From the NCBI RefSeq assembly GCF_020216525.1, contig NZ_JAIWOY010000013.1, forward strand, positions 1 through 64,000: a stretch of DNA of 64,000 bases. The letters run 5' to 3'. This document shows, piece by piece, positions 1 to 64,000 of the stretch. Numbering within the stretch: the first letter of the stretch is position 1; the number at the start of each line of letters is the position of its first letter. This stretch comes from Nocardioides nematodiphilus (GTDB lineage: Bacteria > Actinomycetota > Actinomycetes > Propionibacteriales > Nocardioidaceae). Made by a program: the position numbers and the translations under genes. The notes under the pieces were generated by a model, which was not told the origin of the DNA, searched no databases, and worked only from the letters and a program-made list of their open reading frames with translations.

Positions 1-21
1 CGCCGGACATATATTGAGGTC

Positions 22-57
22 GAGAGCCCCATCAGACGCGAGTCTGATGGGGCTCTC
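22..57. terminator. Perfect 16-bp hairpin, probable intrinsic terminator
   Basis: A 16-bp inverted repeat (22-37 against 42-57) with a GCGA loop has no mismatch. There is no U-tract, as is usual for terminators in high-GC actinobacteria. It probably ends a transcript entering from the left, because the next gene starts just after it. Confidence 0.75.
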
Positions 58-93
58 CCGCATGTGCAGGGATATCCCGGGTACCGGGCAGCA

Positions 94-1164
94 ATGTCAC
101 GCGATCCCTGGCTCGACAACGCCAAGATGTTGCTGGTCACCTTGGTGGTGGTCGGTCACACCTGGGCGCTCCTCGCGTTCACCGGGCTGCATAACCAGCT
201 CTACGACTTCCTCTACCTGTGGCACATGCCGGCCTTCGTCATGGTCACCGGCTACCTGTCGCAACGATTCACGTACAGCCCGCAACGCGTCTGGGGCCTG
301 GTCCGCGGTCTGCTGGTGCCGTACGTGATCGTGGAGGCCGCGCTGGCCGCGTTCCGGGTCGCGGTCGGCGGCGAGGGGCCGTTCCACCATCTCTGGGTGT
401 CGCCGCACTGGCCGCTCTGGTATCTCCCGGCCGTCTTCTGCTGGCGCCTGGCGACTCCGGCGCTGCGAAGCCTCGGGCTCGCCGCGCTCCCGGTCGCGAT
501 CGCGATCAGCGTCGCCGGCGGCTACCTGGACTGGGACTACCTCGCGTTGCGTCGCATCCTCGGCTTCCTGCCGTTCTTCACGATCGGCCTCCTCGCCACC
601 CGGCAGAGCATCGAGCGGCTACGGGCCCTGCCGCGCGTCGTCCCGCTCGCCGCGCTCGTCGGCGGCTGGTTCATGACGGCCGCCATCGGGTCGTGGGGGC
701 AGACGCGCTGGCTCTACTACTCGTGGACCTATGCGCATCTCGACAGCGCCCTCCCGGCCCCGCTCACCCGTCTGCTCCTCCTGACCGCCGGTTCCATCGC
801 CGCCCTGGCGGTGCTCGCCCTGATTCCCGCTCAGCAGAGCTGGTTCACCCGGATGGGCAGCGTGAGTCTCGTCGTCTACCTCTGCCACGGCTTCGTGATC
901 AAGACGGTCAGCTACTCGGGCATTCCTGCGTGGGCGGACGACCACGGCGCCCTCGGCCTCCTCGTGACCGCGCTGGGCGCGATCGGCGTCGGTCTGTTGC
1001 TGGCGTCCCCGCCGGTCTCGACCGCCCTCCAGCGCGCGATCGATCCGCTCACGTATGCCGAGCAGCGCTTCGACGCCGCGCGCGACCTCCAGTTCCGCGC
1101 AGCGCAGATGACGCGCACGCGGCCTGCGCGCATGGCGGGAGGCTATGAGAGAGTCCCTGCGTGA
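94..1164 (+). CDS. Acyltransferase family 3 membrane protein
   Basis: Predicted integral-membrane O-acyltransferase of the acyltransferase-3 (OafA/fucose 4-O-acetylase-like) family, which acetylates cell-surface glycans or other exported molecules. The N-terminus shows the family opening, RDPWLDNAKMLLVTLVVVGH, with the conserved His at the end of the first membrane segment. About ten hydrophobic segments follow and the tail is basic. I chose ATG 94 because an in-frame GTG at 64 lies almost against the preceding hairpin and adds only an unconserved decapeptide. The stop overlaps the next start by 4 nt, so the two genes are probably co-transcribed. The acceptor substrate cannot be read from sequence. 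Confidence 0.85.
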   Translation: MSRDPWLDNAKMLLVTLVVVGHTWALLAFTGLHNQLYDFLYLWHMPAFVMVTGYLSQRFTYSPQRVWGLVRGLLVPYVIVEAALAAFRVAVGGEGPFHHLWVSPHWPLWYLPAVFCWRLATPALRSLGLAALPVAIAISVAGGYLDWDYLALRRILGFLPFFTIGLLATRQSIERLRALPRVVPLAALVGGWFMTAAIGSWGQTRWLYYSWTYAHLDSALPAPLTRLLLLTAGSIAALAVLALIPAQQSWFTRMGSVSLVVYLCHGFVIKTVSYSGIPAWADDHGALGLLVTALGAIGVGLLLASPPVSTALQRAIDPLTYAEQRFDAARDLQFRAAQMTRTRPARMAGGYERVPA

Positions 1165-2075
1165 GCGCAGGGTTCTTCGGCCTATTGGATGACATCGCCG
1201 TGCTGGCCAAGCTGGCGGCCGCGAGTGTGGACGACATCGGCGCAGCCGCGGGTCGAGCCACGGCGAAGGCCGCCGGTGTCGTCATCGATGACACCGCGGT
1301 GACCCCGCAGTACGTCCACGGCGTCACCGCCGCGCGTGAGATCCCGATCGTGAAGAAGATCGCCTGGGGATCGATGCGCAACAAGCTGCTCATCATCCTG
1401 CCGGTGGCGCTGATCCTCAGCCAGTGGGCCGATTGGGCGCTCGCCCCGATCCTGCTCGTCGGTGGCTGCTACCTCGCATACGAGGGGGCCGAGAAGGTCG
1501 CCGAGCGTCTCACCGGCCATGACGAGCACGGCCACGCCGTCAAGGAGCAGCCCTCGGAGAAGGAGCTGATCGCCGGCGCGATACGTACGGACCTGATCCT
1601 CTCGACCGAGATCATGCTGATCGCGCTCGACTCGGTCGCCGACGAGTCCTTCTGGGCACGCCTCGCGATCCTCATCGTCGTGGCGATCGCCCTGACCATC
1701 GGCGTCTACGGCGTCGTCGGCCTGATCGTCAAGATGGACGATGCCGGTCTTGCGCTCGCCGAGCGCGGGGGAGCGCTCACCCAGAAGGTCGGCCGCGGTC
1801 TGGTGCTCGCGATGCCCAAGCTGCTCGAGGTGATCTCGGTGGTCGGCATCGCGGCGATGATCTGGGTCGGCGGCCACATCATGATCAGCAGCGTGCACGA
1901 GATCGGCTGGCACTGGCCGCACGACGTGATCCACGACGTCAAGCACAGCGTCCACGGGGGGATCCAGGGCTGGCTCGTCGAGACCTTCCTCTCCGCGCTC
2001 GTCGGCCTCGTCGTGGGCGCGGTGGTGCTCGGCGCGATGCACCTGCTCCCCGAGCGTGCCGGCTCCGAAGATTGA
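1161..2075 (+). CDS. DUF808 (YedI-like) membrane protein
   Basis: A 304-aa protein of the DUF808/YedI family. The family signature opens the protein (GFFGLLDDIAVLAKLAA, then a DDIGAAAGRATAKAAGVVIDD-like stretch). About six hydrophobic segments follow, including LLIILPVALILSQW and a C-terminal ALVGLVVGAVVLGAMHLL. Function is unknown; family members are inner-membrane proteins sometimes suggested to be transporters. The GTG start overlaps the acyltransferase stop (GTGA), which supports translational coupling. A gap of about 100 nt with a folded leader separates it from ahcY, so ahcY probably has its own signals. Confidence 0.85.
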   Translation: MSAGFFGLLDDIAVLAKLAAASVDDIGAAAGRATAKAAGVVIDDTAVTPQYVHGVTAAREIPIVKKIAWGSMRNKLLIILPVALILSQWADWALAPILLVGGCYLAYEGAEKVAERLTGHDEHGHAVKEQPSEKELIAGAIRTDLILSTEIMLIALDSVADESFWARLAILIVVAIALTIGVYGVVGLIVKMDDAGLALAERGGALTQKVGRGLVLAMPKLLEVISVVGIAAMIWVGGHIMISSVHEIGWHWPHDVIHDVKHSVHGGIQGWLVETFLSALVGLVVGAVVLGAMHLLPERAGSED

Positions 2076-2091
2076 GACGCCACTGACCCTG

Positions 2092-2142
2092 GCATCTACG
2101 CTTGGCAGGTCCGCGTGGGAGATCCCGCCAGAGCGCAGATGC
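2092..2142 (+). promoter_or_regulatory. Structured 5' leader of ahcY
   Basis: Nested pairings can be drawn: GCATCT (2092-2097) with AGATGC (2137-2142), CGCT (2099-2102) with AGCG (2132-2135), TGGC (2103-2106) with GCCA (2127-2130), and an inner GGG/CCC hairpin with an AGAT loop (2117-2126). The element ends about 25 nt before the AAGGAG ribosome-binding site. It may be a cis-regulatory RNA for ahcY or a terminator of the upstream gene. I do not recognise the SAH-riboswitch consensus in it. Confidence 0.4.
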
Positions 2143-2179
2143 GCGACGCAGACGCCCTCCGTGTCCAAGGAGAACACTC

Positions 2180-3631
<1,452 letters not shown>

Positions 3632-3640
3632 GCGATCGCG

Positions 3641-3675
3641 AGAACGGCCCCGACGCGATGCGTCGGGGCCGTTCT
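3641..3675. terminator. Bidirectional terminator between ahcY and the SGNH hydrolase
   Basis: A perfect 16-bp stem (3641-3656 with 3660-3675) with a GAT loop sits between two converging genes. It starts 10 nt after the ahcY stop and ends 15 nt from the stop of the minus-strand hydrolase, so it can serve both transcripts. Confidence 0.9.
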
Positions 3676-3689
3676 GCGTCGGTGGAGGC

Positions 3690-4487
3690 TCAGGCGGCGG
3701 CGGTCATCGCGGGCAGGTAGGCGCCCGACTGGCCGGCGGCGAACGGGTGGTAGCTGACGTGCGGGGTCAGGAAGTTCGTCGAGTGCAGCCAGGAGTCGCT
3801 GTCGCAGATCTCGTGCGCATTGGCGAAGGCCGCGCGCACATCGGCGAACCTGAAGTTGCTGTGCGCGCCGACCGCGGTCGAGATGACGCTGTCGAGCACG
3901 TCGGCCGCCTCGTTGATCTTCGTCCGGTCATCGGTCGAGAGGCCGACGCAGGTCGACGACTTCGCGAGGTCGTAGAACCGCGGGTAGCCGAGCACCACCA
4001 CGTGCGCGTTCGGGGCCTTCGCCCGGATGTTGTTGTACGTCGTGTTCAGCAGGCCGGGCAGGGTGTTGCGCATGTACGTCTCGGCGGCGCTCAGCTCGCT
4101 CACGCAGGTCGCGGTCGAGCCGAGGATGCAGTCCTCCATGGTGCTGGCGAAGCCGGCGTCGTTGCCGCCGACCGAGATCGAGACCAGCGTCGTCGACGAG
4201 GTGAGCGAGGAGAGCTGGGAGGAGTTCACGCTCGCCGTGGTCGCGCCTGAGCAGGCGACGAAGGAGAACGACGACGGCGCATGCGCGTTCGCCCACAGCT
4301 GCGGGTAGGCGTTGGGGCTGCGATCACATGACCCGCTCTCCGAGCCGGCGCCCACGCCGGCGGAGTACGAGTCGCCGAGCGCGACGTAGTTGATGGTGGC
4401 GGCCGAGGCCGGGGAGGCGAGGAGCCCCATGAGCAACGCGATGACGGCGGTGATGACGAGAGGCGCTCCGAGGCGCAGGCGGGTCAT
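3690..4487 (-). CDS. Secreted SGNH/GDSL-family hydrolase
   Basis: Exported esterase or lipase of the SGNH fold (265 aa). A cleavable signal peptide covers about residues 1-30 (basic MTRLRLG, hydrophobic core, ASPASA cleavage motif). Block I is GDSYSAG with the nucleophile Ser near residue 40, block III is GGNDAGF, and block V HPFAAGQ carries the catalytic His near the C-terminus. Six Cys suggest three disulfides, as in the Streptomyces GDSL lipase/phospholipase A1 enzymes. ATG 4487 begins the signal peptide; a longer in-frame start at 4571 would overlap the mtrA promoter region. It is transcribed divergently from mtrA. The natural substrate is unknown. Confidence 0.9.
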   Translation of the reverse strand: MTRLRLGAPLVITAVIALLMGLLASPASAATINYVALGDSYSAGVGAGSESGSCDRSPNAYPQLWANAHAPSSFSFVACSGATTASVNSSQLSSLTSSTTLVSISVGGNDAGFASTMEDCILGSTATCVSELSAAETYMRNTLPGLLNTTYNNIRAKAPNAHVVVLGYPRFYDLAKSSTCVGLSTDDRTKINEAADVLDSVISTAVGAHSNFRFADVRAAFANAHEICDSDSWLHSTNFLTPHVSYHPFAAGQSGAYLPAMTAAA

Positions 4488-4618
4488 GGCTCGAACGATG
4501 GCAGGGCGGACGGCCGTGTGGGAAGGATCACAGTCCAACTTTTCGGCAGATCGGCCTACAACGTACGGCATTGCGGCGTAGTGCGGTCCTGGAGCGATCC
4601 CTGAGGCACAATCGGACC

Positions 4619-5311
4619 GTGCCGAACGAGAACACCCGAGGACGCATCCTCGTCGTCGACGACGATGCCTCGCTCGCCGAGATGCTCTCGATCGTCCTGG
4701 GGCAGGAGGGCTTCGACTCCACGGTCGTCCACCGCGGCGACCAGGCGCTCGAGGCGTTCCACCGCTACAAGCCGGACGTGGTGCTGCTCGACCTCATGCT
4801 GCCCGGCATCGACGGCATCGAGGTGTGCCGCCAGATCCGGCGCGAGTCCGGTGTCCCGATCGTGATGCTCACCGCGAAGGGCGACACCGGCGACGTCGTG
4901 GTCGGGCTCGAGGCCGGCGCCGACGACTACGTCGTCAAGCCGTTCAAGCCCAAGGAGCTCATCGCCCGGATCAAGGCGCGCGTACGCCGGTTCGACGCCG
5001 TGGACACCGAGCCGCTCACCATCGGCGACCTCACCATCGACGTCACCGGCCATACCGTCTCCCGCGGCGGGGTGGCGATCAACCTGACCCCGCTCGAGTT
5101 CGACCTGCTGGTCTGCCTGGCCCGCAAGCCGAACCAGGTCTTCTCCCGTGACGTGCTCCTGGAGCAGGTCTGGGGCTACCGGCACGCGGCCGACACCCGG
5201 CTCGTCAACGTCCATGTCCAGCGCCTGCGCTCGAAGGTGGAGCACGACCCCGAGGCGCCGGAGATCGTCGTGACCGTGCGCGGCGTCGGCTACAAGGCCG
5301 GCAGCGTCTAG
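4619..5311 (+). CDS. mtrA: Two-component response regulator MtrA
   Basis: OmpR/PhoB-class regulator (230 aa) whose actinobacterial orthologues coordinate cell division, cell-wall turnover and osmotic responses. The receiver domain holds the acidic pocket VVDDDAS and the phospho-acceptor Asp58 in VLLDLMLPG, with the conserved Lys in LTAKG. A winged-helix output domain follows (LTPLEFDLLVCLARKPNQVF, then VNVHVQRLRSKVE). GTG 4619 is preferred: the upstream in-frame TTG adds a non-conserved arginine-rich leader. mtrB starts 4 nt after the stop and lpqB overlaps mtrB, the conserved three-gene operon. Confidence 0.96.
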   Translation: MPNENTRGRILVVDDDASLAEMLSIVLGQEGFDSTVVHRGDQALEAFHRYKPDVVLLDLMLPGIDGIEVCRQIRRESGVPIVMLTAKGDTGDVVVGLEAGADDYVVKPFKPKELIARIKARVRRFDAVDTEPLTIGDLTIDVTGHTVSRGGVAINLTPLEFDLLVCLARKPNQVFSRDVLLEQVWGYRHAADTRLVNVHVQRLRSKVEHDPEAPEIVVTVRGVGYKAGSV

Positions 5312-5315
5312 GCCC

Positions 5316-6965
5316 ATGTTCCGCTCCCGCGGACGAGGCGCCCTGCGACACACCTGGACCTTCTGGCGCCGCTCCATCCAGGCCCGCGTCGTCGTCGCGA
5401 CGGTGCTGCTGTCGATCCTCGCGGTCGGTGCGGTCGGCTGGTTCCTCAGCCAGCAGGTCCGCTCCGGCCTGCTCGAGCACCGGGTCTCCCTGGTCACCGC
5501 CGAAGCCGCCAACGAGGTCCGCGACGCCCGCAGCCGGCTCAGTGCGACACCGGGCATCGACGTGGACGCCTCGGGGGAGCGGCGAGACCTGGTCGGCCCG
5601 ATCATCCAGCGCGGCCTCACCCGCGGCTTCGACGTCGTGCTCGCCGGCCCGATCGAGCCGAGCAGCGACGGCCGCATCGTCGACGGTGGCGCGGAGTTCA
5701 CCCCGTCGCTCGACATCAGCAGCATCCCGCTGAGCCTCGAGAGGCACTTCGCCGACCCCGGGGCGGCGACCGCGTGGACCTACGCCCAGATCCGCAGCGA
5801 GTCCTTCGGGCAGATCACCTCGGCGGTGCCGGGGATCGCGGTCGGCTCCCAGGTCGTGCTGCCGGCCGACGGCCACACGTACACGCTCTACTTCCTCTTC
5901 CCGCTGCAGAACGAGCAGGACACCCTGCAGCTGGTGCTGCGCGCGATGGCGTTCGCGGCCGTGCTGCTCGTCCTGCTCGTCGCCGGGGTCGCCTGGCTGG
6001 TCGCTCGCCAGGTCGTCACCCCGATCCGGCTGGCTCGTCAGGTCGCGGAGCGCCTCGCGGCCGGGCAGCTCACCGAGCGGCTCCGCGTCACCGGCGAGGA
6101 CGACCTCGCCCGCCTGGCGGTCTCCTTCAACCAGATGGCGACCTCGCTGCAGACGCAGATCCGCCAGCTCGAGGAGCTCTCCGGCGTCCAGCGGCGCTTC
6201 ACCTCCGACGTCTCCCACGAGCTGCGCACGCCGCTCACGACGGTGCGGATGGCGAGCGAGGTGCTCTACGACGCGCGTGACACCTTCGACCCCGCCACCG
6301 CACGTGCCGCCGAACTGCTGCAGAGCGAGCTGGACCGGTTCGAGCGGTTGCTGGTCGACCTGCTCGAGATCAGCCGCTTCGACGCCGGCGCGGCCCGGCT
6401 CGAGACCGACAGTGTCGACCTGGTCACCGTCGTGCGCCGCGTCATCGAGGACTCCGTCCGGCTCGCCGAGCAGCGGCAGGTGGCGCTGCGCATCCACGAG
6501 CCTGGGCATCCCTGCCTGGCCGAGGCGGACGTACGCCGCGTGGAGCGGATCGTGCGCAACCTGGTCGGCAACGCGATCGACCACGCCGGCACCTCCGACC
6601 ACATCGACATCTACGTCGACGGCGACGAGCACAGCGCCGCCGTCGCGGTCCGCGACCACGGCGTGGGCCTCGCGCCGGGGGAGTCGGCGATGGTCTTCAA
6701 CCGCTTCTGGCGGGCCGACCCGGCCCGCGCCCGGACTACCGGCGGCACCGGACTGGGCCTCTCGATCTCGCTGGAGGACAGCCAGCTGCACGGCGGCTGG
6801 CTGCAGGCGTGGGGCAAGCCCGGCGAGGGCGCACAGTTCCGCCTGACCCTCCCGCGTCGTACCGGCGCTCCGCTGCGCCGCAGCCCGATCCCACTGGTCC
6901 CGCGCGACGCGGGCCCCGACGCGCGACGCGAGGCCGCCACCGGAGCGAGCGAGGGGGAGCGATGA
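5316..6965 (+). CDS. mtrB: Sensor histidine kinase MtrB
   Basis: Membrane kinase partner of MtrA (549 aa). It has a first membrane segment near residues 27-50 (VVVATVLLSILAVGAVGWFL), an extracytoplasmic sensor region of about 155 residues, a second segment (AFAAVLLVLLVAGVAWLVA), and a HAMP linker. The HisKA box SHELRTPLTTVR has the phospho-accepting His at about residue 301. The ATPase domain shows the N-box RNLVGNAIDHAG, and GTGLGLSIS. It overlaps lpqB by 4 nt (ATGA). In relatives, LpqB interacts with the MtrB sensor domain, which fits the coupled arrangement. Confidence 0.96.
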   Translation: MFRSRGRGALRHTWTFWRRSIQARVVVATVLLSILAVGAVGWFLSQQVRSGLLEHRVSLVTAEAANEVRDARSRLSATPGIDVDASGERRDLVGPIIQRGLTRGFDVVLAGPIEPSSDGRIVDGGAEFTPSLDISSIPLSLERHFADPGAATAWTYAQIRSESFGQITSAVPGIAVGSQVVLPADGHTYTLYFLFPLQNEQDTLQLVLRAMAFAAVLLVLLVAGVAWLVARQVVTPIRLARQVAERLAAGQLTERLRVTGEDDLARLAVSFNQMATSLQTQIRQLEELSGVQRRFTSDVSHELRTPLTTVRMASEVLYDARDTFDPATARAAELLQSELDRFERLLVDLLEISRFDAGAARLETDSVDLVTVVRRVIEDSVRLAEQRQVALRIHEPGHPCLAEADVRRVERIVRNLVGNAIDHAGTSDHIDIYVDGDEHSAAVAVRDHGVGLAPGESAMVFNRFWRADPARARTTGGTGLGLSISLEDSQLHGGWLQAWGKPGEGAQFRLTLPRRTGAPLRRSPIPLVPRDAGPDARREAATGASEGER

Positions 6966-8707
6966 GACGCCTCCTCCTCGTGGGGCTCACCCTCGTGGCC
7001 CTGCTGCTCACCGGCTGCGGCCCCTCGATGCCGACCGCCGGCCCGGTCGTGGAGATCGGCCAGATCAACGGCGCGACCCCCGACACCGGCTTCGCGATCG
7101 CTCCGCGGGCGCCGCAGAAGGGCGCCTCGCCGGCCGAGGTCGTGCAGGGCTTCCTGGACGCGATGCAGGCGACCCCGATCCAGACGACGACGGCCCGGAA
7201 GTTCCTCTCCGCCGATCTCGCGGAGTCCTGGGATCCTCAGCGTCAGACCATCACGTACGGCGACGTGAGCCCGCCGCACGGCTCCTCGGTCGTGGCCGTC
7301 GACCTCCAGGGCGCCAACCGGCTCGACGCCCAGGGGAGCTGGCAGGGCGAGGTCGGCGTCCCGGACTCGCAGCTCCACTTCGCGATGGTGCGCGAGCAGG
7401 GTCAGTGGCGGATCTCCTCGGCTCCCAACGCGCTGATCGTGCCGCAGTCCTGGTTCGACGACCGCTTCACCCAGGTCTCGCTCTACTACTTCGATCCGAC
7501 CGGCCGCATCCTCGTGCCCGAGCCGGTCTTCGTGCCGCTGGGCACCCAGCTGCCCACCGCGCTCGTCCGCGCGCTCGTGGCCGGCCCCAGCGACCTGCTG
7601 GCCGGGGTGGTGCGTACCTTCCTCCCCTCGGGCGTCAGTGCGGGGCTCTCCGTCCCGGTCGACGCCGACGGCGTCGCCTCGGTGGACCTCAAGGGCGATG
7701 TCGGCCAGCAGAGCGAGCATGCGCTGCGGCTGATGACGGCCCAGCTCACCTGGACCCTGCGTCAGGACGCGGACATCCGGGCGATCCGGCTCGTCGTCGA
7801 CGGGCGGCCCGTCGAGGAGCTGTCCAACGGCACCATCCAGATCGGCGCGGGCAGCCAGTACGACCCGGCCGGCTACGCCACCAGCGACCACCTCTTCGGG
7901 GTCGCCGACGGCGCCGGCGTCGAGACGATCATCGATCCGAGCCGGGGCGCGGCCCATGTCGACCCGCTCCCGAGCGAGCTGGGCAAGGGCGTCCCGCCGA
8001 TCCGCAGCGTGGCCGTGAACTTCACGGCGACCATCGGCGCCGCGGTCACCGCCGACGGCCACGAGCTGCACGAGGTGAAGCTGCAGCCCGGCGAGCCCAG
8101 TCACTCCCGGATGACCGGCACGGACCTGCTCCAGCCCGCCTGGGACTTCGCCGACCGGCTCTGGGAGATCGACCGCACCTCGCGGGGCGCGGTCGTCCAC
8201 GTCGGCGAGGCGGGCACCGGTGCTCCGATGCGCCGCGTGGTCGTCCCGGGCGTGACCGGGCAGGACGTCCGGCGCTTCCTCGTCGCACGCGACGGCTCGC
8301 GACTGGTGGCGCTCGTGCGGCGCCCGGAGGGCGACCGGGTCGTCGCCAGCCGGATCGTGAGCAGCGACCAGGGCCGGGTCCTGGGCGCGGTCGGCTCGCA
8401 GGTGATCTCCGATCTCGGCGACGGTGCGCGGATCCGCGACATCGGCTGGCACACGCCCACCTCGGTGGTGACGCTGCAGCAGCTCTCCGGGACCGCGCTC
8501 ATCCGTACGGTCTCGGTGGACGGCGCCATCGCCGGGTTCCCGGCGGTGACGCTGACGGTCGGCGACCGGCTCCTGTCCCTCGCGTCCTCGCCGGTGGCCC
8601 GCCAGGCACTCTTCGGCGTCACCCCGAACGCGCTCGTCAACCTCTCCGGCAACGCGCAGGACACCGTCCTGTCGTCGCCGGTGGAGACCTTCGGATACGT
8701 CGGCTGA
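6962..8707 (+). CDS. lpqB: Lipoprotein LpqB
   Basis: Cell-surface lipoprotein (581 aa) that modulates MtrAB signalling in actinobacteria. A type-II signal peptide ends in the lipobox LLTGC, so the mature protein starts at the lipidated Cys within the first 20 residues. A GerMN-type module lies in the middle, and the C-terminal half is the LpqB beta-propeller region. ATG 6962 overlaps the mtrB stop by 4 nt and is the only start giving a lipoprotein signal; an in-frame start about 150 nt upstream lies within mtrB. A gap of 63 nt precedes comF. Confidence 0.95.
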   Translation: MRRLLLVGLTLVALLLTGCGPSMPTAGPVVEIGQINGATPDTGFAIAPRAPQKGASPAEVVQGFLDAMQATPIQTTTARKFLSADLAESWDPQRQTITYGDVSPPHGSSVVAVDLQGANRLDAQGSWQGEVGVPDSQLHFAMVREQGQWRISSAPNALIVPQSWFDDRFTQVSLYYFDPTGRILVPEPVFVPLGTQLPTALVRALVAGPSDLLAGVVRTFLPSGVSAGLSVPVDADGVASVDLKGDVGQQSEHALRLMTAQLTWTLRQDADIRAIRLVVDGRPVEELSNGTIQIGAGSQYDPAGYATSDHLFGVADGAGVETIIDPSRGAAHVDPLPSELGKGVPPIRSVAVNFTATIGAAVTADGHELHEVKLQPGEPSHSRMTGTDLLQPAWDFADRLWEIDRTSRGAVVHVGEAGTGAPMRRVVVPGVTGQDVRRFLVARDGSRLVALVRRPEGDRVVASRIVSSDQGRVLGAVGSQVISDLGDGARIRDIGWHTPTSVVTLQQLSGTALIRTVSVDGAIAGFPAVTLTVGDRLLSLASSPVARQALFGVTPNALVNLSGNAQDTVLSSPVETFGYVG

Positions 8708-8770
8708 CGCTTCTCCACAGGCCCGCGGACGGCGGTTGCCCGGCTCGCCCGGGGCTGCTCTGATCGGGGG

Positions 8771-9523
8771 ATGAGCCTGCGCGACGCGTACGCGGATCTG
8801 GTGCTCGGCTCGTCGTGCCTGGGGTGCGGCGTGCCCGGACGGATGCTGTGCGCTGCCTGCCGCGGCATGCTGCCCGACAGCGCACGGGAGGTGCGCCCGG
8901 TGCCGTGCCCGCCGGGGCTCGCGCCGAGCACGGCGGCCGCCGCGTACGACGGGCTGGTCAAGGAGATGGTGATCGGCCTCAAGGAGCGGCAGCTGCTCGC
9001 CCTGGCCCGACCGTTGGGCGACCTGCTCGCGCTCGCGGTGGCGCGTCACGTGGACGCGCTGCCTCCGGCGGCCGTGGTCCTGGTCCCGGTGCCGTCGCGC
9101 GCCGCCAGCGTGCGCAGCCGTGGCCTCGACAGCACCCGTGCACTGGCGAGCCGTGCCGCGGTCTCGCTGCGCGCCACCGGGGCGTCGCGCGGCGCCGACG
9201 TCACGGTCGCCGCCCTGCTCCGCACCCGGCCCGGTCTGCAGGACCAGGCGGGACTCGACGCGATGCAGCGTGCTGCCAACCTCGCCGGCGCCCTGACCTG
9301 CCCGGCGCCCGCCCTGCGACGGCTCGCCCGGCGGCACCGCGAGGCGGTCGTGATCGTGTGCGACGACGTCATCACCACGGGTGCGACCGCCCGCGAGGCG
9401 CAGCGCGCGCTCGCCGTCGCCGGGCTGCCGATCGCCGGCATCGCGGCCGTCGCGGCGACCGAGCGGCGCCGACATCTGGACACTCGCCGTGTTTGTCTTT
9501 CGTTCACCGACGTTGCGCACTAA
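8771..9523 (+). CDS. ComF-family phosphoribosyltransferase
   Basis: ComF-type protein (250 aa) combining an N-terminal zinc-finger-like region (CLGCG, then CAAC) with a type-I phosphoribosyltransferase fold. The PRPP-binding loop reads VCDDVITTGATARE, preceded by typical ComF features: an LK near LKERQL and LVPVPSR. In naturally competent bacteria ComF acts in DNA uptake; in actinobacteria the role is unclear. The gene keeps the mycobacterial order lpqB-comF-hpf. The purine-rich GATCGGGGG before ATG 8771 is the ribosome-binding site. The opposite strand carries a 995-codon open frame across this region, which is a codon-bias shadow. Confidence 0.88.
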   Translation: MSLRDAYADLVLGSSCLGCGVPGRMLCAACRGMLPDSAREVRPVPCPPGLAPSTAAAAYDGLVKEMVIGLKERQLLALARPLGDLLALAVARHVDALPPAAVVLVPVPSRAASVRSRGLDSTRALASRAAVSLRATGASRGADVTVAALLRTRPGLQDQAGLDAMQRAANLAGALTCPAPALRRLARRHREAVVIVCDDVITTGATAREAQRALAVAGLPIAGIAAVAATERRRHLDTRRVCLSFTDVAH

Positions 9524-9529
9524 CGTCTG

Positions 9530-9850
9530 TGTATGGAGTCCGTCCGGGTCCGTGGTTGCGTCGCTCAGACGCCCGGGTTCCGGGCGCGTGAGCGGCAAGC
9601 CGATGCCAGTCGCAGGCGAAACGGTCCACGTAACCCCAGTGATGGGGGAGCACGGTGCGGCTTAGTCGTAAGTCCTGCCCCGGCCTCGTCGTCAGATACG
9701 GCGAGGCCCCGGGAGACGGTGGCGTGGCACCAAGCCGCCAAACCGCTGCAGGCGAGTGTGGGGTCGAAGACCAGGTCGGCCGGGCGGACTCCTCTCCTTC
9801 GAGGTCTGCGAGACCTCGATCCCAATCCGGCCTGATGCCGGGCTACAGGA
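9530..9850 (+). ncRNA. Long structured hpf leader, candidate raiA-motif RNA
   Basis: The 334-nt gap before hpf holds no convincing gene but is rich in hairpins: CGCTCA/TGAGCG plus CGCCCGG/CCGGGCG (9562-9594), CCCC/GGGG around AGTGAT (9634-9647), GGCCTCG/CGAGGCC (9682-9708), a perfect 8-bp CGAGGTCT/AGACCTCG (9800-9818), and CCGGC/GCCGG (9827-9841) just before the AGGAGG. A large conserved RNA, the raiA motif, is known upstream of hpf/raiA genes in Firmicutes and Actinobacteria. Position, length and hairpin density fit, but I could not check the consensus. The exact ends are estimates. Confidence 0.55.
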
Positions 9851-9857
9851 GGTTCAC

Positions 9858-10475
9858 ATGGAAGTTGTCATCACGGCTCGCAACTGCGAGATCAACGACC
9901 GTTATCGGGAACACGTCACCGACAAGCTGGCGCGATTGGAGAAGCACGACCACCGCATCATCCGGGTGCACGTGGAGGTCGACTGCGAACCCAATCCGCG
10001 TCAGAACAAGGGCGCGGTGCACGTTGAGCTGACGGCTTTCTCCAAGGGTCCGGTGATCCGCGCCGAGGCCTGCGCGGAGGACAAGATGGGCGCCCTCGAC
10101 CTGGCGCTCGACAAGATGGCCTCACAGATGCGCAAGGCGGCCGATCGTCGCCGAGTCCACCGCGGCCGGCACGCGCCGGTCTCCGTCGGCCAGGCCCTCG
10201 CCGACGTCCCCGTCGACATCGATGCGACCTCGGAGGAGGACGAGCCGCAGGAGCGGATGGTCGGACCGATCTCCGTCCTCGGCGATGGCCCCCTCGTGGT
10301 GCGCGAGAAGTCGCACTCCGCCGAGCCGATGACCCTCGACCAGGCTCTGTACGAGATGGAACTGGTCGGTCATGACTTCTTCTTGTTCGTGGACAAGGAG
10401 ACCGAGCGACCCTCGGTCGTCTACCGACGCCGCGGCTACGACTACGGCGTGATCACCCTGGACCTGGGGAAGTAG
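9858..10475 (+). CDS. hpf: Long-form ribosome hibernation promoting factor
   Basis: Long HPF (205 aa) that binds the small ribosomal subunit and dimerises 70S ribosomes into inactive 100S particles in starved cells. The N-terminal HPF/RaiA domain begins MEVVITARNCEINDRYREHV and covers about 100 residues. After a linker, the C-terminal dimerisation domain shows PMTLDQALYEMELVGHDFFLF and VVYRRRGYDYGVITL. ATG 9858 has an ideal AGGAGG at 9847-9852; an in-frame extension from 9756 would run through the leader hairpins. Expression is probably controlled through the structured leader. Confidence 0.96.
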   Translation: MEVVITARNCEINDRYREHVTDKLARLEKHDHRIIRVHVEVDCEPNPRQNKGAVHVELTAFSKGPVIRAEACAEDKMGALDLALDKMASQMRKAADRRRVHRGRHAPVSVGQALADVPVDIDATSEEDEPQERMVGPISVLGDGPLVVREKSHSAEPMTLDQALYEMELVGHDFFLFVDKETERPSVVYRRRGYDYGVITLDLGK

Positions 10476-10506
10476 TCCTAGTCCGAACAGGGTAGACATG
10501 TGGGAG

Positions 10507-10532
10507 CGGGGTGGCCCTGGTGGGCCACCCCG
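10507..10532 (+). terminator. Terminator after hpf
   Basis: Perfect 11-bp stem CGGGGTGGCCC (10507-10517) with GGGCCACCCCG (10522-10532) and a TGGT loop, 31 nt after the hpf stop. It separates hpf from the following regulator gene. Confidence 0.8.
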
Positions 10533-10595
10533 TCTCGCTGTCCACACGGCACAGTCGGGGGGTCCCGACCGGCCGGAACGTGTCATGATGCGGGG

Positions 10596-11273
10596 GTGCC
10601 TCCCACCACTTCCTCCGGCGAACCCGTCCGCGTCCTGGTCGTAGACGATCAGGAGCTCTTCCGTCGTGGTCTGACGATGCTGCTCGGCGTCGAGTCGGGC
10701 ATCGAGGTCGTCGGTGAGGCCGGCGACGGTGACGAGGGAGCGGCGCTGGCCGCGGCCTGCGCGCCGGACGTGGTGCTGCTCGACATCCGGATGCCGAAGC
10801 GCACCGGCCTGGAGGCCTGCACCGCCATCAAGGAGGCCGTCCCGTCGGCCAAGATCATCATGCTCACCGTCTCCGACGAGGAGGCCGACCTGTACGAGGC
10901 GGTGAAGTCGGGCGCATCGGGCTACCTTCTCAAGGACTCCTCGATCGAGGAGGTCGCGCAGGCCGTACGCGTCGTCGCCGACGGCCAGTCGCTGATCAGC
11001 CCGTCGATGGCGGTCAAGCTGATCGACGAGTTCAAGCAGATGTCGCGCCCTGAGCGCGAGGCGCCCGGCGGCCTGCGCCTCACCGAGCGCGAGCTGGAGG
11101 TGCTGCGCCTGGTGGCCAAGGGCCTCAACAACCGCGAGGTCGCCAAGCAGCTCTTCATCTCCGAGAACACGGTGAAGAACCACGTGCGCAACATCTTGGA
11201 GAAGCTGCAGCTGCACTCCCGGATGGAGGCCGTCATGTACGCCGTCCGCGAGAAGCTGCTCGACATCCCCTGA
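10596..11273 (+). CDS. NarL/FixJ-type response regulator, orphan
   Basis: LuxR-family response regulator of 225 aa. The receiver domain has VVDDQELFR and phospho-acceptor Asp63 in VVLLDIRMPKRTG. The C-terminal helix-turn-helix reads LTERELEVLRLVAKGLNNRE followed by KQLFISENTVKNHVRNI. GTG 10596 is the only start placing the receiver near the N-terminus; the earlier in-frame start runs through the hpf terminator. No histidine kinase is adjacent, so the partner must be elsewhere. It sits between hpf and the accessory insert before secA. A strong terminator follows at once. Confidence 0.92.
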   Translation: MPPTTSSGEPVRVLVVDDQELFRRGLTMLLGVESGIEVVGEAGDGDEGAALAAACAPDVVLLDIRMPKRTGLEACTAIKEAVPSAKIIMLTVSDEEADLYEAVKSGASGYLLKDSSIEEVAQAVRVVADGQSLISPSMAVKLIDEFKQMSRPEREAPGGLRLTERELEVLRLVAKGLNNREVAKQLFISENTVKNHVRNILEKLQLHSRMEAVMYAVREKLLDIP

Positions 11274-11290
11274 GCGACACCAGACCTGAA

Positions 11291-11322
11291 GAAGGGCCCC
11301 CGCCACCCGGCGGGGGCCCTTC
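11291..11322. terminator. Bidirectional terminator
   Basis: Perfect 14-bp stem GAAGGGCCCCCGCC (11291-11304) with GGCGGGGGCCCTTC (11309-11322) and an ACCC loop. It lies between the converging response regulator and the large secreted protein, 17 nt from each stop. T residues follow on each strand. Confidence 0.92.
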
Positions 11323-11339
11323 TCACGTCGTGCTGACCG

Positions 11340-14300
11340 CTACTTCCGACGCTTCAGGTGGATCACCTGCTTCGTGGTCACCCGGGTGCCGTCTGCGGCG
11401 ATGAAGGTGACCGTCACCGTCACCGTCACCCGGTGGTGCGTGGCGAGGCTGGCCCGCAGCTTGCCCTTGAGCCTGACCGGGACCGACACGGTGCCCGTCG
11501 CGGCGACGGTCTGGCTGACCACGTGTCGGCCCCGCACGACCACGGTGCCCGGGCCGTTCACGGCCACCACGATGCTCGCCGTGCCCCGCTTGGTGTGCCG
11601 GGTGATCCCGCCGATGTGCACGGTCGGGACCGGCGGGGTGGTGCCGGTGGTCGGCGCCCCCGTCGGAGTGCCGGTCGGGGTGCCGGTCGGCGTACCCGTG
11701 GGTGCGCCGGTGGGCGTACCGGTCGGGGTGCCGCCCGGCGAGGTGGCCCCGGCGTCGACCCGCAGCGTGACCGGGAGCGAGGTGGTGGCCTGCCCTGAGG
11801 AGTCGGTCACCACCGCGGCCAGCGTGACGGTCCGGCCCGCGTACGTCGCATCGGGCGTCCATCCGAACGCGTACGGCGCGACCTTCGCGGTCCCGACGAC
11901 CTTGCCGTCGACCACCAGCGTGGCCGAGGAGACGGCGAAGTCGTCCGAGGCGATCGCCAGCGGGGCGAGAGCCCCGCCGACCGGGACGTGCGCGCCGTCG
12001 GTCACGTCGGCGAGGATCGCCGTCGGAGCCTGGTCACTGGTCGGGCCGTACGTCGTCGGCACCGTCGGGAGCGGCAGCGAGGAGCGGCTGCTCAGGGTGA
12101 CGGACGCCTTGTTGTCCGTACCCGTGCCGGAGATCGCCTCCGCGCCCGTCGTCGGGTCGGCGGGACCGCCCGACACCGGGGCCGCAGTGCCGAGGAAGCT
12201 GCCGCTGAGGACGAACGGTGCGCCCGATCGCACGGCGCTCCTGTCGGCGGTGGCGTTGTAGACCGCGAACCCGTTGTTGGTGATCGAGTCACCCGATCCG
12301 GTGAGCGCTCCGGTGACGTCGGTACCGGCGTCGGTCAGCAGCAGGCCAACCGACTTCGACGGGTCGGTCTTGTAGAAGTTCCCGGTGATCTGGGAGCCGT
12401 TGACGTAGCCGGTGACCCCGGAGGTGTACTGCACGCCGACCTGCGGGAACAGCCTGCTCGAGCTGCCCTTGACCACCGTCGAGCTGACGTAGCCGTGGTT
12501 GCGGATGCCCGTGCGGACCAGGTTGTCCGGGCTGCCGTCCTTGCCGCGTGCGCCGTCGAACAGGACGCCGCCGGACTGGTAGCCCTTGACGACGCTGTTC
12601 GCGACGGTGAGCTCGCTCTCCACGGTGCCCGGACCGGCGCCCTGGACCCAGCCGGTCTTGACGATGCCCCAGCCGTGCGGGTGGTCCGCCAGCTCATCGG
12701 CGGTGGTCGCGACCTTCATCGGGCCGACGACCGAGTTGGAGACGCGACCGGCGGCACCGAAGTAGGCGATGCCGGCCTCGGCCCAGGTGTCGCCCGCGGT
12801 GACCGTCACGCCGGAGATGTCGACGAAGAGCTCGTTGGTGTCGGTCGAACCGAGCGACTGCCGCGAGATCGTGATGACGTTGCCGCCACCGTCGCGCAGG
12901 TCCGGAACCTGCCCGGCCAGCGAGTCGATCGACTGATCGGGCTCGATGGTCACCTTGTCGGCTCCGGCGCCCTTGATCTTCAGCGGCTTGTTGATCGTCA
13001 GACCGTTGGTCGCACCGGTGGCCGAGGGGCTCGCGGTGCTGGAGCTGGGCGTCGAGGACTCCTGGTAGATGCCGGCGCAGACCACGATCGTGTCCCAGGG
13101 CTGGGCGTGATTCACCGCGTCCTGGATGTGCGTGAACTGGGCGTTCGGGCACTGCTGACGGTCGTCGTCGACAGTCCAGGTGGTGTTGCCCTGCGGGTTG
13201 CCGACCACGTCGATCAGCGTCTCGTGGCCGGGCGCGGCGTCGTACGCGTTGAGGTACGTCGCCGGGTCGGTGTGCTTATCCGTGCCATAGCCGGCGCCGT
13301 CTGCCTTGGCGGGACCGTCGGAGAGCAGCTGCGCACCCGCGTCGGTCTCCTGGAACCGAACGTCGGCCAGCTCGATCGAGCCGGACGACGGGGTGCCGTC
13401 GACACCGAACCGCAGGGACAGGCCCTCGATCTTGCTGAGGTCGACACCCTGGGCGGCGAACGCGGTGAGGGGCACCCGGATCTGGTCGAGCACGATGTGC
13501 GTGTTCGGCGTGTTGGTGCCCGTCGACATGTGCAGGGCGTTGTCCCAGCGCGGGTCGCTGGCGTCCACCGAGCCGGTGTGACCGGCCGTGTCGGTCAGGA
13601 CGATCTTGAAGTCCTGCGTCGTCGCGGCCGGATCGTATGAGGTGGGCTTCTCGTTCGGCCAGCAGGGCAGCGCCGTGGAGCAGCCGGACGAGGTGGTGTC
13701 CTTGGTGCCGTCGCCGCGGTTGTCCGCGCCGGGGTTCGCGCGGTCGAAGAAGTTGACGGAGGCGTCCATGGCGAGCGCCTTGTAGCCGCTCATGTCCTGC
13801 GAGGTCGACGGGAGCTGGGCGTCGAGGGTCGCCGGCTTGCCGTTGTCCCACCCCAGGGTCAGCTGACGTCCGTAGGACTCGTTGACCGGGGAGTTCTCCC
13901 GCATCCCGTTGCTCTGGCCGCCCAGCGCGTTGGGGTCGGGAAGGGGACAGGGCTTGGCGGCGGTGGGCAGACCACCCATACCGAGCTGCGCCGGCGCGAA
14001 GTCGGTCGGCTCGGGGTTGCACCAGTCGTAGCGGCTGAAGCCGCTCCCGGTGAGCGAACCGCCCAGTGCATTCTCGGTCAGCGGGTTCTGGATGTCGGGC
14101 CGGATCACGTCCACACGCTCGCCGGGTGCACCGAAGTAGGTGGTGTTGACGCGCTCGCTGCACGGGATCGCCGTGCCGCTCGTGCTGGTGGGGCAGGCGC
14201 TGGAGGGCACCTGGAGGCCGGTGGAGCTATCAGACAGCTCGCCGGTCATGTACGGCTGGAAGGCGCCCTCGCCGCCGACATAGCGGCGGAAGAACGCGGC

Positions 14301-15587
14301 CATCGTGGCGAGGCCGAGCTTCTCCTGGTCACCCATCAGACCGGGGTCGCCGGAGATCTTGGTGTCCTTGGTGGGGTCGAGCAGGTTGGCGTCGTCGATG
14401 AGGTAGTTCTTGGTGGCGTCCGTCAGCGACGGGTCGGGGTTCGCGGTGCCGACCGCGTTCCTCTGGTCGGCGGTGGAGTACGCCGCTCCGCTGAGGCGCA
14501 GGTTGTGCGGGTGCACGTTGTTCGCCGCGAAGGGGTACGAGTTGCCGCAGGCCGCGTCGTTGTTCGCCTGCCCGTCGGCACCGCCGTCGGCGTACCAGAC
14601 CGAGTTGTACCAGTTGTGGATCGCACCGAGGTGCTCGACCTGGATGCGCGGGAACGGGTCGTTCGGGTTGATGTACTGGCTGCGCTCGAAGAGCCGGGCG
14701 CCCTGCAGGTTGGAGACGTCACCGTCACACATGGGCAGGATCGACATGAACGGCATCCCGTACGGTGCCTTGCGCTCGTAGTCGACCGGCGCCAGTGAGA
14801 TGACGCCCCGGATGGGGTAGCGCGGACCGTCGGTGCGAATGCGGTTGTAGTCGAGGAAGTTGGCCACCGCGTCACCGCCCCGGGAGTGGCCCATCATGCC
14901 GATCCGGGACATGTCGAGGTGCCCGGAGAGGAGCGTGCCGACCGTGGTGTGGGCGTCGTCCGGCAGGCCGCCGGGCTTGCCGGCCTTGCCGAGCGCGTCC
15001 AGCGCGGCAGCCATCAACATGCGGCGGGCGTGCATGCCCTTGCCCATGGATCCGTCCTGGCGCATCATCAGCTGGTCCTGCGACAGCGAGAACGTGGTGT
15101 AGCCCCAGGTGGCGAGGTTCTGCGCGAGGTAGGCGTAGCCCGACTCGTTGTGCTTGTAGACGGTGCAGGTCGGCGTAGTCGTGCCGTTGGGTGCCGCCAC
15201 GTCGCACGACCCGTGGTTGCCGTGCACCAGGAAGATCAGCGGCGACGGATCGGTCCGCTTGGTGTAGTCGGGGGTGTACAGCTGTCCGCGGATCTCGAGC
15301 TGCTCGGGGGCCTGGGCCGTGCCGGCGGTGGGAGCGGCGCCACCGGAGTTGGGCTCCTGGATGTCGGCGAGACCGAGCTTGACCTCCTGGACGACCTGGA
15401 AGCCGTATGGTCCGGTGGCGGTGGGGTCCGGCAGGTCGTCCGAGGTGACCGTGGGGGTGGCCAGCTGGCTCGTCGGTGAGGGGCTGCTGGTGATGGCCTG
15501 GGCCGTGGCGGGCAGCAATGGGGCCGCCAGCAGTGCCGCCACGGGAGCGAGCGCGAGTCTGCGCCAGCGGTGCGGAGTGGGGTTCAC
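11340..15587 (-). CDS. Giant secreted alpha/beta hydrolase with beta-helix and Ig-like regions
   Basis: A ~1415-aa exported protein. It has a signal peptide (residues ~1-32, ending TAQA), then an alpha/beta-hydrolase with LIFLVHGNHGSCD and the nucleophile elbow GHSRGGD (Ser near 234). A middle region without clear assignment (~550-800) follows, then a parallel beta-helix-like segment (~805-1160, opening near FTHIQDAVNHAQPWDTIVV), one Ig-like/cadherin-like repeat (~1190-1277), a Thr-Pro-Thr-Gly linker (~1283-1310) and a Lys/Arg-rich C-terminal domain ending KRRK. GTG 15587 has AGGAGA upstream; the longer frame lacks a signal start. No cell-wall sorting motif is visible. The combination suggests a surface or secreted esterase that binds polymer. 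The substrate is unknown. Confidence 0.8.
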   Translation of the reverse strand: MNPTPHRWRRLALAPVAALLAAPLLPATAQAITSSPSPTSQLATPTVTSDDLPDPTATGPYGFQVVQEVKLGLADIQEPNSGGAAPTAGTAQAPEQLEIRGQLYTPDYTKRTDPSPLIFLVHGNHGSCDVAAPNGTTTPTCTVYKHNESGYAYLAQNLATWGYTTFSLSQDQLMMRQDGSMGKGMHARRMLMAAALDALGKAGKPGGLPDDAHTTVGTLLSGHLDMSRIGMMGHSRGGDAVANFLDYNRIRTDGPRYPIRGVISLAPVDYERKAPYGMPFMSILPMCDGDVSNLQGARLFERSQYINPNDPFPRIQVEHLGAIHNWYNSVWYADGGADGQANNDAACGNSYPFAANNVHPHNLRLSGAAYSTADQRNAVGTANPDPSLTDATKNYLIDDANLLDPTKDTKISGDPGLMGDQEKLGLATMAAFFRRYVGGEGAFQPYMTGELSDSSTGLQVPSSACPTSTSGTAIPCSERVNTTYFGAPGERVDVIRPDIQNPLTENALGGSLTGSGFSRYDWCNPEPTDFAPAQLGMGGLPTAAKPCPLPDPNALGGQSNGMRENSPVNESYGRQLTLGWDNGKPATLDAQLPSTSQDMSGYKALAMDASVNFFDRANPGADNRGDGTKDTTSSGCSTALPCWPNEKPTSYDPAATTQDFKIVLTDTAGHTGSVDASDPRWDNALHMSTGTNTPNTHIVLDQIRVPLTAFAAQGVDLSKIEGLSLRFGVDGTPSSGSIELADVRFQETDAGAQLLSDGPAKADGAGYGTDKHTDPATYLNAYDAAPGHETLIDVVGNPQGNTTWTVDDDRQQCPNAQFTHIQDAVNHAQPWDTIVVCAGIYQESSTPSSSTASPSATGATNGLTINKPLKIKGAGADKVTIEPDQSIDSLAGQVPDLRDGGGNVITISRQSLGSTDTNELFVDISGVTVTAGDTWAEAGIAYFGAAGRVSNSVVGPMKVATTADELADHPHGWGIVKTGWVQGAGPGTVESELTVANSVVKGYQSGGVLFDGARGKDGSPDNLVRTGIRNHGYVSSTVVKGSSSRLFPQVGVQYTSGVTGYVNGSQITGNFYKTDPSKSVGLLLTDAGTDVTGALTGSGDSITNNGFAVYNATADRSAVRSGAPFVLSGSFLGTAAPVSGGPADPTTGAEAISGTGTDNKASVTLSSRSSLPLPTVPTTYGPTSDQAPTAILADVTDGAHVPVGGALAPLAIASDDFAVSSATLVVDGKVVGTAKVAPYAFGWTPDATYAGRTVTLAAVVTDSSGQATTSLPVTLRVDAGATSPGGTPTGTPTGAPTGTPTGTPTGTPTGAPTTGTTPPVPTVHIGGITRHTKRGTASIVVAVNGPGTVVVRGRHVVSQTVAATGTVSVPVRLKGKLRASLATHHRVTVTVTVTFIAADGTRVTTKQVIHLKRRK
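11664..11735. repeat. 12-bp tandem repeat coding a Thr-Pro-Thr-Gly linker
   Basis: About six degenerate copies of a 12-bp unit (GTGCCGGTCGGG-like on the plus strand) encode alternating GTPT and GAPT on the minus strand. This forms the flexible linker before the last domain of the giant secreted hydrolase. Such repeats change copy number by slippage. Confidence 0.85.
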
Positions 15588-15770
15588 CTGTTCTCCTGTT
15601 CTGTTGGCAGGGCCGTGGGGTTCGGCCATGCCCGCAGGACGCTAGGAGTCAGGTGTTTCTAGTAGATCTCTCAACTGTTTCTTCGGTGCGGTGCTTTTGG
15701 TCCTTTACGTTACGAGTGCTCACGCAGGAGCGCCGCGGGGTTGTCGGAGGTCTGCTCTACCCTCACTCGC

Positions 15771-16985
15771 GTGGAGTCGCTCTCACTCGCGCAGGCGCGC
15801 CGGATCGCGCTGGCCGCCCAGGGCTTCCTGGACAAGCCGCACCACCCGCCGACGATGCGGACCCTCCAGCGCACCATCGAGCGCACCGGGGTCCTCCAGG
15901 TCGACAGCGTCAACGTCCTGCAGCGCGCACACTTCATGCCGCTCTACTCGCGGATGGGCGCGTACGACGTCGACCTGCTGCGCCGCGCCTCGACCGGGCA
16001 GCGCGACCGTCGGCTCGTCGAGTACTGGGCGCATGTGCAGGCGTACATGCCGGTCGAGCTGTGGCCCGTGATGCGCCACCGGATGGACCACTACCGCGAA
16101 CGGAAGGGCAAGTGGTCGATCGTGGAGGCCGAGCCGGGCCTGGCCGAGAGCCTCCTCGCCGAGATCCGTGAGCGCGGCGCCGCCACCGCTCGCGAGCTCG
16201 ACGCCGGCCTCCCGCGCGCCAAGGAGCACTGGGGCTGGAACTGGTCCAACGCGCGCCGCGTGCTCGACTGGCTCTACACGACGGGCGACCTGGCGATCGC
16301 CGGGCGCACCAGCCAGTTCGAGGTGCTGTACGACGTCCCCGAGCGGGTCATCCCGAAGCCGATCCTCGACCTGCCCACGCCGCCGCTCCCCGAGGCGCAT
16401 CGCGAGCTGATCCGTCGTGCCGCCCGCTCGCACGGCGTCGCGACGGTCAAGGACCTGGCCGACTACTACCGGATGGGCGTCGCGGACACCGTCGCCGCCG
16501 TCACCACCCTGGTCGAGGACGGCGAGCTCGAGCCGGTCCGGGTCGAGGGCTGGACCCGGACCGCGTACCGGCATCGCGACGCGCGTCTCCCGCGGCGTAT
16601 CAGGGCGCGAGCGCTGCTCAGTCCCTTCGATCCCGTGGTGTGGGAGCGCGCCCGCACCGAGGCGCTGTTCGACTTCCACTACCGGATCGAGATCTACACC
16701 CCGGCGCACAAGCGGGTGCACGGCTACTACGTGCTCCCGTTCCTGCTCGGCGACCGGGTGGTGGGGCGTGTCGATCTCAAGGCCGATCGGCAGTACGGAG
16801 GCGGCTCCGGCCGCCTGATCGTCAAGGGTGCCTACGCCGAGCCGGGAGCGCCGAGCGACACCGCGGAGCAGCTCGTGGCCGAGCTGGGCCGGCTCGCCGG
16901 CTGGCTGAAGCTCGCCGGGATCGTGGTCGAAGAGCGCGGAGACCTGGCGCCGGGGCTACAGAAACTTGTCCCACCGGTAGAGTGA
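15771..16985 (+). CDS. Winged-helix DNA glycosylase, AlkX/YcaQ-like
   Basis: A 404-aa member of the HTH_42/YcaQ family, whose characterised members (E. coli YcaQ/AlkX, Streptomyces AlkZ) unhook DNA interstrand crosslinks or remove bulky alkylated bases. The catalytic Q-phi-D motif of the AlkX branch is visible as Q43-V44-D45 in TGVLQVDSVNVLQRAHFMP. The C-terminal half has WNWSNARRVLDWLYTTGDLA and FDFHYRIEIYTPAHKR, both typical of the family. GTG 15771 places the conserved SLAQARRIALAAQGF at the very N-terminus; TTG 15741 is an alternative. It is divergent from the giant hydrolase and 63 nt upstream of secA. Confidence 0.85.
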   Translation: MESLSLAQARRIALAAQGFLDKPHHPPTMRTLQRTIERTGVLQVDSVNVLQRAHFMPLYSRMGAYDVDLLRRASTGQRDRRLVEYWAHVQAYMPVELWPVMRHRMDHYRERKGKWSIVEAEPGLAESLLAEIRERGAATARELDAGLPRAKEHWGWNWSNARRVLDWLYTTGDLAIAGRTSQFEVLYDVPERVIPKPILDLPTPPLPEAHRELIRRAARSHGVATVKDLADYYRMGVADTVAAVTTLVEDGELEPVRVEGWTRTAYRHRDARLPRRIRARALLSPFDPVVWERARTEALFDFHYRIEIYTPAHKRVHGYYVLPFLLGDRVVGRVDLKADRQYGGGSGRLIVKGAYAEPGAPSDTAEQLVAELGRLAGWLKLAGIVVEERGDLAPGLQKLVPPVE

Positions 16986-17048
16986 GTGCGCTGCAGCACG
17001 TCCCGACGCTGCCGCTGGTCGTACCGTGAACTCAAGGAGCTAGCCCTC

Positions 17049-19910
<2,862 letters not shown>

Positions 19911-19923
19911 TCAGCTGATCGCC

Positions 19924-19959
19924 CACGCGGGCCCCGTCCTCCCGGACGGGGCCCGCGTG
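19924..19959. terminator. Bidirectional terminator after secA
   Basis: Perfect 16-bp stem CACGCGGGCCCCGTCC (19924-19939) with GGACGGGGCCCGCGTG (19944-19959) and a 4-nt loop, between secA and the converging Rv3235-like gene. Confidence 0.92.
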
Positions 19960-19973
19960 CCATTTCCGGGCCG

Positions 19974-20492
19974 TCAGGCGAACTGCAGGGCGGTGCAGAT
20001 CCAGCGGTTGTCGCTGGCCTCGAAGCGCGCGGCCAGTGCGCGCGAGCGCATCCCGTACCGGACGTGGACGCTGGTCTCCACGATCAGCGGGGTCACGAAG
20101 AAGGAGTGGACGCTGACCACCTTCGGGCGCACCGGCTGGACCCGGGCCTGTCCGGCCCGGTGCCGACCGGCGCGGCCGACGACCTCGGCGCGACGCTCGA
20201 GGTCGGCATAGACGGCCGCCGAGGTCCAGCGCAGCAGCTGGGTCACCGGGCGATCGCCACCGACGATCTCGACCGCGGCCTGGCCGAAGCGCCCGACCCA
20301 CGCGTCGAGCTGGCGGCGCTGGCTGCGCTCGATCGGGACGACGTCCGCGTGGGGGCCGCCCTCGTCGGGCGTTGGCGTCAGGGCGGCGGGCGGCTCCCGG
20401 CGGGGCTGCAGGTCGAGAGCGAGGGTGCCCTGCACCTCGGCGACCGGGACACGACGTCGCGGGTTGATCGGGGTGACGCTCATCGTGCTCAC
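19974..20492 (-). CDS. Rv3235-family (DUF6459-like) protein
   Basis: A 172-aa cytoplasmic protein resembling the actinobacterial Rv3235 family. The C-terminal half is recognisable (WVGRFGQAAVEIVGGDRPV, QLLRWTSAAVYADLERRAEV, VHSFFVTPLIVETSVHVRYG, RSRALAARFE), with a disordered proline-rich N-terminal third. Function is unknown. GTG 20492 overlaps the stop of the LysM gene by 4 nt and is preferred; ATG 20483 three codons later is possible. The family habitually sits near secA and beside a LysM protein, as here. Confidence 0.75.
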   Translation of the reverse strand: MSTMSVTPINPRRRVPVAEVQGTLALDLQPRREPPAALTPTPDEGGPHADVVPIERSQRRQLDAWVGRFGQAAVEIVGGDRPVTQLLRWTSAAVYADLERRAEVVGRAGRHRAGQARVQPVRPKVVSVHSFFVTPLIVETSVHVRYGMRSRALAARFEASDNRWICTALQFA

Positions 20493-21124
20493 CAGGCCTG
20501 CGGACGGGTCAGGCGCTGTCCGGGCAGGATGAGGTCGGGGTCGGCGCCGACGACATCGTGGTTGGCGGCGTAGAGCCGGCGCCAGGTGTGGGCGATGGTG
20601 CCGTCGTCCGCGTGCCGGGGCAGGCGCTCCTCGGCGAGGTGCCACAGGGAGTCGCCGGGCCGGACGACGATGTCGCCCCGGGACGTCGGCGGGGGCGTCG
20701 AACCGGGCTCAGGCGTCCGTGAGGGGGCCGGGTGCACGGCCGTGACGGCCGTGACGTGCGGCGGCACCAGGTGGATCGGGCCGGGCGTCGCGAGCGCGGG
20801 GGAGAAGGCAGCGCCGGTGAGGGCGAGCCCGCAGGCGCTGAGCACGAGACGCCGGTACGCGGCGGGCAGGCCACGCCGGTGCGCGGCGACCGGGCCCCCG
20901 GCTCGGGCAGCCTCGAGGAGCACCGCGAGGGTGACCAGCCACGCCCAGGCAGCGCAGGCGAGGAGGACGACCGTGCACCACTGTCCGAGCAGGTCGGCGA
21001 ACGGTTGGCCCGGATCGAGGTCGGTCGTGGGCACGAGGCCGGCGGCGAGGGTGGCGAGCGTCCCGGTCGCGGCGAGGGCCAGGGCAGTGGCGCGGAGACG
21101 GATGTGACGCGGCGAAGTGATCAT
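20489..21124 (-). CDS. LysM-domain membrane protein
   Basis: A 211-aa protein with an N-terminal hydrophobic segment (residues ~10-32), a second segment (CTVVLLACAAWAWLVTLAVLL), a third near LVLSACGLALTGAAF, a Pro/Thr-rich spacer, and a C-terminal LysM domain (VRPGDSLWHLAEERLP, then WRRLYAANHDVV, PDLILPGQRL). LysM binds peptidoglycan, so the C-terminus probably faces the wall. It is coupled to the Rv3235-like gene by a 4-nt overlap. Relatives next to Rv3235-type genes are common in actinobacteria; the role is unknown. Confidence 0.85.
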   Translation of the reverse strand: MITSPRHIRLRATALALAATGTLATLAAGLVPTTDLDPGQPFADLLGQWCTVVLLACAAWAWLVTLAVLLEAARAGGPVAAHRRGLPAAYRRLVLSACGLALTGAAFSPALATPGPIHLVPPHVTAVTAVHPAPSRTPEPGSTPPPTSRGDIVVRPGDSLWHLAEERLPRHADDGTIAHTWRRLYAANHDVVGADPDLILPGQRLTRPQAW

Positions 21125-21135
21125 CCCGAGTATCC

Positions 21136-21176
21136 TTGCGTTTGCGTTGGTTTGCTTAGTTCACGCCTGTTTGCGT
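21136..21176. promoter_or_regulatory. TTTGCG direct repeats in a divergent promoter
   Basis: The gap between the LysM gene and the following plus-strand gene has short repeats: CTTGCG (21135-21140), TTTGCG (21141-21146), TTTGCT (21151-21156) and TTTGCG (21170-21175). Several spacings are near one helical turn. This suggests a head-to-tail DNA-binding array upstream of one or both genes. No regulator is identified. Confidence 0.35.
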
Positions 21177-21238
21177 AGGGAGTCAACGGTCTGATCGCAC
21201 CTGTGGATAAGCGGCACCGCCCCCTCTACGCTGCTCGC

Positions 21239-21778
21239 ATGTCCTGGGAGGAGGAGCTCTTCGCGCTCTTCGACGATCTCGAGTCGCAGGCGTCGGCCGC
21301 CTACGCCGCCGACCGCGAGGCCGAGATCGCCGACCGCAGCCGCGCCGAGTATCAGCAGGTGGCGCTCGCCGGGCGGCTGATGGCGAGCGTGGGCCGCGCG
21401 GTCGCCCTGGACGTGCGCGGCGTCGGGCTCCTCCAGGGGAGCATCGAGCGCGTCGCGAGCGGCTGGCTGCTGCTGGCCTCGACCGGTGGCCAGGACTGGA
21501 TCGTCCGTGAGGCCGCGATCGCGTCCGTCGCCGGAGCCTCGGAGCGGGCGGTGCCCGCGGTCGCCTGGGAGGCGGTCGCCAGGCTGGGGATCGGCTCGGC
21601 GCTGCGGCGGCTGGCTGAGAGCGGTGAGCGCTGCCTGCTGCACCTGCTCGATCGCAGTCGCTACGACGGCGTGCTGCGCCGGGTGGGTGCCGACTTCGTC
21701 GAGGTCGTCGACGACGCGGGCCGGCTGTGGCTGGTCGCCTTCAGCGCCCTCGCCGCGGTGCAGAGCCGCGAGGACTGA
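21239..21778 (+). CDS. Conserved hypothetical protein
   Basis: A 179-aa soluble protein that I do not recognise as a named family. It has an acidic N-terminus (SWEEELFALFDDLESQA), a helical region with Arg/Glu repeats, and a C-terminal half of alternating short strands (LLASTGGQDWIVREAAIASV; YDGVLRRVGADFVEVVDD), which suggests a small beta-barrel. Similar genes occur near Rv3235/secA clusters in other actinobacteria, as far as I recall. ATG 21239 is preferred over an upstream in-frame start because the SWEEELFALF motif begins there. It converges on tatB across a 33-nt gap. Confidence 0.7.
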   Translation: MSWEEELFALFDDLESQASAAYAADREAEIADRSRAEYQQVALAGRLMASVGRAVALDVRGVGLLQGSIERVASGWLLLASTGGQDWIVREAAIASVAGASERAVPAVAWEAVARLGIGSALRRLAESGERCLLHLLDRSRYDGVLRRVGADFVEVVDDAGRLWLVAFSALAAVQSRED

Positions 21779-21811
21779 CCACTCGACCCGCGAGAAGTGA
21801 CCTCTCGAGGG

Positions 21812-22141
21812 TCAGGTCGCATCCAGGTCGTACGGGGGGAGCTCGCCGGCGCCGAGGCGCGGGGAGGGCTCCCGGGCGGACTCGGCGGCGTCGGCCTCCA
21901 GCATCGCCTCGCGCACCTGCCGCGCCACGAACCGGCGCGGGTCGAGATCGGTCAGCTCGAGATCGGCGTACTCCGGGCCGAGCTCGCTGCGCAACTCGTC
22001 GCGGACGTTGTTCGCCAGGGCTCGGCCGCGCCGGACGAGGACGGCGGCCTGCCGCGCCACGTCCGGCAGCCTGTCCGGGCCGAAGACGAGGATCGCCACG
22101 AAGGCGACCACCATCAGCTCGGCGAACCCGATCCCGAACAC
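21812..22141 (-). CDS. tatB: Twin-arginine translocase subunit TatB
   Basis: A 109-aa Tat component that, with TatA and TatC, exports folded proteins carrying RR signal peptides. It starts with the family motif MFGIGFAELMVVAFVAILVFGPDRLP: a single membrane helix, the FGP hinge, then an amphipathic helix (RQAAVLVRRGRALANNVRDE) and an acidic tail. The Glu at position 8 and the tail length favour TatB over TatA. It lies 7 nt downstream of mrp in the same operon, away from tatA/tatC, as in Mycobacterium. Confidence 0.9.
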   Translation of the reverse strand: MFGIGFAELMVVAFVAILVFGPDRLPDVARQAAVLVRRGRALANNVRDELRSELGPEYADLELTDLDPRRFVARQVREAMLEADAAESAREPSPRLGAGELPPYDLDAT

Positions 22142-22148
22142 GGGAGGC

Positions 22149-23309
22149 TCAGAACTTGTTGGACGGCGTCAGGCCGAGCTGCAGGCCGGCCAGGCCACGG
22201 CCGCGACCGGACAGCTTCTCCGCGACCGCGTTGAGGACGACGGCGGCCGGGGCGGTCGGGTCGGACTCGACGATCGGCTTGCCGGCGTCACCGCCCTCGC
22301 GCAGCGAGATGTCGAGGGGGATCTGACCCAGCAGCGGGATGGTGGTGCCGAAGCGCTGCGAGAGCGTCTCGGCGACCCGCTCGCCACCGCCGGACCCGAA
22401 GATCTCGAGTCGGTGCTCCTTGCCCTCGGCGGTGCAGTGCGGGCACGGCAGGTACGACATGTTCTCGACCACGCCGACGACGCGCTGGTGCATCATCTCT
22501 GCCATCGTGCCGGCGCGCTCGGCGACCTCGGCGGCGGCCTCCTGCGGGGTGGTGATGACGACGAACTCGGCGTTGGGGAGGTACTGGCCCAGCGAGATCG
22601 CCACGTCGCCGGTGCCCGGCGGCAGGTCGAGGAGCAGGACGTCGAGGTCGCCCCAGTAGACGTCGGCGAGCATCTGGCGGATCGCCCGGTCGAGCATCGG
22701 GCCACGCCAGGCGACGACCTGGTCGCGGCGCGGCTTGAGCATGCCGATCGAGATCACGGAGACGCCCGACGGGGTCGGCACAGGCATGATCAGGTCGTCG
22801 ACCTGCGTCGGGCGGGAGTCCGCCACACCCAGCATCGCCGGGACGGAGTGGCCGTAGATGTCGGCGTCGACCAGGCCGACCTTGAGGCCCTGCTTGGCCA
22901 TCGCGACGGCGAGGTTGACGGTGGTCGAGGACTTGCCGACGCCGCCCTTGCCCGAGGCGATCGCGAAGACCTTGGTCAGGGACCCGGGCTGGGCGAACGG
23001 GATCTCGCGCTGTGCCGCCCCGCCGGTGAGCATGGTCCGCATCTCGGTGCGCTGCTCGTCGCTCATCACGCCGAGCTCGAGCCTCACGTCGGTGACGCCG
23101 GGGACCGCGGAGACCGCGGCGGTGACGTCGCGGTTGATGGTGTCCTTGAGCGGGCAGCCCGCGACCGTGAGCAGCACCTTCGTGTCGACGACGCCGGTGT
23201 CGGAGACGGTGACGGACTCGACCATGCCGAGCTCGGTGATCGGACGCTTGATCTCCGGGTCGTTGACGGTCGCCAGCGCGGCGTTGACCTGGTCGAGAAG
23301 GGTGCTCAC
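22149..23309 (-). CDS. mrp: Mrp/ApbC iron-sulfur cluster carrier ATPase
   Basis: P-loop ATPase (386 aa) that holds and transfers [4Fe-4S] clusters to target apoproteins. An N-terminal DUF59/MIP18-like domain (residues ~1-95, with the conserved Cys in VAGCPLKDTI) precedes the deviant Walker A SGKGGVGKSS (residues ~117-126). Downstream are DLPPGTGDV and the cluster-binding CxxC pair in YLPCPHC, near residue 290. It belongs to the MgtE-N/CBS, DUF1003, mrp, tatB operon-like run, with a gap of 35 nt to the DUF1003 gene. Confidence 0.94.
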   Translation of the reverse strand: MSTLLDQVNAALATVNDPEIKRPITELGMVESVTVSDTGVVDTKVLLTVAGCPLKDTINRDVTAAVSAVPGVTDVRLELGVMSDEQRTEMRTMLTGGAAQREIPFAQPGSLTKVFAIASGKGGVGKSSTTVNLAVAMAKQGLKVGLVDADIYGHSVPAMLGVADSRPTQVDDLIMPVPTPSGVSVISIGMLKPRRDQVVAWRGPMLDRAIRQMLADVYWGDLDVLLLDLPPGTGDVAISLGQYLPNAEFVVITTPQEAAAEVAERAGTMAEMMHQRVVGVVENMSYLPCPHCTAEGKEHRLEIFGSGGGERVAETLSQRFGTTIPLLGQIPLDISLREGGDAGKPIVESDPTAPAAVVLNAVAEKLSGRGRGLAGLQLGLTPSNKF

Positions 23310-23344
23310 GGCGCCAAGGGTACGCGGCGGTACGAGCCCCGCCG

Positions 23345-23860
23345 TTACCCGGCCTCGTCCTCGGACAGCGCGGCGGACTGAGCGTTCGTACCGCCTCGCT
23401 CGTCGAGCTCGGAGAGCAGCGAGCGCAGCTCGGAGCGCAGGTAGTCACGGGTGGCGACCTCGCCGAGGGCCATCCGCAGCGCCGCGATCTCGCGGGCGAG
23501 GAACTCCATGTCCGCCTGGGCCTGCGAGGCGACGCGTCGATCCTGCTCGGCGAGGACCCGGTCACGGGCCTCCTGCCGGTTCTGGGCCAACAGGATCAGG
23601 GGGGCGGCATACGAGGCCTGCAGCGACAGGATCAGCGTCAGGAAGATGAACGGGTACTCGTCGAACCGCCACGGCGTGAGGTTCTCGACGACCCAGATCA
23701 CGACGAAGATCGTCATGAAGAGCAGGAAGCTGGCGGTGCCCATGTAGCGGGCGAACTGCTCGGCGAACCGGCCGAAGGCGTCGTTGGAGAACTGCGGCCA
23801 GCGGATCAGCTTGCGGCGCTGCTCCTGCGGGACGTCCAGCCGGGTACGGGGCTCACTCAT
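23345..23860 (-). CDS. DUF1003 membrane protein
   Basis: A 171-aa DUF1003-family protein with two membrane helices (FLLFMTIFVVIWVVEN; FIFLTLILSLQASYAAPLILL) and a long charged C-terminal coiled-coil-like region (NRQEARDRVLAEQDRRVASQ). The Asn-Arg-Gln-Glu after the second helix is a family hallmark. Function is unknown; genomic linkage to MgtE-like CBS proteins suggests a role in magnesium or ion homeostasis. ATG 23860 overlaps the upstream gene's stop by 8 nt. Confidence 0.9.
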   Translation of the reverse strand: MSEPRTRLDVPQEQRRKLIRWPQFSNDAFGRFAEQFARYMGTASFLLFMTIFVVIWVVENLTPWRFDEYPFIFLTLILSLQASYAAPLILLAQNRQEARDRVLAEQDRRVASQAQADMEFLAREIAALRMALGEVATRDYLRSELRSLLSELDERGGTNAQSAALSEDEAG

Positions 23861-25133
23861 CGCGCTCCTCCTCCTTCGCCCGGTCGCGCCAGTTCTCCGG
23901 CAGCATGTGGTCCAACAGGTCATCGACGGTGACGGCGCCCACGAGATGACCGTCCTCGTCCACCACGGGCAGCGCCACGAAGTTGTACGTCGCCATCAGG
24001 GCCGCCACCTGATCACGGCTCGAGGTCGGCTTGAGCGGCTCGAGACTGTCGTCGATCGAGCCGGCGACCAGCGACGACGGCGGCTCGCGCAGCAGCCGCT
24101 GGATATGCGCGATGCCGAGGAACTTGCCGGTCGGCGTCTCCAGCGGGGGACGACAGACGTAGACCACCGCGGCCTGGGCGGGGGTGAGATCGGGGTTGCG
24201 GACGTGCGCCAGAGCATCGGCCACGGTCGCATCGGGCCCGAGGATCACCGGCTCGGGCGTCATCATGGCGCCGGCGGTGTTCTCGGCGTACGACATGAGG
24301 CGCCGCACGTCCTCGGCCTCCTCCGGCTCCATCAACTCGAGCAGCTGGGCGGCGGTCTCCGGCGGGAGGTCGTTGATCAGGTCCGCGGCGTCCTCGGGGG
24401 ACATCTCCTCCAGGACGTCCGCGGCGCGCTCGGAGTCGAGCAGCGCCATGATCTCGACCTGATAGTCCTCGGGCAGCTCCTCGAGCAGCTCGGCGAGGCG
24501 CTCGTCGTCGAGCGCGGCGATCACCTGGCCGCGTCGCTCCGGGGGCAGGTCCTGGATCATCGTGGCCGCGTCGGCGGCCTTCATCTCCGCGATGGCCTGG
24601 AGCAGGTGGGTGGCGCCCTGGGTGGCGGAGCGCTCGCCCAGACCGGCGACGTCGCGCCACTCGACGACATGGGTCTGCCCACGACGGCGCAGGGCGGCCG
24701 GGCCCCGCTTGCTGCCCTCCTGGATCGCGACCCGCGACAACATCCAGTCGCGGGTGCGCCCCTGCTCCATGGCGACGTCGTAGACGGTGCCCGTGATGCC
24801 GTTCAGCGGGCCGGAGGCGGTGATGGTGACCTGCCGGTCGATCATCTGCCCGATCACGAGGGTCTCGGTCGCGCGCTGCTCGAAGCGGCGCAGGTTGAGC
24901 AGCCCGGTGGTGTACACCTGGCCGCTGTCGATGGTGGTCACCCGGGTCATCGGCACGAAGATCCGACGCCGGCCGAAGACCTCCGCGACCAGCCCGAGCG
25001 CGCGCGGCTGGGACCGATCGCCGCGCATCGTGACGACGACGTCGCGGACCTTGCCGACCTGGTCGCCTTGCGGGTCGAAGATCGGCAGCCCGACGAGGCG
25101 GGCGACGTAGACGCGGGCGGGGGTGGTGCTCAC
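23853..25133 (-). CDS. MgtE N-domain/CBS protein without membrane domain
   Basis: A 426-aa soluble protein. An N-terminal PRC-barrel-like region (LPIFDPQGDQVGKVRDVVV) precedes an MgtE intracellular N-domain of helical repeats (LPPERRGQVIAALDDERLAE; PEDAADLINDLPPETAAQLL), then two CBS motifs ending LPVVDEDGHLVGAVTVDDLL. In true MgtE transporters these parts sense Mg2+ and gate a membrane domain of five helices; that domain is absent here. The neighbouring DUF1003 membrane protein, with overlapping genes, may supply the membrane partner. The GTG at 25133 starts the conserved part. Confidence 0.85.
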   Translation of the reverse strand: MSTTPARVYVARLVGLPIFDPQGDQVGKVRDVVVTMRGDRSQPRALGLVAEVFGRRRIFVPMTRVTTIDSGQVYTTGLLNLRRFEQRATETLVIGQMIDRQVTITASGPLNGITGTVYDVAMEQGRTRDWMLSRVAIQEGSKRGPAALRRRGQTHVVEWRDVAGLGERSATQGATHLLQAIAEMKAADAATMIQDLPPERRGQVIAALDDERLAELLEELPEDYQVEIMALLDSERAADVLEEMSPEDAADLINDLPPETAAQLLELMEPEEAEDVRRLMSYAENTAGAMMTPEPVILGPDATVADALAHVRNPDLTPAQAAVVYVCRPPLETPTGKFLGIAHIQRLLREPPSSLVAGSIDDSLEPLKPTSSRDQVAALMATYNFVALPVVDEDGHLVGAVTVDDLLDHMLPENWRDRAKEEERDE

Positions 25134-25250
25134 GGCGACACGCTATCGGTTCCCTGCCATAGCGAATGGCCAGGTCACACATCAGGCTGGTACAGGAGTG
25201 ACTGCTGTTATGGTGGCTGTCCCTTTCTCCCCTCGGATGAGGATCTACTG

Positions 25251-27302
25251 GTGAACAAGCGCGCGGCCGCAATGCTGATGAGTCTTCTGGTCGCTCTCGG
25301 GCTGCTGGTAGCCGTCGAGAGCGCCTCCTCGGGTGCCGATGTCCAGACCCGGATCACGGTGGCGCAGAAGCACCGGGTTGTCGTCTCCGCGCCGGTCCGC
25401 CAGCTCTCCGCCGGTGGCCAGCACGGCTGTGCCGTGCTCACCGGCGGCCGGCTGAGCTGCTGGGGCGACGGCGCGTACGGCCAGCTCAACGGTCCGAGGG
25501 GATCGGCGCGCACCACGCCGGTGGCGGCCGGCGGCACCACCACCTGGTCGCAGGTCTCGGCCGGTGGCTCGCACACGTGCGGCGTCAGCACGACGCACCG
25601 GCTGCGGTGCTGGGGCCTCAACCACTTCGGCGCGCTCGGCAACGGCAAGACCAAGGCGACCAGCTCCCGGGTGAAGGTCAAGAAGGGCAAGCACTACGCC
25701 TCCGTGGCCGCCGGGTGGTACCAGACGTGCGCGATCCGTCTCGACCACAAGATGCGCTGCTGGGGCGACAACCGCGCCGGCGAGCTCGGCACCGGCAACA
25801 CCAAGCGCTACGCCAAGCCGCACGCTGTCAAGGGCAGCCAGGGCTGGTCGCAGGTGGCCGCCGGCGGCTGGAACACCTGTGGCGTGAAGCTCGACGGCTC
25901 CCTGTGGTGCTGGGGTGGCAACCAGTGGGGCCAGCTCGGCAACGGCTCGTACACCAGTGCCAACCACCCCGTCCGGGTCGGCGTCCGCTCCGACTGGGCA
26001 CAGGTCGCGGCCACCTGGAGCCACACCTGCGCCGTGACCCGTACGGGCGAGGTCTGGTGCTGGGGCAACAACAACGAGAGCCAACTCGGCAACGGCGGGC
26101 GCACCTCCAGCGCCCTGCCGGTCCGGGTGGCCACCACCGCCCGCGCCCGCCAGGTCGCCGTCGGCGAGGGCACGTCCTGCCTGCTCGACACCGCCAGCCG
26201 GGTGCTGTGCTGGGGTTACAACGGCTACGGCCAGATCGGTGACCGCTCCACCCTGGTGCACACCGCCCCCGTCGTGCGCAGCACCGGCGTCGCCGCGATC
26301 TCCGCCGGCTGGCTCTACACCTGCGACCTCAAGACCGGCGGCAGCGTGACCTGCTACGGCGACAACGAGGCCGGCCAGCTCGGCAACGGCACGGTCACCG
26401 ACACCGCCTACCCGCTGGCGCCCGGCGCCGTCATCGGCGCCCGTGCGGACGCCGACCCGACGGCGGCTCCGAGTACGAGCACGCCTCCGACCGTGGCGCC
26501 GTCCCCGGTGCCGACGGCGCCCAACCCCACGTCGTACACGATGGCCCCCGGGGCACCGACCGACTTCGAGCTCGGCACCTTCAACATCCTGGGCAACCAG
26601 CACACCACCCCCGGCACCGACGAGGACTACCGCGCCCCGGCGCGGATCCGCGCCGAGTGGACGGCCCAAGCGATCGACTACCTCGGCCTCGACGTCGTCG
26701 CGACCCAGGAGGCCCAGGCCCAGCAGCTCGCCTGGATCCTCAAGGCCAGTCATGGCCAGCTCGCCTCGTACGCGACGCCGGACAAGGGCAGCCGCTGGAC
26801 CGAGGCGGCGCTGCTGTGGCGTACGTCCGCCTTCACCGCGGTCCAGACCAAGCAGCTCTGGACGCCCTACATCGCGACCCTGATGCCGCGCCCACTGGTC
26901 CTCCTGCAGAACCGCGCGACCGGCCGCCAGATGTGGGTGCTCGCCATCCACAACGCCCCGTGGAGCACCAAGGCGCAGCAGAAGAAGCGCAACAAGGCGA
27001 TGGCGATCCAGGTCGCGAAGGTGCAGAAGCTGACGGCCAAGGGCTACCCGGTCTTCTACATCGGTGACTTCAACGAGAAGACCAAGGCGTTCTGCACGGT
27101 GCTGACCAAGACCTCGCTGCGCACTCCGGAGGGCGGCAAGATCGGACGCAACGGCGTCTGCAAGCCGCCGCACGACCAGCGCCTCGACCACCTCTTCGGC
27201 TCCAACGGCACGGTGTGGTCCGGCTACGAGAAGACCCGCACCCCGCTGGTCGCGAACGCCACCGATCACTTCCTCCAGCGCGCGCACGTCCATCTGCCAT
27301 AA
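25251..27302 (+). CDS. Secreted RCC1-propeller/EEP phosphoesterase fusion
   Basis: A 683-aa exported protein. It has a signal-like N-terminus (AAAMLMSLLVALGLLVAV), then seven RCC1-type repeats (~residues 45-390), each with a GQLGNG-like turn and two Cys (for example HTCGV paired with LRCWG), forming a seven-bladed propeller probably pinned by disulfides. A Pro/Thr/Ala linker follows, then an endonuclease/exonuclease/phosphatase domain (~440-683) with FNILG, TQEAQ, AIHNAPW, GDFNEK, RLDHLF and TDHF catalytic positions intact. GTG 25251 follows GAGG; the very long upstream frame is a shadow of the MgtE-N gene. It could be a nuclease, phospholipase or phosphatase. Confidence 0.85.
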   Translation: MNKRAAAMLMSLLVALGLLVAVESASSGADVQTRITVAQKHRVVVSAPVRQLSAGGQHGCAVLTGGRLSCWGDGAYGQLNGPRGSARTTPVAAGGTTTWSQVSAGGSHTCGVSTTHRLRCWGLNHFGALGNGKTKATSSRVKVKKGKHYASVAAGWYQTCAIRLDHKMRCWGDNRAGELGTGNTKRYAKPHAVKGSQGWSQVAAGGWNTCGVKLDGSLWCWGGNQWGQLGNGSYTSANHPVRVGVRSDWAQVAATWSHTCAVTRTGEVWCWGNNNESQLGNGGRTSSALPVRVATTARARQVAVGEGTSCLLDTASRVLCWGYNGYGQIGDRSTLVHTAPVVRSTGVAAISAGWLYTCDLKTGGSVTCYGDNEAGQLGNGTVTDTAYPLAPGAVIGARADADPTAAPSTSTPPTVAPSPVPTAPNPTSYTMAPGAPTDFELGTFNILGNQHTTPGTDEDYRAPARIRAEWTAQAIDYLGLDVVATQEAQAQQLAWILKASHGQLASYATPDKGSRWTEAALLWRTSAFTAVQTKQLWTPYIATLMPRPLVLLQNRATGRQMWVLAIHNAPWSTKAQQKKRNKAMAIQVAKVQKLTAKGYPVFYIGDFNEKTKAFCTVLTKTSLRTPEGGKIGRNGVCKPPHDQRLDHLFGSNGTVWSGYEKTRTPLVANATDHFLQRAHVHLP

Positions 27303-27332
27303 TCGGCGCTTCCCCACACGAAGGAATCGATC

Positions 27333-28376
27333 TTGGCTCGACGGGTCGTCCTGCACATCGGTGCGATGAAATCCGGGACCAGCTTCATCCAGAACGTCGC
27401 CAGCGCGAACAGGGAGGCACTCCTCGAGCAGGGGGTGCTGTTCGCCGGTACGCGGTGGCGTGACCAGGTCGAGGCGGTCCGCGACGTCGCGCAGAGCTCC
27501 GGGCGGGGGCTGGCCGAGGACGGCCCGTGGAACACCCTGGTCCGCGAGATCGCGGCGTGGGACCAGACGGCGCTGATCTCGATGGAGTTCCTCGCCGCCC
27601 GCACGCCGGAGGAGATCGCGTTGATCTGCTCGTCTTTCGGCGACGCCGAGATCACGGTGATCGTCACGGCTCGCGACCTGGGGCGCACCGTGCCCGCGAT
27701 GTGGCTGGAGAGCACCCAGAACGGAGCCATCGAGACCTGGGAGGAGTTCCTCGACCAGGTCCGCCGCGCGGAGGGCCGCGCGGGACGCGACTTCCACCGC
27801 CACCAGGACCTCCCGGCCCTGGCCGAGCGCTGGTCCGCGGTCGTCGGCAAGGACAACTTCGTCATCGTCACCGTGCCCCAGCCGGGCGCCTCCCCGCGCG
27901 TGCTGTGGGAGCGGTTCACCTCGGTGCTGGGCATCGACGGCTCGCAGGCCGACCTCGAGGTGCGGGCCAACCTCGGCCTCGGACTGGCCAGCGCCCTGGT
28001 GCTGCGCCGGTTCAACGAGAAGTACCTCGCGACCCAGGGCACGGCGACGCCGGGGGACCCCGGCCGCGACTACCTGCGCCTGGTCAAGCATCGGCTCGCC
28101 AAGGGTGGCCTGGTCCACCGCGAGGGTGAGCCGAAGCTCGGCTTCGACACGCGATGGGGACGCAAGATGGGCGAGCAGCAGATCAAGGCCCTGCGCGCAG
28201 CGGGCTATCGCGTCGTCGGCGACCTCGACGAGCTCATCCCGCAGCGGGTGGCAGGCGTGCAGCCCAAGCAGGTCAGCGGCCAGGACCAGCTCGAGGCAGC
28301 GCTCGACGGTCTGCTCTTCCTCGTCGGAGATCTCTCCGAGCGCTCCGCCCGCCGGCGCGGGCGGCAACAGTCCTGA
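27333..28376 (+). CDS. Sulfotransferase-family protein
   Basis: A 347-aa protein opening with a PAPS-binding P-loop of sulfotransferase type (HIGAMKSGTSFIQNVA) followed by helix-rich sequence. A core motif analogous to the 3'-phosphate-binding region appears as VIVTARDLGRTVPAMW (Arg and Ser/Thr positions). Sulfotransferases move sulfate from PAPS to lipid, glycan or small-molecule acceptors; the acceptor is not evident. TTG 27333 is chosen because AAGGA lies at 27321-27325 and the P-loop starts seven residues in; the next ATG would cut the P-loop. It starts 30 nt after the RCC1/EEP gene, so they may share a transcript. Confidence 0.78.
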   Translation: MARRVVLHIGAMKSGTSFIQNVASANREALLEQGVLFAGTRWRDQVEAVRDVAQSSGRGLAEDGPWNTLVREIAAWDQTALISMEFLAARTPEEIALICSSFGDAEITVIVTARDLGRTVPAMWLESTQNGAIETWEEFLDQVRRAEGRAGRDFHRHQDLPALAERWSAVVGKDNFVIVTVPQPGASPRVLWERFTSVLGIDGSQADLEVRANLGLGLASALVLRRFNEKYLATQGTATPGDPGRDYLRLVKHRLAKGGLVHREGEPKLGFDTRWGRKMGEQQIKALRAAGYRVVGDLDELIPQRVAGVQPKQVSGQDQLEAALDGLLFLVGDLSERSARRRGRQQS

Positions 28377-28477
28377 CCGCGCCTCCCGCGGGTCCGCAGT
28401 GTGACGTTCGTCGCGGGAGCGGGGACCGTACTGATGGGTAGGATCGCCCGGAACGATCCAGCCCAGGAGGACACAGC

Positions 28478-29671
28478 ATGACGCGCTTGGCCCAGACCGA
28501 AGGTCTCACCGACATCCAGCAGGACATCCTGGCTGCGGTGCACCAGTTCGTCGAGGACAAGATCATCCCGGTGGCGCAGGACCTCGAGCACTCCGACACC
28601 TACCCCCAGGAGATCGTCGACGGGCTCAAGGAGCTCGGCGTCTTCGGTCTGACGATCCCCGAGGAGTTCGGTGGCCTGGGCGAGTCGCTCCTGACGTACG
28701 CGCTCGTGGTCGAGGAGATCGCCCGCGGCTGGATGAGCGTCTCGGGTGTCATCAACACCCACTTCATCGTCGCCTACCTGCTCATGCAGCACGGCACCGA
28801 GGAGCAGAAGCAGAAGTACCTGCCGCGGATGGCGACCGGTGAGGTCCGTGGCGCGTTCTCGATGTCCGAGCCGGGCCTCGGCTCCGACGTCTCTGCTGTC
28901 TCGACCAAGGCCACCAAGCAGTCCGACGGCTCGTACTCGATCACCGGCCAGAAGATGTGGCTGACCAACGGCGCCTCCTCGACCCTGGTCGCTCTGCTCA
29001 CCAAGACCGACGAGGGCTCGGATTCGGTCTACAAGAACATGACCACCTTCCTCGTGGAGAAGGAGGCCGGCTTCGGGGAGACCGCCCAGGGCGTCACCGT
29101 CCCCGGCAAGATCGACAAGATGGGCTACAAGGGCGTCGAGACGACCGAGCTCATCCTCGAGGGCCACCAGATCGGCGCCGAGCAGATCCTCGGCGGCGAG
29201 CCGGGCAAGGGCTTCTTCCAGATGATGGACGGCGTCGAGGTCGGCCGCGTCAACGTCGCCGCCCGCGCCTGCGGTCTCGCGATCCGTGGCTTCGAGCTCG
29301 GCATCAACTACGCCCAGCAGCGGAAGACCTTCGGCAAGATCATCGCCGACCACCAGGCCGTCCTGTTCCGCCTCGCGGAGATGGCGACGAAGGTCGAGAC
29401 CATCCACAACATGATGGTCCGCGCGGCCCGCCTCAAGGACACCGGCAAGCGGATGGACGTCGAGGCCGGCATGGCCAAGATGCTCGCCTCCGAGTACGCC
29501 AACGAGGTCGTCGAGGACTCCTTCCGGATCCACGGCGGCTACGGCTACTCCAAGGAGTACGAGATCGAGCGCCTCATGCGCGAGGTCAAGTTCATGCTGA
29601 TCGGCGAGGGCACCTCCGACATCCAGAAGATGATCATCGGTCGCCAGCTGCTCAAGGAGTACAAGATCTGA
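28478..29671 (+). CDS. Acyl-CoA dehydrogenase
   Basis: FAD enzyme (397 aa) for the first dehydrogenation of acyl-CoA thioesters. The signatures are FSMSEPGLGSDVSA (FAD/substrate loop), KMWLTNGASS, the RKTFGKIIADHQAV helix, IHGGYGYSKEYEIERLMRE and GEGTSDIQK with the catalytic Glu at about residue 377. Its overall form resembles short/branched-chain or glutaryl-type members; specificity is not resolved. The ATG follows AGGAGG at 28466-28471. It stands alone between the sulfotransferase and a terminator. Confidence 0.95.
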   Translation: MTRLAQTEGLTDIQQDILAAVHQFVEDKIIPVAQDLEHSDTYPQEIVDGLKELGVFGLTIPEEFGGLGESLLTYALVVEEIARGWMSVSGVINTHFIVAYLLMQHGTEEQKQKYLPRMATGEVRGAFSMSEPGLGSDVSAVSTKATKQSDGSYSITGQKMWLTNGASSTLVALLTKTDEGSDSVYKNMTTFLVEKEAGFGETAQGVTVPGKIDKMGYKGVETTELILEGHQIGAEQILGGEPGKGFFQMMDGVEVGRVNVAARACGLAIRGFELGINYAQQRKTFGKIIADHQAVLFRLAEMATKVETIHNMMVRAARLKDTGKRMDVEAGMAKMLASEYANEVVEDSFRIHGGYGYSKEYEIERLMREVKFMLIGEGTSDIQKMIIGRQLLKEYKI

Positions 29672-29692
29672 GGCTCGTCCTCACGCGCTCGT

Positions 29693-29729
29693 GAAGGCGC
29701 CGGGTCCGCGAAGGCGGGCCCGGCGCTTC
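29693..29729. terminator. Terminator between acyl-CoA dehydrogenase and EEP protein
   Basis: A 16-17-bp stem (29693-29709 with 29714-29729), one bulged G and one G-U pair, GAAG loop, 21 nt after the dehydrogenase stop. It can serve both converging genes. Confidence 0.85.
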
Positions 29730-29750
29730 TGCGTCCAGGGCGTGCCGGGG

Positions 29751-30878
29751 TCAGCCGTGCTTCGACCCGCGGCGGTCGGTCGCGCAGGCGCCGACCAGCT
29801 TGGTGCCGGCGAGCTGATAGTCGGTGATGACGGGGGAGTGGTCCGAGACCGCCGTCCGTCCGACCTGGGCCCGGACCGGGGTCAGGCTCGTGCCACGGTG
29901 GAGCAGGTAGTCGATCCGCGCGTTCGGCGGGTTGCCGTGCGAGTTGGGGCTGCCGACGCCGACCTGGCTCCATGGGTCGGAGAGCACGCTCTCGAAGGAG
30001 TTCATCGCCGCCGATCCGGGGCCGGAGTTCATGTCGCCGCCGAGGATCGTCGGGTACGGGTCCTTGGCGATGATCGCCGCCGCCTGCGCCGCCTGCCGGC
30101 CGCGCAGGGCGAGGTGGTCGCCGTGCGGGCCGGGGGTGTTGTTCTCCAGGTGGGTGTTGTAGACGCTGAGCGTCGTCCCGTCGACGTCGAGGACCGTGTG
30201 CAGCAGCCCGCGCTGCTCGAGGCGTCCCTCGTTGACCAGCGGCGTGTTCGACTTCGCCACGATCGGGAAGCGGGTGAGGATCAGCGTGCCGTACTGCTGG
30301 GGACCCTCCCGGCCGACGCCCCAGATCTTGTTGACCCCGTACGCGTAGTACATGTGCAGCGCATTCGACAGCACCGTCGGCATGTCGACGTAGTCGCTGT
30401 AGCCGCGGTGGGCGTCGACCTCCTGGAGGAGCACGATGTCCGGTGTGAGGGCGGCGATCTCGGACTCGATCTGGCCGATCATGACCGTGTTGCCGTGCAG
30501 CGCGGAGTGGATGTTGAAGCTGACCACCCGGAACGGGTGGACGACGGGGCGCGCCGTGCAGGCCGGCTGCGGCGGGACGACCGCCGACGCGGAGACGCCG
30601 CCCGGTCCGATGGTAGGGCCGACGGTGGGGCCGACCGTGGGGGCCGCGGTGCTCGAGGGCGGGGCGGCGGTCGGCGACAGGGTCGGACTCGCCTCGTCGG
30701 TCCAGACCGGAGCGGGCCCGGTGCTGCTCGGGTCGCTCGCCGTCCGCGGGCTCGCCTGCCGCGCCAGGACCAGGGCGGCGCCGGTGCCGACGAACACCAG
30801 CACGATCGCCGCGGTGATGAGGATCGTCGCCCAGTCGCGCCCGGTGTCGTCGGGGCGATGGGGGGCGGGCTCGGTCAT
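29751..30878 (-). CDS. Membrane-anchored EEP-family phosphoesterase
   Basis: A 375-aa protein with one N-terminal membrane anchor (ATILITAAIVLVFVGTGAALV), a Thr/Pro-rich spacer containing repeated PTVG, and an exported endonuclease/exonuclease/phosphatase domain (~residues 120-360). The catalytic set is visible: SFNIHS, LLQEVD, YNTHLEN, GGDMNSG, RIDYLL and SDHSPV. It could be a nuclease, sphingomyelinase-like or inositol-phosphatase enzyme. It is the second EEP protein within 5 kb, but the two differ in architecture. A 35-nt gap separates it from the upstream glycosyltransferase, so they probably form one operon. Confidence 0.88.
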   Translation of the reverse strand: MTEPAPHRPDDTGRDWATILITAAIVLVFVGTGAALVLARQASPRTASDPSSTGPAPVWTDEASPTLSPTAAPPSSTAAPTVGPTVGPTIGPGGVSASAVVPPQPACTARPVVHPFRVVSFNIHSALHGNTVMIGQIESEIAALTPDIVLLQEVDAHRGYSDYVDMPTVLSNALHMYYAYGVNKIWGVGREGPQQYGTLILTRFPIVAKSNTPLVNEGRLEQRGLLHTVLDVDGTTLSVYNTHLENNTPGPHGDHLALRGRQAAQAAAIIAKDPYPTILGGDMNSGPGSAAMNSFESVLSDPWSQVGVGSPNSHGNPPNARIDYLLHRGTSLTPVRAQVGRTAVSDHSPVITDYQLAGTKLVGACATDRRGSKHG

Positions 30879-30913
30879 GGTCCCGGAAGTCTAACGACCG
30901 GACGGGCGCCGGC

Positions 30914-31816
30914 TCACTTCGTGCGTCCGCCCCGCAGGCGCTGTGCCAGCGCGCCCCACCGGCCGCCGGGGCGGCTCGTCCCGGTCTCCTGCAGGGCGAC
31001 GACGGCGTGCGCCATCGCGGGCGTCCAGCCCCGCTCGCTGGGGACGAGCGGCGCCTCGGTGAAGACCAGGTCGCGCAGCGCCTCGACCGGGTACTCGACC
31101 TGGGTCAGGGTCAGCTTCTGCACCGGCGCGCGCCCGGCGAGGCGCTGGAGCCGCTGGGGTCCGACGGTGCCCTCGGTGCGCAGCGTGCGCCACACCTTGA
31201 AGCACGGGCCGGCGCTGAACTTGGGCATCCGCTCCCACGACGCGGCGAAGTCGGCGTCGACCTCGATGAGGCGGCCGAAGAGGAAGTGGAACCAGAAGTA
31301 CGGGGCCGGGTCGGCCTCGGTGCCGGGCGAGACGGCCGCGATCGAGTCGCCGGGCCACAGCCCGACCCGCTTCACCACGTGATGGGGCCGCGTCCAGTAG
31401 CGCTCGAACTCCTCGCACAGCCGGCGCATCACGCTGCTGTCGGCGTGGGCCGCGAGGAACCAGTTCACGATCGGCCGGTCGGGCTGTGGTCCGTCGAAGG
31501 TGAAGAACCCGGCCGGCTCGGTCACCTGCGGCAGCCACTGGTCGAGGGGGATCACGGGGTAGAGCGTGGTGTCGAGCCAGACGCCGCCGTGGTCGCGGAG
31601 CAGGTGCGCCCGCAGGAGGTCGGCGACCGTCGTGATCGGCACCGAGCCCAGGTCCATCGGACTGTCGGCCAGGACGCGACGGGCGTCCGACTCGTCGAGC
31701 AGCGTCAGCTGCCAGCCGGGGTTGAGGGTGCGCCAGCGCTCGAGGTTCATCGCGACCAGGTCGGGGACCTGGTCGGCACCCTGGTGCCAGTACGCGTACA
31801 TCTGCCGGGGGAGCAC
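30914..31816 (-). CDS. Capsular-polysaccharide-type glycosyltransferase
   Basis: A 300-aa protein of the Caps_synth/Gly_transf_sug group. It opens RQMYAYWHQGADQVPDLVAM and carries the donor-site region ADLLRAHLLRDHGGVWLDTT, where Asp in WLDTT takes the place of the DxD motif. The fold is GT-A-like and cytoplasmic. It probably adds a sugar to a surface polysaccharide or glycolipid; donor and acceptor are unknown. The start is GTG 31816. It lies upstream of, and on the same strand as, the membrane-anchored EEP gene. Confidence 0.82.
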   Translation of the reverse strand: MLPRQMYAYWHQGADQVPDLVAMNLERWRTLNPGWQLTLLDESDARRVLADSPMDLGSVPITTVADLLRAHLLRDHGGVWLDTTLYPVIPLDQWLPQVTEPAGFFTFDGPQPDRPIVNWFLAAHADSSVMRRLCEEFERYWTRPHHVVKRVGLWPGDSIAAVSPGTEADPAPYFWFHFLFGRLIEVDADFAASWERMPKFSAGPCFKVWRTLRTEGTVGPQRLQRLAGRAPVQKLTLTQVEYPVEALRDLVFTEAPLVPSERGWTPAMAHAVVALQETGTSRPGGRWGALAQRLRGGRTK

Positions 31817-31967
31817 GGCGCAAGCCTAGACACTCCGCGTCTCGCTCCCGCGCTCGCGGCCAATGCCCGAGCTCGTACCTCGCTCGCATTGCCGTTCGCC
31901 TGGTCGCCTAGGGGGCAGCCGACGATGTGACCTGCGTCGCGTCGGCCCAGCGCCCTGGCCGCGTGAG

Positions 31968-31981
31968 TTACCGACCGGTAA
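31968..31981. promoter_or_regulatory. TetR-type operator candidate before the MaoC gene
   Basis: TTACCGACCGGTAA has perfect 6-bp arms (TTACCG/CGGTAA) around two central bases. It ends 10 nt before the GTG start of the MaoC-like gene, where a bound repressor would block transcription. TetR-family regulators of lipid genes often use such sites. The rest of the 31817-31991 gap holds no gene; a weak inverted repeat (GGCCAATGC/GCATTGCC, about 31858-31892) is also present. Confidence 0.5.
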
Positions 31982-31991
31982 TCTGACCGGC

Positions 31992-33035
31992 GTGAGCAAG
32001 ACGAACGCAGGCAACTTCTTCGAGGACTTCTCCATCGGCCAGGTCATCGAGCACGCCACCCCGCGCACGGTCACCGAGGGCGACCGCGCGTTGTACGGCG
32101 CGATCTACCCGACCCGCTTCGCCATCCCGTCCTCGGCGGCCTTCGCCGCCTCGGTGGGACTCAGTGCGCATCCGGTCGAGGAGCTGATCGGCTTCCACAT
32201 CGCGTTCGGCAAGACCGTGCCCGACATCTCGCTCAACGCGGTCGCGAACCTCGGGTACGCCGAGTGCCGCTTCCACGCCCCGGTCGTGCCGGGCGACACG
32301 CTCTCCACCCGCTCCGAGGTGATCGGCCTCAAGCAGAACTCCAACGGCAGGTCCGGCGTCGTCTACGTCCGCTCGACCGCCACCAACCAGCGCGGCGAGG
32401 TCGCCATCGACTGGTGCCGCTGGGTGATGGTGCACAAGCGGGACGCCGATGCCCCCGCGCCGGAGGCCGTCGTGCCGTCGCTCGCTCCCGCGGTCGACGC
32501 GGGTGACCTGGTGATCCCCGCCGGGCTCGACTTCTCCTCCTACGACTTCGGCGCGGCCGGTGAGCCGCACCGCTTCGACGACTACGTGGTCGGCGAGAAG
32601 ATCGACCACGTCGACGGCGTCACGCTCACCGACGCCGAGCACATGATGGCCACCCGCCTGTGGCAGAACACCGCCAAGGTGCACTTCAACTCTGAGGCCC
32701 GCCCCGACGGCAACCGCCTGGTCTACGGCGGCCACGTGATCTCGCTGGCGCGGGCGCTGTCCTTCAACGGCCTCGCGAACGCCCAGCTCATCGCCGCGGT
32801 CAACGCCGGCTCCCACGTCGCGCCGGCCTTCGCCGGCGACACGATCTACGCCTGGAGCGAGGTCCTCGACAAGGCCGAGACCTCCGCGCCCGGCGTCGGG
32901 GCGATCCGGCTGCGGCTCGTGGCCACCAAGGGCCGCGACGAGTCGATGACGCTCAAGGTCGACGAGGACGGCAAGCAGAAGTACGCCCCCGGCGTGCTGC
33001 TCGACCTCGACGTCTGGGCGCTGATCCCGCGATGA
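31992..33035 (+). CDS. MaoC-like double hot-dog dehydratase
   Basis: A 347-aa protein with two MaoC/hot-dog repeats: the first about residues 5-150 (NFFEDFSIGQVIEHATPRTV), the second about 180-345 (FDDYVVGEKIDHVDGVTLTD, YGGHVISLARALSFNGL). Members hydrate enoyl-CoA or mesaconyl-type thioesters. Its look is closest to MaoC dehydratases of CoA-ester catabolism; the exact substrate is open. GTG 31992 begins a conserved SKTNAGNFFEDF and lies right after a palindromic operator. The stop overlaps the SDR start by 4 nt, so the two act together. Confidence 0.85.
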   Translation: MSKTNAGNFFEDFSIGQVIEHATPRTVTEGDRALYGAIYPTRFAIPSSAAFAASVGLSAHPVEELIGFHIAFGKTVPDISLNAVANLGYAECRFHAPVVPGDTLSTRSEVIGLKQNSNGRSGVVYVRSTATNQRGEVAIDWCRWVMVHKRDADAPAPEAVVPSLAPAVDAGDLVIPAGLDFSSYDFGAAGEPHRFDDYVVGEKIDHVDGVTLTDAEHMMATRLWQNTAKVHFNSEARPDGNRLVYGGHVISLARALSFNGLANAQLIAAVNAGSHVAPAFAGDTIYAWSEVLDKAETSAPGVGAIRLRLVATKGRDESMTLKVDEDGKQKYAPGVLLDLDVWALIPR

Positions 33036-33844
33036 GCGCCGGCACCAGGCCCTCGGTCCTCATCTCCGGCGCCGCCGGCGGCATCGGTCGCGCCACCGCG
33101 GCCCGGTTCGCACGGGAGGGCTGGCTCGTCGGGGTGTACGACCTCGACGCCGCCGGCGCCGAGCGGACCGCAGCCGAGCTGGGCGAGGGCGACGCGATCG
33201 GCGGCAGCCTCGACGTCACCCGGCCCGACGACTGGGCTCGTGTGCTCGCCGAGTTCACCCGGGCCAGCGGCGGCCGGCTCGACCTGCTGATCAACAACGC
33301 CGGCATCCTGCGCTCGGGCCGTCTCGCCGATGTCCCGATCGCGGCGCACCACCTGACCATCGACGTGAACGTCAAGGGCGTCATCAACGGCTGCCATGCT
33401 GCGTACCCGTACCTCAAGGCGACCGCCGGCTCGGGCGTGATCAACCTGTGCAGCGCCTCCGCGATCTACGGGCAGGCGGAGATCGCCTCGTACTCCGCCT
33501 CGAAGTTCGCCGTCCGCGGGCTGACCGAGGCGCTCGAGCTCGAATGGCGCAAGGAGGGCATCCGCGTCCAGGCGGTCTGGCCGCTGTGGGTCAACACCGG
33601 CCTGCTCGACGGTGCCGAGGCCTCCAGCCTCGACACCCTGGGCGTCAACCTCACCGTCGACGACGTCGCGGAGGCGATCTACGCGGCGGCCCGCCCGAGC
33701 GGCGTCCGCGGCCTGCTCGGCAAGGCGCTGCCGCGCAAGGTCCACACGGCGGTCGGTCTCCCGGCCAAGACCCTGGCGACCGCGGCCGACCTGGTGCCGT
33801 CCTTCATCTCCCGCGAGGTCAACCGCCGGATCACCCGGTCCTGA
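33032..33844 (+). CDS. Short-chain dehydrogenase/reductase
   Basis: A 270-aa classical SDR. The cofactor loop is SGAAGGIGRA, NNAG is present, and the active site has Ser (LCSASAIYG) and the YSASK pair. The Asp after strand 2 (VYDLDAAG) favours NAD over NADP. It is translated from an ATGA overlap with the MaoC-like gene, suggesting sequential steps on a hydroxyacyl substrate. Its end overlaps the convergent MFS gene by 14 nt. Confidence 0.92.
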   Translation: MSAGTRPSVLISGAAGGIGRATAARFAREGWLVGVYDLDAAGAERTAAELGEGDAIGGSLDVTRPDDWARVLAEFTRASGGRLDLLINNAGILRSGRLADVPIAAHHLTIDVNVKGVINGCHAAYPYLKATAGSGVINLCSASAIYGQAEIASYSASKFAVRGLTEALELEWRKEGIRVQAVWPLWVNTGLLDGAEASSLDTLGVNLTVDDVAEAIYAAARPSGVRGLLGKALPRKVHTAVGLPAKTLATAADLVPSFISREVNRRITRS

Positions 33845-34958
33845 CGGGCGCGAAGGCGCGCGCGAGGGGGAGCATCGCCAGGATCAGCACCATCGGCACG
33901 GCGAACCCGATCCGCAGGTTGCCCGAGCCGACGACGCCGGTCAGGACAGCACCGAAGAGCGCGCCGACGTAATTGAACTGGTTGAACCGGGCGATGACGG
34001 TGTCGATCCTGGCCTGGTCCCCGCCGGCGATCCGCGCCGCCGCGGAGAAGCTCAGCGGTGCGATCACGGCGACGCCGGCGCCGAGGACGGTGAACCCGAG
34101 CACCGCGATCGGCCAGGTGGGGGCGAAGACGACCACCGCGAGCGCGGCGCAGGCCACCAGCGCGCCGATCCGCAGGACGGGCACCGCGCCGTACCGCGCG
34201 ACCAGCCGGTCCCCGGCCATCCGCACGATCAGTGAGGAGATCAGGTAGGGGAACGTCGCCAGCGCGACCAGGTGGTGCGGAGTGGGGAAGACCTCGTCGA
34301 GGAAGGTCGGGCCCCAGGTCTGTGCGGCCGTGTCGACCATGTAGAAGAGCACCATCCCGAGCCCGACCAGCACGATCGGGCGCCAGGGCACGTCGCTCAG
34401 GTCGGCGGTGGCCACGGCGCCCGCACGCGGCAGCAGCGGCAGCGTGGCCGCGGTCAGCGGGACGACCACCAGGAAGGCGTCGGTCCACAGCGGGGTGTCG
34501 CCGAGCGCCAGGGCCAGCGCGCCGCCGATGACGCCACCGAGCGTCCAGGCGCCGAAGAACGAGGGCAGGATCGTGCGCCCGTACACGTGCTCCAGAGCGA
34601 CCGCCTGCATGTTGGTGCCGGCGTCGACGCTGCCGAGCCCGATGCCGTACACCGCCATCCCGGCCACGAAGATCCACAGCTGCGGCGCGGTGGTGATCAC
34701 CGGGACCGCGACCGCGATCAGCAGCAGCCCCGCCCGGAGCAGGCGCGCGCTGGGGTGCCGCTCGGCCAGCCGCTCCGCGAGGACGGAGCCCGCGCCGGCG
34801 AGCACCACCATCATCAGGAGGAGGAGCGACAGGATCAGGTCGGAGATCCCCCAGTGGTCCTGGAAGCGGGGCAGGCGCGCGGTCAGGCTGATGTAGATCA
34901 GCCCCTGGGTCGCGAACGCCACCTGCGCCGCCCGACGGGACCGGGCGAGTGGGCTCAT
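33831..34958 (-). CDS. MFS transporter
   Basis: A 375-aa major-facilitator protein with about twelve predicted membrane helices. It opens RAAQVAFATQGLIYISLTAR, with charged loop residues after helix 2 (AERLAERHPSARLLRAG) and GIGLGSVDAGTNMQA in the first half. The second half has similar helices and ends shortly after ILAMLPLARAFAP. The type is closest to small-molecule efflux or sugar-type permeases of the Bypass/YbjJ kind; the substrate is unknown. ATG 34958 is chosen over a much longer frame that reads through the histidine phosphatase in antisense. Confidence 0.85.
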   Translation of the reverse strand: MSPLARSRRAAQVAFATQGLIYISLTARLPRFQDHWGISDLILSLLLLMMVVLAGAGSVLAERLAERHPSARLLRAGLLLIAVAVPVITTAPQLWIFVAGMAVYGIGLGSVDAGTNMQAVALEHVYGRTILPSFFGAWTLGGVIGGALALALGDTPLWTDAFLVVVPLTAATLPLLPRAGAVATADLSDVPWRPIVLVGLGMVLFYMVDTAAQTWGPTFLDEVFPTPHHLVALATFPYLISSLIVRMAGDRLVARYGAVPVLRIGALVACAALAVVVFAPTWPIAVLGFTVLGAGVAVIAPLSFSAAARIAGGDQARIDTVIARFNQFNYVGALFGAVLTGVVGSGNLRIGFAVPMVLILAMLPLARAFAPVRTG

Positions 34959-34985
34959 GCACGCATGCTGGCAGACTCCGGCCCC

Positions 34986-35540
34986 ATGGTCCTTTATCTC
35001 GTGCGACACGGCGCTACCGAATGGAGCAAGAACGGGCGCCATACCGGCGTCACCGATCTCCCGCTGCTCCCCGAGGGTGAGGACGACGCCCGCCGGATGG
35101 CGAGCCGCCTGGCCGGGCACGAGTTCGCCTCCGTGATCACCTCGCCGCGGCAGCGGGCCCGGCGTACGGCAGAGCTGGCCGGCTTCCCGGACGCGGTCGT
35201 CGACGAGGACCTCGTCGAGTGGGGCTACGGCGAGTACGAGGGCATCTCGACGGTGCAGATCCGCGAGACCGACCCGGGCTGGTCGATCTGGACGGGCTAC
35301 ACGCCCGGTGGCGAGACCGCAGACGAGATCGCCGCGCGCCTGGATCGGGTGATCGCCCGAGCGCGGGCCTGCGACGGCGACGTCCTCGCCTTCGCCCACG
35401 GCCACTGCCTGCGCGCGCTCGCGGCTCGCTGGGTCGAGGAGCCGGTCTCCTTCGGCCGCTTCCTGATGCTCGGCACCGCGACGCTCTCGATCCTCGGCGA
35501 CGACCGCGGCCAGGCGGCCGTGCTCACCTGGAACAGCTGA
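34986..35540 (+). CDS. Histidine phosphatase family protein
   Basis: A 184-aa phosphoglycerate-mutase-like phosphatase. The catalytic motif LVRHGATEWSKNGRHTG carries the phospho-accepting His near residue 8; the proton-donor region is VEWGYGEYEG, and the second His lies in AFAHGHCLRAL. It resembles the mycobacterial Rv3214 (Gpm2) phosphatase and occupies a similar neighbourhood near parA and the helicase. ATG 34986 places the RHG motif at the N-terminus. A gap of 27 nt separates it from the divergent MFS gene. Confidence 0.92.
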   Translation: MVLYLVRHGATEWSKNGRHTGVTDLPLLPEGEDDARRMASRLAGHEFASVITSPRQRARRTAELAGFPDAVVDEDLVEWGYGEYEGISTVQIRETDPGWSIWTGYTPGGETADEIAARLDRVIARARACDGDVLAFAHGHCLRALAARWVEEPVSFGRFLMLGTATLSILGDDRGQAAVLTWNS

Positions 35541-35592
35541 GGTCGCTCCGCAACCCTTGACCCGTAGGCCCCCGCGGGTCACCGTGGGGAGC

Positions 35593-36144
35593 ATGTCGCA
35601 CGAGCTGTGGCGCCCCGACGCGGTGTCCTACGACAGCTTCGTCAGTCATCTGGAGCTGGCCGACGGGCTGCCGACGTACCTGCCCTGGCCGCTGCGCCCC
35701 GGCTGGTCGGTGGTGGACTTCGGCGTCGCCAGCAGCGGGATCGGTCCTGGGGCGACGCTGTCCGTCGTCTCGGGGCCCAGTGAGATCGACGGCCCGGTAG
35801 ATCTGCTGCTGGTCGCCGAGGAGGCCGGGGTCGGTCTCGGAGCGCGGTTCGCCGGGACCCCCGGCGCGGACCCGGGTCCCGGACTCGGCGACGGCCCGCC
35901 CGCGACCAGGATCCGGATCGGCAGCCAGCTGGTCTCGCTGTGGCCGGTCTCGATCCACGCGGCCGTAGGAGAGTGGGACCGCTCGGTGCTCGCCGGCGAG
36001 GCGGGCGGACGCTGGCTGTGGCTGGTGGTGCGCCCCGCGGCGGCACTGCTGCTGTTCCAGGACGGCTGGGAGCTGCGCGACGTCTCCGGCCTGGGACCGT
36101 CGCTGGTCGAGCTGCCCTTCGACGACTCGCATCCGCGCTGGTGA
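35593..36144 (+). CDS. DUF6758-like protein lacking the zinc ribbon
   Basis: A 183-aa protein resembling actinobacterial DUF6758: YLPWPLRPGWSVVDFG, then GPVDLLLVAEEAGVGLGAR, a GADPGP turn, and WLWLVVRPAAALLL near the end. From memory, relatives start with a CxxC zinc ribbon; none is encoded here, and the short frame extension upstream (to 35557) has no Cys either. Function is unknown. It heads a tight run with PHP and MarC genes (39-nt gap, then a 4-nt overlap), an order seen in other actinobacteria. Confidence 0.6.
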   Translation: MSHELWRPDAVSYDSFVSHLELADGLPTYLPWPLRPGWSVVDFGVASSGIGPGATLSVVSGPSEIDGPVDLLLVAEEAGVGLGARFAGTPGADPGPGLGDGPPATRIRIGSQLVSLWPVSIHAAVGEWDRSVLAGEAGGRWLWLVVRPAAALLLFQDGWELRDVSGLGPSLVELPFDDSHPRW

Positions 36145-36182
36145 AATACGCGCCGCCCGCCGCACGTCGATAGTCTCGGCGC

Positions 36183-37073
36183 GTGCGCATCGACCTCCAC
36201 ACCCACTCGCGGGTGAGCGACGGGACCGATACGCCGGCCGAGCTGGTCGCCGCGGCCGCGGCGACGGGGCTCGATGTGGTGGCCCTGACCGACCACGACA
36301 CCACCGCCGGCTGGGACGAGGCCCTCGCCGCCGGCGAGGAGCACGGCGTCACCGTCATCCCCGGGATCGAGATCAGCACCGAGCACGGCGGCCGCAGCGT
36401 CCATCTGCTCGGCTACCTCATCGACCCGACGTACGAGCCGCTGGTCGAGGAGCTCGGGCAGATCCTCGCGGGTCGCTCGGCCCGGGTGCCGTTGATGGTC
36501 GCGCAGCTGCAGGCCGAGGGGATCGCGATCACCGAGGCCGACGTCTACGCCCAGTCCACGGACGCGGCCGCCACCGGGCGTCCGCACGTCGCGGACGCGC
36601 TGGTCGCGCTCGGCGTGGTCGGCCACCGCGACGAGGCCTTCGACCGGTTCCTCGCGTGGGGTCGCCCGGCGTACGTGGATCGCTACGCGGCACCGCTGGA
36701 GCGGATGATCGACCTCATCGCCCGTGCGGGGGGCGTCAGCGTGATCGCCCATCCGTGGGGTCGCACCACCCGTCGTACGCCGTCCGTCGAGCAGCTCGCC
36801 ACCTTCGCGGCGCGCGGTCTGGCGGGCGTCGAGGTGGATCACCAGGACCACGACGCCGCCACCCGTGCGGAGCTGCGCGCCGTCGCCGCCGAGCTCGACC
36901 TGGTCGCGACCGGGTCCAGCGATTACCACGGGACCGGGAAGACCGGGCACCCTCTCGGAGTGAACACGACCGCAGCCGTCGAGCTGCACCGACTTCTGGA
37001 GCGGGCCGCAGCGGCGTCCGCTGCCAGTGGTCGCCCCGCTCCGGTGAGCCTGCCGCCGGTGGTGCTCCGGTGA
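36183..37073 (+). CDS. PHP-domain metal-dependent phosphoesterase
   Basis: A 296-aa PHP hydrolase, the group that includes YciV/RnmT-type 3',5'-nucleoside bisphosphate phosphatases and 5'-3' exonucleases. Metal ligands are visible: DLHTHSRVSDG, ALTDHDTTAGW, IPGIEIST, VHLLGYL, VIAHPWG and SSDYHG. Its closest theme is E. coli RnmT (YciV), which trims RNA ends and hydrolyses pAp. The start is GTG 36183. It overlaps marC by 4 nt. Confidence 0.88.
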   Translation: MRIDLHTHSRVSDGTDTPAELVAAAAATGLDVVALTDHDTTAGWDEALAAGEEHGVTVIPGIEISTEHGGRSVHLLGYLIDPTYEPLVEELGQILAGRSARVPLMVAQLQAEGIAITEADVYAQSTDAAATGRPHVADALVALGVVGHRDEAFDRFLAWGRPAYVDRYAAPLERMIDLIARAGGVSVIAHPWGRTTRRTPSVEQLATFAARGLAGVEVDHQDHDAATRAELRAVAAELDLVATGSSDYHGTGKTGHPLGVNTTAAVELHRLLERAAAASAASGRPAPVSLPPVVLR

Positions 37074-37675
37074 TCAACGGAGCCTTGCTGGCGTCCTCGT
37101 TCGTGACGCTCTTCGTCATCATGGACCCGGTCGGCACCGTGCCGATCTTCCTGTCCCTGACCTCGGGTCGCTCCGTCGAGACGACCCGCAAGGCCGCCTG
37201 GCAGTCGGTGCTGGTCTCCTTCGGCGTGATCTCGGTCTTCGCCTTCTTCGGTCAGGCGATCCTGCACTACCTCGGCATCACCCTCGCATCGCTCCAGTGC
37301 GCCGGCGGGCTGCTGCTCCTGCTGGTCGCGCTCCAGCTGCTGACCGGCACCCACGGCGAGCAGAAGGCGGTCGGCGACACCAACATCGCCTTGGTGCCCC
37401 TCGGCACGCCGCTGCTCGCCGGGCCGGGTGCGATCGCGGCGACGATGGTCTTCGCGCGCCAGGTGCACGGCCTGGACGACTTCCTCGCGGTCTCGATCGG
37501 CTTCGTCGGGGTCCACGTGATCCTGTGGCTGATGATGCGGTTCTCGCTGCCGATCCTCAAGGTGATCCACGAGAGCGGCGTCATGCTCGTCACGCGCATC
37601 TCCGGTCTGCTGCTGGCCGCGATCGCGGTGCAGATGATCGAGAACGCCGTGATCGCGTTCATCGAGTCCGCGTAG
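37070..37675 (+). CDS. MarC-family membrane protein
   Basis: A 201-aa integral-membrane protein of the MarC/UPF0056 family with about six helices (SFVTLFVIMDPVGTVPIFL is the family opening; PLGTPLLAGPGAIAATM is the second conserved motif). Earlier claims of a role in multidrug resistance were not upheld; function is unknown. GTG 37070 overlaps the PHP stop by 4 nt. It converges on an SDR gene with only a 4-nt gap and no hairpin between. Confidence 0.92.
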   Translation: MINGALLASSFVTLFVIMDPVGTVPIFLSLTSGRSVETTRKAAWQSVLVSFGVISVFAFFGQAILHYLGITLASLQCAGGLLLLLVALQLLTGTHGEQKAVGDTNIALVPLGTPLLAGPGAIAATMVFARQVHGLDDFLAVSIGFVGVHVILWLMMRFSLPILKVIHESGVMLVTRISGLLLAAIAVQMIENAVIAFIESA

Positions 37676-37679
37676 CCGC

Positions 37680-38477
37680 CTACTTGCGGCCGAGCGACTG
37701 GAAGCGCTGCAGCACGCCGCGCGGGATGGCGCGGGTGACGCCGACGATCGCCTTGTACTGCGCGGACGGCACCGAGTAGATCTTCTTCCTGCCGAAGTCC
37801 TTGAGCGCGGTGGAGACCAGGTCCTCGACGTCGAGCCACATCCAGGCGGGCGCGGACCCGTGCTCGGCGTCCAGGCCCATCCGCTCGTGGAACTCGGTCT
37901 TGGTGAAGCCCGGACACAGCGCCATCACGTGCACACCGCGCGGACCGTACTCGGTCGCCGCCCACTCGCTGAAGCTGTTCACCCACGCCTTCGCGGCGCT
38001 GTACGTGCCGCGCGGCAGGAACGCGGCCACGCTGGAGACGTTGATGATGCCGCCCGAGCCCCGTGCCGTCATCGCGCCGAGCGCGGCGTGGGACAGGCGC
38101 AGGACCGCGGTGACCAGCACGGAGAGCATCTGCTCCTCGAGGTCGGCGGAGTTGTCGAGGAAGCGGTGCTTGAGGCCGAAGCCCGCGTTGTTGACCAGCA
38201 GGTCGATCGGCTGCTCGGCCGAGGCGACGCGGTCCTCGACGGTGGCGAGCTGCGCGCGGTCGCTCAGGTCGGCGGCGAGCACCTCGGTGCGGACGCCGTG
38301 CTGGGCGCTCAGCTCGCCCGCGACCTCGTCCAGCCGGCCCTTGTCGCGGGCGACGAGTACGAGGTCGTACCCCTGCGCGGCGAGCTGACGGGCGAAGGTG
38401 AGACCGATGCCGGCGGTGGCGCCGGTGATGAGAGCGGTGCCCGAAGCGGGACGCGGTGTGCCGGATGTCGTTGCCAT
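37680..38477 (-). CDS. Short-chain dehydrogenase
   Basis: A 265-aa SDR. The cofactor loop is TGATAGIGLTFA, followed by VARDKGRLDE (Arg after strand 2, favouring NADP), NNAGFG, INVSSVAAF, and the active-site pair YSAAK. The C-terminal tail ends QRFQSLGRK, like DltE/sepiapterin-type 'SDR family oxidoreductase' proteins often annotated for lipid or ketone reduction. No operon partner is adjacent. It is divergent from parA with a gap of 50 nt. Confidence 0.9.
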   Translation of the reverse strand: MATTSGTPRPASGTALITGATAGIGLTFARQLAAQGYDLVLVARDKGRLDEVAGELSAQHGVRTEVLAADLSDRAQLATVEDRVASAEQPIDLLVNNAGFGLKHRFLDNSADLEEQMLSVLVTAVLRLSHAALGAMTARGSGGIINVSSVAAFLPRGTYSAAKAWVNSFSEWAATEYGPRGVHVMALCPGFTKTEFHERMGLDAEHGSAPAWMWLDVEDLVSTALKDFGRKKIYSVPSAQYKAIVGVTRAIPRGVLQRFQSLGRK

Positions 38478-38527
38478 ACCGCAACTCTTGCACTGTTCGT
38501 GACCCCGCGTCGGGCATGATGGTCCCG

Positions 38528-39316
38528 ATGACCACCACGCTCGCGATCGCCAACCAGAAGGGCGGCGTCGCCAAGACCACCTCCGTCGCGTCCCTCGGCG
38601 CGGCGCTCGCCGAGCTCGGGCACTCGGTGCTGCTCGTCGACCTCGACCCGCAGGCCTGCCTGACGTTCTCGCTCGGCATCGATCCGGAGGACCTGGAGCT
38701 CTCGGTGCACCACGTGCTCACCAAGGGCACCGATCCGCGTGAGGTCATCTACGAGACCGAGGACGGCGTCCACCTGCTGCCGGCCACGATCGAGCTGGCG
38801 CGCGCCGAGGCCGACCTGCTGACCCGTACGGGCCGCGAGCACGTGCTCAAGGCCGTGCTGGAGGCGATGGCCGAGGACGCCGCGCCCGACTACGACTGGG
38901 TCCTCTTCGACTGCCCGCCGTCACTCGGCGTGCTCACCGTCGCCGCGCTGACCGCCGCGAACGGCGTGCTGATCCCGCTGCAGTGCGAGACGCTCTCACA
39001 CCGTGGCGTCGGCCAGCTGCTCGACACCGTGCACGACGTGCGCCGCTTCACCAACCGCTCGCTCGACGTGTGGGGCGTCCTTCCGACCCTGTACGACGGG
39101 CGTACGACGCATGCGCGCACCGTGCTGGAGACGATCTCCGAGACGTATGGGCTCGACGTGATCGAGCCGCCGATCCCCAAGACGATCAAGTTCGCCGAGG
39201 CCCCGGCCGCCGGACGCTCGATCCTCGTCACCTCGCGCACCAGCAAGGGCGCCCAGGCCTACCGCGAGGTCGCGGCCAACCTGGTCGCACGCGCCGCGCA
39301 GGGTCCCAGGAAGTAG
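38528..39316 (+). CDS. Orphan ParA-family ATPase
   Basis: A 262-aa ParA/Soj-like ATPase. The deviant Walker A is NQKGGVAKTTS with both signature Lys; Walker A' is LVDLDPQACLTF and Walker B is VLFDCPPS. No parB or centromere-like repeat is adjacent, so it is unlikely to be the chromosomal partitioning protein. Mycobacterium Rv3213c occupies the matching place near the RNA helicase. ATG 38528 is chosen since the Walker A follows within ten residues. An L,D-transpeptidase starts 13 nt later. Confidence 0.9.
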   Translation: MTTTLAIANQKGGVAKTTSVASLGAALAELGHSVLLVDLDPQACLTFSLGIDPEDLELSVHHVLTKGTDPREVIYETEDGVHLLPATIELARAEADLLTRTGREHVLKAVLEAMAEDAAPDYDWVLFDCPPSLGVLTVAALTAANGVLIPLQCETLSHRGVGQLLDTVHDVRRFTNRSLDVWGVLPTLYDGRTTHARTVLETISETYGLDVIEPPIPKTIKFAEAPAAGRSILVTSRTSKGAQAYREVAANLVARAAQGPRK

Positions 39317-39329
39317 TGGGTCCAGACAC

Positions 39330-40037
39330 GTGAGCAGGCATCGCGCTGACGTCCGCCCCCGATGGGGGCGGATCGGGCTCCTCGGCACCTCCGCGCTGGT
39401 CACCCTGGTCGCGGTGCTCGCCGGCTTCGGCGTCATCTCAGGCTCCGGCGGCGGGCCGACCGTCGCGCACGACCCCGCCGACGCGGCCGCCGCGGTCGCA
39501 CAGGTGATGGCGGACACGCCGTCCACGAGCCCGTCCGCCAGTGCCTCGGTCAGTGCGACGCCGAGCACGGCGGCGCCAGCGTCAGCGTCGGCGTCCCCGA
39601 GCCACAGCCCGGCCGCTGCCCAGAGCACTGCGCTGCCCCCGGACTCCGGCTCCGGCCGCCGCGCGGTCTTCTCCCAGACCGAGCAGCGCGTCTGGATCGT
39701 CGGTGACGACGGCAAGGTCGAGCGCACGTACCTCGCCTCGGGGAGCGTCGAGGACAACCTCCGCCCCGGCACCTACCACGTCTACGGCAAGTCGCGCTGG
39801 GCCACGGGCATCGAGGACTCCGGCGTGATGCAGTACTTCGTGCGCTTCGCGCACGGCACCGACTCGGGCGCCTCGATCGGCTTCCACTCGATCCCGACCA
39901 AGGACGGCAAGCCGCTGGAGACCATCGCCCAGCTCGGCACCCCGCTCTCGCACGGCTGCATCCGGCAGAAGACCGAGGATGCCATCGCGATGTGGGACTT
40001 CGCCGACATCGGCACCGAAGTGGTCGTCGTCGCCTGA
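39330..40037 (+). CDS. L,D-transpeptidase (YkuD)
   Basis: A 235-aa exported enzyme forming 3-3 peptidoglycan cross-links or attaching proteins to the wall. An N-terminal membrane anchor (IGLLGTSALVTLVAVLAGFG) is followed by a Ser/Ala/Pro spacer (~70 residues) and a YkuD domain with the catalytic motif in GTPLSHGCIRQ (His, Cys, Arg) near residue 205. It follows parA closely, so the two are probably co-transcribed. The 22-bp repeat array begins 4 nt after its stop. Confidence 0.92.
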   Translation: MSRHRADVRPRWGRIGLLGTSALVTLVAVLAGFGVISGSGGGPTVAHDPADAAAAVAQVMADTPSTSPSASASVSATPSTAAPASASASPSHSPAAAQSTALPPDSGSGRRAVFSQTEQRVWIVGDDGKVERTYLASGSVEDNLRPGTYHVYGKSRWATGIEDSGVMQYFVRFAHGTDSGASIGFHSIPTKDGKPLETIAQLGTPLSHGCIRQKTEDAIAMWDFADIGTEVVVVA

Positions 40038-40040
40038 CGC

Positions 40041-40172
40041 GACTCGGCCCTCGCGCACCGCTGACTCGGCCCTCCGGCACGCTCGACTCGGCCCTCGCGC
40101 ACCGCTGACTCGGCCCTCCGGCACGCTCGACTCGGCCCTCGTGCACCGCTGAGTCGGCCCTCCGGTACGCGA
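40041..40172 (+). repeat. Six tandem 22-bp units, forward arm
   Basis: Six contiguous 22-bp units begin at 40041, 40063, 40085, 40107, 40129 and 40151, each opening GACTCGGCCCT (last copy GAGTCGG). They alternate between two types, ending CGCGCACCGCT and CCGGCACGCTC, so the array equals three 44-bp dimers. The forward arm ends at a terminator hairpin. A reading frame on the opposite strand exists only because the repeat has no stop; I treat it as non-coding. Confidence 0.95.
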
Positions 40173-40173
40173 A

Positions 40174-40202
40174 AGGCCGCTCCGTCGGTGACGGAGCGGC
40201 CT
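40174..40202. terminator. Terminator at the centre of the mirrored repeats
   Basis: Perfect 13-bp stem AGGCCGCTCCGTC (40174-40186) with GACGGAGCGGCCT (40190-40202), GGT loop, preceded by GAAA and followed by CTCT. It lies between the converging L,D-transpeptidase and helicase genes. Confidence 0.9.
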
Positions 40203-40205
40203 CTC

Positions 40206-40271
40206 AGCGATGCCTCAGGGCCAGGTCAGCCGTGTCTAACGGCCGAGTCGGCGGTGCTTGAGGGCCGAGTC
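40206..40271 (-). repeat. Three 22-bp units, inverted arm
   Basis: Three contiguous 22-bp units (40206-40227, 40228-40249, 40250-40271) match the forward unit on the other strand. Their reverse complements begin GACCTGGCCCT, GACTCGGCCGT and GACTCGGCCCT and end ATCGCT, CACGGCT and CACCGCC. The last unit overlaps the helicase stop codon (40270-40272), so the repeat intrudes to the very end of that gene. Confidence 0.9.
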
Positions 40272-41760
40272 ACTCGGCGGCGGGAGCGCCCTCGCCGGCC
40301 GGCTTGGAGCCCGACGAGCGACGACGGCGACGGCGGGCCGGCTTCTTGGCGTCACCGTCCGTGCCGCCCTCGGCCGCCGGAGCGGACGCGACGGCGGCGG
40401 GAGCCTCAGTGCCCTCGGCACCGGCGACGACCTCGCCGCCGCGCGAGCGGGTACGCGTACGGTCGCGGTTGCGCGGGGCGCGCTCGGAGCGCTCGCCGTC
40501 CTTAGAGGCCGGGCGGTCGGAGCGCTCGGCGCGCGGGGTGGGCTCGGACTTCTTCAGCCGGCCCTTGGTGCCCTTGGCGATGCCCATGTCGTGCAGGAAG
40601 TTCTCCGAGGAGGAGTAGGTCTCCACGATCTCGTCGAACGGCAGGTCGAGAGCCTTGTTGATGAGCTTCCACTTCACCAGGTCGGCCCAGTCGACCAGGG
40701 TGACGGCGATGCCGGAGGCACCCGCGCGGCCCGTACGACCGATGCGGTGGACGTAGGTCTTCTCGTCGTCCGGGGTCGTGTAGTTGATGACGTGGGAGAC
40801 GCCGGTGACGTCGATGCCGCGGGCGGCGACGTCGGTGCAGACCAGGATCTGGACCTTGCCGTCGCGGAAGCGCTGCATGGTCTTCTCGCGGGCGACCTGC
40901 GCCATGTCGCCGTGCAGGGCGCCGGCGTTGAAGCCGCGGTCGACGAGGTCGTCGGCGACGCGCTGGGCCTGGCGCTTGGTGCGGGCGAAGACGACGACCT
41001 TGTCGACGTCGGGGGAACCGACCAGGATGCGGCCGATCATCTCCGGCTTGTCGAGGTCGTGGGCCTGGTACACGTACTGCGCGGTCGCCGGCACCATCGT
41101 GGTGTCGTACGAGGACTCGGCGCGGATGTTCATCGGGGTGCGCATGTAGGTGCGCGCCAGGGCCACGATCGGGCCCGGCATGGTGGCCGAGAACAGCATC
41201 GTCTGGCGCGTCTCGGGGGTGAGCTTGATGAGCTTCTGGATGTCCTCGAGGAAGCCCAGGTCGAGCATCTCGTCGGCCTCGTCGAGCACGAGCGCGTGCA
41301 CGTGGGAGAGGTCGAGGACCTTGCGGTTCGCGAGGTCGATCAGTCGGCCCGGGGTGCCGATGACGATGTCGACGCCGGACTCGAGCGCCTCGATCTGGGA
41401 CTCGTACGGGGTGCCGCCGTAGATGGCGAGGGTGCGCACGCCGCGGGTGGAGCCGGCGAGGGTGATGTCGCCGTAAACCTGGAGCGCGAGCTCGCGGGTC
41501 GGGGCGACGATCAGGGCCTGCGGCTTGCCCTGCGGGATCTCCGGGTAGTCCGGGTCGGTCGGCGCGACGGTGCGCTGCACGACCGGGATGCCGAAGGCGA
41601 GGGTCTTGCCGGTGCCCGTACGGGCCTGGCCGATGAGGTCGGTGCCCTGGAGGGCGACGGAGAGGGTCATCTCCTGGATGGCGAACGGCTTGCTGATGCC
41701 CTTGGACTCGAGCGCGTCGCAGATCTCGGGCATGACGCCGAGGTCACGGAAGGTTGTCAT
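40270..41760 (-). CDS. DEAD-box RNA helicase, RhlE-like
   Basis: ATP-dependent RNA helicase (496 aa). The Q motif is FRDLGVMPEICDALESKGIS then FAIQ; motif I is ARTGTGKT, Ia PTRELALQ, II VLDEADEML, III FSATMP and VI HRIGRTGRAG. The C-terminal ~110 residues are low-complexity, rich in Arg, Asp, Ala and Gly, as in RNA-binding tails of RhlE/CshA-type enzymes, and end near the repeat array. In M. tuberculosis the orthologue is rhlE (Rv3211). Likely roles are ribosome assembly and mRNA turnover. The 128-nt gap upstream (41761-41888) shows no other gene. Confidence 0.94.
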   Translation of the reverse strand: MTTFRDLGVMPEICDALESKGISKPFAIQEMTLSVALQGTDLIGQARTGTGKTLAFGIPVVQRTVAPTDPDYPEIPQGKPQALIVAPTRELALQVYGDITLAGSTRGVRTLAIYGGTPYESQIEALESGVDIVIGTPGRLIDLANRKVLDLSHVHALVLDEADEMLDLGFLEDIQKLIKLTPETRQTMLFSATMPGPIVALARTYMRTPMNIRAESSYDTTMVPATAQYVYQAHDLDKPEMIGRILVGSPDVDKVVVFARTKRQAQRVADDLVDRGFNAGALHGDMAQVAREKTMQRFRDGKVQILVCTDVAARGIDVTGVSHVINYTTPDDEKTYVHRIGRTGRAGASGIAVTLVDWADLVKWKLINKALDLPFDEIVETYSSSENFLHDMGIAKGTKGRLKKSEPTPRAERSDRPASKDGERSERAPRNRDRTRTRSRGGEVVAGAEGTEAPAAVASAPAAEGGTDGDAKKPARRRRRRSSGSKPAGEGAPAAE

Positions 41761-41888
41761 GGTGTTCAGATGTCGCTTTCACTTGGCCGGAGCGGCTCTG
41801 TCGTCTCGACCGTGGGTCTTGTCTCAACCGTCAGGGAAAGCACAGTGCCGCGCACATACGCACGCGAGTTTATCGGTAGTGTGCAGCC

Positions 41889-42572
41889 GTGGTTGCATCC
41901 GTGGCTCCCGACCTGACCGACCCGCGCTATCGCGCCGCGATCATCGATCTGCTCGGTGCGATCGCGTACGGCGAGATCTCCGCTGCTGAGCGACTCTCCG
42001 AGGACGCCGGTCGCGCGCCCTCGCTCGGCGACAAGGTAGAGCTGCTGCAGCTCGCCCACGCCCAGTTCAAGAAGGTCGACCCGATCATGGACGCGCTGCG
42101 CGCTCTGGGCGCCGACCCGGACGAGGCGATGGCGCCGTTCCAGATCCCGATCGACGCGTTCCACGCCTACACCGCGCCCGCCGACTGGTGGGAGTCGCTG
42201 GTCAAGGCGTACGTCGGCGACAACCTGGTGCGCGACTTCTACCGTGAGTTCGCCGTCCACCTCGACGCCAAGACCCGCGGCATCATCGAGTCGACGCTGG
42301 TGGAGGACCGCAGCGAGTTCGTCGTGGACCGGGTCCGCGCCGGCATCGAGGCCGACCACCTGATCGCCGGTCGGCTCGCGCTGTGGGGCCGCCGGATCAT
42401 GGGGGAGGCCCTCACCCAGACCCAGCACGTCGCCGCCGAGCGCGAGTCGCTCTCCGACGTCCTCGCCGGCGACGTGATCGGCACGCTCGACCTCGCCTCG
42501 ATCGCGGAGATGTTCGGCCGGATCACCCAGCACCACATCGAGCGGATGGGCAAGCTCGGACTCGAGCACTGA
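41889..42572 (+). CDS. Ferritin-like MiaE-type protein
   Basis: A 227-aa helical protein of the ferritin-like/MiaE group, matching the Rv3210c position next to the helicase. Candidate iron-binding acidic and His positions lie in helices: GAIAYGEISAAERLSED, an EADH in the third helix, and QHHIERMGKLGLEH at the C-terminus. MiaE hydroxylates the ms2i6A base in tRNA; whether this actinobacterial branch does so is unproven. The start is GTG 41889. A strong terminator follows 7 nt after the stop. Confidence 0.75.
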   Translation: MVASVAPDLTDPRYRAAIIDLLGAIAYGEISAAERLSEDAGRAPSLGDKVELLQLAHAQFKKVDPIMDALRALGADPDEAMAPFQIPIDAFHAYTAPADWWESLVKAYVGDNLVRDFYREFAVHLDAKTRGIIESTLVEDRSEFVVDRVRAGIEADHLIAGRLALWGRRIMGEALTQTQHVAAERESLSDVLAGDVIGTLDLASIAEMFGRITQHHIERMGKLGLEH

Positions 42573-42579
42573 GAACGCG

Positions 42580-42611
42580 AGCAGCCCCCGTCCGCGCGGA
42601 CGGGGGCTGCT
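42580..42611. terminator. Terminator after the MiaE-like gene
   Basis: Perfect 15-bp stem AGCAGCCCCCGTCCG (42580-42594) with CGGACGGGGGCTGCT (42597-42611); the innermost bases open to give the loop. It lies between converging genes. Confidence 0.9.
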
Positions 42612-42630
42612 GCGTCGTGCGAGGAGCGGG

Positions 42631-42966
42631 TCAGCGGCGGGTGGTGTCGCGACCGGTGATGAAGGAGGCCGCCATGACGGCGAAGCACGCCACCACGACC
42701 TGCCAGATGTGGCGCCACCAGTCGATGCCCTTGGTGGTGTTGTCCCAGCCGTACGGGCCGTCGGGGTTGGCGTCCATCACGCGCTGCGCCGGGCCGGACA
42801 GGCCGAAGATCGCGTAGTACAGCAGGCTGCCGACGATCATGCCGACGATGCCGCACACGATGGTCAGCCAGAACGGGATGTTGTCGCGGTGGCCTGGCGC
42901 GAGGAGCTTGCCGAGCGCACCGATGATGATGCCGCCGACGAGGATGACAATGATCGTCCAGAGCAT
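42631..42966 (-). CDS. GlsB/YeaQ-like small membrane protein
   Basis: A 111-aa protein of the GlsB/YeaQ/YmgE (transglycosylase-associated) stress family. Three hydrophobic segments are seen: TIIVILVGGIIIGALGKLLA, TIVCGIVGMIVGSLLYYAIF and WQVVVACFAVMAASFI. The GALGKLLAPG turn is the hallmark. An insertion between helices 2 and 3 (about 30 residues, GWDNTTKGIDWW) makes it longer than most. Function is unknown. The 42967-43056 stretch upstream holds only its promoter region. Confidence 0.82.
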   Translation of the reverse strand: MLWTIIVILVGGIIIGALGKLLAPGHRDNIPFWLTIVCGIVGMIVGSLLYYAIFGLSGPAQRVMDANPDGPYGWDNTTKGIDWWRHIWQVVVACFAVMAASFITGRDTTRR

Positions 42967-43056
42967 GATGGGTCCCTTCAGACTGTCAGCCGGGAGCTAC
43001 CTGCTCCCGTCCTGATCTTGCACCTATCTGGCCACGCATGTACCCCTCCGACGACG

Positions 43057-43089
43057 CAGCACGCCGCCGCGTGTCGCGACGGCGTGCTG
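43057..43089. terminator. Terminator after the DUF3107 gene
   Basis: Stem CAGCACGCCG (43057-43066) with CGGCGTGCTG (43080-43089), extended after one mismatch by CGCG/CGCG around a TGT loop. It lies 26 nt beyond the stop of the minus-strand DUF3107 gene. Confidence 0.85.
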
Positions 43090-43114
43090 TGGTGCTGCCA
43101 GGAAAGGCGGTCGG

Positions 43115-43336
43115 TCAGTTCAGGAAGCCGACCTTGCGGTCGGAGCCGGCGCCGATCTCGACGTACGTGATCTTGTCGGCCGCGACGAAGACGTGCTTGC
43201 CCTTGCGGTCGGTCAGGCTCAGCAGGCTGCCGGCGGCGATCGCGTCGGCCACCTGCTTCTGGACCGCCTCCGCGCTCTCGTCGCTCTCCACGACCAGCTC
43301 GCGGGCGCTGTACTGCACGCCGATCTTGATCTCCAC
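43115..43336 (-). CDS. DUF3107 protein (TB9.4-like)
   Basis: A 73-aa protein of the DUF3107 family, like mycobacterial TB9.4 (Rv3208A). It opens VEIKIGVQYSARELVVES and ends YVEIGAGSDRKVGFLN. Function is unknown. A GTG start with AAGGAG upstream is preferred; a longer frame reads across the TetR stop. It lies 11 nt downstream of the TetR gene, the same pairing as in Mycobacterium, so the two are probably one transcript. Confidence 0.92.
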   Translation of the reverse strand: MEIKIGVQYSARELVVESDESAEAVQKQVADAIAAGSLLSLTDRKGKHVFVAADKITYVEIGAGSDRKVGFLN

Positions 43337-43347
43337 GTCTTGCTCCT

Positions 43348-44007
43348 TCAGTGCTGCTCGTCGATCTTCGGGTAGCCGGCGATGCCCCGCCAGGCGAGGT
43401 TGCCGACAAACGTAGCCGCCTCGTCCTTGCTCATCCGCCGACGGCTGTCCAGCCAGAACCGGGACGAGACCTGCGCCATTCCCACCAGCGAGACCGCGAG
43501 CAGCAGCGCCGCGGGCTCCGGCAGGTCGGTGTCGGCCGCGATGACCTCGGCGATCGCCTCGGTGCACTCGTTCGTGACGCGGTCGACCTGCTCGCGCACG
43601 GCGGGCTCGTTGGTGAGGTCGGACTCGAAGACCAGGCGGTACGCGCCGGAGTCGCTGGCGACGTAGTCGTAGAAGGCCTGGACCGTGCGGGAGACGCGCT
43701 CGTTGTTGTCGTGCGTGGAGTTCAGCGCCTCGCGCACGTTGTTGATCATCGCGTCGCAGGACTGCTCCAGGAGCGCGAGGTAGAGCTCGAGCTTGCCGGG
43801 GAAGTGCTGGTAGAGCACCGGCTTGGAGACGCCGGCACGCTCGGCGATGTCGTCCATCGCGGCGGAGTGGTAGCCCTGGGCGACGAAGACCTCGAGGGCA
43901 GCGCCCAGCAGCTGGGTGCGCCGCTCCGAGCGCGGCATCCGGGCCCCGCGGCGACGGGGGTCATCGAGGTCGTACTGGTCGGTGCTCACGGGGCTCCCGC
44001 TGGTCAT
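43348..44007 (-). CDS. TetR-family regulator (Rv3208-like)
   Basis: A 219-aa repressor-type protein. The N-terminal helix-turn-helix reads RRTQLLGAALEVFVAQGYHS then MDDIAERAGVSKPVLYQHFP; the rest is a helical ligand and dimerisation domain with FYDYVASDSGAYRLVFESDL. Position next to DUF3107 and moeZ matches Rv3208. A palindrome 53-70 nt upstream of its start is a likely autoregulatory operator that could also touch moeZ. An N-terminal extension of about 25 residues precedes the HTH; a start at the internal Met24 is possible. Confidence 0.92.
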   Translation of the reverse strand: MTSGSPVSTDQYDLDDPRRRGARMPRSERRTQLLGAALEVFVAQGYHSAAMDDIAERAGVSKPVLYQHFPGKLELYLALLEQSCDAMINNVREALNSTHDNNERVSRTVQAFYDYVASDSGAYRLVFESDLTNEPAVREQVDRVTNECTEAIAEVIAADTDLPEPAALLLAVSLVGMAQVSSRFWLDSRRRMSKDEAATFVGNLAWRGIAGYPKIDEQH

Positions 44008-44059
44008 GCCGGCTGATCGATCGGCAGTGGATGGTGCTGGCGCTTTGCCTGAACGCGCA

Positions 44060-44077
44060 GCCTACCCGGCGGTAGGC
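44060..44077. promoter_or_regulatory. Candidate TetR operator between tetR and moeZ
   Basis: GCCTACC (44060-44066) and GGTAGGC (44071-44077) form a perfect 7-bp inverted repeat around CGGC. It lies in the 190-nt divergent gap, a typical place for autorepression by the adjacent TetR protein. No other gene is seen in 44008-44197. Confidence 0.55.
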
Positions 44078-44197
44078 GGTTTCGGATGCCGGGACCGGTA
44101 CGGCGCGTCCGGCGCTGCGGGGAACAATGGTGGCCTGGCCCGACGTTGGGCCTGCATCACCTGGCAACACCGCACGCAAGACCGAAGGAGCATCCCA

Positions 44198-45433
44198 GTG
44201 CCGCTCGCACCGCTCGTGGAGCCTGCTGAGTCCCTCAGCATCGACGAGGTCCGTCGCTACAGCCGCCACCTGATCATCCCCGATGTGGGCATGGCGGGTC
44301 AGAAGCGGCTCAAGAACGCGAAGGTGCTGGTCATCGGCGCCGGCGGACTGGGCAGCCCCGCGCTGCTCTACCTGGCCGCGGCCGGCGTCGGCACCCTCGG
44401 CATCGTCGAGTTCGACGAGGTCGACGAGTCGAACCTGCAGCGCCAGATCATCCACAAGCAGTCGACCATCGGCCAGCCGAAGGCCCAGTCGGCCGCCGCG
44501 GCCGTCGCCGACGTCAACCCGCTGGTGAACGTGGTCCTGCACGAGGAGCGGCTGGACAACGACAACGTCTACCGGATCTTCGAGGGTTACGACCTCATCG
44601 TCGACGGCACCGACAACTTCGCAACCCGCTACCTGGTCAACGACGCCGCGTACTTCCTCGGCATCCCGTACGTCTGGGGCTCGATCTACCGCTTCGACGG
44701 CCAGGCGTCCGTCTTCGCCGCCGGCCTGCGCAACAGCAAGAACGAGGAGCTGGCCGCGGCCGCCGCGGACGCGCCCTGCTACCGCTGCCTCTACCCCGAG
44801 CCGCCGCCGCCGGGCATGGTCCCCTCCTGCGCCGAGGGCGGCGTCCTGGGTGTGCTGTGCGCGAGCATCGGCTCCATCCAGGTCAACGAGGCCATCAAGC
44901 TCCTCGCGGGCATCGGTGAGCCGCTGGTCGGCAAGCTCATGGTCTACGACGCGCTCGAGATGGAGTACCGCAAGCTGAAGGTCCGCAAGGACCCGAACTG
45001 CCGGCTGTGCGGTGAGAACCCGGAGGTCACGGGTCTCATCGACTACGACTACTTCTGCGGCAACATCTCCGACGAGGCCGCCGACGCCGCCGCCGGCTCG
45101 ACGATCTCGGTGAACCAGCTCGACCAGTGGATCAAGGACCGCGACGACTTCGTGCTCGTCGACGTCCGCGAGCCCAACGAGTACGAGATCAACAAGATCC
45201 CGGGCTCCGTGCTGATCCCGAAGGGCGAGTTCCTCAACGGCAACGCCCTCGAGGAGCTCGGCAAGCTCACCGACAACGGCTCCAAGCAGCTGGTGCTGCA
45301 CTGCAAGTCGGGCGTGCGCTCGGCCGAGTGCCTCCTGGTCGCCAAGGGCGCCGGCTACTCCGACGCCGTGCACGTCGGCGGTGGCGTGGTGGCGTGGGTC
45401 AGCCAGATCGACCCGTCGCAGCCGGCGTACTGA
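44198..45433 (+). CDS. moeZ: MoeZ adenylyltransferase/sulfurtransferase
   Basis: A fusion of a MoeB/ThiF-type domain and a rhodanese domain (411 aa) that adenylates sulfur-carrier proteins such as MoaD, ThiS and CysO and loads them with sulfur for molybdopterin, thiamine and cysteine synthesis. The ATP-binding loop is GAGGLGSPAL; zinc Cys pairs are CYRC and CRLC; the rhodanese active-site loop is LHCKSGVRS with the persulfide Cys. GTG 44198 follows GAAGGAG at 44184-44190. Frame extension upstream is not conserved. Confidence 0.95.
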   Translation: MPLAPLVEPAESLSIDEVRRYSRHLIIPDVGMAGQKRLKNAKVLVIGAGGLGSPALLYLAAAGVGTLGIVEFDEVDESNLQRQIIHKQSTIGQPKAQSAAAAVADVNPLVNVVLHEERLDNDNVYRIFEGYDLIVDGTDNFATRYLVNDAAYFLGIPYVWGSIYRFDGQASVFAAGLRNSKNEELAAAAADAPCYRCLYPEPPPPGMVPSCAEGGVLGVLCASIGSIQVNEAIKLLAGIGEPLVGKLMVYDALEMEYRKLKVRKDPNCRLCGENPEVTGLIDYDYFCGNISDEAADAAAGSTISVNQLDQWIKDRDDFVLVDVREPNEYEINKIPGSVLIPKGEFLNGNALEELGKLTDNGSKQLVLHCKSGVRSAECLLVAKGAGYSDAVHVGGGVVAWVSQIDPSQPAY

Positions 45434-45458
45434 TCCCCGGGTCTCTACGCTCTGACGC

Positions 45459-45785
45459 ATGACAGACAAGGACCGCCTCGACGACTACGTCGAGGCGGTC
45501 CTTGCGTTGGTGGACCAGGTCCCGCGCGGGAGGGCCACGACGTACGGCGCGATCGCCGACGCGCTCTTCGACGAGTACGGCGGCGGCCCGCGTCAGCCGG
45601 CGGCCGTGATGGCCCGGCATGCCCACGGCGTCACCTGGTGGCGGATCGTCCGCTCCGACGGCACCCTGCCGCCGCACCTCGCCGACGAGGCCCGGCAGGC
45701 CTACCTCGAGGAGGGCACACCGCTGCGGTCCTCGGGGGCGGTCGACCTGCGCGCCGCCCTGTGGCTGCCGCCCGTCGTGGACTGA
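45459..45785 (+). CDS. Alkyltransferase-like protein (Atl)
   Basis: A 108-aa protein of the MGMT C-terminal fold lacking the active-site Cys. The usual PCHR becomes WWRIV in GVTWWRIVRSDG, so it can bind O6-alkylguanine but not repair it, flagging it for nucleotide excision repair as Atl proteins do. The helix-turn-helix PRGRATTYGAIADAL and LPPHLADEARQAYLEEG are typical. The first codons contain a perfect 17-bp hairpin (45467-45504). It lies 25 nt after moeZ and matches Rv3204 in the block. Confidence 0.88.
   Translation: MTDKDRLDDYVEAVLALVDQVPRGRATTYGAIADALFDEYGGGPRQPAAVMARHAHGVTWWRIVRSDGTLPPHLADEARQAYLEEGTPLRSSGAVDLRAALWLPPVVD
45467..45504. terminator. Perfect 17-bp hairpin inside the start of the Atl gene
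   Basis: CAAGGACCGCCTCGACG (45467-45483) pairs fully with CGTCGAGGCGGTCCTTG (45488-45504) around an ACTA loop. The form is that of the window's terminators, but it covers codons 3-16 of the Atl gene. It may end moeZ transcripts or hinder Atl translation. Confidence 0.6.
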
Positions 45786-45792
45786 CGCGGGG

Positions 45793-46455
45793 TCAGTCGC
45801 GCCAGGCGTACTCGTGTTCGGGTCGCCCGGTGCTGCCGTAGCGCAGCCGCAGCTCCACCCGCCCCGCGCGGGCCAGGTCGGACAGATAGCGCTGGGCGGT
45901 CGCGCGCGAGACGCCGGTCAGCTCGGCCACGGCGATCGCGGTCAGCGGCTCGCCCGCTCGGCGCAGGGCGTCGGCGACCGCCTCGGCGGTGACCGCGGAG
46001 CGTCCCTTCGGCAGCGGCGCGCCGGCGGCGTCGCCCTCCCGCAGGGTCGCGAGAGCACGGTCGACGTCGGCCTGGCTCAGCGGCCCCACGCCGGTCAACA
46101 GGGTCCAGCACCGTGCGAATGCGGTCAGCTTGGCTGCCAGCACGGCCGGCGAGAAGGGCTTGACGACCAGGTTGAGCACGCCCCCGGCCAGGGCACGGCG
46201 CAGCGTCGCCGCGTCGTCGGCCGCGGTCACCATGATCACCGCGGTGCCGAGCTCGCCGACGATGTCGGTGCCGCGTCGATCGGGCAGGTACTCGTCGAGC
46301 AGCACCAGGTCGGGGGCCAGGTCGCGGACCGCCGCCAGCGCGTCCGCCGCCGTGTGGCTGAGTCCCACCACCTCGAAGCCGGGCACCTGACCGATGATGG
46401 CGGCATGGATGCGCGCCACGCGGAAGTCGTCGTCGACGACGAGCGTGCGGATCAT
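45793..46455 (-). CDS. CitB/DcuR-type response regulator
   Basis: A 220-aa response regulator. The receiver has LVVDDDFRVARIHAAII and phospho-Asp in LVLLDEYLPDRRGTD (about residue 54), then VVKPFSP. A C-terminal winged HTH of the CitB type follows (VTAEAVADALRRAGEPLTAI, VSRATAQRYLSDLARAG). It overlaps the sensor kinase gene by 4 nt, so the pair forms one operon. In relatives such systems detect C4-dicarboxylates or citrate and turn on uptake genes. Confidence 0.93.
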   Translation of the reverse strand: MIRTLVVDDDFRVARIHAAIIGQVPGFEVVGLSHTAADALAAVRDLAPDLVLLDEYLPDRRGTDIVGELGTAVIMVTAADDAATLRRALAGGVLNLVVKPFSPAVLAAKLTAFARCWTLLTGVGPLSQADVDRALATLREGDAAGAPLPKGRSAVTAEAVADALRRAGEPLTAIAVAELTGVSRATAQRYLSDLARAGRVELRLRYGSTGRPEHEYAWRD

Positions 46456-48074
46456 CGCGTCTCCACCCCCGCGGCGACCGCCGGCGGCTCGACGACGTCG
46501 CACATCCGGGCGGTGAACGTCGCGCCCACCTCCCCGCCGCCGGGGTCGGCCAGGCTGACGTCCCCGCGGTGCGAGCGGGCGGTCAGCCGGGCCACGGCCA
46601 GCCCGTAGCCGTGCTCGGTGGCACCGTGGCTCCGGGTGGTGAAGCCGCGCTCGAAGATGCGGGACACGTCGAGCGGCGCGACGCCGGGCCCGCTGTCCAG
46701 GACGTGCATGACGAGGTCCGGACCGTCGGAGGCGACGGTGAGCTCGACGTACGCGGGACGCCGCTCGCCGCCGGCGGCGGCGCGGATCGCGTTGTCCAGC
46801 AGGTTGCCCAGCACGGTGACGACGTCGAGCGGTGCGACCACGGTGCCGTCCACGTAGGTGGACGCCTCGACGTCGAGCCGTACGCCCGACTCCGAGGCGA
46901 TCGCGCGCTTCGCCGCGACCAGCCCGCTGAGATACGGGTCGCCCAGACCCGCGACGGGGCTCAGATCGATGCTCAGCTCGTCCAGGTAGTGCTGCGCCTG
47001 CTCGATGTGACCCAGATGCAGGAGGCCGCCGAGTGCGTGGATCCGGTTGCGGTACTCGTGCGACTGCGCCCGCAGCGCGTCGGTGAGCGCGCGCGTGGCC
47101 TCCAGCTCGCGAGAGGCGGCGTCGAGGTCGGTGCGGTCGCGCAGCGTCAGCACCCGCCCGAGGTCGCGGCCCTCGCGGGTGACCGCGATCCGGTCGGCCA
47201 CCACGACGCGTCCTTCCAGGGCGCACACGGCGCCGACCGGTGCAGGCTCCGCGGTGAGCATCTCCTTGATCTCCTCCGGCAGATCGGCCTCGGCCAGGCG
47301 GGTGCCACGCGCGGGGGAGCGGCCGAGGAGCAGCTGGGCCGCTCGATTGACCACCGTGACCCGGTCGCGCGAGTCGACCGCGATGATCCCGTCCCGCACG
47401 CCGCCGAGGACGGCGGCGTGCTCGCGCACCAGGTCCGCCATCTCCTCCGGCTCCAGACCCAGCGTGGTGCGTCGCAGGCGTCGGCCCAACGTGACGGCCC
47501 CGGAGATGCCGACCGCGAGCGCGCCGGCCGCGATCAGCCCCAGGACGAGCACCAGCTGCCAGGTGCGGGCGTTCACCGTGTTCATCGAGATGCCGACGCT
47601 CACCTCGCCGACCACCGCTCCGGTGTCGTCGCGCAGGGGCACCTTGCCGCGGGCGGAGAGTCCCAGCGTCCCGCGCTCCACGGTGACGACCTGCCGCCCG
47701 GCCAGCACCGCGTCGGGGCTCGTGCTGACGACGGCGCCGATGCTCGCCGGACGGGGATGGCTGTACCGGATGCCGCGCTTGTCGGTGATGACGACGTAGA
47801 GCGCACCGGTCGAGCGCCGTACGTCCTCGGCGGTGCGCTGGACCGGCCCATCGGGCGTCGGCGCGCCTCCGGTCACCTGGGCTGCCAGGCCGGGTTGCTG
47901 GGCGACGCTGCGGGCGATGGCGAGCGCTCGCTGCTCGTACTCCCGCGAGAGGTCGTGGCGCAGGACGTAGGCCGCCCCGGACAGGAGCAGCAGCACGACC
48001 GCGAGCAGGAGCCCGACCAGAAGCAGGACGTTCTTCGTGCTGAACGTCCACCGCGGGCGTGGCGTCGGTAACAC
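46452..48074 (-). CDS. CitA/DcuS-type sensor histidine kinase
   Basis: A 540-aa membrane kinase. The first membrane helix (NVLLLVGLLLAVVLLLLSGA) leads to a periplasmic PDC/sCache sensor with the family motif VVITDKRGIRYSHPRP, then a second helix (LVLVLGLIAAGALAVGISGA), a PAS domain (~220-330), and a DcuS-type phosphotransfer helix with His in SHEYRNRIHALGGL. The ATPase domain has NLLDNAIRA, DSGPGV and HGYGLAVA. The ligand is unknown; the sensor type suggests an organic acid. The GTG at 48074 starts the gene. It is divergent from the ABC importer. Confidence 0.93.
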   Translation of the reverse strand: MLPTPRPRWTFSTKNVLLLVGLLLAVVLLLLSGAAYVLRHDLSREYEQRALAIARSVAQQPGLAAQVTGGAPTPDGPVQRTAEDVRRSTGALYVVITDKRGIRYSHPRPASIGAVVSTSPDAVLAGRQVVTVERGTLGLSARGKVPLRDDTGAVVGEVSVGISMNTVNARTWQLVLVLGLIAAGALAVGISGAVTLGRRLRRTTLGLEPEEMADLVREHAAVLGGVRDGIIAVDSRDRVTVVNRAAQLLLGRSPARGTRLAEADLPEEIKEMLTAEPAPVGAVCALEGRVVVADRIAVTREGRDLGRVLTLRDRTDLDAASRELEATRALTDALRAQSHEYRNRIHALGGLLHLGHIEQAQHYLDELSIDLSPVAGLGDPYLSGLVAAKRAIASESGVRLDVEASTYVDGTVVAPLDVVTVLGNLLDNAIRAAAGGERRPAYVELTVASDGPDLVMHVLDSGPGVAPLDVSRIFERGFTTRSHGATEHGYGLAVARLTARSHRGDVSLADPGGGEVGATFTARMCDVVEPPAVAAGVETR

Positions 48075-48100
48075 CCGCTGAGTGTAGGCGCCCGGATGCC

Positions 48101-48174
48101 GTTGAGCAGTATGAGCACAACGGCACTTGTGCGTTCAACGACCGCATCGATCACAAGACTGTGACGGCGGTCAC
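48101..48174. promoter_or_regulatory. Palindrome cluster in the divergent kinase/ABC promoter
   Basis: Three perfect inverted repeats lie in the 122-nt gap: GCACAA/TTGTGC around 6 nt (48115-48132), TCACA/TGTGA around AGAC (48151-48164), and GTGAC/GTCAC around GGCG (48161-48174). The last two overlap. They are good candidates for binding sites controlling the importer, the kinase, or both. Confidence 0.5.
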
Positions 48175-48196
48175 CCGTTGCCTAGCGTCCGGCGGC

Positions 48197-49003
48197 ATGA
48201 GTGATCACGCCATCGCCTTACGCGGCGCCACCAAGCAGTTCCCCCACCGAGCGGGTGGGACCTTCACCGCCATCCGCGACGTCGACATCGAGGTGGCCTC
48301 CGGCGAGTTCGTCACCGTCGTCGGCCCGACCGGTTGCGGCAAGTCCACCACGCTGTCCCTCGTGTCCGGCCTCGAGCCGGCGACCCACGGCACCGTCACC
48401 GTCAACGGCCGGCCGGTGCAGGGCATCCCCGACGGTGTCGGCTACATGTTCCAGACGGACGCGACCCTGCCGTGGAAGAACGTGCTCGACAACGTGGCCC
48501 TCGGCCTGCGCTATCGAGGCATCGGCAAGGCCGAGGCCAACGCCAAGGCGCGCGACTGGATCGAGCGCGTCGGCCTGGCCGGCTTCGAGGATCGCTATCC
48601 CCACCAGCTGTCCGGCGGCATGCGCAAGCGCGTCGCCATGGCGCAGACCCTCATCACCGAGCCGAACGTGCTCCTGATGGACGAGCCGTTCGGCGCCCTC
48701 GACGTCCAGACCCGCGAGCTGATGCAGGACGAGCTGTTGCGGCTGTGGTCGGGCACCGGCGCCGCGGTCGTGTTCGTCACCCATGACCTCACCGAGGCCA
48801 TCGCGCTGGCCGACCGCGTGGTCGTGATGACCGCCGGTCCCGCGACGGTCAAGGACGTGGTCACCGTCGACCTGCCGCGTCCGCGCAAGGTCGAGGAGAT
48901 CCGGCTGACGCCGGAGTTCACCGAGCTCTACCGCCGGGTCTGGGACTCGCTGCGCGAAGAGGTCGAGATCACCCGAGCCCGAGGAGCAGGCAATGTCGCA
49001 TGA
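48197..49003 (+). CDS. ABC importer ATPase (SsuB/TauB type)
   Basis: A 268-aa ATP-binding subunit. Walker A is GPTGCGKST, Q-loop in YMFQTDATLPWKNV, signature LSGGMRKRV (written LSGGM in the family), Walker B VLLMDEPFGALD and H-switch FVTHDLTEA. The LPWKNV and DVQTRELMQDEL motifs are typical of the nitrate/sulfonate/taurine group. ATG 48197 is chosen; longer frames run into the divergent promoter. It overlaps the permease gene by 11 nt. Confidence 0.95.
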   Translation: MSDHAIALRGATKQFPHRAGGTFTAIRDVDIEVASGEFVTVVGPTGCGKSTTLSLVSGLEPATHGTVTVNGRPVQGIPDGVGYMFQTDATLPWKNVLDNVALGLRYRGIGKAEANAKARDWIERVGLAGFEDRYPHQLSGGMRKRVAMAQTLITEPNVLLMDEPFGALDVQTRELMQDELLRLWSGTGAAVVFVTHDLTEAIALADRVVVMTAGPATVKDVVTVDLPRPRKVEEIRLTPEFTELYRRVWDSLREEVEITRARGAGNVA

Positions 49004-49880
49004 GATCCCCGTCCCCGTCGGGGTCGGCCTGGAGACCGAGGTCGCGCCCACGGCGATCACCAGCAAGCGCCGGGCCCGGTCCACGGCACGTGGCCCCTGG
49101 GCCGTGTACGGCGTCCGCACGCTCCTGGTGGCGGTGTGGCTGGGCGCATGGGAGCTCTCCGCCCGTACGTTCATGGACCCGTTCCTGATCTCCATGCCGA
49201 GCCAGATCTGGCAGCGACTGGTGACCTGGTTCACCGACGGCACCTCCCAGGGCAGCATCTGGGAGAACATCTGGGTGACCCTCGAGGAGGCGGCGGGCGG
49301 CTTCGTGCTCGGCGTCCTCGGCGGTGTCGTCCTCGGTGTCGTCCTGGGTCGGGCCCGGTTCGCCGCGGATGTGCTGGCGCCGTTCATCAAGGCGGCCAAC
49401 GCGATCCCGCGCATCGTGCTGGCGTCGCTCTTCGTGATCTGGTTCGGCCTGGGCATGGAGTCCAAGATCGCCACCGCCTTCGTGCTGGTCTTCTTCGCCG
49501 TCTTCTTCAACGCATTCCAAGGCGCCCGCGAGGTCGACAAGACGCTGATCGACAACGCCCGCATCCTGGGCGCCGGCCGCTGGTCCCTGATGCGCACGAT
49601 CGTCCTTCCCAGCGCCACCAGCTGGATCCTCGCCTCGATGCACGTGGCCTTCGGGTTCGCGCTCATCGGCGCCGTCGTCGGTGAGGTCATCGGCGCCTCC
49701 CGCGGCATGGGCCTGCTGATCCAGCAGTCCCAGGGCAACTTCGACTCCGCCGGCGTCTACGCCGGGATGGTCGTCATCACCGCTGTCGCGCTGATCGCCG
49801 AGACCCTCATCACCCGCCTGGAGAAGCGCCTCACCGCGTGGCGCCCCCAGGCCACCTCGACCCACGCCTCCGGCGTCTGA
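48993..49880 (+). CDS. ABC importer permease (SsuC type)
   Basis: A 295-aa permease with about six helices, from GVRTLLVAVWLGAWELSA to GMVVITAVALIAETLI. The EAA-loop lies in KTLIDNARILGAGRWSLMRT with the conserved Gly, where the ATPase docks. The GVVLGVVLGRA and IPRIVLASLFVIWFGLGME stretches are characteristic of the nitrate/sulfonate/taurine family. Overlaps the ATPase gene. Confidence 0.95.
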   Translation: MSHEIPVPVGVGLETEVAPTAITSKRRARSTARGPWAVYGVRTLLVAVWLGAWELSARTFMDPFLISMPSQIWQRLVTWFTDGTSQGSIWENIWVTLEEAAGGFVLGVLGGVVLGVVLGRARFAADVLAPFIKAANAIPRIVLASLFVIWFGLGMESKIATAFVLVFFAVFFNAFQGAREVDKTLIDNARILGAGRWSLMRTIVLPSATSWILASMHVAFGFALIGAVVGEVIGASRGMGLLIQQSQGNFDSAGVYAGMVVITAVALIAETLITRLEKRLTAWRPQATSTHASGV

Positions 49881-49909
49881 GCCCGACCCTCACGAAAGCA
49901 GGAAGAACA

Positions 49910-50938
49910 ATGATCCGTACGTCCCGCATGGCTGCCGCGGCAGCCGGTCTCGCCCTGGTCGCATCCACGCTCGCCGCATGCGGCAACAGCTCGGGCGGCG
50001 ACGCCGGCGGCGAGGTCACCATCATGGTCGGCGGCATCGACAAGGTGATCTATCTGCCCGCGATGCTCACCCAGCAGCTCGGCTACTTCAAGGACGAGGG
50101 CCTCGACGTCAAGCTGATGACGGAGCCGTCGGGCGCCAGCGCCGAGACCGAGCTGGTGGCCAACAAGGTCAACGGTGTGGTGGGCTTCTACGACCACACG
50201 GTCACCCTGCAGGCGCAGGGCAAGTGCGTGGAGAGCGTGGTCCAGCTGGCCAAGGTGCCGGGTGAGGTCGAGATGGTCTCGACCAAGGCCTCCGGCCTCT
50301 CGGGTCCCGCGGACTTCCAGGGCAAGAAGCTCGGCGTCACCTCGGCCGGCTCCTCGACCGACTATCTGACCCAGTACCTCGCCACCAAGGCCGGAGTGGA
50401 AACCAAGGACTACACCACCGTCGCGGTCGGCGCCGGCTCGACCTTCCTCGCCGGTCTGCAGCAGGGCAGCATCGACGCGGGCATGACCACCGACCCGACG
50501 GTGGAGACGGTGCTCAACCAGGGGGCAGGCAAGATCCTGCTCGACATGCGCACCGAGGAGGGCACCACGCAGGCGCTGGGCGGGCTCTACCCCGCGGCCT
50601 CGCTGTACATGAACTGCGACTACGTCGAGAAGAACCCGCAGACGGTGCAGAAGATCGCGAACGCCTTCGTGAAGACCCTCGGCTGGATCGGCGGCCACTC
50701 GGCCGCCGACATCGCGGCGAAGATGCCGGCCGGCTACGCGGGCGGCGACATGGCGACGTACACCAAGTCGATCGACGGCTCGAAGGGGATCTTCACCGCC
50801 GACGGCGTGATGCCCGACGGCGGCCCGCAGACGGTGCTCGACGTCCTGGGGACCTTCTCGCCGGTGGTCAAGCCCAAGAAGGACTCGCTCGACCTGTCCA
50901 AGACCTACACCACGACGTTCGTCGACGCGGCGAAGTAG
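49910..50938 (+). CDS. ABC importer substrate-binding lipoprotein (NMT1/SsuA type)
   Basis: A 342-aa lipoprotein with signal peptide and lipobox LAAC near residue 24. The mature part has the NMT1/SsuA-like fold: VTIMVGGIDKVIYLPAMLTQ, YFKDEGLDVKL, FQGKKLGVTSAGSSTDYLT and MTTDPTVETVL. Ligands in the family include aliphatic sulfonates, taurine, nitrate, riboflavin and thiamine precursors; no specific signature is evident here. It starts 29 nt after the permease with AGGAAGA upstream and completes the operon. A terminator follows. Confidence 0.92.
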   Translation: MIRTSRMAAAAAGLALVASTLAACGNSSGGDAGGEVTIMVGGIDKVIYLPAMLTQQLGYFKDEGLDVKLMTEPSGASAETELVANKVNGVVGFYDHTVTLQAQGKCVESVVQLAKVPGEVEMVSTKASGLSGPADFQGKKLGVTSAGSSTDYLTQYLATKAGVETKDYTTVAVGAGSTFLAGLQQGSIDAGMTTDPTVETVLNQGAGKILLDMRTEEGTTQALGGLYPAASLYMNCDYVEKNPQTVQKIANAFVKTLGWIGGHSAADIAAKMPAGYAGGDMATYTKSIDGSKGIFTADGVMPDGGPQTVLDVLGTFSPVVKPKKDSLDLSKTYTTTFVDAAK

Positions 50939-50970
50939 GTCCGCTGCCCGATGAGGGCGGCACGGCGGTA

Positions 50971-50999
50971 CGAGGGCGGTCCAGCGCGGACCGCCCTCG
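50971..50999 (+). terminator. Terminator after the ABC importer operon
   Basis: Perfect 12-bp stem CGAGGGCGGTCC (50971-50982) with GGACCGCCCTCG (50988-50999) around AGCGC, followed by TTCGCCTT. Confidence 0.9.
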
Positions 51000-51035
51000 T
51001 TCGCCTTACTGACCGGTCACCGCGATGATCGGTGC

Positions 51036-51704
51036 GTGCTCTACCGACTGCTGCACGCGATCATCCCGCCGCTGCTCCGCCTGATCTGGCGTCCGCGCGT
51101 GACCGGGCGCGAGCGCGTGCCTCGTACGGGCGGGGTGCTCATCGCCAGCAACCACCTCAGCTTCGTCGACTCGGTCGTGATCCCGTCGACCTCGCCGCGC
51201 CCGGTGCGCTTCCTGGCCAAGTCGGACTACTTCACGGGCACCGGGATCAAGGGCACCGTGATGCGGCTGTGGTTCAAGGGCCTCGGCATGCTGCCGGTCG
51301 ACCGCGACGACCCGCAGGCCGCGCTCGGCTCGCTCGACACCGCGCTGGAGGTGCTGCGTCGCGGGGAGGCGTTCGGGATCTACCCCGAGGGCACGCGCTC
51401 GCGCGACGGCCTCCTGTATCGGGGCCGCACCGGCGTCGCCCATCTGGCGCTGACCGCCGGCGTCCCGGTGGTGCCGGTCGGGCTCAAGGGCACCGAGCAG
51501 CTCCAGCCGGTCGGCTCCAACCTGCCGCGACTGGTCCGCGTCGAGGTCGCCTTCGGCGAGCCGATCCAGGTCGCGGGTCGCTTCGACGGGATGCCGCTGG
51601 GCAAGGCCCGACGGCTGCTCACCGACGAGATCATGACCGCCATCCAGCAGCTGTCGGGGCAGGTCGAGGCCGGCATCTACAACGAGCGGGCCGCCGACGC
51701 CTGA
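51036..51704 (+). CDS. 1-acyl-glycerol-3-phosphate acyltransferase (PlsC)
   Basis: A 222-aa membrane-associated acyltransferase for phosphatidic acid synthesis. The catalytic NHLSFVD motif, the second block around FKGLGMLPVDRDD, and the EGTRSRDG block are complete; VPVVPVGLKG closes the set. GTG 51036 starts an N-terminal hydrophobic helix (LLHAIIPPLLRLIW). It has no evident operon partner. Paralogues of PlsC are common, so the exact substrate is uncertain. Confidence 0.92.
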   Translation: MLYRLLHAIIPPLLRLIWRPRVTGRERVPRTGGVLIASNHLSFVDSVVIPSTSPRPVRFLAKSDYFTGTGIKGTVMRLWFKGLGMLPVDRDDPQAALGSLDTALEVLRRGEAFGIYPEGTRSRDGLLYRGRTGVAHLALTAGVPVVPVGLKGTEQLQPVGSNLPRLVRVEVAFGEPIQVAGRFDGMPLGKARRLLTDEIMTAIQQLSGQVEAGIYNERAADA

Positions 51705-51776
51705 GGCGCGCTCTTGAGAAGGCCTCCAGACAGGCGCACCATGGGAGTGACGCCCGTCATGAACGAGGTGAGGTCC

Positions 51777-52424
51777 ATGGGCACGACCGACTGCTTGAGG
51801 GAATCCGTCCAGCACACCTACGACGATCTGCACGGCCGGCTCGAGGCTGCCTGCGAGATCCATGGCAGCGCGTCGCACTCCCACCGGGGGAGCCCCCCGA
51901 TCGACATGCTGTGCGCGTGTGTCGCCCAGCACCTGCACGCCGTCGACGAGGTGCTGCTGCCGTGCCTGCCGATGCATCGCGACACCCATGACTTCCGTGC
52001 CGCGCAGCACGAGGTGGAGGTGGTGCTGGCGCACGTGAAGGCGCACGAGTTCGGATCCACGTACGAGCACACCTTCTCCTGGTCGGCCATGTGGAACGAC
52101 GTGCGCGACGCGATGACGGCTCTCCAACGTGAGGAGGAGGCCCTGGTCGCGCGGCTGTGCGACGTGCTCGACGATGGCGAGCTGGTCAAGATGACCGACG
52201 AGCTGGCCCGTCGCGAGCCGCGCGAGCCGACCCGCCCGCACCCGTACCTTCCGCACACCGGCGCCGCCGGACAGGCGATGCGCAGGGTGATGCGGGTGGT
52301 CGACGGGTTCTGGGACGAGGCGGACGGGCGCTACGTCCCGGTCGCGCCGCGAGCACCGCGCAAGGCGCCGGGGCCGCTCAAGCAGTACCTCATGGGCAAC
52401 CCGCGTTTCGACGACGAGGAGTGA
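51777..52424 (+). CDS. Hemerythrin-like (HHE) protein
   Basis: A protein of about 215 aa with spaced His and acidic residues expected for a non-haem di-iron hemerythrin-type bundle: CACVAQHLHAVDEVLLP, then RAAQHEVEVVLAHVKAHE, and a later helix LQREEEALVARL. Such proteins bind oxygen, nitric oxide or iron. I assign it from the His pattern only. ATG 51777 has AGGTGAGG just upstream; ATG 51741 and 51759 are possible. The tail (GRYVPVAPRAPRKAP) is basic and disordered. Confidence 0.6.
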   Translation: MGTTDCLRESVQHTYDDLHGRLEAACEIHGSASHSHRGSPPIDMLCACVAQHLHAVDEVLLPCLPMHRDTHDFRAAQHEVEVVLAHVKAHEFGSTYEHTFSWSAMWNDVRDAMTALQREEEALVARLCDVLDDGELVKMTDELARREPREPTRPHPYLPHTGAAGQAMRRVMRVVDGFWDEADGRYVPVAPRAPRKAPGPLKQYLMGNPRFDDEE

Positions 52425-52454
52425 ACTGTCGGCGGGGTCTGATTCAGTGGTCCC

Positions 52455-55400
52455 GTGACCACGACGTACCGACTGGAGGAACCGGCCGCGCGTGTCGGCG
52501 TGCCGCCGCTCGACGAGCACCAGCGGCGCGTCGTCGAGCATCCCGGCGGGCCGCTGCTGGTGCTCGCCGGTCCCGGCACGGGCAAGACCACCACGCTCGT
52601 CGAGGCGGTCGTCGACCGGATCGAGCAGCGCGGTGCGCGCCCCGACGAGGTGCTGGCGCTGACCTTCTCCCGCAAGGCCGCTGACGAGCTGCGCGACCGG
52701 ATCACCGCGCGCCTCGGCCGGACCATGAGCGGCACGCCCTGCTCGACGTTCCACTCCTTCGCCTACGGCCTGATCCGCGCCTACGCCCCCCAGGAGCTCT
52801 ACGAGGCGCCGCTGCGGCTGCTGAGCGCCCCGGAGGCCGACGTCGTGCTGCGTGAGCTGCTCAGTGACCACCCCGAGTCGGTGCGCTGGCCCGAGGGTCT
52901 GCGCCACGCGCTGGGCACCCGCGGCTTCGCGCGGGAGGTGCAGGCGGTGCTCTCCCGGGCCCGTGAGAAGGGGCTCGAGGGCGAGGAGCTGCGGCTGCTC
53001 GGCGAGCGTGAGGGCATCCCGGAGTTCGCGGCCGCGGGCCTCTTCCTCGACGCCTACCTCACCAACCTCGACAGCCAGGGCGCGACCGACTACGCCGACC
53101 TGATCCGGCGGGCGACCATCGAGGCCGAGTACCACCGCGACGAGCTGCGCGCCCGCTACCGGCACATCTTCGTGGACGAGTACCAGGACACCGACCCGGG
53201 CCAGGTCGCGCTGCTGCGCGCGCTGGCCGGCGACGGCCGTGATCTGGTCGTGGTCGGCGACCCGCACCAGTCGATCTACGGCTTCCGCGGCGCGGAGGTC
53301 CGCGGGATCCTCGAGTTCCCCACCGAGTTCCCGCAGGCCGGCGGCGCGCCGGCGCCGGTGGTCGCGCTGCGCACCACCCGCCGGTTCGGTCCCCGGGTGC
53401 TGACCGCCGCCCAGCGGGTCGCCGGACGCATCGGCCTGCCCGGCACGATCGACGAGGCCGCGCGCGAGGCGTTCCTCGCCCCGCGCGCCGAGGGACCGGC
53501 CGGCAAGGTCCAGGTGATGACGTTCGACAGCGAGCGGGCCGAGGCCGAGCACCTCGCCGACCTGCTTCGCCGCGCCCACCTCGAGGGCGGCATCGGATGG
53601 GACGAGATGGCCGTCCTGGTCCGCTCCGGGCGCAACACCATCCCGCCGCTGCGCCGTGCCCTCGGTGCGCTCGGCGTCCCGGTCGAGGTCGCCGGAGACG
53701 AGGTGCCGCTGGTCCGCGACCCGGCCGTCGAGCCCCTGCTCGCGGCGCTGCGCGCAGCCCTCAACCTCACCAACGACGACCCGCTGCACGCCGACTACGT
53801 CGACCACGCCCAGGTGGAGAGCCTGCTCACCGGCCCCCTCGGAGGCCTGACCGCCCCGGATGTACGCCGCCTGGCGCGGGCGCTGCGCGCCACCGAGAAG
53901 CTGCGGGCCGCCGCGGAGGAGCGTCCCGTGCGGTCCTCGCACGAGCTGCTGCGCGACGCGCTCGTCGACCCCGGGTTCCTCGCCGGCGTCCCGGCCGGCA
54001 CCGACGTGACCCGCGCCCGCGAGACCGTCGCCCTGCTCCATCGCGTCGCCGCGATGGAGTCCGACGGCGCCAGTCCCGAGGAGCTGCTCTGGGAGCTGTG
54101 GTCCTCGACGCGCTGGCCGGCCCGATTGCAGCGCTCGGTCGAGCTCGGCGGGGCGGCCGCCCGTCGCGCGCACCGCGACCTCGACGCCGTGCTCGCGCTC
54201 TTCGAGGCGGCCGCGCGGCTCGAGGCGCAGCGCGACCATGCCGGTGCCCGGGCGTTCCTCGAGCTGCTCGGTGCCCAGCAGATCCCCGCCGACACCCTCG
54301 CCGACCGGGGAGCCCGCGGGGCCGCGGTGCGGCTCCTGACCGCGCACCGCTCCAAGGGTCTCGAATGGCGCCTGGTCGTCGTCGCCCACGTGCAGGCCGA
54401 GGCCTGGCCCGACCTGCGCCGGCGCAGCAGCCTGCTCCAGCCCGACCGGATCGGCGAGCACGGCCTCACCCCGCCGCTGACCGCGCGCGAGCTGCTCGCC
54501 GAGGAGCGCCGGCTCTTCTACGTCGCGTGCACCCGCGCCCGCGAGCGGCTCATCGTCACCGCGGTCCACTCCGACGACGACGAGGGCGAGCAGCCGAGCC
54601 GCTTCCTCGACGAGCTCGGGGTCACCATCGAGCGTACGGTCGGGCGTCCCCGCCGACCGCTGTCCCTCGGCGGTCTGGTCGCCGAGCTGCGTCGCGTCGT
54701 CGCCGACCCCGAGACCGAGGAGCCACTGCGGCTCGCCGCTGCGCGCCGGCTCGCCCGGCTCGCGGCCGAGACCCGCGGCGAGCGCCCGCTGGTGCCGGCC
54801 GCCGACCCGTCCACCTGGTGGGGCACCCGGTCGAGCTCCCGGGCCGTCGCCCCGCTGCGCGACCCCGGCAAGCCGGTGCCGATCTCGCCGAGCGTGCTCG
54901 ACGGCCTGCTGCAGTGCCCGGCGCAGTGGTTCCTCTCGCGTGAGGCCGGCGGGATCGCCGCCTCACGCCAGGCCGCCAACGTCGGCGAGATCGTCCATGC
55001 GCTCGCCCAGCGGGTGGCCACCGAGGATCTGCCGCCCGACGTCGAGGTGCTGATGGAGCACGTCGACGCCGTATGGGGCCGGCTCAGCTTCCGGGTGCAG
55101 TGGGCCGCCGAGCGCGAGCGGGCGCGGATCCGCTCCGCACTCGAGCGCTACGTCGCGTGGCACACCAGCAACCCGCGCCGGTTCGTCGACGTCGAGGTGC
55201 CCTTCCGTGCCGACGTGGTCCTGGCCGACGGCGAGACCGTCACCCTCACCGGCCGCGCCGACCGGCTCGAGCTCGACCACGACGGCCGGGTCGTCGTGGT
55301 CGACCTGAAGACCGGCAAGAACCCGCCCAGCGACAGGTCGGTCGAGTCCAACGCCCAGCTGGCGGTCTACCAGCTGGCCGTCGACAGCGGCGCCACCGCC

Positions 55401-55661
55401 GAGCTCGTGCCCGGCGCCACCAGCGGTGGCGGTGAGCTGGTCCAGCTCGGCATGCCGGATCCGGCTCTGCCGGTGAAGGTGCAGCGCCAGGAGGCCCACA
55501 ACGACGCCAGTGACGTGCGGATCGAGCTGCGCAGCCAGCTGTCCGTCGCGGCCAAGCGGTTGCGCTCCGAGCAGCTCCCCGCCATCTCGGGGGAGCACTG
55601 CAAGAGGTGCGACTACATCAGCCTCTGTCCGATCAAGGGCGCCGGGGCGGTGACGGCATGA
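52455..55661 (+). CDS. adnA: AdnA-like helicase-nuclease subunit
   Basis: UvrD-type helicase with a C-terminal RecB-like nuclease (1068 aa), matching the mycobacterial AdnA subunit that with AdnB resects double-strand breaks. Walker A is AGPGTGKTTT (Lys44); the Walker B region is FVDEYQDTDPGQ; motif III/IV is GDPHQSIYGFRGAE; motif VI lies in FYVACTRARERL. The nuclease has RADRLELDHDGRVVVVDLKT; flanking Cys in LLQCPAQWFL and HCKRCDYISLC fit a 4Fe-4S cluster. The start is GTG 52455. The stop overlaps adnB by 4 nt. Confidence 0.88.
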   Translation: MTTTYRLEEPAARVGVPPLDEHQRRVVEHPGGPLLVLAGPGTGKTTTLVEAVVDRIEQRGARPDEVLALTFSRKAADELRDRITARLGRTMSGTPCSTFHSFAYGLIRAYAPQELYEAPLRLLSAPEADVVLRELLSDHPESVRWPEGLRHALGTRGFAREVQAVLSRAREKGLEGEELRLLGEREGIPEFAAAGLFLDAYLTNLDSQGATDYADLIRRATIEAEYHRDELRARYRHIFVDEYQDTDPGQVALLRALAGDGRDLVVVGDPHQSIYGFRGAEVRGILEFPTEFPQAGGAPAPVVALRTTRRFGPRVLTAAQRVAGRIGLPGTIDEAAREAFLAPRAEGPAGKVQVMTFDSERAEAEHLADLLRRAHLEGGIGWDEMAVLVRSGRNTIPPLRRALGALGVPVEVAGDEVPLVRDPAVEPLLAALRAALNLTNDDPLHADYVDHAQVESLLTGPLGGLTAPDVRRLARALRATEKLRAAAEERPVRSSHELLRDALVDPGFLAGVPAGTDVTRARETVALLHRVAAMESDGASPEELLWELWSSTRWPARLQRSVELGGAAARRAHRDLDAVLALFEAAARLEAQRDHAGARAFLELLGAQQIPADTLADRGARGAAVRLLTAHRSKGLEWRLVVVAHVQAEAWPDLRRRSSLLQPDRIGEHGLTPPLTARELLAEERRLFYVACTRARERLIVTAVHSDDDEGEQPSRFLDELGVTIERTVGRPRRPLSLGGLVAELRRVVADPETEEPLRLAAARRLARLAAETRGERPLVPAADPSTWWGTRSSSRAVAPLRDPGKPVPISPSVLDGLLQCPAQWFLSREAGGIAASRQAANVGEIVHALAQRVATEDLPPDVEVLMEHVDAVWGRLSFRVQWAAERERARIRSALERYVAWHTSNPRRFVDVEVPFRADVVLADGETVTLTGRADRLELDHDGRVVVVDLKTGKNPPSDRSVESNAQLAVYQLAVDSGATAELVPGATSGGGELVQLGMPDPALPVKVQRQEAHNDASDVRIELRSQLSVAAKRLRSEQLPAISGEHCKRCDYISLCPIKGAGAVTA

Positions 55662-58600
55662 GCAGCGTGACCCGGGAGATCCGTACGCCCGAGGACCTGC
55701 AGGCCGTGATGGGGGAGAAGCACCCCGCCTCCCCGGAGCAGTGGGCCGCCATCACCGCGCCCCTCGAGCCGGTCGTGGTCATCGCCGGCGCCGGCTCCGG
55801 CAAGACCACACTCATGGCCGCGCGCGTCGTCTACCTGGTCGTCACCGGCCAGGTCCGACCCGACGAGGTCCTCGGCCTGACCTTCACCACCAAGGCGACC
55901 GCCCAGCTGCGCGCCAAGATCCGCCAGGCCCTCGACAACGCCGGTGTCCTCGTCGAGGACGAGGAGGGCGAGGTCCTCGAGCCGACGGTGGCCACGTACA
56001 ACGCCTACGCCGCCGGCCTGCTCAACGACCACGGCCTGCGGATCGGGCACGAGCCCGACACCCGCGTCATCACCGACGCCGCCCGCTATCAGCTCGGGGC
56101 ACGGGCCATCGACCGCCACACCGGCGAGGTCCGGCTGCTTTCCGATCACCCGCCGACGGTGATCCAGTGGCTGCTCGCCCTCGACAGCTCCCTCAACGAG
56201 CACCTGCGGGTGCCGGCCGACGTCCGCGAGCACGACGCCGACGTCCGCGCCGGGTTCGAGCGGGCGCTCGCCGAGGAGGAGGCGGGCAAGGCCCGCAAGA
56301 CGTGGCTCGAGCCGGTCGCGAAGGCCCTGGACGCGATCGAGCGCCGCGAGGAGCTGCTCCAGCTCGTCGAGACCTACCGCCGGGTGAAGTCGGACCTGCG
56401 ACTGATGGACTTCTCCGACCAGATCGCGCTCGCGGCGCGGCTGGCCGCCGAGCAGCCGGAGGTCGGCGCGGCGGAGCGGGAGCGCTTCAAGGTCGTCATG
56501 CTCGACGAGTACCAGGACACCTCCACCGCGCAGGCCATCATGCTGTCCCGGCTCTTCGGGGGCGGCCACGCGGTGATGGCGGTCGGCGATCCCAACCAGG
56601 CGATCTACGGCTGGCGCGGTGCCTCGGTCTCCAACATCCTGGGCTTCGCCCAGACCTTCCCCCGCCGCGACGGCGGATCGGTCGGCCTCTACCACCTCAC
56701 CGTCAACCGACGCTCGGGCAGCGAGATCCTGGCGGTCGCCAACCGCCTCGCCCAGCCGCTGTACGACGCCACGCCCGGCGTCCTGCCGCTGGTCGCCGAC
56801 CCGCGCAAGGGCGAGGGCCGGGTCACCGCCCGGGTCTTCGAGCGCCAGGACGACGAGCTCGCCTGGCTGGCCGAGGAGCTCAAGGCCGCCCATGCCGCTC
56901 TCGACGGCGAGGCGCCGTGGGCTCGGCTGGCGGTCCTGACCCGTGATAACGCGTCGGCCGAGCGGGTCTTCGACGTGCTGACCTCGGCCGAGATCCCGGT
57001 CGAGATCGTCGGGCTCGCGGGCCTGCTGCGTCTGCCCGAGGTCGCCGAGATCGTCGCCGTCCTGCATCTGCTCCACGACGTCACCGCCAACGCCGCGCTG
57101 CTCACTCTGCTCAACGGGCCGCGCTGGGCGATCGGGCCGCGCGACCAGAAGCTCCTCGCCGCCCGCGCCCAGGAGCTGGCCGGCGGCCGGCGCAGCGCCG
57201 AGGCCGGCTCGATCGACGAGGCGATGGTGGCGATCGCCGACGGCGTCGACCCGGCCGAGCTGCCGGCCCTCGACGACGCCCTCGCGGACCCGGGGGACCC
57301 GGAGGACTGGGCCTACTCCACCGAGGCGCGCGAGCGGTTCGGTCTACTCGCGGCCGAGCTGCGACAGCTGCGCTCCCACGCCGGGGACCCGCTGCTCGAC
57401 GTGGTGCGCCGGGTCATCGACACCATCGGCACCGACGTCGAACTGGCCTCGGCGACCGGGCCGGCCGCGGCCACCCGCCGCGACAACGTCGACCTGTTCG
57501 TCAAGGCCGTGGCCGACTTCCAGGCCATCGACGGCGACGTCTCGATGGCCGCGCTGCTCTCCTACCTCACCGCCGAGGAGGAAGAGGGCAGCGGGCTCGA
57601 GCTGGCCACGCCGTCAGCCGCCGACTCGGTCAAGCTCCTGACGGTCCACCGCTCCAAGGGGCTCGAGTGGGCCGAGGTCTTCCTGGTCGGCGTGGGCGAG
57701 AGTGTCTTCCCGTCCAATCGCACCCGCCCGAGCTGGATCACCACCCCGGCGGTGCTGCCCTCGCAACTGCGGCGCGATGCCCACGACCTGCCCCACCTCC
57801 AGGGCTTCGACAAGCCCGCCATCGACGCGTACAAGGTCGCGGTCAAGGCCCACGAGGCGAGCGAGGAGCTGCGCCTGGGCTACGTCGCTTTCACGCGTGC
57901 TGAGGACCGGCTCTCGGTGACCAGCTACCTCTGGACCCCGCGCAAGACCCCGTTCGGCCCCTCGGCGTACCAGGAGAGCGTCCGGGCGCATCTCGAGGAG
58001 CGCGGCCAGGAGGTCGTCTGGCTGACCAAGCCGGACCCGAAGCAGATCCAGAACCCCTACCTCGCGGTCGACCCGTCGCGCCCCTGGCCGCCGAGTGGTC
58101 CGGCCGCCGAGGCGCAGCGCCGGATCGCGGCAGCCGCTCTGGTCGCCGCGGTCGACCCGTACGTCCTCGATGACGGGCTGGACATGCTGCAGACCGCCCG
58201 GGTGAGCGAGTGGGACGAGGAGATCGCGCGCCTCGTCGCCGAGGCCCGCGCGGAGAGTGCGGACAGCGTCCTGGTGCGCCGCCCGGACAGCCTGTCGGCC
58301 ACCTCCCTGGCCCGGCTGCGCGACGAGCCCGAGGAGTTCGCCCGCGAGCTCGCTCGGCCGATGCCGCGCCAGCCGTCGGCGGCGGCCCGGTTCGGCACCC
58401 GGTTCCACGCCTGGGTCGAGGCCCGCTTCGGTCAGCAGGATCTCTTCGACGTCGACGACCTGCCCGGTCGCGGCGACGTCGGGATCGAGGACGACGCCGA
58501 CCTCAAGGACGTCATCGCAGCCTTCGAGTCCGGGCCGTTCGCGACCCGGGTCCCGTACCGCGTGGAGGCGCCGTTCTCCCTAGTGCTCGCCGGCCAGGTC

Positions 58601-58873
58601 GTGCGCGGTCGCATCGACGCGGTCTACACCGACGCCGAGTCCGGAGAGGACGGGCGCTATCTGCTGGTCGACTGGAAGACGAGCCAGCGGGCGAGCGCGG
58701 ACCCGCTCCAGCTGGCCATCTACCGGGTGGCGTGGGCGGAGCTCATGGGCGTGCCCCCGACGCACGTCAGGGCGGCGTTCTTCTACGTCCGCACCGGGCA
58801 GCTGGTCGAGCCGCCGGATCTCCCGGGTCGGGAGGAGCTCCAGCGGATCATCGCCGCTAACGTGCAGCCGTGA
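55658..58873 (+). CDS. adnB: AdnB-like helicase-nuclease subunit
   Basis: The partner subunit (1071 aa). Walker A is IAGAGSGKTTL (Lys49); motif Ia TFTTKATAQL; Walker B VVMLDEYQDTSTAQ; motif III GDPNQAIYGWRGAS; motif V/VI VHRSKGLEW and GYVAFTRAEDRL. The C-terminal nuclease has the conserved His-containing opening ARFGTRFHAWVEARF and the catalytic RGRIDAVYTD, YLLVDWKTS. No four-Cys cluster is evident here, as expected for AdnB. ATG 55658 overlaps adnA; the stop overlaps nudC by 4 nt. Confidence 0.88.
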   Translation: MSSVTREIRTPEDLQAVMGEKHPASPEQWAAITAPLEPVVVIAGAGSGKTTLMAARVVYLVVTGQVRPDEVLGLTFTTKATAQLRAKIRQALDNAGVLVEDEEGEVLEPTVATYNAYAAGLLNDHGLRIGHEPDTRVITDAARYQLGARAIDRHTGEVRLLSDHPPTVIQWLLALDSSLNEHLRVPADVREHDADVRAGFERALAEEEAGKARKTWLEPVAKALDAIERREELLQLVETYRRVKSDLRLMDFSDQIALAARLAAEQPEVGAAERERFKVVMLDEYQDTSTAQAIMLSRLFGGGHAVMAVGDPNQAIYGWRGASVSNILGFAQTFPRRDGGSVGLYHLTVNRRSGSEILAVANRLAQPLYDATPGVLPLVADPRKGEGRVTARVFERQDDELAWLAEELKAAHAALDGEAPWARLAVLTRDNASAERVFDVLTSAEIPVEIVGLAGLLRLPEVAEIVAVLHLLHDVTANAALLTLLNGPRWAIGPRDQKLLAARAQELAGGRRSAEAGSIDEAMVAIADGVDPAELPALDDALADPGDPEDWAYSTEARERFGLLAAELRQLRSHAGDPLLDVVRRVIDTIGTDVELASATGPAAATRRDNVDLFVKAVADFQAIDGDVSMAALLSYLTAEEEEGSGLELATPSAADSVKLLTVHRSKGLEWAEVFLVGVGESVFPSNRTRPSWITTPAVLPSQLRRDAHDLPHLQGFDKPAIDAYKVAVKAHEASEELRLGYVAFTRAEDRLSVTSYLWTPRKTPFGPSAYQESVRAHLEERGQEVVWLTKPDPKQIQNPYLAVDPSRPWPPSGPAAEAQRRIAAAALVAAVDPYVLDDGLDMLQTARVSEWDEEIARLVAEARAESADSVLVRRPDSLSATSLARLRDEPEEFARELARPMPRQPSAAARFGTRFHAWVEARFGQQDLFDVDDLPGRGDVGIEDDADLKDVIAAFESGPFATRVPYRVEAPFSLVLAGQVVRGRIDAVYTDAESGEDGRYLLVDWKTSQRASADPLQLAIYRVAWAELMGVPPTHVRAAFFYVRTGQLVEPPDLPGREELQRIIAANVQP

Positions 58874-59760
58874 CCTACCTGCACGAGCGGCTCAGCAGCG
58901 GACGCTACGACCGGGCGGCCGCGCACCGCGCGGACACCGCGTGGATCGAGGAGCACTGGGCCGACCCGACCTCGCGGGTGGTCGTGCTCGCCGGTACGCG
59001 CATCCGGCCGGTCGACGGGGCGATCGAGTGGATCGCTCCGGAGGACGCCCCGGCCGGTGCCCGGATGATGCTCGGTGTCCGCGACGGCATCGCGTACTTC
59101 GCGGTGGTGACCACCGAGCTGGCCGCCACCGAGGCCCATCTGCCGCTGCGCTCGCTGCTGCTCACCCTCAGCGAGGAAGACGCGCCGCTGGTGCTGCACG
59201 CGGTCGGCCTGGCCGAGTGGATGAGTGCCACCCGGTTCTGTGCTCGCTGCGGCCTGCCGCTCGACCCCGCCAAGGAGGGGCACGAGCTCGTGTGCGGCCA
59301 CGGGCACACGACGTTCCCGCGCACCGACCCCGCGGTGATCATGCTGATCACCCACGGCGAGCCCGGGACGGACGAGGAGCAGTGCCTGCTCGGCAGGCAG
59401 AAGGCCTGGCCCGTCGGGCGCTTCAGCACCCTCGCCGGCTTCTGTGAGCCGGGGGAGTCCCTGGAGGACGCGGTGCGACGCGAGGTCTTCGAGGAGACCG
59501 GCGTCGTCGTCGACGAGGTGACCTACTTCGGCAACCAGCCGTGGCCGCTGCCGGCCAGCCTGATGCTCGGCTTCACCGGCCGCGCCACCAGCACCGAGAT
59601 CCATTGCGACGAGGACGAGATCGAGGACGCCCGCTGGCTCACCCGCGCCGAGCTGCGCGCCGGCGCGCAGAGCGGCGACCTGGTGCTCCCGGGCGGGGTC
59701 TCGATCAGCCGCTCGTTGATCGAGTCATGGCTCGGGGAGTCCCTGCCCGGCTCCTGGTGA
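58870..59760 (+). CDS. nudC: NADH pyrophosphatase NudC
   Basis: Nudix hydrolase (296 aa) that splits NAD(H) and can remove NAD caps from RNA. The zinc ribbon has CARCGLPL and a later CGHGH, where one Cys of the usual four may be replaced by His. The Nudix box is GFCEPGESLEDAVRREVFEE followed by TGV, and the SQPWPFPxS motif appears as NQPWPLPASLM. GTG 58870 overlaps adnB. The operon adnA-adnB-nudC keeps mycobacterial order. Confidence 0.94.
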   Translation: MTYLHERLSSGRYDRAAAHRADTAWIEEHWADPTSRVVVLAGTRIRPVDGAIEWIAPEDAPAGARMMLGVRDGIAYFAVVTTELAATEAHLPLRSLLLTLSEEDAPLVLHAVGLAEWMSATRFCARCGLPLDPAKEGHELVCGHGHTTFPRTDPAVIMLITHGEPGTDEEQCLLGRQKAWPVGRFSTLAGFCEPGESLEDAVRREVFEETGVVVDEVTYFGNQPWPLPASLMLGFTGRATSTEIHCDEDEIEDARWLTRAELRAGAQSGDLVLPGGVSISRSLIESWLGESLPGSW

Positions 59761-59828
59761 TCCCGACGATCCGCCGGGTCGGGCCTGGTGCTCGAGCCAC
59801 GGCCGTCCGCGTCGTCGACGTGAGGCGA

Positions 59829-59987
59829 TCAGGCGGTGTGGGCCTTGTGGTGCTTGTGCTTCTTCGTGTGCTTGACCGGTGCCTTGGTGGGCGCGGTGAT
59901 GGGCTTCGCCGGCGTGACGACCGACTTCGGGTCGAGCACGCTCAGGTCGTACGCGGCGATCCTCCCGCCGAGCTGCGCATCTTCGGC
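59829..59987 (-). pseudogene. C-terminal remnant of a His/Lys-tailed protein
   Basis: An open 52-codon stretch on the minus strand encodes LGGRIAAYDLSVLDPKSV, a Thr/Pro/Lys linker and the tail KHTKKHKHHKAHTA before a TGA at 59829-59831. Upstream it stops at an in-frame TAG (59988-59990) inside the AT-rich palindrome, so no proper start is available. It looks like the 3' end of a secreted or wall-associated protein gene whose front was lost. Confidence 0.5.
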
Positions 59988-59988
59988 C

Positions 59989-60032
59989 TAAGGGATTATG
60001 TAGTTGAGTAAATTACCTCACTTACATCCTTA
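59989..60032. other. AT-rich imperfect palindrome beside the gene remnant
   Basis: A short block of low GC in a high-GC region. Nested arms can be drawn: TAAGG (59989-59993) with CCTTA (60028-60032), ATGTA (59998-60002) with TACAT (60023-60027), and GAGTAA (60006-60011) with TTACCTC (60013-60019, one bulge). It marks the break-point of the truncated gene, so it could be a scar of insertion or an attachment-like site. The remaining 59761-60076 gap holds no further gene. Confidence 0.5.
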
Positions 60033-60076
60033 AATCGAGACGCCGGGCCGCTGACCCGAGCGCCTCATGGCTCGCC

Positions 60077-60328
60077 TCAGGCGAGCGAGGCGAGCTTCTC
60101 CTTGACCGCCATCAGCGACGGGTTGGTCGCGGAGGTGCCGTCGGCGAAGACCAGCGTCGGCACGGTCTGGTTGCCGTTGTTGACCGACTCGACGATCTGG
60201 GCTGCCTCAGGGACCTGCTCGATGTCCACGATCTCGTACGTGATGCCCTCACGGTCCAGCTGGCCCTTCAGTCGCTGGCAGTAGCCACACCACGGGGTCG
60301 TGTACATCGTGAACGTCTCGGCAGCCAT
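60077..60328 (-). CDS. mrx1: Mycoredoxin
   Basis: An 83-aa glutaredoxin-fold protein that reduces mycothiol mixed disulfides. The active site is the redox pair in TPWCGYCQRLK, followed by the cis-Pro loop QTVPTLVF and the ending DGTSATNPSL. The position after nudC corresponds to Rv3198A in M. tuberculosis. In actinobacteria it works with mycothiol in the cytoplasm. A small hairpin (GCTCGCC/GGCGAGC, 60070-60086) spans its stop codon. Confidence 0.92.
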   Translation of the reverse strand: MAAETFTMYTTPWCGYCQRLKGQLDREGITYEIVDIEQVPEAAQIVESVNNGNQTVPTLVFADGTSATNPSLMAVKEKLASLA

Positions 60329-60395
60329 CAGGCGGTTCTCGCTTCCAGTTCGGGGATCACGCTTCTATAAGAACCTATCCGCAGATCGAGTTGTT

Positions 60396-60458
60396 CCCGT
60401 CGTTCACCGAGCGTTCCACTGTGCGCCCCTGCCGGGTGGATCGACCGCTCCCTAGGTT
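60396..60458 (+). promoter_or_regulatory. PHO-box-like direct repeats and -10 before the ABC exporter
   Basis: Three consecutive 11-bp units start with GTTCACC (60402-60412), GTTCCAC (60413-60423) and CGCCCCT (60424-60434), resembling the GTTCACC-type PhoP direct repeats of Streptomyces. A -10-like TAGGTT follows at 60453-60458. The same elements recur at identical spacing upstream of the YncE/phosphatase gene (62944-63006). The ABC gene starts at 60519. Confidence 0.6.
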
Positions 60459-60518
60459 CTTCGGTGGAACGCGGACGTCTCGGGGACGGCTGCGCGGGGC
60501 GTCCTGGAGGCAGCAGCC

Positions 60519-61475
60519 ATGCAAGACCGCGCGATTCGGGCACGCGGCATCACCAAGAGCTTCGGCGAGGTGGTCGCACTCGACGGGGTCGATCTCGACA
60601 TCCCCACGGGCACGGTGCACGGCCTGGTCGGTCCCAACGGTGCCGGGAAGACCACCCTGCTAGGCATGCTCCTCGGCCTCTCGTCACCCGATCGCGGCGA
60701 GCTCGAGATCCTGGGCTGCCCGGTGCGCCAGGATCTCGCGGTGCCCGACGGCGTCGCCGGCTTCGTCGACGGCCCCGGTCTGTATCCGGCGCTCACCGCC
60801 CGCAAGAACCTCCGAGCCGTGGCCGCCCTGCGCGGCTACCCCGCCTGGAGCGTCGAGGACGCGCTCGGCCGCGTCGGCCTGAGCGACGTCGCCGACGACG
60901 CCGTTCGGGGCTTCTCCCTCGGCATGCGTCAGCGCCTCGGTCTCGCCGCGGCCCTGCTGGGCGACCCCCGTCTGCTGGTGCTCGACGAGCCGTCCAACGG
61001 ACTCGACCCGGCCGGCAAGCGACAGGTCCACGGCACGATCGCCGACCTGGCCGCGCAGGGCACCGCGGTCATCCTCTCCAGCCACCGGATGGACGACGTC
61101 GGCGCGCTGTGCAGTGAGGTCACCCTGCTCGCGACCGGCCGGGTGGTCTTCTCGGGCCCGCTCAGCAAGCTCGCCGCCGAGAGCGGCGACCTCGACTATC
61201 GGCTTCTCACCTCCGATCCGACCCACGCCCGCTCGGTCGCCTCCGCGGCTGAGGAGATCGCGCTTCTCGACGGCGCGACGGACGACGACGCGTTCGTCGT
61301 ACGCGGTGCCGTTCCCGCGATGGACCGACTCGGTGCCGAGCTCGTGCGCGCCGGGATCGCGCTGCGTGAGCTCGCCCCCGTCACGCCGCCCCTCGAGGCG
61401 GCCTTCCTCGCCCTCACCGGCGACACTCCCAGCGAGACTCCCAGCGAGACTCCCAGCGACGAGGACGCCCGATGA
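60519..61475 (+). CDS. ABC exporter ATPase
   Basis: A 318-aa ATP-binding subunit of an ABC-2-type exporter. Walker A is GPNGAGKTTLLG, signature FSLGMRQRLGLA, Walker B RLLVLDEPSNGLDPAGK and the switch His in ILSSHRMDDV. A C-terminal extension of about 85 residues follows, ending in three near-identical TPSE units. The group is the CcmA/drug-type exporters; substrate unknown. ATG 60519 follows GGAGGCAG. The stop overlaps the permease start by 4 nt. Confidence 0.92.
   Translation: MQDRAIRARGITKSFGEVVALDGVDLDIPTGTVHGLVGPNGAGKTTLLGMLLGLSSPDRGELEILGCPVRQDLAVPDGVAGFVDGPGLYPALTARKNLRAVAALRGYPAWSVEDALGRVGLSDVADDAVRGFSLGMRQRLGLAAALLGDPRLLVLDEPSNGLDPAGKRQVHGTIADLAAQGTAVILSSHRMDDVGALCSEVTLLATGRVVFSGPLSKLAAESGDLDYRLLTSDPTHARSVASAAEEIALLDGATDDDAFVVRGAVPAMDRLGAELVRAGIALRELAPVTPPLEAAFLALTGDTPSETPSETPSDEDAR
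61431..61466. repeat. 12-bp tandem repeat coding TPSE
   Basis: Three copies of a 12-bp unit (ACTCCCAGCGAG type) at the 3' end of the exporter ATPase gene encode TPSE, TPSE and TPSD. The tract could vary in copy number. Confidence 0.85.
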
Positions 61476-62878
61476 GCGCACCCGCCCCCGCGCGGCCAAC
61501 CACCTCGGGCGCCGCGCCGCTGCCCGCCTCGTTCGCCCGTACGCTGCGCTTCGAGCTGGTCAAGCTGATCGCCCAGTGGCGCATCCGGGTGATCCTGCTG
61601 TGCTGCCTGCTCGCCCCCGGCGTCTTCGTCGCGGCGACCGGCCAGCAGACCTCGCTGCCCGCGGACACGGTCTTCGGTCGCTGGATGGCGCTGAGTGGAT
61701 GGGCGGGGCCACTGGTCGTGCTCGCCTTCGCCGGCGTCTGGGCGCTGCCGCTGCTGACCTCGCTCGTCGCGGGCGACGTCTTCGCGATCGAGGACCGGCT
61801 CGGCACCTGGCGGCACCTGGTCGTCACGGTCCGCTCGCCGCGCCGGATCTTCGCGGCCAAGGCACTCGCCAGTCTGATCGTCGTCCTCACCCTGATGATC
61901 GCGATCGCCCTGTCGGCGACGCTCGGCGGCCTGCTCGGCGTCGGCAGCCACCCGCTCGTGGGTCTCGACGGCCACATGTTCGGCGCGGGCGACGTCGCCG
62001 GGCGGGTCCTCCTGGCCTGGCTCGTGGTGGTCCTGCCGACGCTCGCCTACGCCGCGATCGGCCTGCTCGGCTCGGTGACCATGGGCCGCTCGCCGATCGG
62101 CCTGCTGCTCCCGGCGCTGCTCGCGCTGCTGGTGCAGGTGGTGCAGATGCTGCCGTTGCCCGCGGTCGTACGCCTCGCGCTGCCGAGCAACACCTTCCTC
62201 GCCTGGCGTGGCCTGTTCACCAGTCCCGCACAGACCGGCCCGATCGTGGTCGGGCTCGTGGTGAGCCTGGCGTGGGTGGTGCTGGCGACGGCGCTCGCGT
62301 ACCGGCTCTTCGTCCGCCGCGACTTCACCGACCTGACCAACGACGGCTCGGCGCGCCGGATCGCCGTCGGCGGCCTGCTGCCGCTCGCGGCGCTCACCGC
62401 CGTCTCCGTCGCCGCGGTCGCGGTCCTCACGCCGGTCACCGGCTCCGGCATCACCCGGGCCACGCTGCAGGACTCGCTCTCCACGTCCTTCAGCCGTCTG
62501 TACGTGCTCCAGACCGCGCAGCTGCACCGACCCGCCGTGACCGAGGCCGCGATGCAGACCGCGTCGACGTGCACCAAGGGGGGCCTCGCCGCCACCAGCA
62601 CCACCAGCACCACCAGCGCCGCCGACGCCGCGGACCCGACCCAGACCGGCCCCGGCAACGACTGGCGCTGCATCGTCTCCTGGCACACCCCCGGCACGAC
62701 CTTCGTCGGCCAGGCCACCTTCCAGCTCGACGTCACCCCGGACGGCCGTTACGTCGCCGACGGCGACGGGCCCAAGGAGGTCAACGGATCGTTCCCGATC
62801 CACACCGCCCAGGGGGACGCGCCGAACCCGCTCTGGCAGTTCGACGGCCTCGTCGACCTGCTCGCTCCTCACCGGTAG
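61472..62878 (+). CDS. ABC-2 type exporter permease
   Basis: A 468-aa membrane subunit. Hydrophobic segments include IRVILLCCLLAPGVFVA, WAGPLVVLAFAGVWALPLL, IVVLTLMIAIALSATLGGLL, VLLAWLVVVLPTLAYAAIGLL, GLLLPALLALLVQVVQ and VVGLVVSLAWVVLATALA, with a last helix near LLPLAALTAVSVAAVAVL. The C-terminal ~150 residues lie outside the membrane and contain a Ser/Thr/Ala linker (TSTTSTTSAADAADPTQ), then a hydrophilic region ending LWQFDGLVDLLAPH. Such a large extracytoplasmic tail is not usual for ABC-2 permeases. ATGA overlap with the ATPase. Confidence 0.88.
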   Translation: MSAPAPARPTTSGAAPLPASFARTLRFELVKLIAQWRIRVILLCCLLAPGVFVAATGQQTSLPADTVFGRWMALSGWAGPLVVLAFAGVWALPLLTSLVAGDVFAIEDRLGTWRHLVVTVRSPRRIFAAKALASLIVVLTLMIAIALSATLGGLLGVGSHPLVGLDGHMFGAGDVAGRVLLAWLVVVLPTLAYAAIGLLGSVTMGRSPIGLLLPALLALLVQVVQMLPLPAVVRLALPSNTFLAWRGLFTSPAQTGPIVVGLVVSLAWVVLATALAYRLFVRRDFTDLTNDGSARRIAVGGLLPLAALTAVSVAAVAVLTPVTGSGITRATLQDSLSTSFSRLYVLQTAQLHRPAVTEAAMQTASTCTKGGLAATSTTSTTSAADAADPTQTGPGNDWRCIVSWHTPGTTFVGQATFQLDVTPDGRYVADGDGPKEVNGSFPIHTAQGDAPNPLWQFDGLVDLLAPHR

Positions 62879-62892
62879 AACTCGCCTGAGGC

Positions 62893-62930
62893 GGGCCGTG
62901 ACCGGGGCCCATCGGCCCCGGTCACGGCCC
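62893..62930. terminator. Terminator after the ABC exporter
   Basis: Perfect 17-bp stem GGGCCGTGACCGGGGCC (62893-62909) with GGCCCCGGTCACGGCCC (62914-62930), CATC loop, 15 nt after the permease stop. Confidence 0.93.
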
Positions 62931-62943
62931 GTCGCCGTTCCTG

Positions 62944-63006
62944 CCCGTCGTTCACCGATCGTTCGGCCTCTCGCCCCTGCCCCGTCCACCCGCGCCTCAA
63001 TACGTT
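62944..63006 (+). promoter_or_regulatory. PHO-box-like direct repeats and -10 before the YncE/phosphatase gene
   Basis: The counterpart of 60396-60458. CCCGTCGTTCACCGA is shared with the first site (62944-62958), then units GTTCACC (62950-62960), GTTCGGC (62961-62971) and CGCCCCT (62972-62982), and a -10-like TACGTT (63001-63006). Offsets between the shared elements (28 and 57 nt) are the same in both promoters. The gene starts at 63076. Confidence 0.6.
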
Positions 63007-63075
63007 CCTCGCGGGCGTCTCGGCCGACGGAGCCGTGACGCCGCTCTTCGGGCAAGGCAGGAAAGGGACACGTCT

Positions 63076-64000
63076 ATGAACGTCACTCGTCGGCGACTCG
63101 TCGACACCAAGAGGATGCGCCTGGTCGCGGGCGCGGGCTGCGCACTCGTGCTCATGACCGGCGGGATCGCCGCCGCATCGACCGTCGGCTTCGGCGACAA
63201 CCAGGTCGGCGACACCGACGCCGCAGGCAACCTCCAGGTCTCCGACGACCAGGTGATCAAGCCGATCGGCGATCGCCTCATGACCCCGTTCGGCAAGATC
63301 ATGGGCTCGACGCTCAGCCCCAACGGCAGGGTCCTCGCCACCACCAGCACCGACCGTACGGTCGACGTGCAGATGTTCGACCTGGACGGCTACCGCCTCT
63401 CGTCCGCCGCAGGCACCTCGAGCATCGCGGCCACGAACGCCACCGCCGTGGCCGCCGGGTTCACCACGGACCACCAGACCGCGAGCTTCACCTACATCAA
63501 CACCGCCAAGGGCCAGGTCGCCTCGCCGGCCAACGCCGCGGCGGCCTGCAAGCCGGGCGGCACCGCCCTGGACGGCACCATCGGCCAGGGCAACCCGACG
63601 TTCTCGCCCGACGGCAGGAGGCTCTACGTCCCGGTCTCGTGCGGCTTCGACGTCTACTCGGTCGACGCGCACGGCGTCCTGAGCGCGCCCACGGTGCTCT
63701 TCCTGCCGGCGATGACCGCCGCGCACCCGATCATCACCGGCACCGCCAACCCGTTCAGCACGACCCGCATCCAGTACCCGCTCACCGCGGGCTCGGTGTT
63801 CAACCCGGACGGGACCAAGCTCTACGCCGCGCTCAACGGGCAGGACGCGGTCGACGAGATCGACGTCGCGACGGGCACGGTCACCCACCAGTGGAAGGTC
63901 GGTGTCGCGCCACGCCAGCTCGCCTTCGTCGGCGGGAAGCTCTACGTGACCAACGAGGGCGGCGTGGCCGACGAGAAGGGCCAGCAGTCGTACGCCATCA
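63076..64000 (+). CDS. YncE-like secreted protein, probable YncE/alkaline phosphatase fusion (partial)
   Basis: The first ~308 residues of an exported protein cut by the window end. A signal-like segment (LVAGAGCALVLMTGGIAAAS) leads into a beta-propeller region with FGKIMGSTLSPNGRVLATTS, GNPTFSPDGRRLYVPVSCG and VFNPDGTKLYAALNGQDAV. This matches the N-terminus of the actinobacterial bifunctional YncE/alkaline phosphatase-type proteins, whose C-terminal phosphatase half would lie beyond position 64000. ATG 63076 follows GAAAGGG at 63061-63067. The promoter has the PHO-box-like repeats, in agreement with a phosphate-scavenging role. No stop occurs in frame before the end. Confidence 0.72.
   Translation, partial: MNVTRRRLVDTKRMRLVAGAGCALVLMTGGIAAASTVGFGDNQVGDTDAAGNLQVSDDQVIKPIGDRLMTPFGKIMGSTLSPNGRVLATTSTDRTVDVQMFDLDGYRLSSAAGTSSIAATNATAVAAGFTTDHQTASFTYINTAKGQVASPANAAAACKPGGTALDGTIGQGNPTFSPDGRRLYVPVSCGFDVYSVDAHGVLSAPTVLFLPAMTAAHPIITGTANPFSTTRIQYPLTAGSVFNPDGTKLYAALNGQDAVDEIDVATGTVTHQWKVGVAPRQLAFVGGKLYVTNEGGVADEKGQQSYAI

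Follow-up and report, generated by a model that had tools for sequence, protein, structure and literature searches.

A predicted leaderless open reading frame through the raiA RNA upstream of hpf in Actinomycetia

The locus between comF and hpf

The window (the whole stretch of 64,000 nucleotides from Nocardioides nematodiphilus, contig NZ_JAIWOY010000013.1, that was analysed) contains a raiA RNA between a comF-like gene and hpf. The features of the locus, all on the plus strand, are the following:

8771-9523, plus strand: comF-like gene, taken from the list of open reading frames; its stop TAA (9521-9523) shares bases with the -10 box upstream of raiA
9497-9526, plus strand: putative promoter, with CTTTCG at 9497-9502 (-35 region, weakly conserved) and the -10 box TAACGT at 9521-9526
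9533-9535, plus strand: leaderless ATG at the transcription start A9533, a start predicted from spacing
9533-9835, plus strand: predicted leaderless open frame of 100 codons and TGA (9833-9835), spanning all of raiA
9535-9538, plus strand: 5' strand of the P1 extension beyond the Rfam model, pairing with 9789-9792
9539-9788, plus strand: raiA RNA (RF03072), full-length match to model positions 1-209
9561-9597, plus strand: variable arm at the P2 position, an insert relative to the Rfam model
9608-9614, plus strand: P3 loop, 5' strand of pk-1, pairing with 9656-9662
9656-9662, plus strand: pk-Loop, 3' strand of pk-1, pairing with 9608-9614
9789-9792, plus strand: 3' strand of the P1 extension (CUCC), pairing with 9535-9538
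9793-9857, plus strand: spacer between raiA and hpf; it contains two hairpins and AGGAGG (9847-9852), and its structure is not conserved
9858-10475, plus strand: hpf, ribosome hibernation factor, assigned by its Pfam domains

The hpf product matches the Pfam families S30AE (E 3.3e-21) and S30AE C-terminal domain (E 7e-24), and the comF-like protein gives a Pribosyltran match at E 0.00045 and 20 bits, under the curated cut-off of 26.3. The arrangement is common: in the 150 oriented raiA loci of Actinomycetia, comF was detected upstream in 145 (tblastn with the window protein) and hpf downstream in 145.

An earlier note on this DNA had described a gap of 334 nt without a gene, forming a large structured leader of hpf. 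The length is borne out (9524-9857, from the comF stop at 9521-9523 to the hpf start at 9858), as is the structure: the predicted fold has -175 kcal/mol, whereas 100 dinucleotide-shuffled versions average -151.03 (sd 6.62), which gives z -3.62, and 2 of them fold equally well or better. The absence of a gene needs revision, as the 100-codon frame at 9533-9835 looks translated; we think that "structured leader" is an incomplete description, which misses the start codon and the open frame. The last hairpin of the gap, CCGGC (9827-9831) with GCCGG (9837-9841), is present and ends 5 nt before the AGGAGG, not six as had been given. With the spacer hairpins of the window (9793-9852) the hpf ribosome site is predicted to be almost fully paired, unlike in the average relative; the spacer is shorter in the nearest relatives, L013 and L015, and its last hairpin is similar, as seen in L013.

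A terminator had also been placed after hpf. A 10-bp inverted repeat does lie there (10508-10517/10522-10531), it has no T run, and the consensus scan of 9480-10600 gave no terminator-like site, so that the repeat is all that speaks for a terminator. Farther downstream, a match to 6C RNA at 11249-11325 stays below threshold (27.6 bits, gathering score 47, E 0.96); it is a strong GC hairpin between a response-regulator gene and a convergent gene, and is probably just a terminator-like hairpin.

Identity, structure and distribution of raiA

The RNA at 9535-9792 is a genuine raiA RNA, as follows from the full-length model match together with P1 and pk-1. It had been put forward as a candidate from its position, and the cmscan run with Rfam RF03072 confirmed it with 130.2 bits (gathering score 101.3, E 5.6e-33). 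A search of the window's own genome found one copy.

Structure statistics were obtained from a MAFFT alignment of 207 distinct Actinomycetia raiA sequences, in which covariation is present in both P1 and pk-1. P1a is paired in 99.7% with 160 double-change cells, and P1 continues for 4 extra pairs past the ends of the Rfam model (97.8% paired, 135 double-change cells). Its strands read GGAGUCC/GGACUCC in the window's family and GGCACCC/GGGUGCC in most other Actinomycetia; "the window's family" here denotes the loci with P1 reading GGAG, every checked one of which with stated kinship belongs to family f1. The pseudoknot pk-1, described from cryo-EM (PMC11751092), comprises 7 pairs in the window (AGUCGCA/UGCGGCU) and is 100% paired in the alignment with 6 double-change cells, slid registers reaching 15-43%. 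P1b, P1c, P3a, P3b and P6 are likewise 100% paired, with little or no variation. For P5, the assumed register is paired in only 33.6% of the 207 sequences, and slid registers score higher.

These data bear on the idea of a cis-acting hpf riboswitch, in which the platform would mask the hpf ribosome site or end transcription. Rfam types the raiA family as cis-regulatory, and G9848-G9851 of the ribosome site are predicted to be almost fully paired in the window. Over 129 relatives, however, the site is unpaired with a mean probability of 0.36, compared with 0.35 when the spacers are shuffled (simple letter shuffles, 6 per locus), and a terminator between raiA and hpf was sought in the window by the consensus scan of 9480-10600, which gave no terminator-like site. 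Moreover, the CUCC that follows raiA is the 3' strand of P1 and has other letters elsewhere, being GUGCC-like in other families; masking of the AGGAGG by CUCCUCUCCU (9789-9798) was rejected as a general explanation. A riboswitch of this kind is thus considered highly doubtful.

In partly overlapping samples, in which the stricter filters lose weak matches, raiA was found in 170 of 196 genomes of the genus, 74 of 245 of the order, 102 of 394 of the class and 110 of 296 of the phylum. Four members of family f8 (L049, L050, L051 and L052), with genomes of 1.2-1.7 Mb, carry raiA behind comF with no hpf match found; raiA can persist without hpf, and in three of these four the frame described below is closed.

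Promoter and first codon

Position profiles over 82 loci of the window's family and 68 of other Actinomycetia revealed a TA(A/G)CGT-like box conserved directly upstream of raiA. The predicted +1 of the window is the A of ATGGAGTCC. When the start-codon position is defined as 14 nt before the GGTCyGTGG core, the -10-like box ends 6 nt (129/150) or 7 nt (19/150) before it, and of the 150 triplets found there 135 are ATG and 13 are GTG, the last two loci having CTG and CGT. A held-out set comprised 60 more loci of the genus; in all 58 that could be oriented by the landmark motif, ATG stands 6 nt after the box. The ten loci in which the motif was missed (8 of 158 and 2 of 60) were read separately, the RTG being partly sought within 2 nt of its expected place: it is present in eight and absent from L055 and L071, while in L076 it lies nearer the box than expected and the frame is closed. 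In total, RTG occupies the predicted start in 214 of 218 Actinomycetia raiA loci (150 and 58 oriented by the motif, 10 read separately).

The sigma-70 consensus scan of window positions 9480-10600 gave no sigma-70-type promoter. The possibility that RTG is kept merely for P1 pairing was considered and rejected, since a standard partner exists for its first base in only 72 and for its second in only 93 of 150 loci. In mycobacteria, an ATG or GTG at +1 is reported to be both necessary and sufficient for leaderless initiation (PMC4633059).

An open frame through raiA

The frame that begins at the RTG (frame 0) runs through raiA without a stop in 80 of the 82 loci that make up the window's family, compared with 7 for frame 1 and 0 for frame 2, and in 57 of the 68 other Actinomycetia (frame 1: 6; frame 2: 14). 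In the held-out loci it is open in 58 of 58, frames 1 and 2 being open in 3 each, and among the eight separately read loci with RTG it is open in seven, L076 being the closed one. RTG and an open frame thus occur together in 202 of 218 loci. The frame is closed in 13 of the 150 loci; nine of these have frame 2 as their sole open frame, and the other four have no open frame.

The depletion of stops is clear within raiA. In P6-P8 of the loci with a recognised landmark, stops in frames 0/1/2 number 1/52/29 in the window's family and 4/39/22 in the other Actinomycetia; in the spacer after raiA, frame 0 has no such depletion (45/36/21 and 39/32/37, respectively).

An ordinary, untranslated raiA, with RTG and open frame as by-products of sequence conservation and high G+C content, would account for part of this picture, as structure keeps much of the 5' part constant and stops are few in G+C-rich sequence. 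Against it, the same RNAs have stops in their frames 1 and 2. Furthermore, raiAs from outside Actinomycetia were compared, a set of Bacillota, Coriobacteriia, Acidimicrobiia and other lineages in which 37 of at least 149 loci missed the motif and are uncounted. Among the matches listed, any frame is open through raiA in 20 of 112 and RTG stands 6-7 nt after a TAnnnT box in 12 of 112, whereas the same criteria give 146 and 149 of 150, respectively, in Actinomycetia; even the outside raiAs with a G+C content of at least 0.58 are open in 15 and closed in 60 of the 75 among the matches listed. The boundary of this set is approximate, since the number of its loci is a lower bound and a few contigs are named "Actinomycetes bacterium".

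Two further observations weigh against the by-product explanation. The first is that the structural frame which is avoided by stops depends on the frame read from the RTG. The landmarks were recognised in 73/82 and 52/68 loci for P3 and in 76/82 and 61/68 for the pk-loop, and stops were counted by structural frame in the 186 of 208 sequences with the landmark recognised. Where the RTG reads structural frame 1 (73 sequences), structural frames 0/1/2 hold 50/2/39 stops; where it reads frame 2 (112 sequences), they hold 112/28/7. In the window's family, structural frame 1 has 0 stops in the 27 sequences that read it and 21 in the 97 that do not, and frame 2 is nearly stop-free whether it is read or not (2 and 1), so that the effect is visible there only on frame 1. 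In the other Actinomycetia it is seen on frames 1 and 2, with 37 frame-2 stops in the 46 sequences not reading that frame and still 6 in the 15 sequences that do.

The second observation concerns length changes, which were counted on the hpf-gene tree by unit-cost parsimony, the sole count that allows for relatedness. Of 33 length changes between RTG and P3, a distance that contains the P2 arm, 30 are multiples of three in the window's family, counted over the 123 loci with the landmark recognised; over the 176 such loci of all Actinomycetia the figure is 44 of 58. Between RTG and the pk-loop, multiples of three make up 46.3 of 60 changes in the family and 62 of 86 in all. As a control, total raiA length changes by residue class in 32.7/20.6/24.7 (of 78) for the family and 41.6/36.9/34.5 for all. 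An untranslated raiA with a fortuitous frame is consequently held to be improbable.

The opposite possibility, that the frame encodes a functional small protein and raiA is both a coding and a structural RNA, draws on the frame of about 100 codons which in many species begins MESVRVRGC or MAPARVRGC. That peptide start is simply the conserved P1, and later indels put species into different frames. Differences at codon positions 1/2/3 show no bias in disjoint pairs (126/116/118 in 21 pairs of the window's family, 92/90/92 in 16 of the others) and amount to 597/608/458 and 546/459/446, respectively, when all close pairs are taken; nor does frame 0 stand apart from frames 1 and 2 in its numbers of synonymous/non-synonymous changes (78/153 and 53/112). 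Finally, a Pfam search with the 100-aa product of the window gave nothing up to E 1. A functional peptide was rejected on the codon-position counts and the Pfam search, and the dual-coding explanation is regarded as extremely improbable.

By these sequence patterns, selection keeps the frame readable and does not keep the peptide. It is probable, on the same comparative grounds, that the frame in Actinomycetia raiA is translated by ribosomes from its first base.

The end of the frame and leaders that have lost raiA

In the window the frame stops (9833-9835) 22 nt before hpf. The tests of stop placement ignore relatedness; with them, 97 of 136 stops in the window's family lie at most 60 nt before hpf, shuffled spacers giving 49.6, and frames 0, 1 and 2 stop within the spacer in 98, 60 and 31 of 136. 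Frames in phase with hpf stop before it in 36 of 38 cases, against 18.0 in shuffles. In the other Actinomycetia the effect is weak (14/51 against 9.6 for stops at most 60 nt before hpf; 12/16 against 7.3 for frames in phase). The frame stop overlaps the hpf start as ATGA in 8 of 82 loci of the window's family and in 3 of 58 held-out loci.

Leaders of hpf in which raiA is missing were examined in 28 genomes, 16 of the genus, 2 of g3 and 10 of g2/g4. The 18 leaders of the genus and g3 have all kept the box, the ATG 6 nt after it and the frame, which stops 24-82 nt before hpf in 17; in L161 it ends 175 nt into hpf. Recognisable 5' remains of raiA occur in several, among them L167, L170 and L171, and together with L173 these three leaders are relics with the promoter and the 5' strand of P1 (GGGTCCGTGG), the remainder being gone; the relics suggest repeated loss of raiA by internal decay within the genus. 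A P1-like helix was found at a shuffle p of at most 0.025 in 2 of 18 leaders of the Nocardioidaceae type (L163 and L171) and in 0 of 6 others, L433 standing outside those six; retention of such a helix is accordingly not claimed. In five of the ten leaders of the sister genera g2/g4 (L178, L179, L183, L184 and L186) the box is followed by MA*, M*, M*, M* and MHS*; these ORFs of one to three codons are a minimal leaderless frame before hpf, with the start predicted.

Another 49 leaders of the class lack raiA, of which 42 were readable (hpf went unmatched in five, and its position was impossible in two). Box, ATG and a frame stopping 14-90 nt before hpf are found in all five leaders of family f23 and in L433 and L435. 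The f23 leaders (L399, L400, L401, L403 and L410) have no raiA match and carry the promoter box, ATGGCACCC and a frame of 7-31 codons; a later stretch complementary to their first bases is no better than in shuffles. L459 is a weaker candidate for a leaderless frame, L421-L426 have GTG 5 nt after the box, and nothing similar is seen in the remaining readable leaders of the 42. Since roughly half of the other sampled families that lack raiA have no leaderless frame upstream of hpf, hpf does not need one in general.

Since box, ATG and frame persist in raiA-less leaders, the raiA promoter would appear to serve hpf as well, and the leaderless frame to outlive raiA. The earlier suggestion that raiA and hpf form a self-contained unit is upheld insofar as the promoter abuts raiA and the same promoter precedes hpf in raiA-less relatives; it does not extend to a platform masking the ribosome site.

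These leaders are relevant to a simpler explanation than the one proposed below, in which the frame would be translated only to carry the polymerase or the mRNA across the leader to hpf, by coupling or handover, with no folding switch, and raiA RNA would stem from transcripts that happen to go unread. Such coupling accounts for an open frame with no conservation of the peptide, for the persistence of the frame after raiA loss and for stops near hpf, and in M. tuberculosis nonsense codons are reported to lower downstream RNA (PMC10937400). On its own, it leaves the strict core fold of raiA in the same RNA unexplained. Five raiAs were found without downstream hpf, four of them with a closed frame, three of those from one genus; L049, of the same genus as these three, has an open frame though no hpf is nearby, which speaks against coupling. 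We regard coupling without a switch as unlikely, though it is the foremost of the rivals.

A proposed fork between raiA RNA and hpf mRNA

On the evidence of the box, the RTG and the open frame, ribosomes probably enter the raiA RNA without a leader and stop a short way before hpf. In the mechanism proposed here, Actinomycetia raiA would be part of a transcript beginning with a leaderless start codon, at whose 5' end a ribosome would bind, read through raiA in the stop-free frame and finish shortly before hpf. Folding and reading of raiA would be mutually exclusive, since the last base of the start codon and those that follow it are paired in P1, and the remaining structure would be opened by the passing ribosome. 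That so tightly folded an RNA should also be translated sits uneasily with its function in the folded state.

Two outcomes could then be distinguished. If a ribosome started early, RNA polymerase would be kept moving, the ribosome would end near the hpf start and Hpf would be made. If none started, P1 would close, the polymerase would pause and a folded raiA RNA would be released, to act in trans as in clostridia. Leaderless mRNAs are described as being bound mostly by 70S ribosomes directly (PMC9031893). Furthermore, many transcripts of M. tuberculosis are reported to end 200-500 nt from their start, and translating ribosomes to be needed for elongation past early pauses (PMC10937400); the predicted raiA product of about 260-330 nt would fit that range. 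HPF inactivates ribosomes (PMC10799931), and a feedback of Hpf on the ribosomes reading its own leader is imaginable.

The idea that it is ribosome entry which chooses between folded raiA RNA and hpf mRNA is advanced tentatively, as a step that may well prove wrong. As a whole, a leaderless-read raiA with a fork toward hpf is the best explanation at hand, and we give it an even chance; the 13 of 150 closed frames, the scan with no sigma-70 promoter, the weak stop placement outside the window's family, the trans action of clostridial raiA and the raiA-less families with no leaderless frame count against it. The broadest version is speculative and should be taken as doubtful: raiA would be, throughout the class, a ribosome-gated RNA of double use, its first three bases being a leaderless start codon at the end of P1. 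Entry of a free 70S ribosome there would lead to Hpf, which silences 70S ribosomes, and failure of entry to trans-acting raiA, so that Hpf would limit its own production by taking away the ribosomes that read its leader, and raiA would report ribosome availability.

Comparison with known systems

The raiA RNA itself, the comF/raiA/hpf neighbourhood, the structure and a trans role in clostridia are all described in earlier reports (PMC11706538, PMC11751092, PMC11477304, PMC12286853). Membership in raiA is not new. A leaderless frame overlapping raiA did not come up in the open-access papers searched, a body without bioRxiv preprints and most subscription papers. The question on which the frame bears is the molecular role of a widespread and strictly conserved structured RNA. 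If ribosomes do read actinobacterial raiA from its first base, it would be tied to ribosome status and to hpf, beyond what the clostridial work could show, and the frame would be a clear case of peptide-blind selection for an open frame inside a highly intricate RNA fold.

The window shares with raiA/ModT of Bacillota the full-length covariance model, P1, pk-1 and P6, and resembles it in having its own promoter directly before P1, with comF and often raiA/hpf genes nearby (PMC11477304). It differs in the variable P2 arm, in a P1 longer than the Rfam model, in the predicted start codon at +1 and the open frame, and in having no terminator-like site between raiA and hpf in the consensus scan. 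In C. difficile, raiA is reported as an abundant, stable RNA that acts in trans on growth transitions, and ModT as possessing a SigA promoter and two terminators (PMC11706538). The raiA structure of C. acetobutylicum has a discontinuous GNRA turn, G20-A21-A22-A183, and an E-loop in P8; the window has GCG at model positions 20-22 with the P2 arm inserted behind, so that the clostridial turn is not literally present.

The closest likeness for the frame is with the leaderless uORFs of mycobacteria (Shell et al. 2015), as reported there: an RTG follows a TAnnnT box, at a +1 that for raiA is predicted, the stop lies before or overlaps the next gene, in some cases as ATGA, and the arrangement is conserved while the peptide sequence is not (PMC4633059). 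Those uORFs are short and have no known structured RNA inside, whereas the frame of the window, which is known from sequence alone, spans a complete raiA.

In attenuation-type leader peptides, the passage of the ribosome decides which RNA structure is formed, as in the proposed fork. The window differs from them in having no visible terminator/antiterminator pair or regulatory codons, and in that its alternative product would be a trans-acting RNA.
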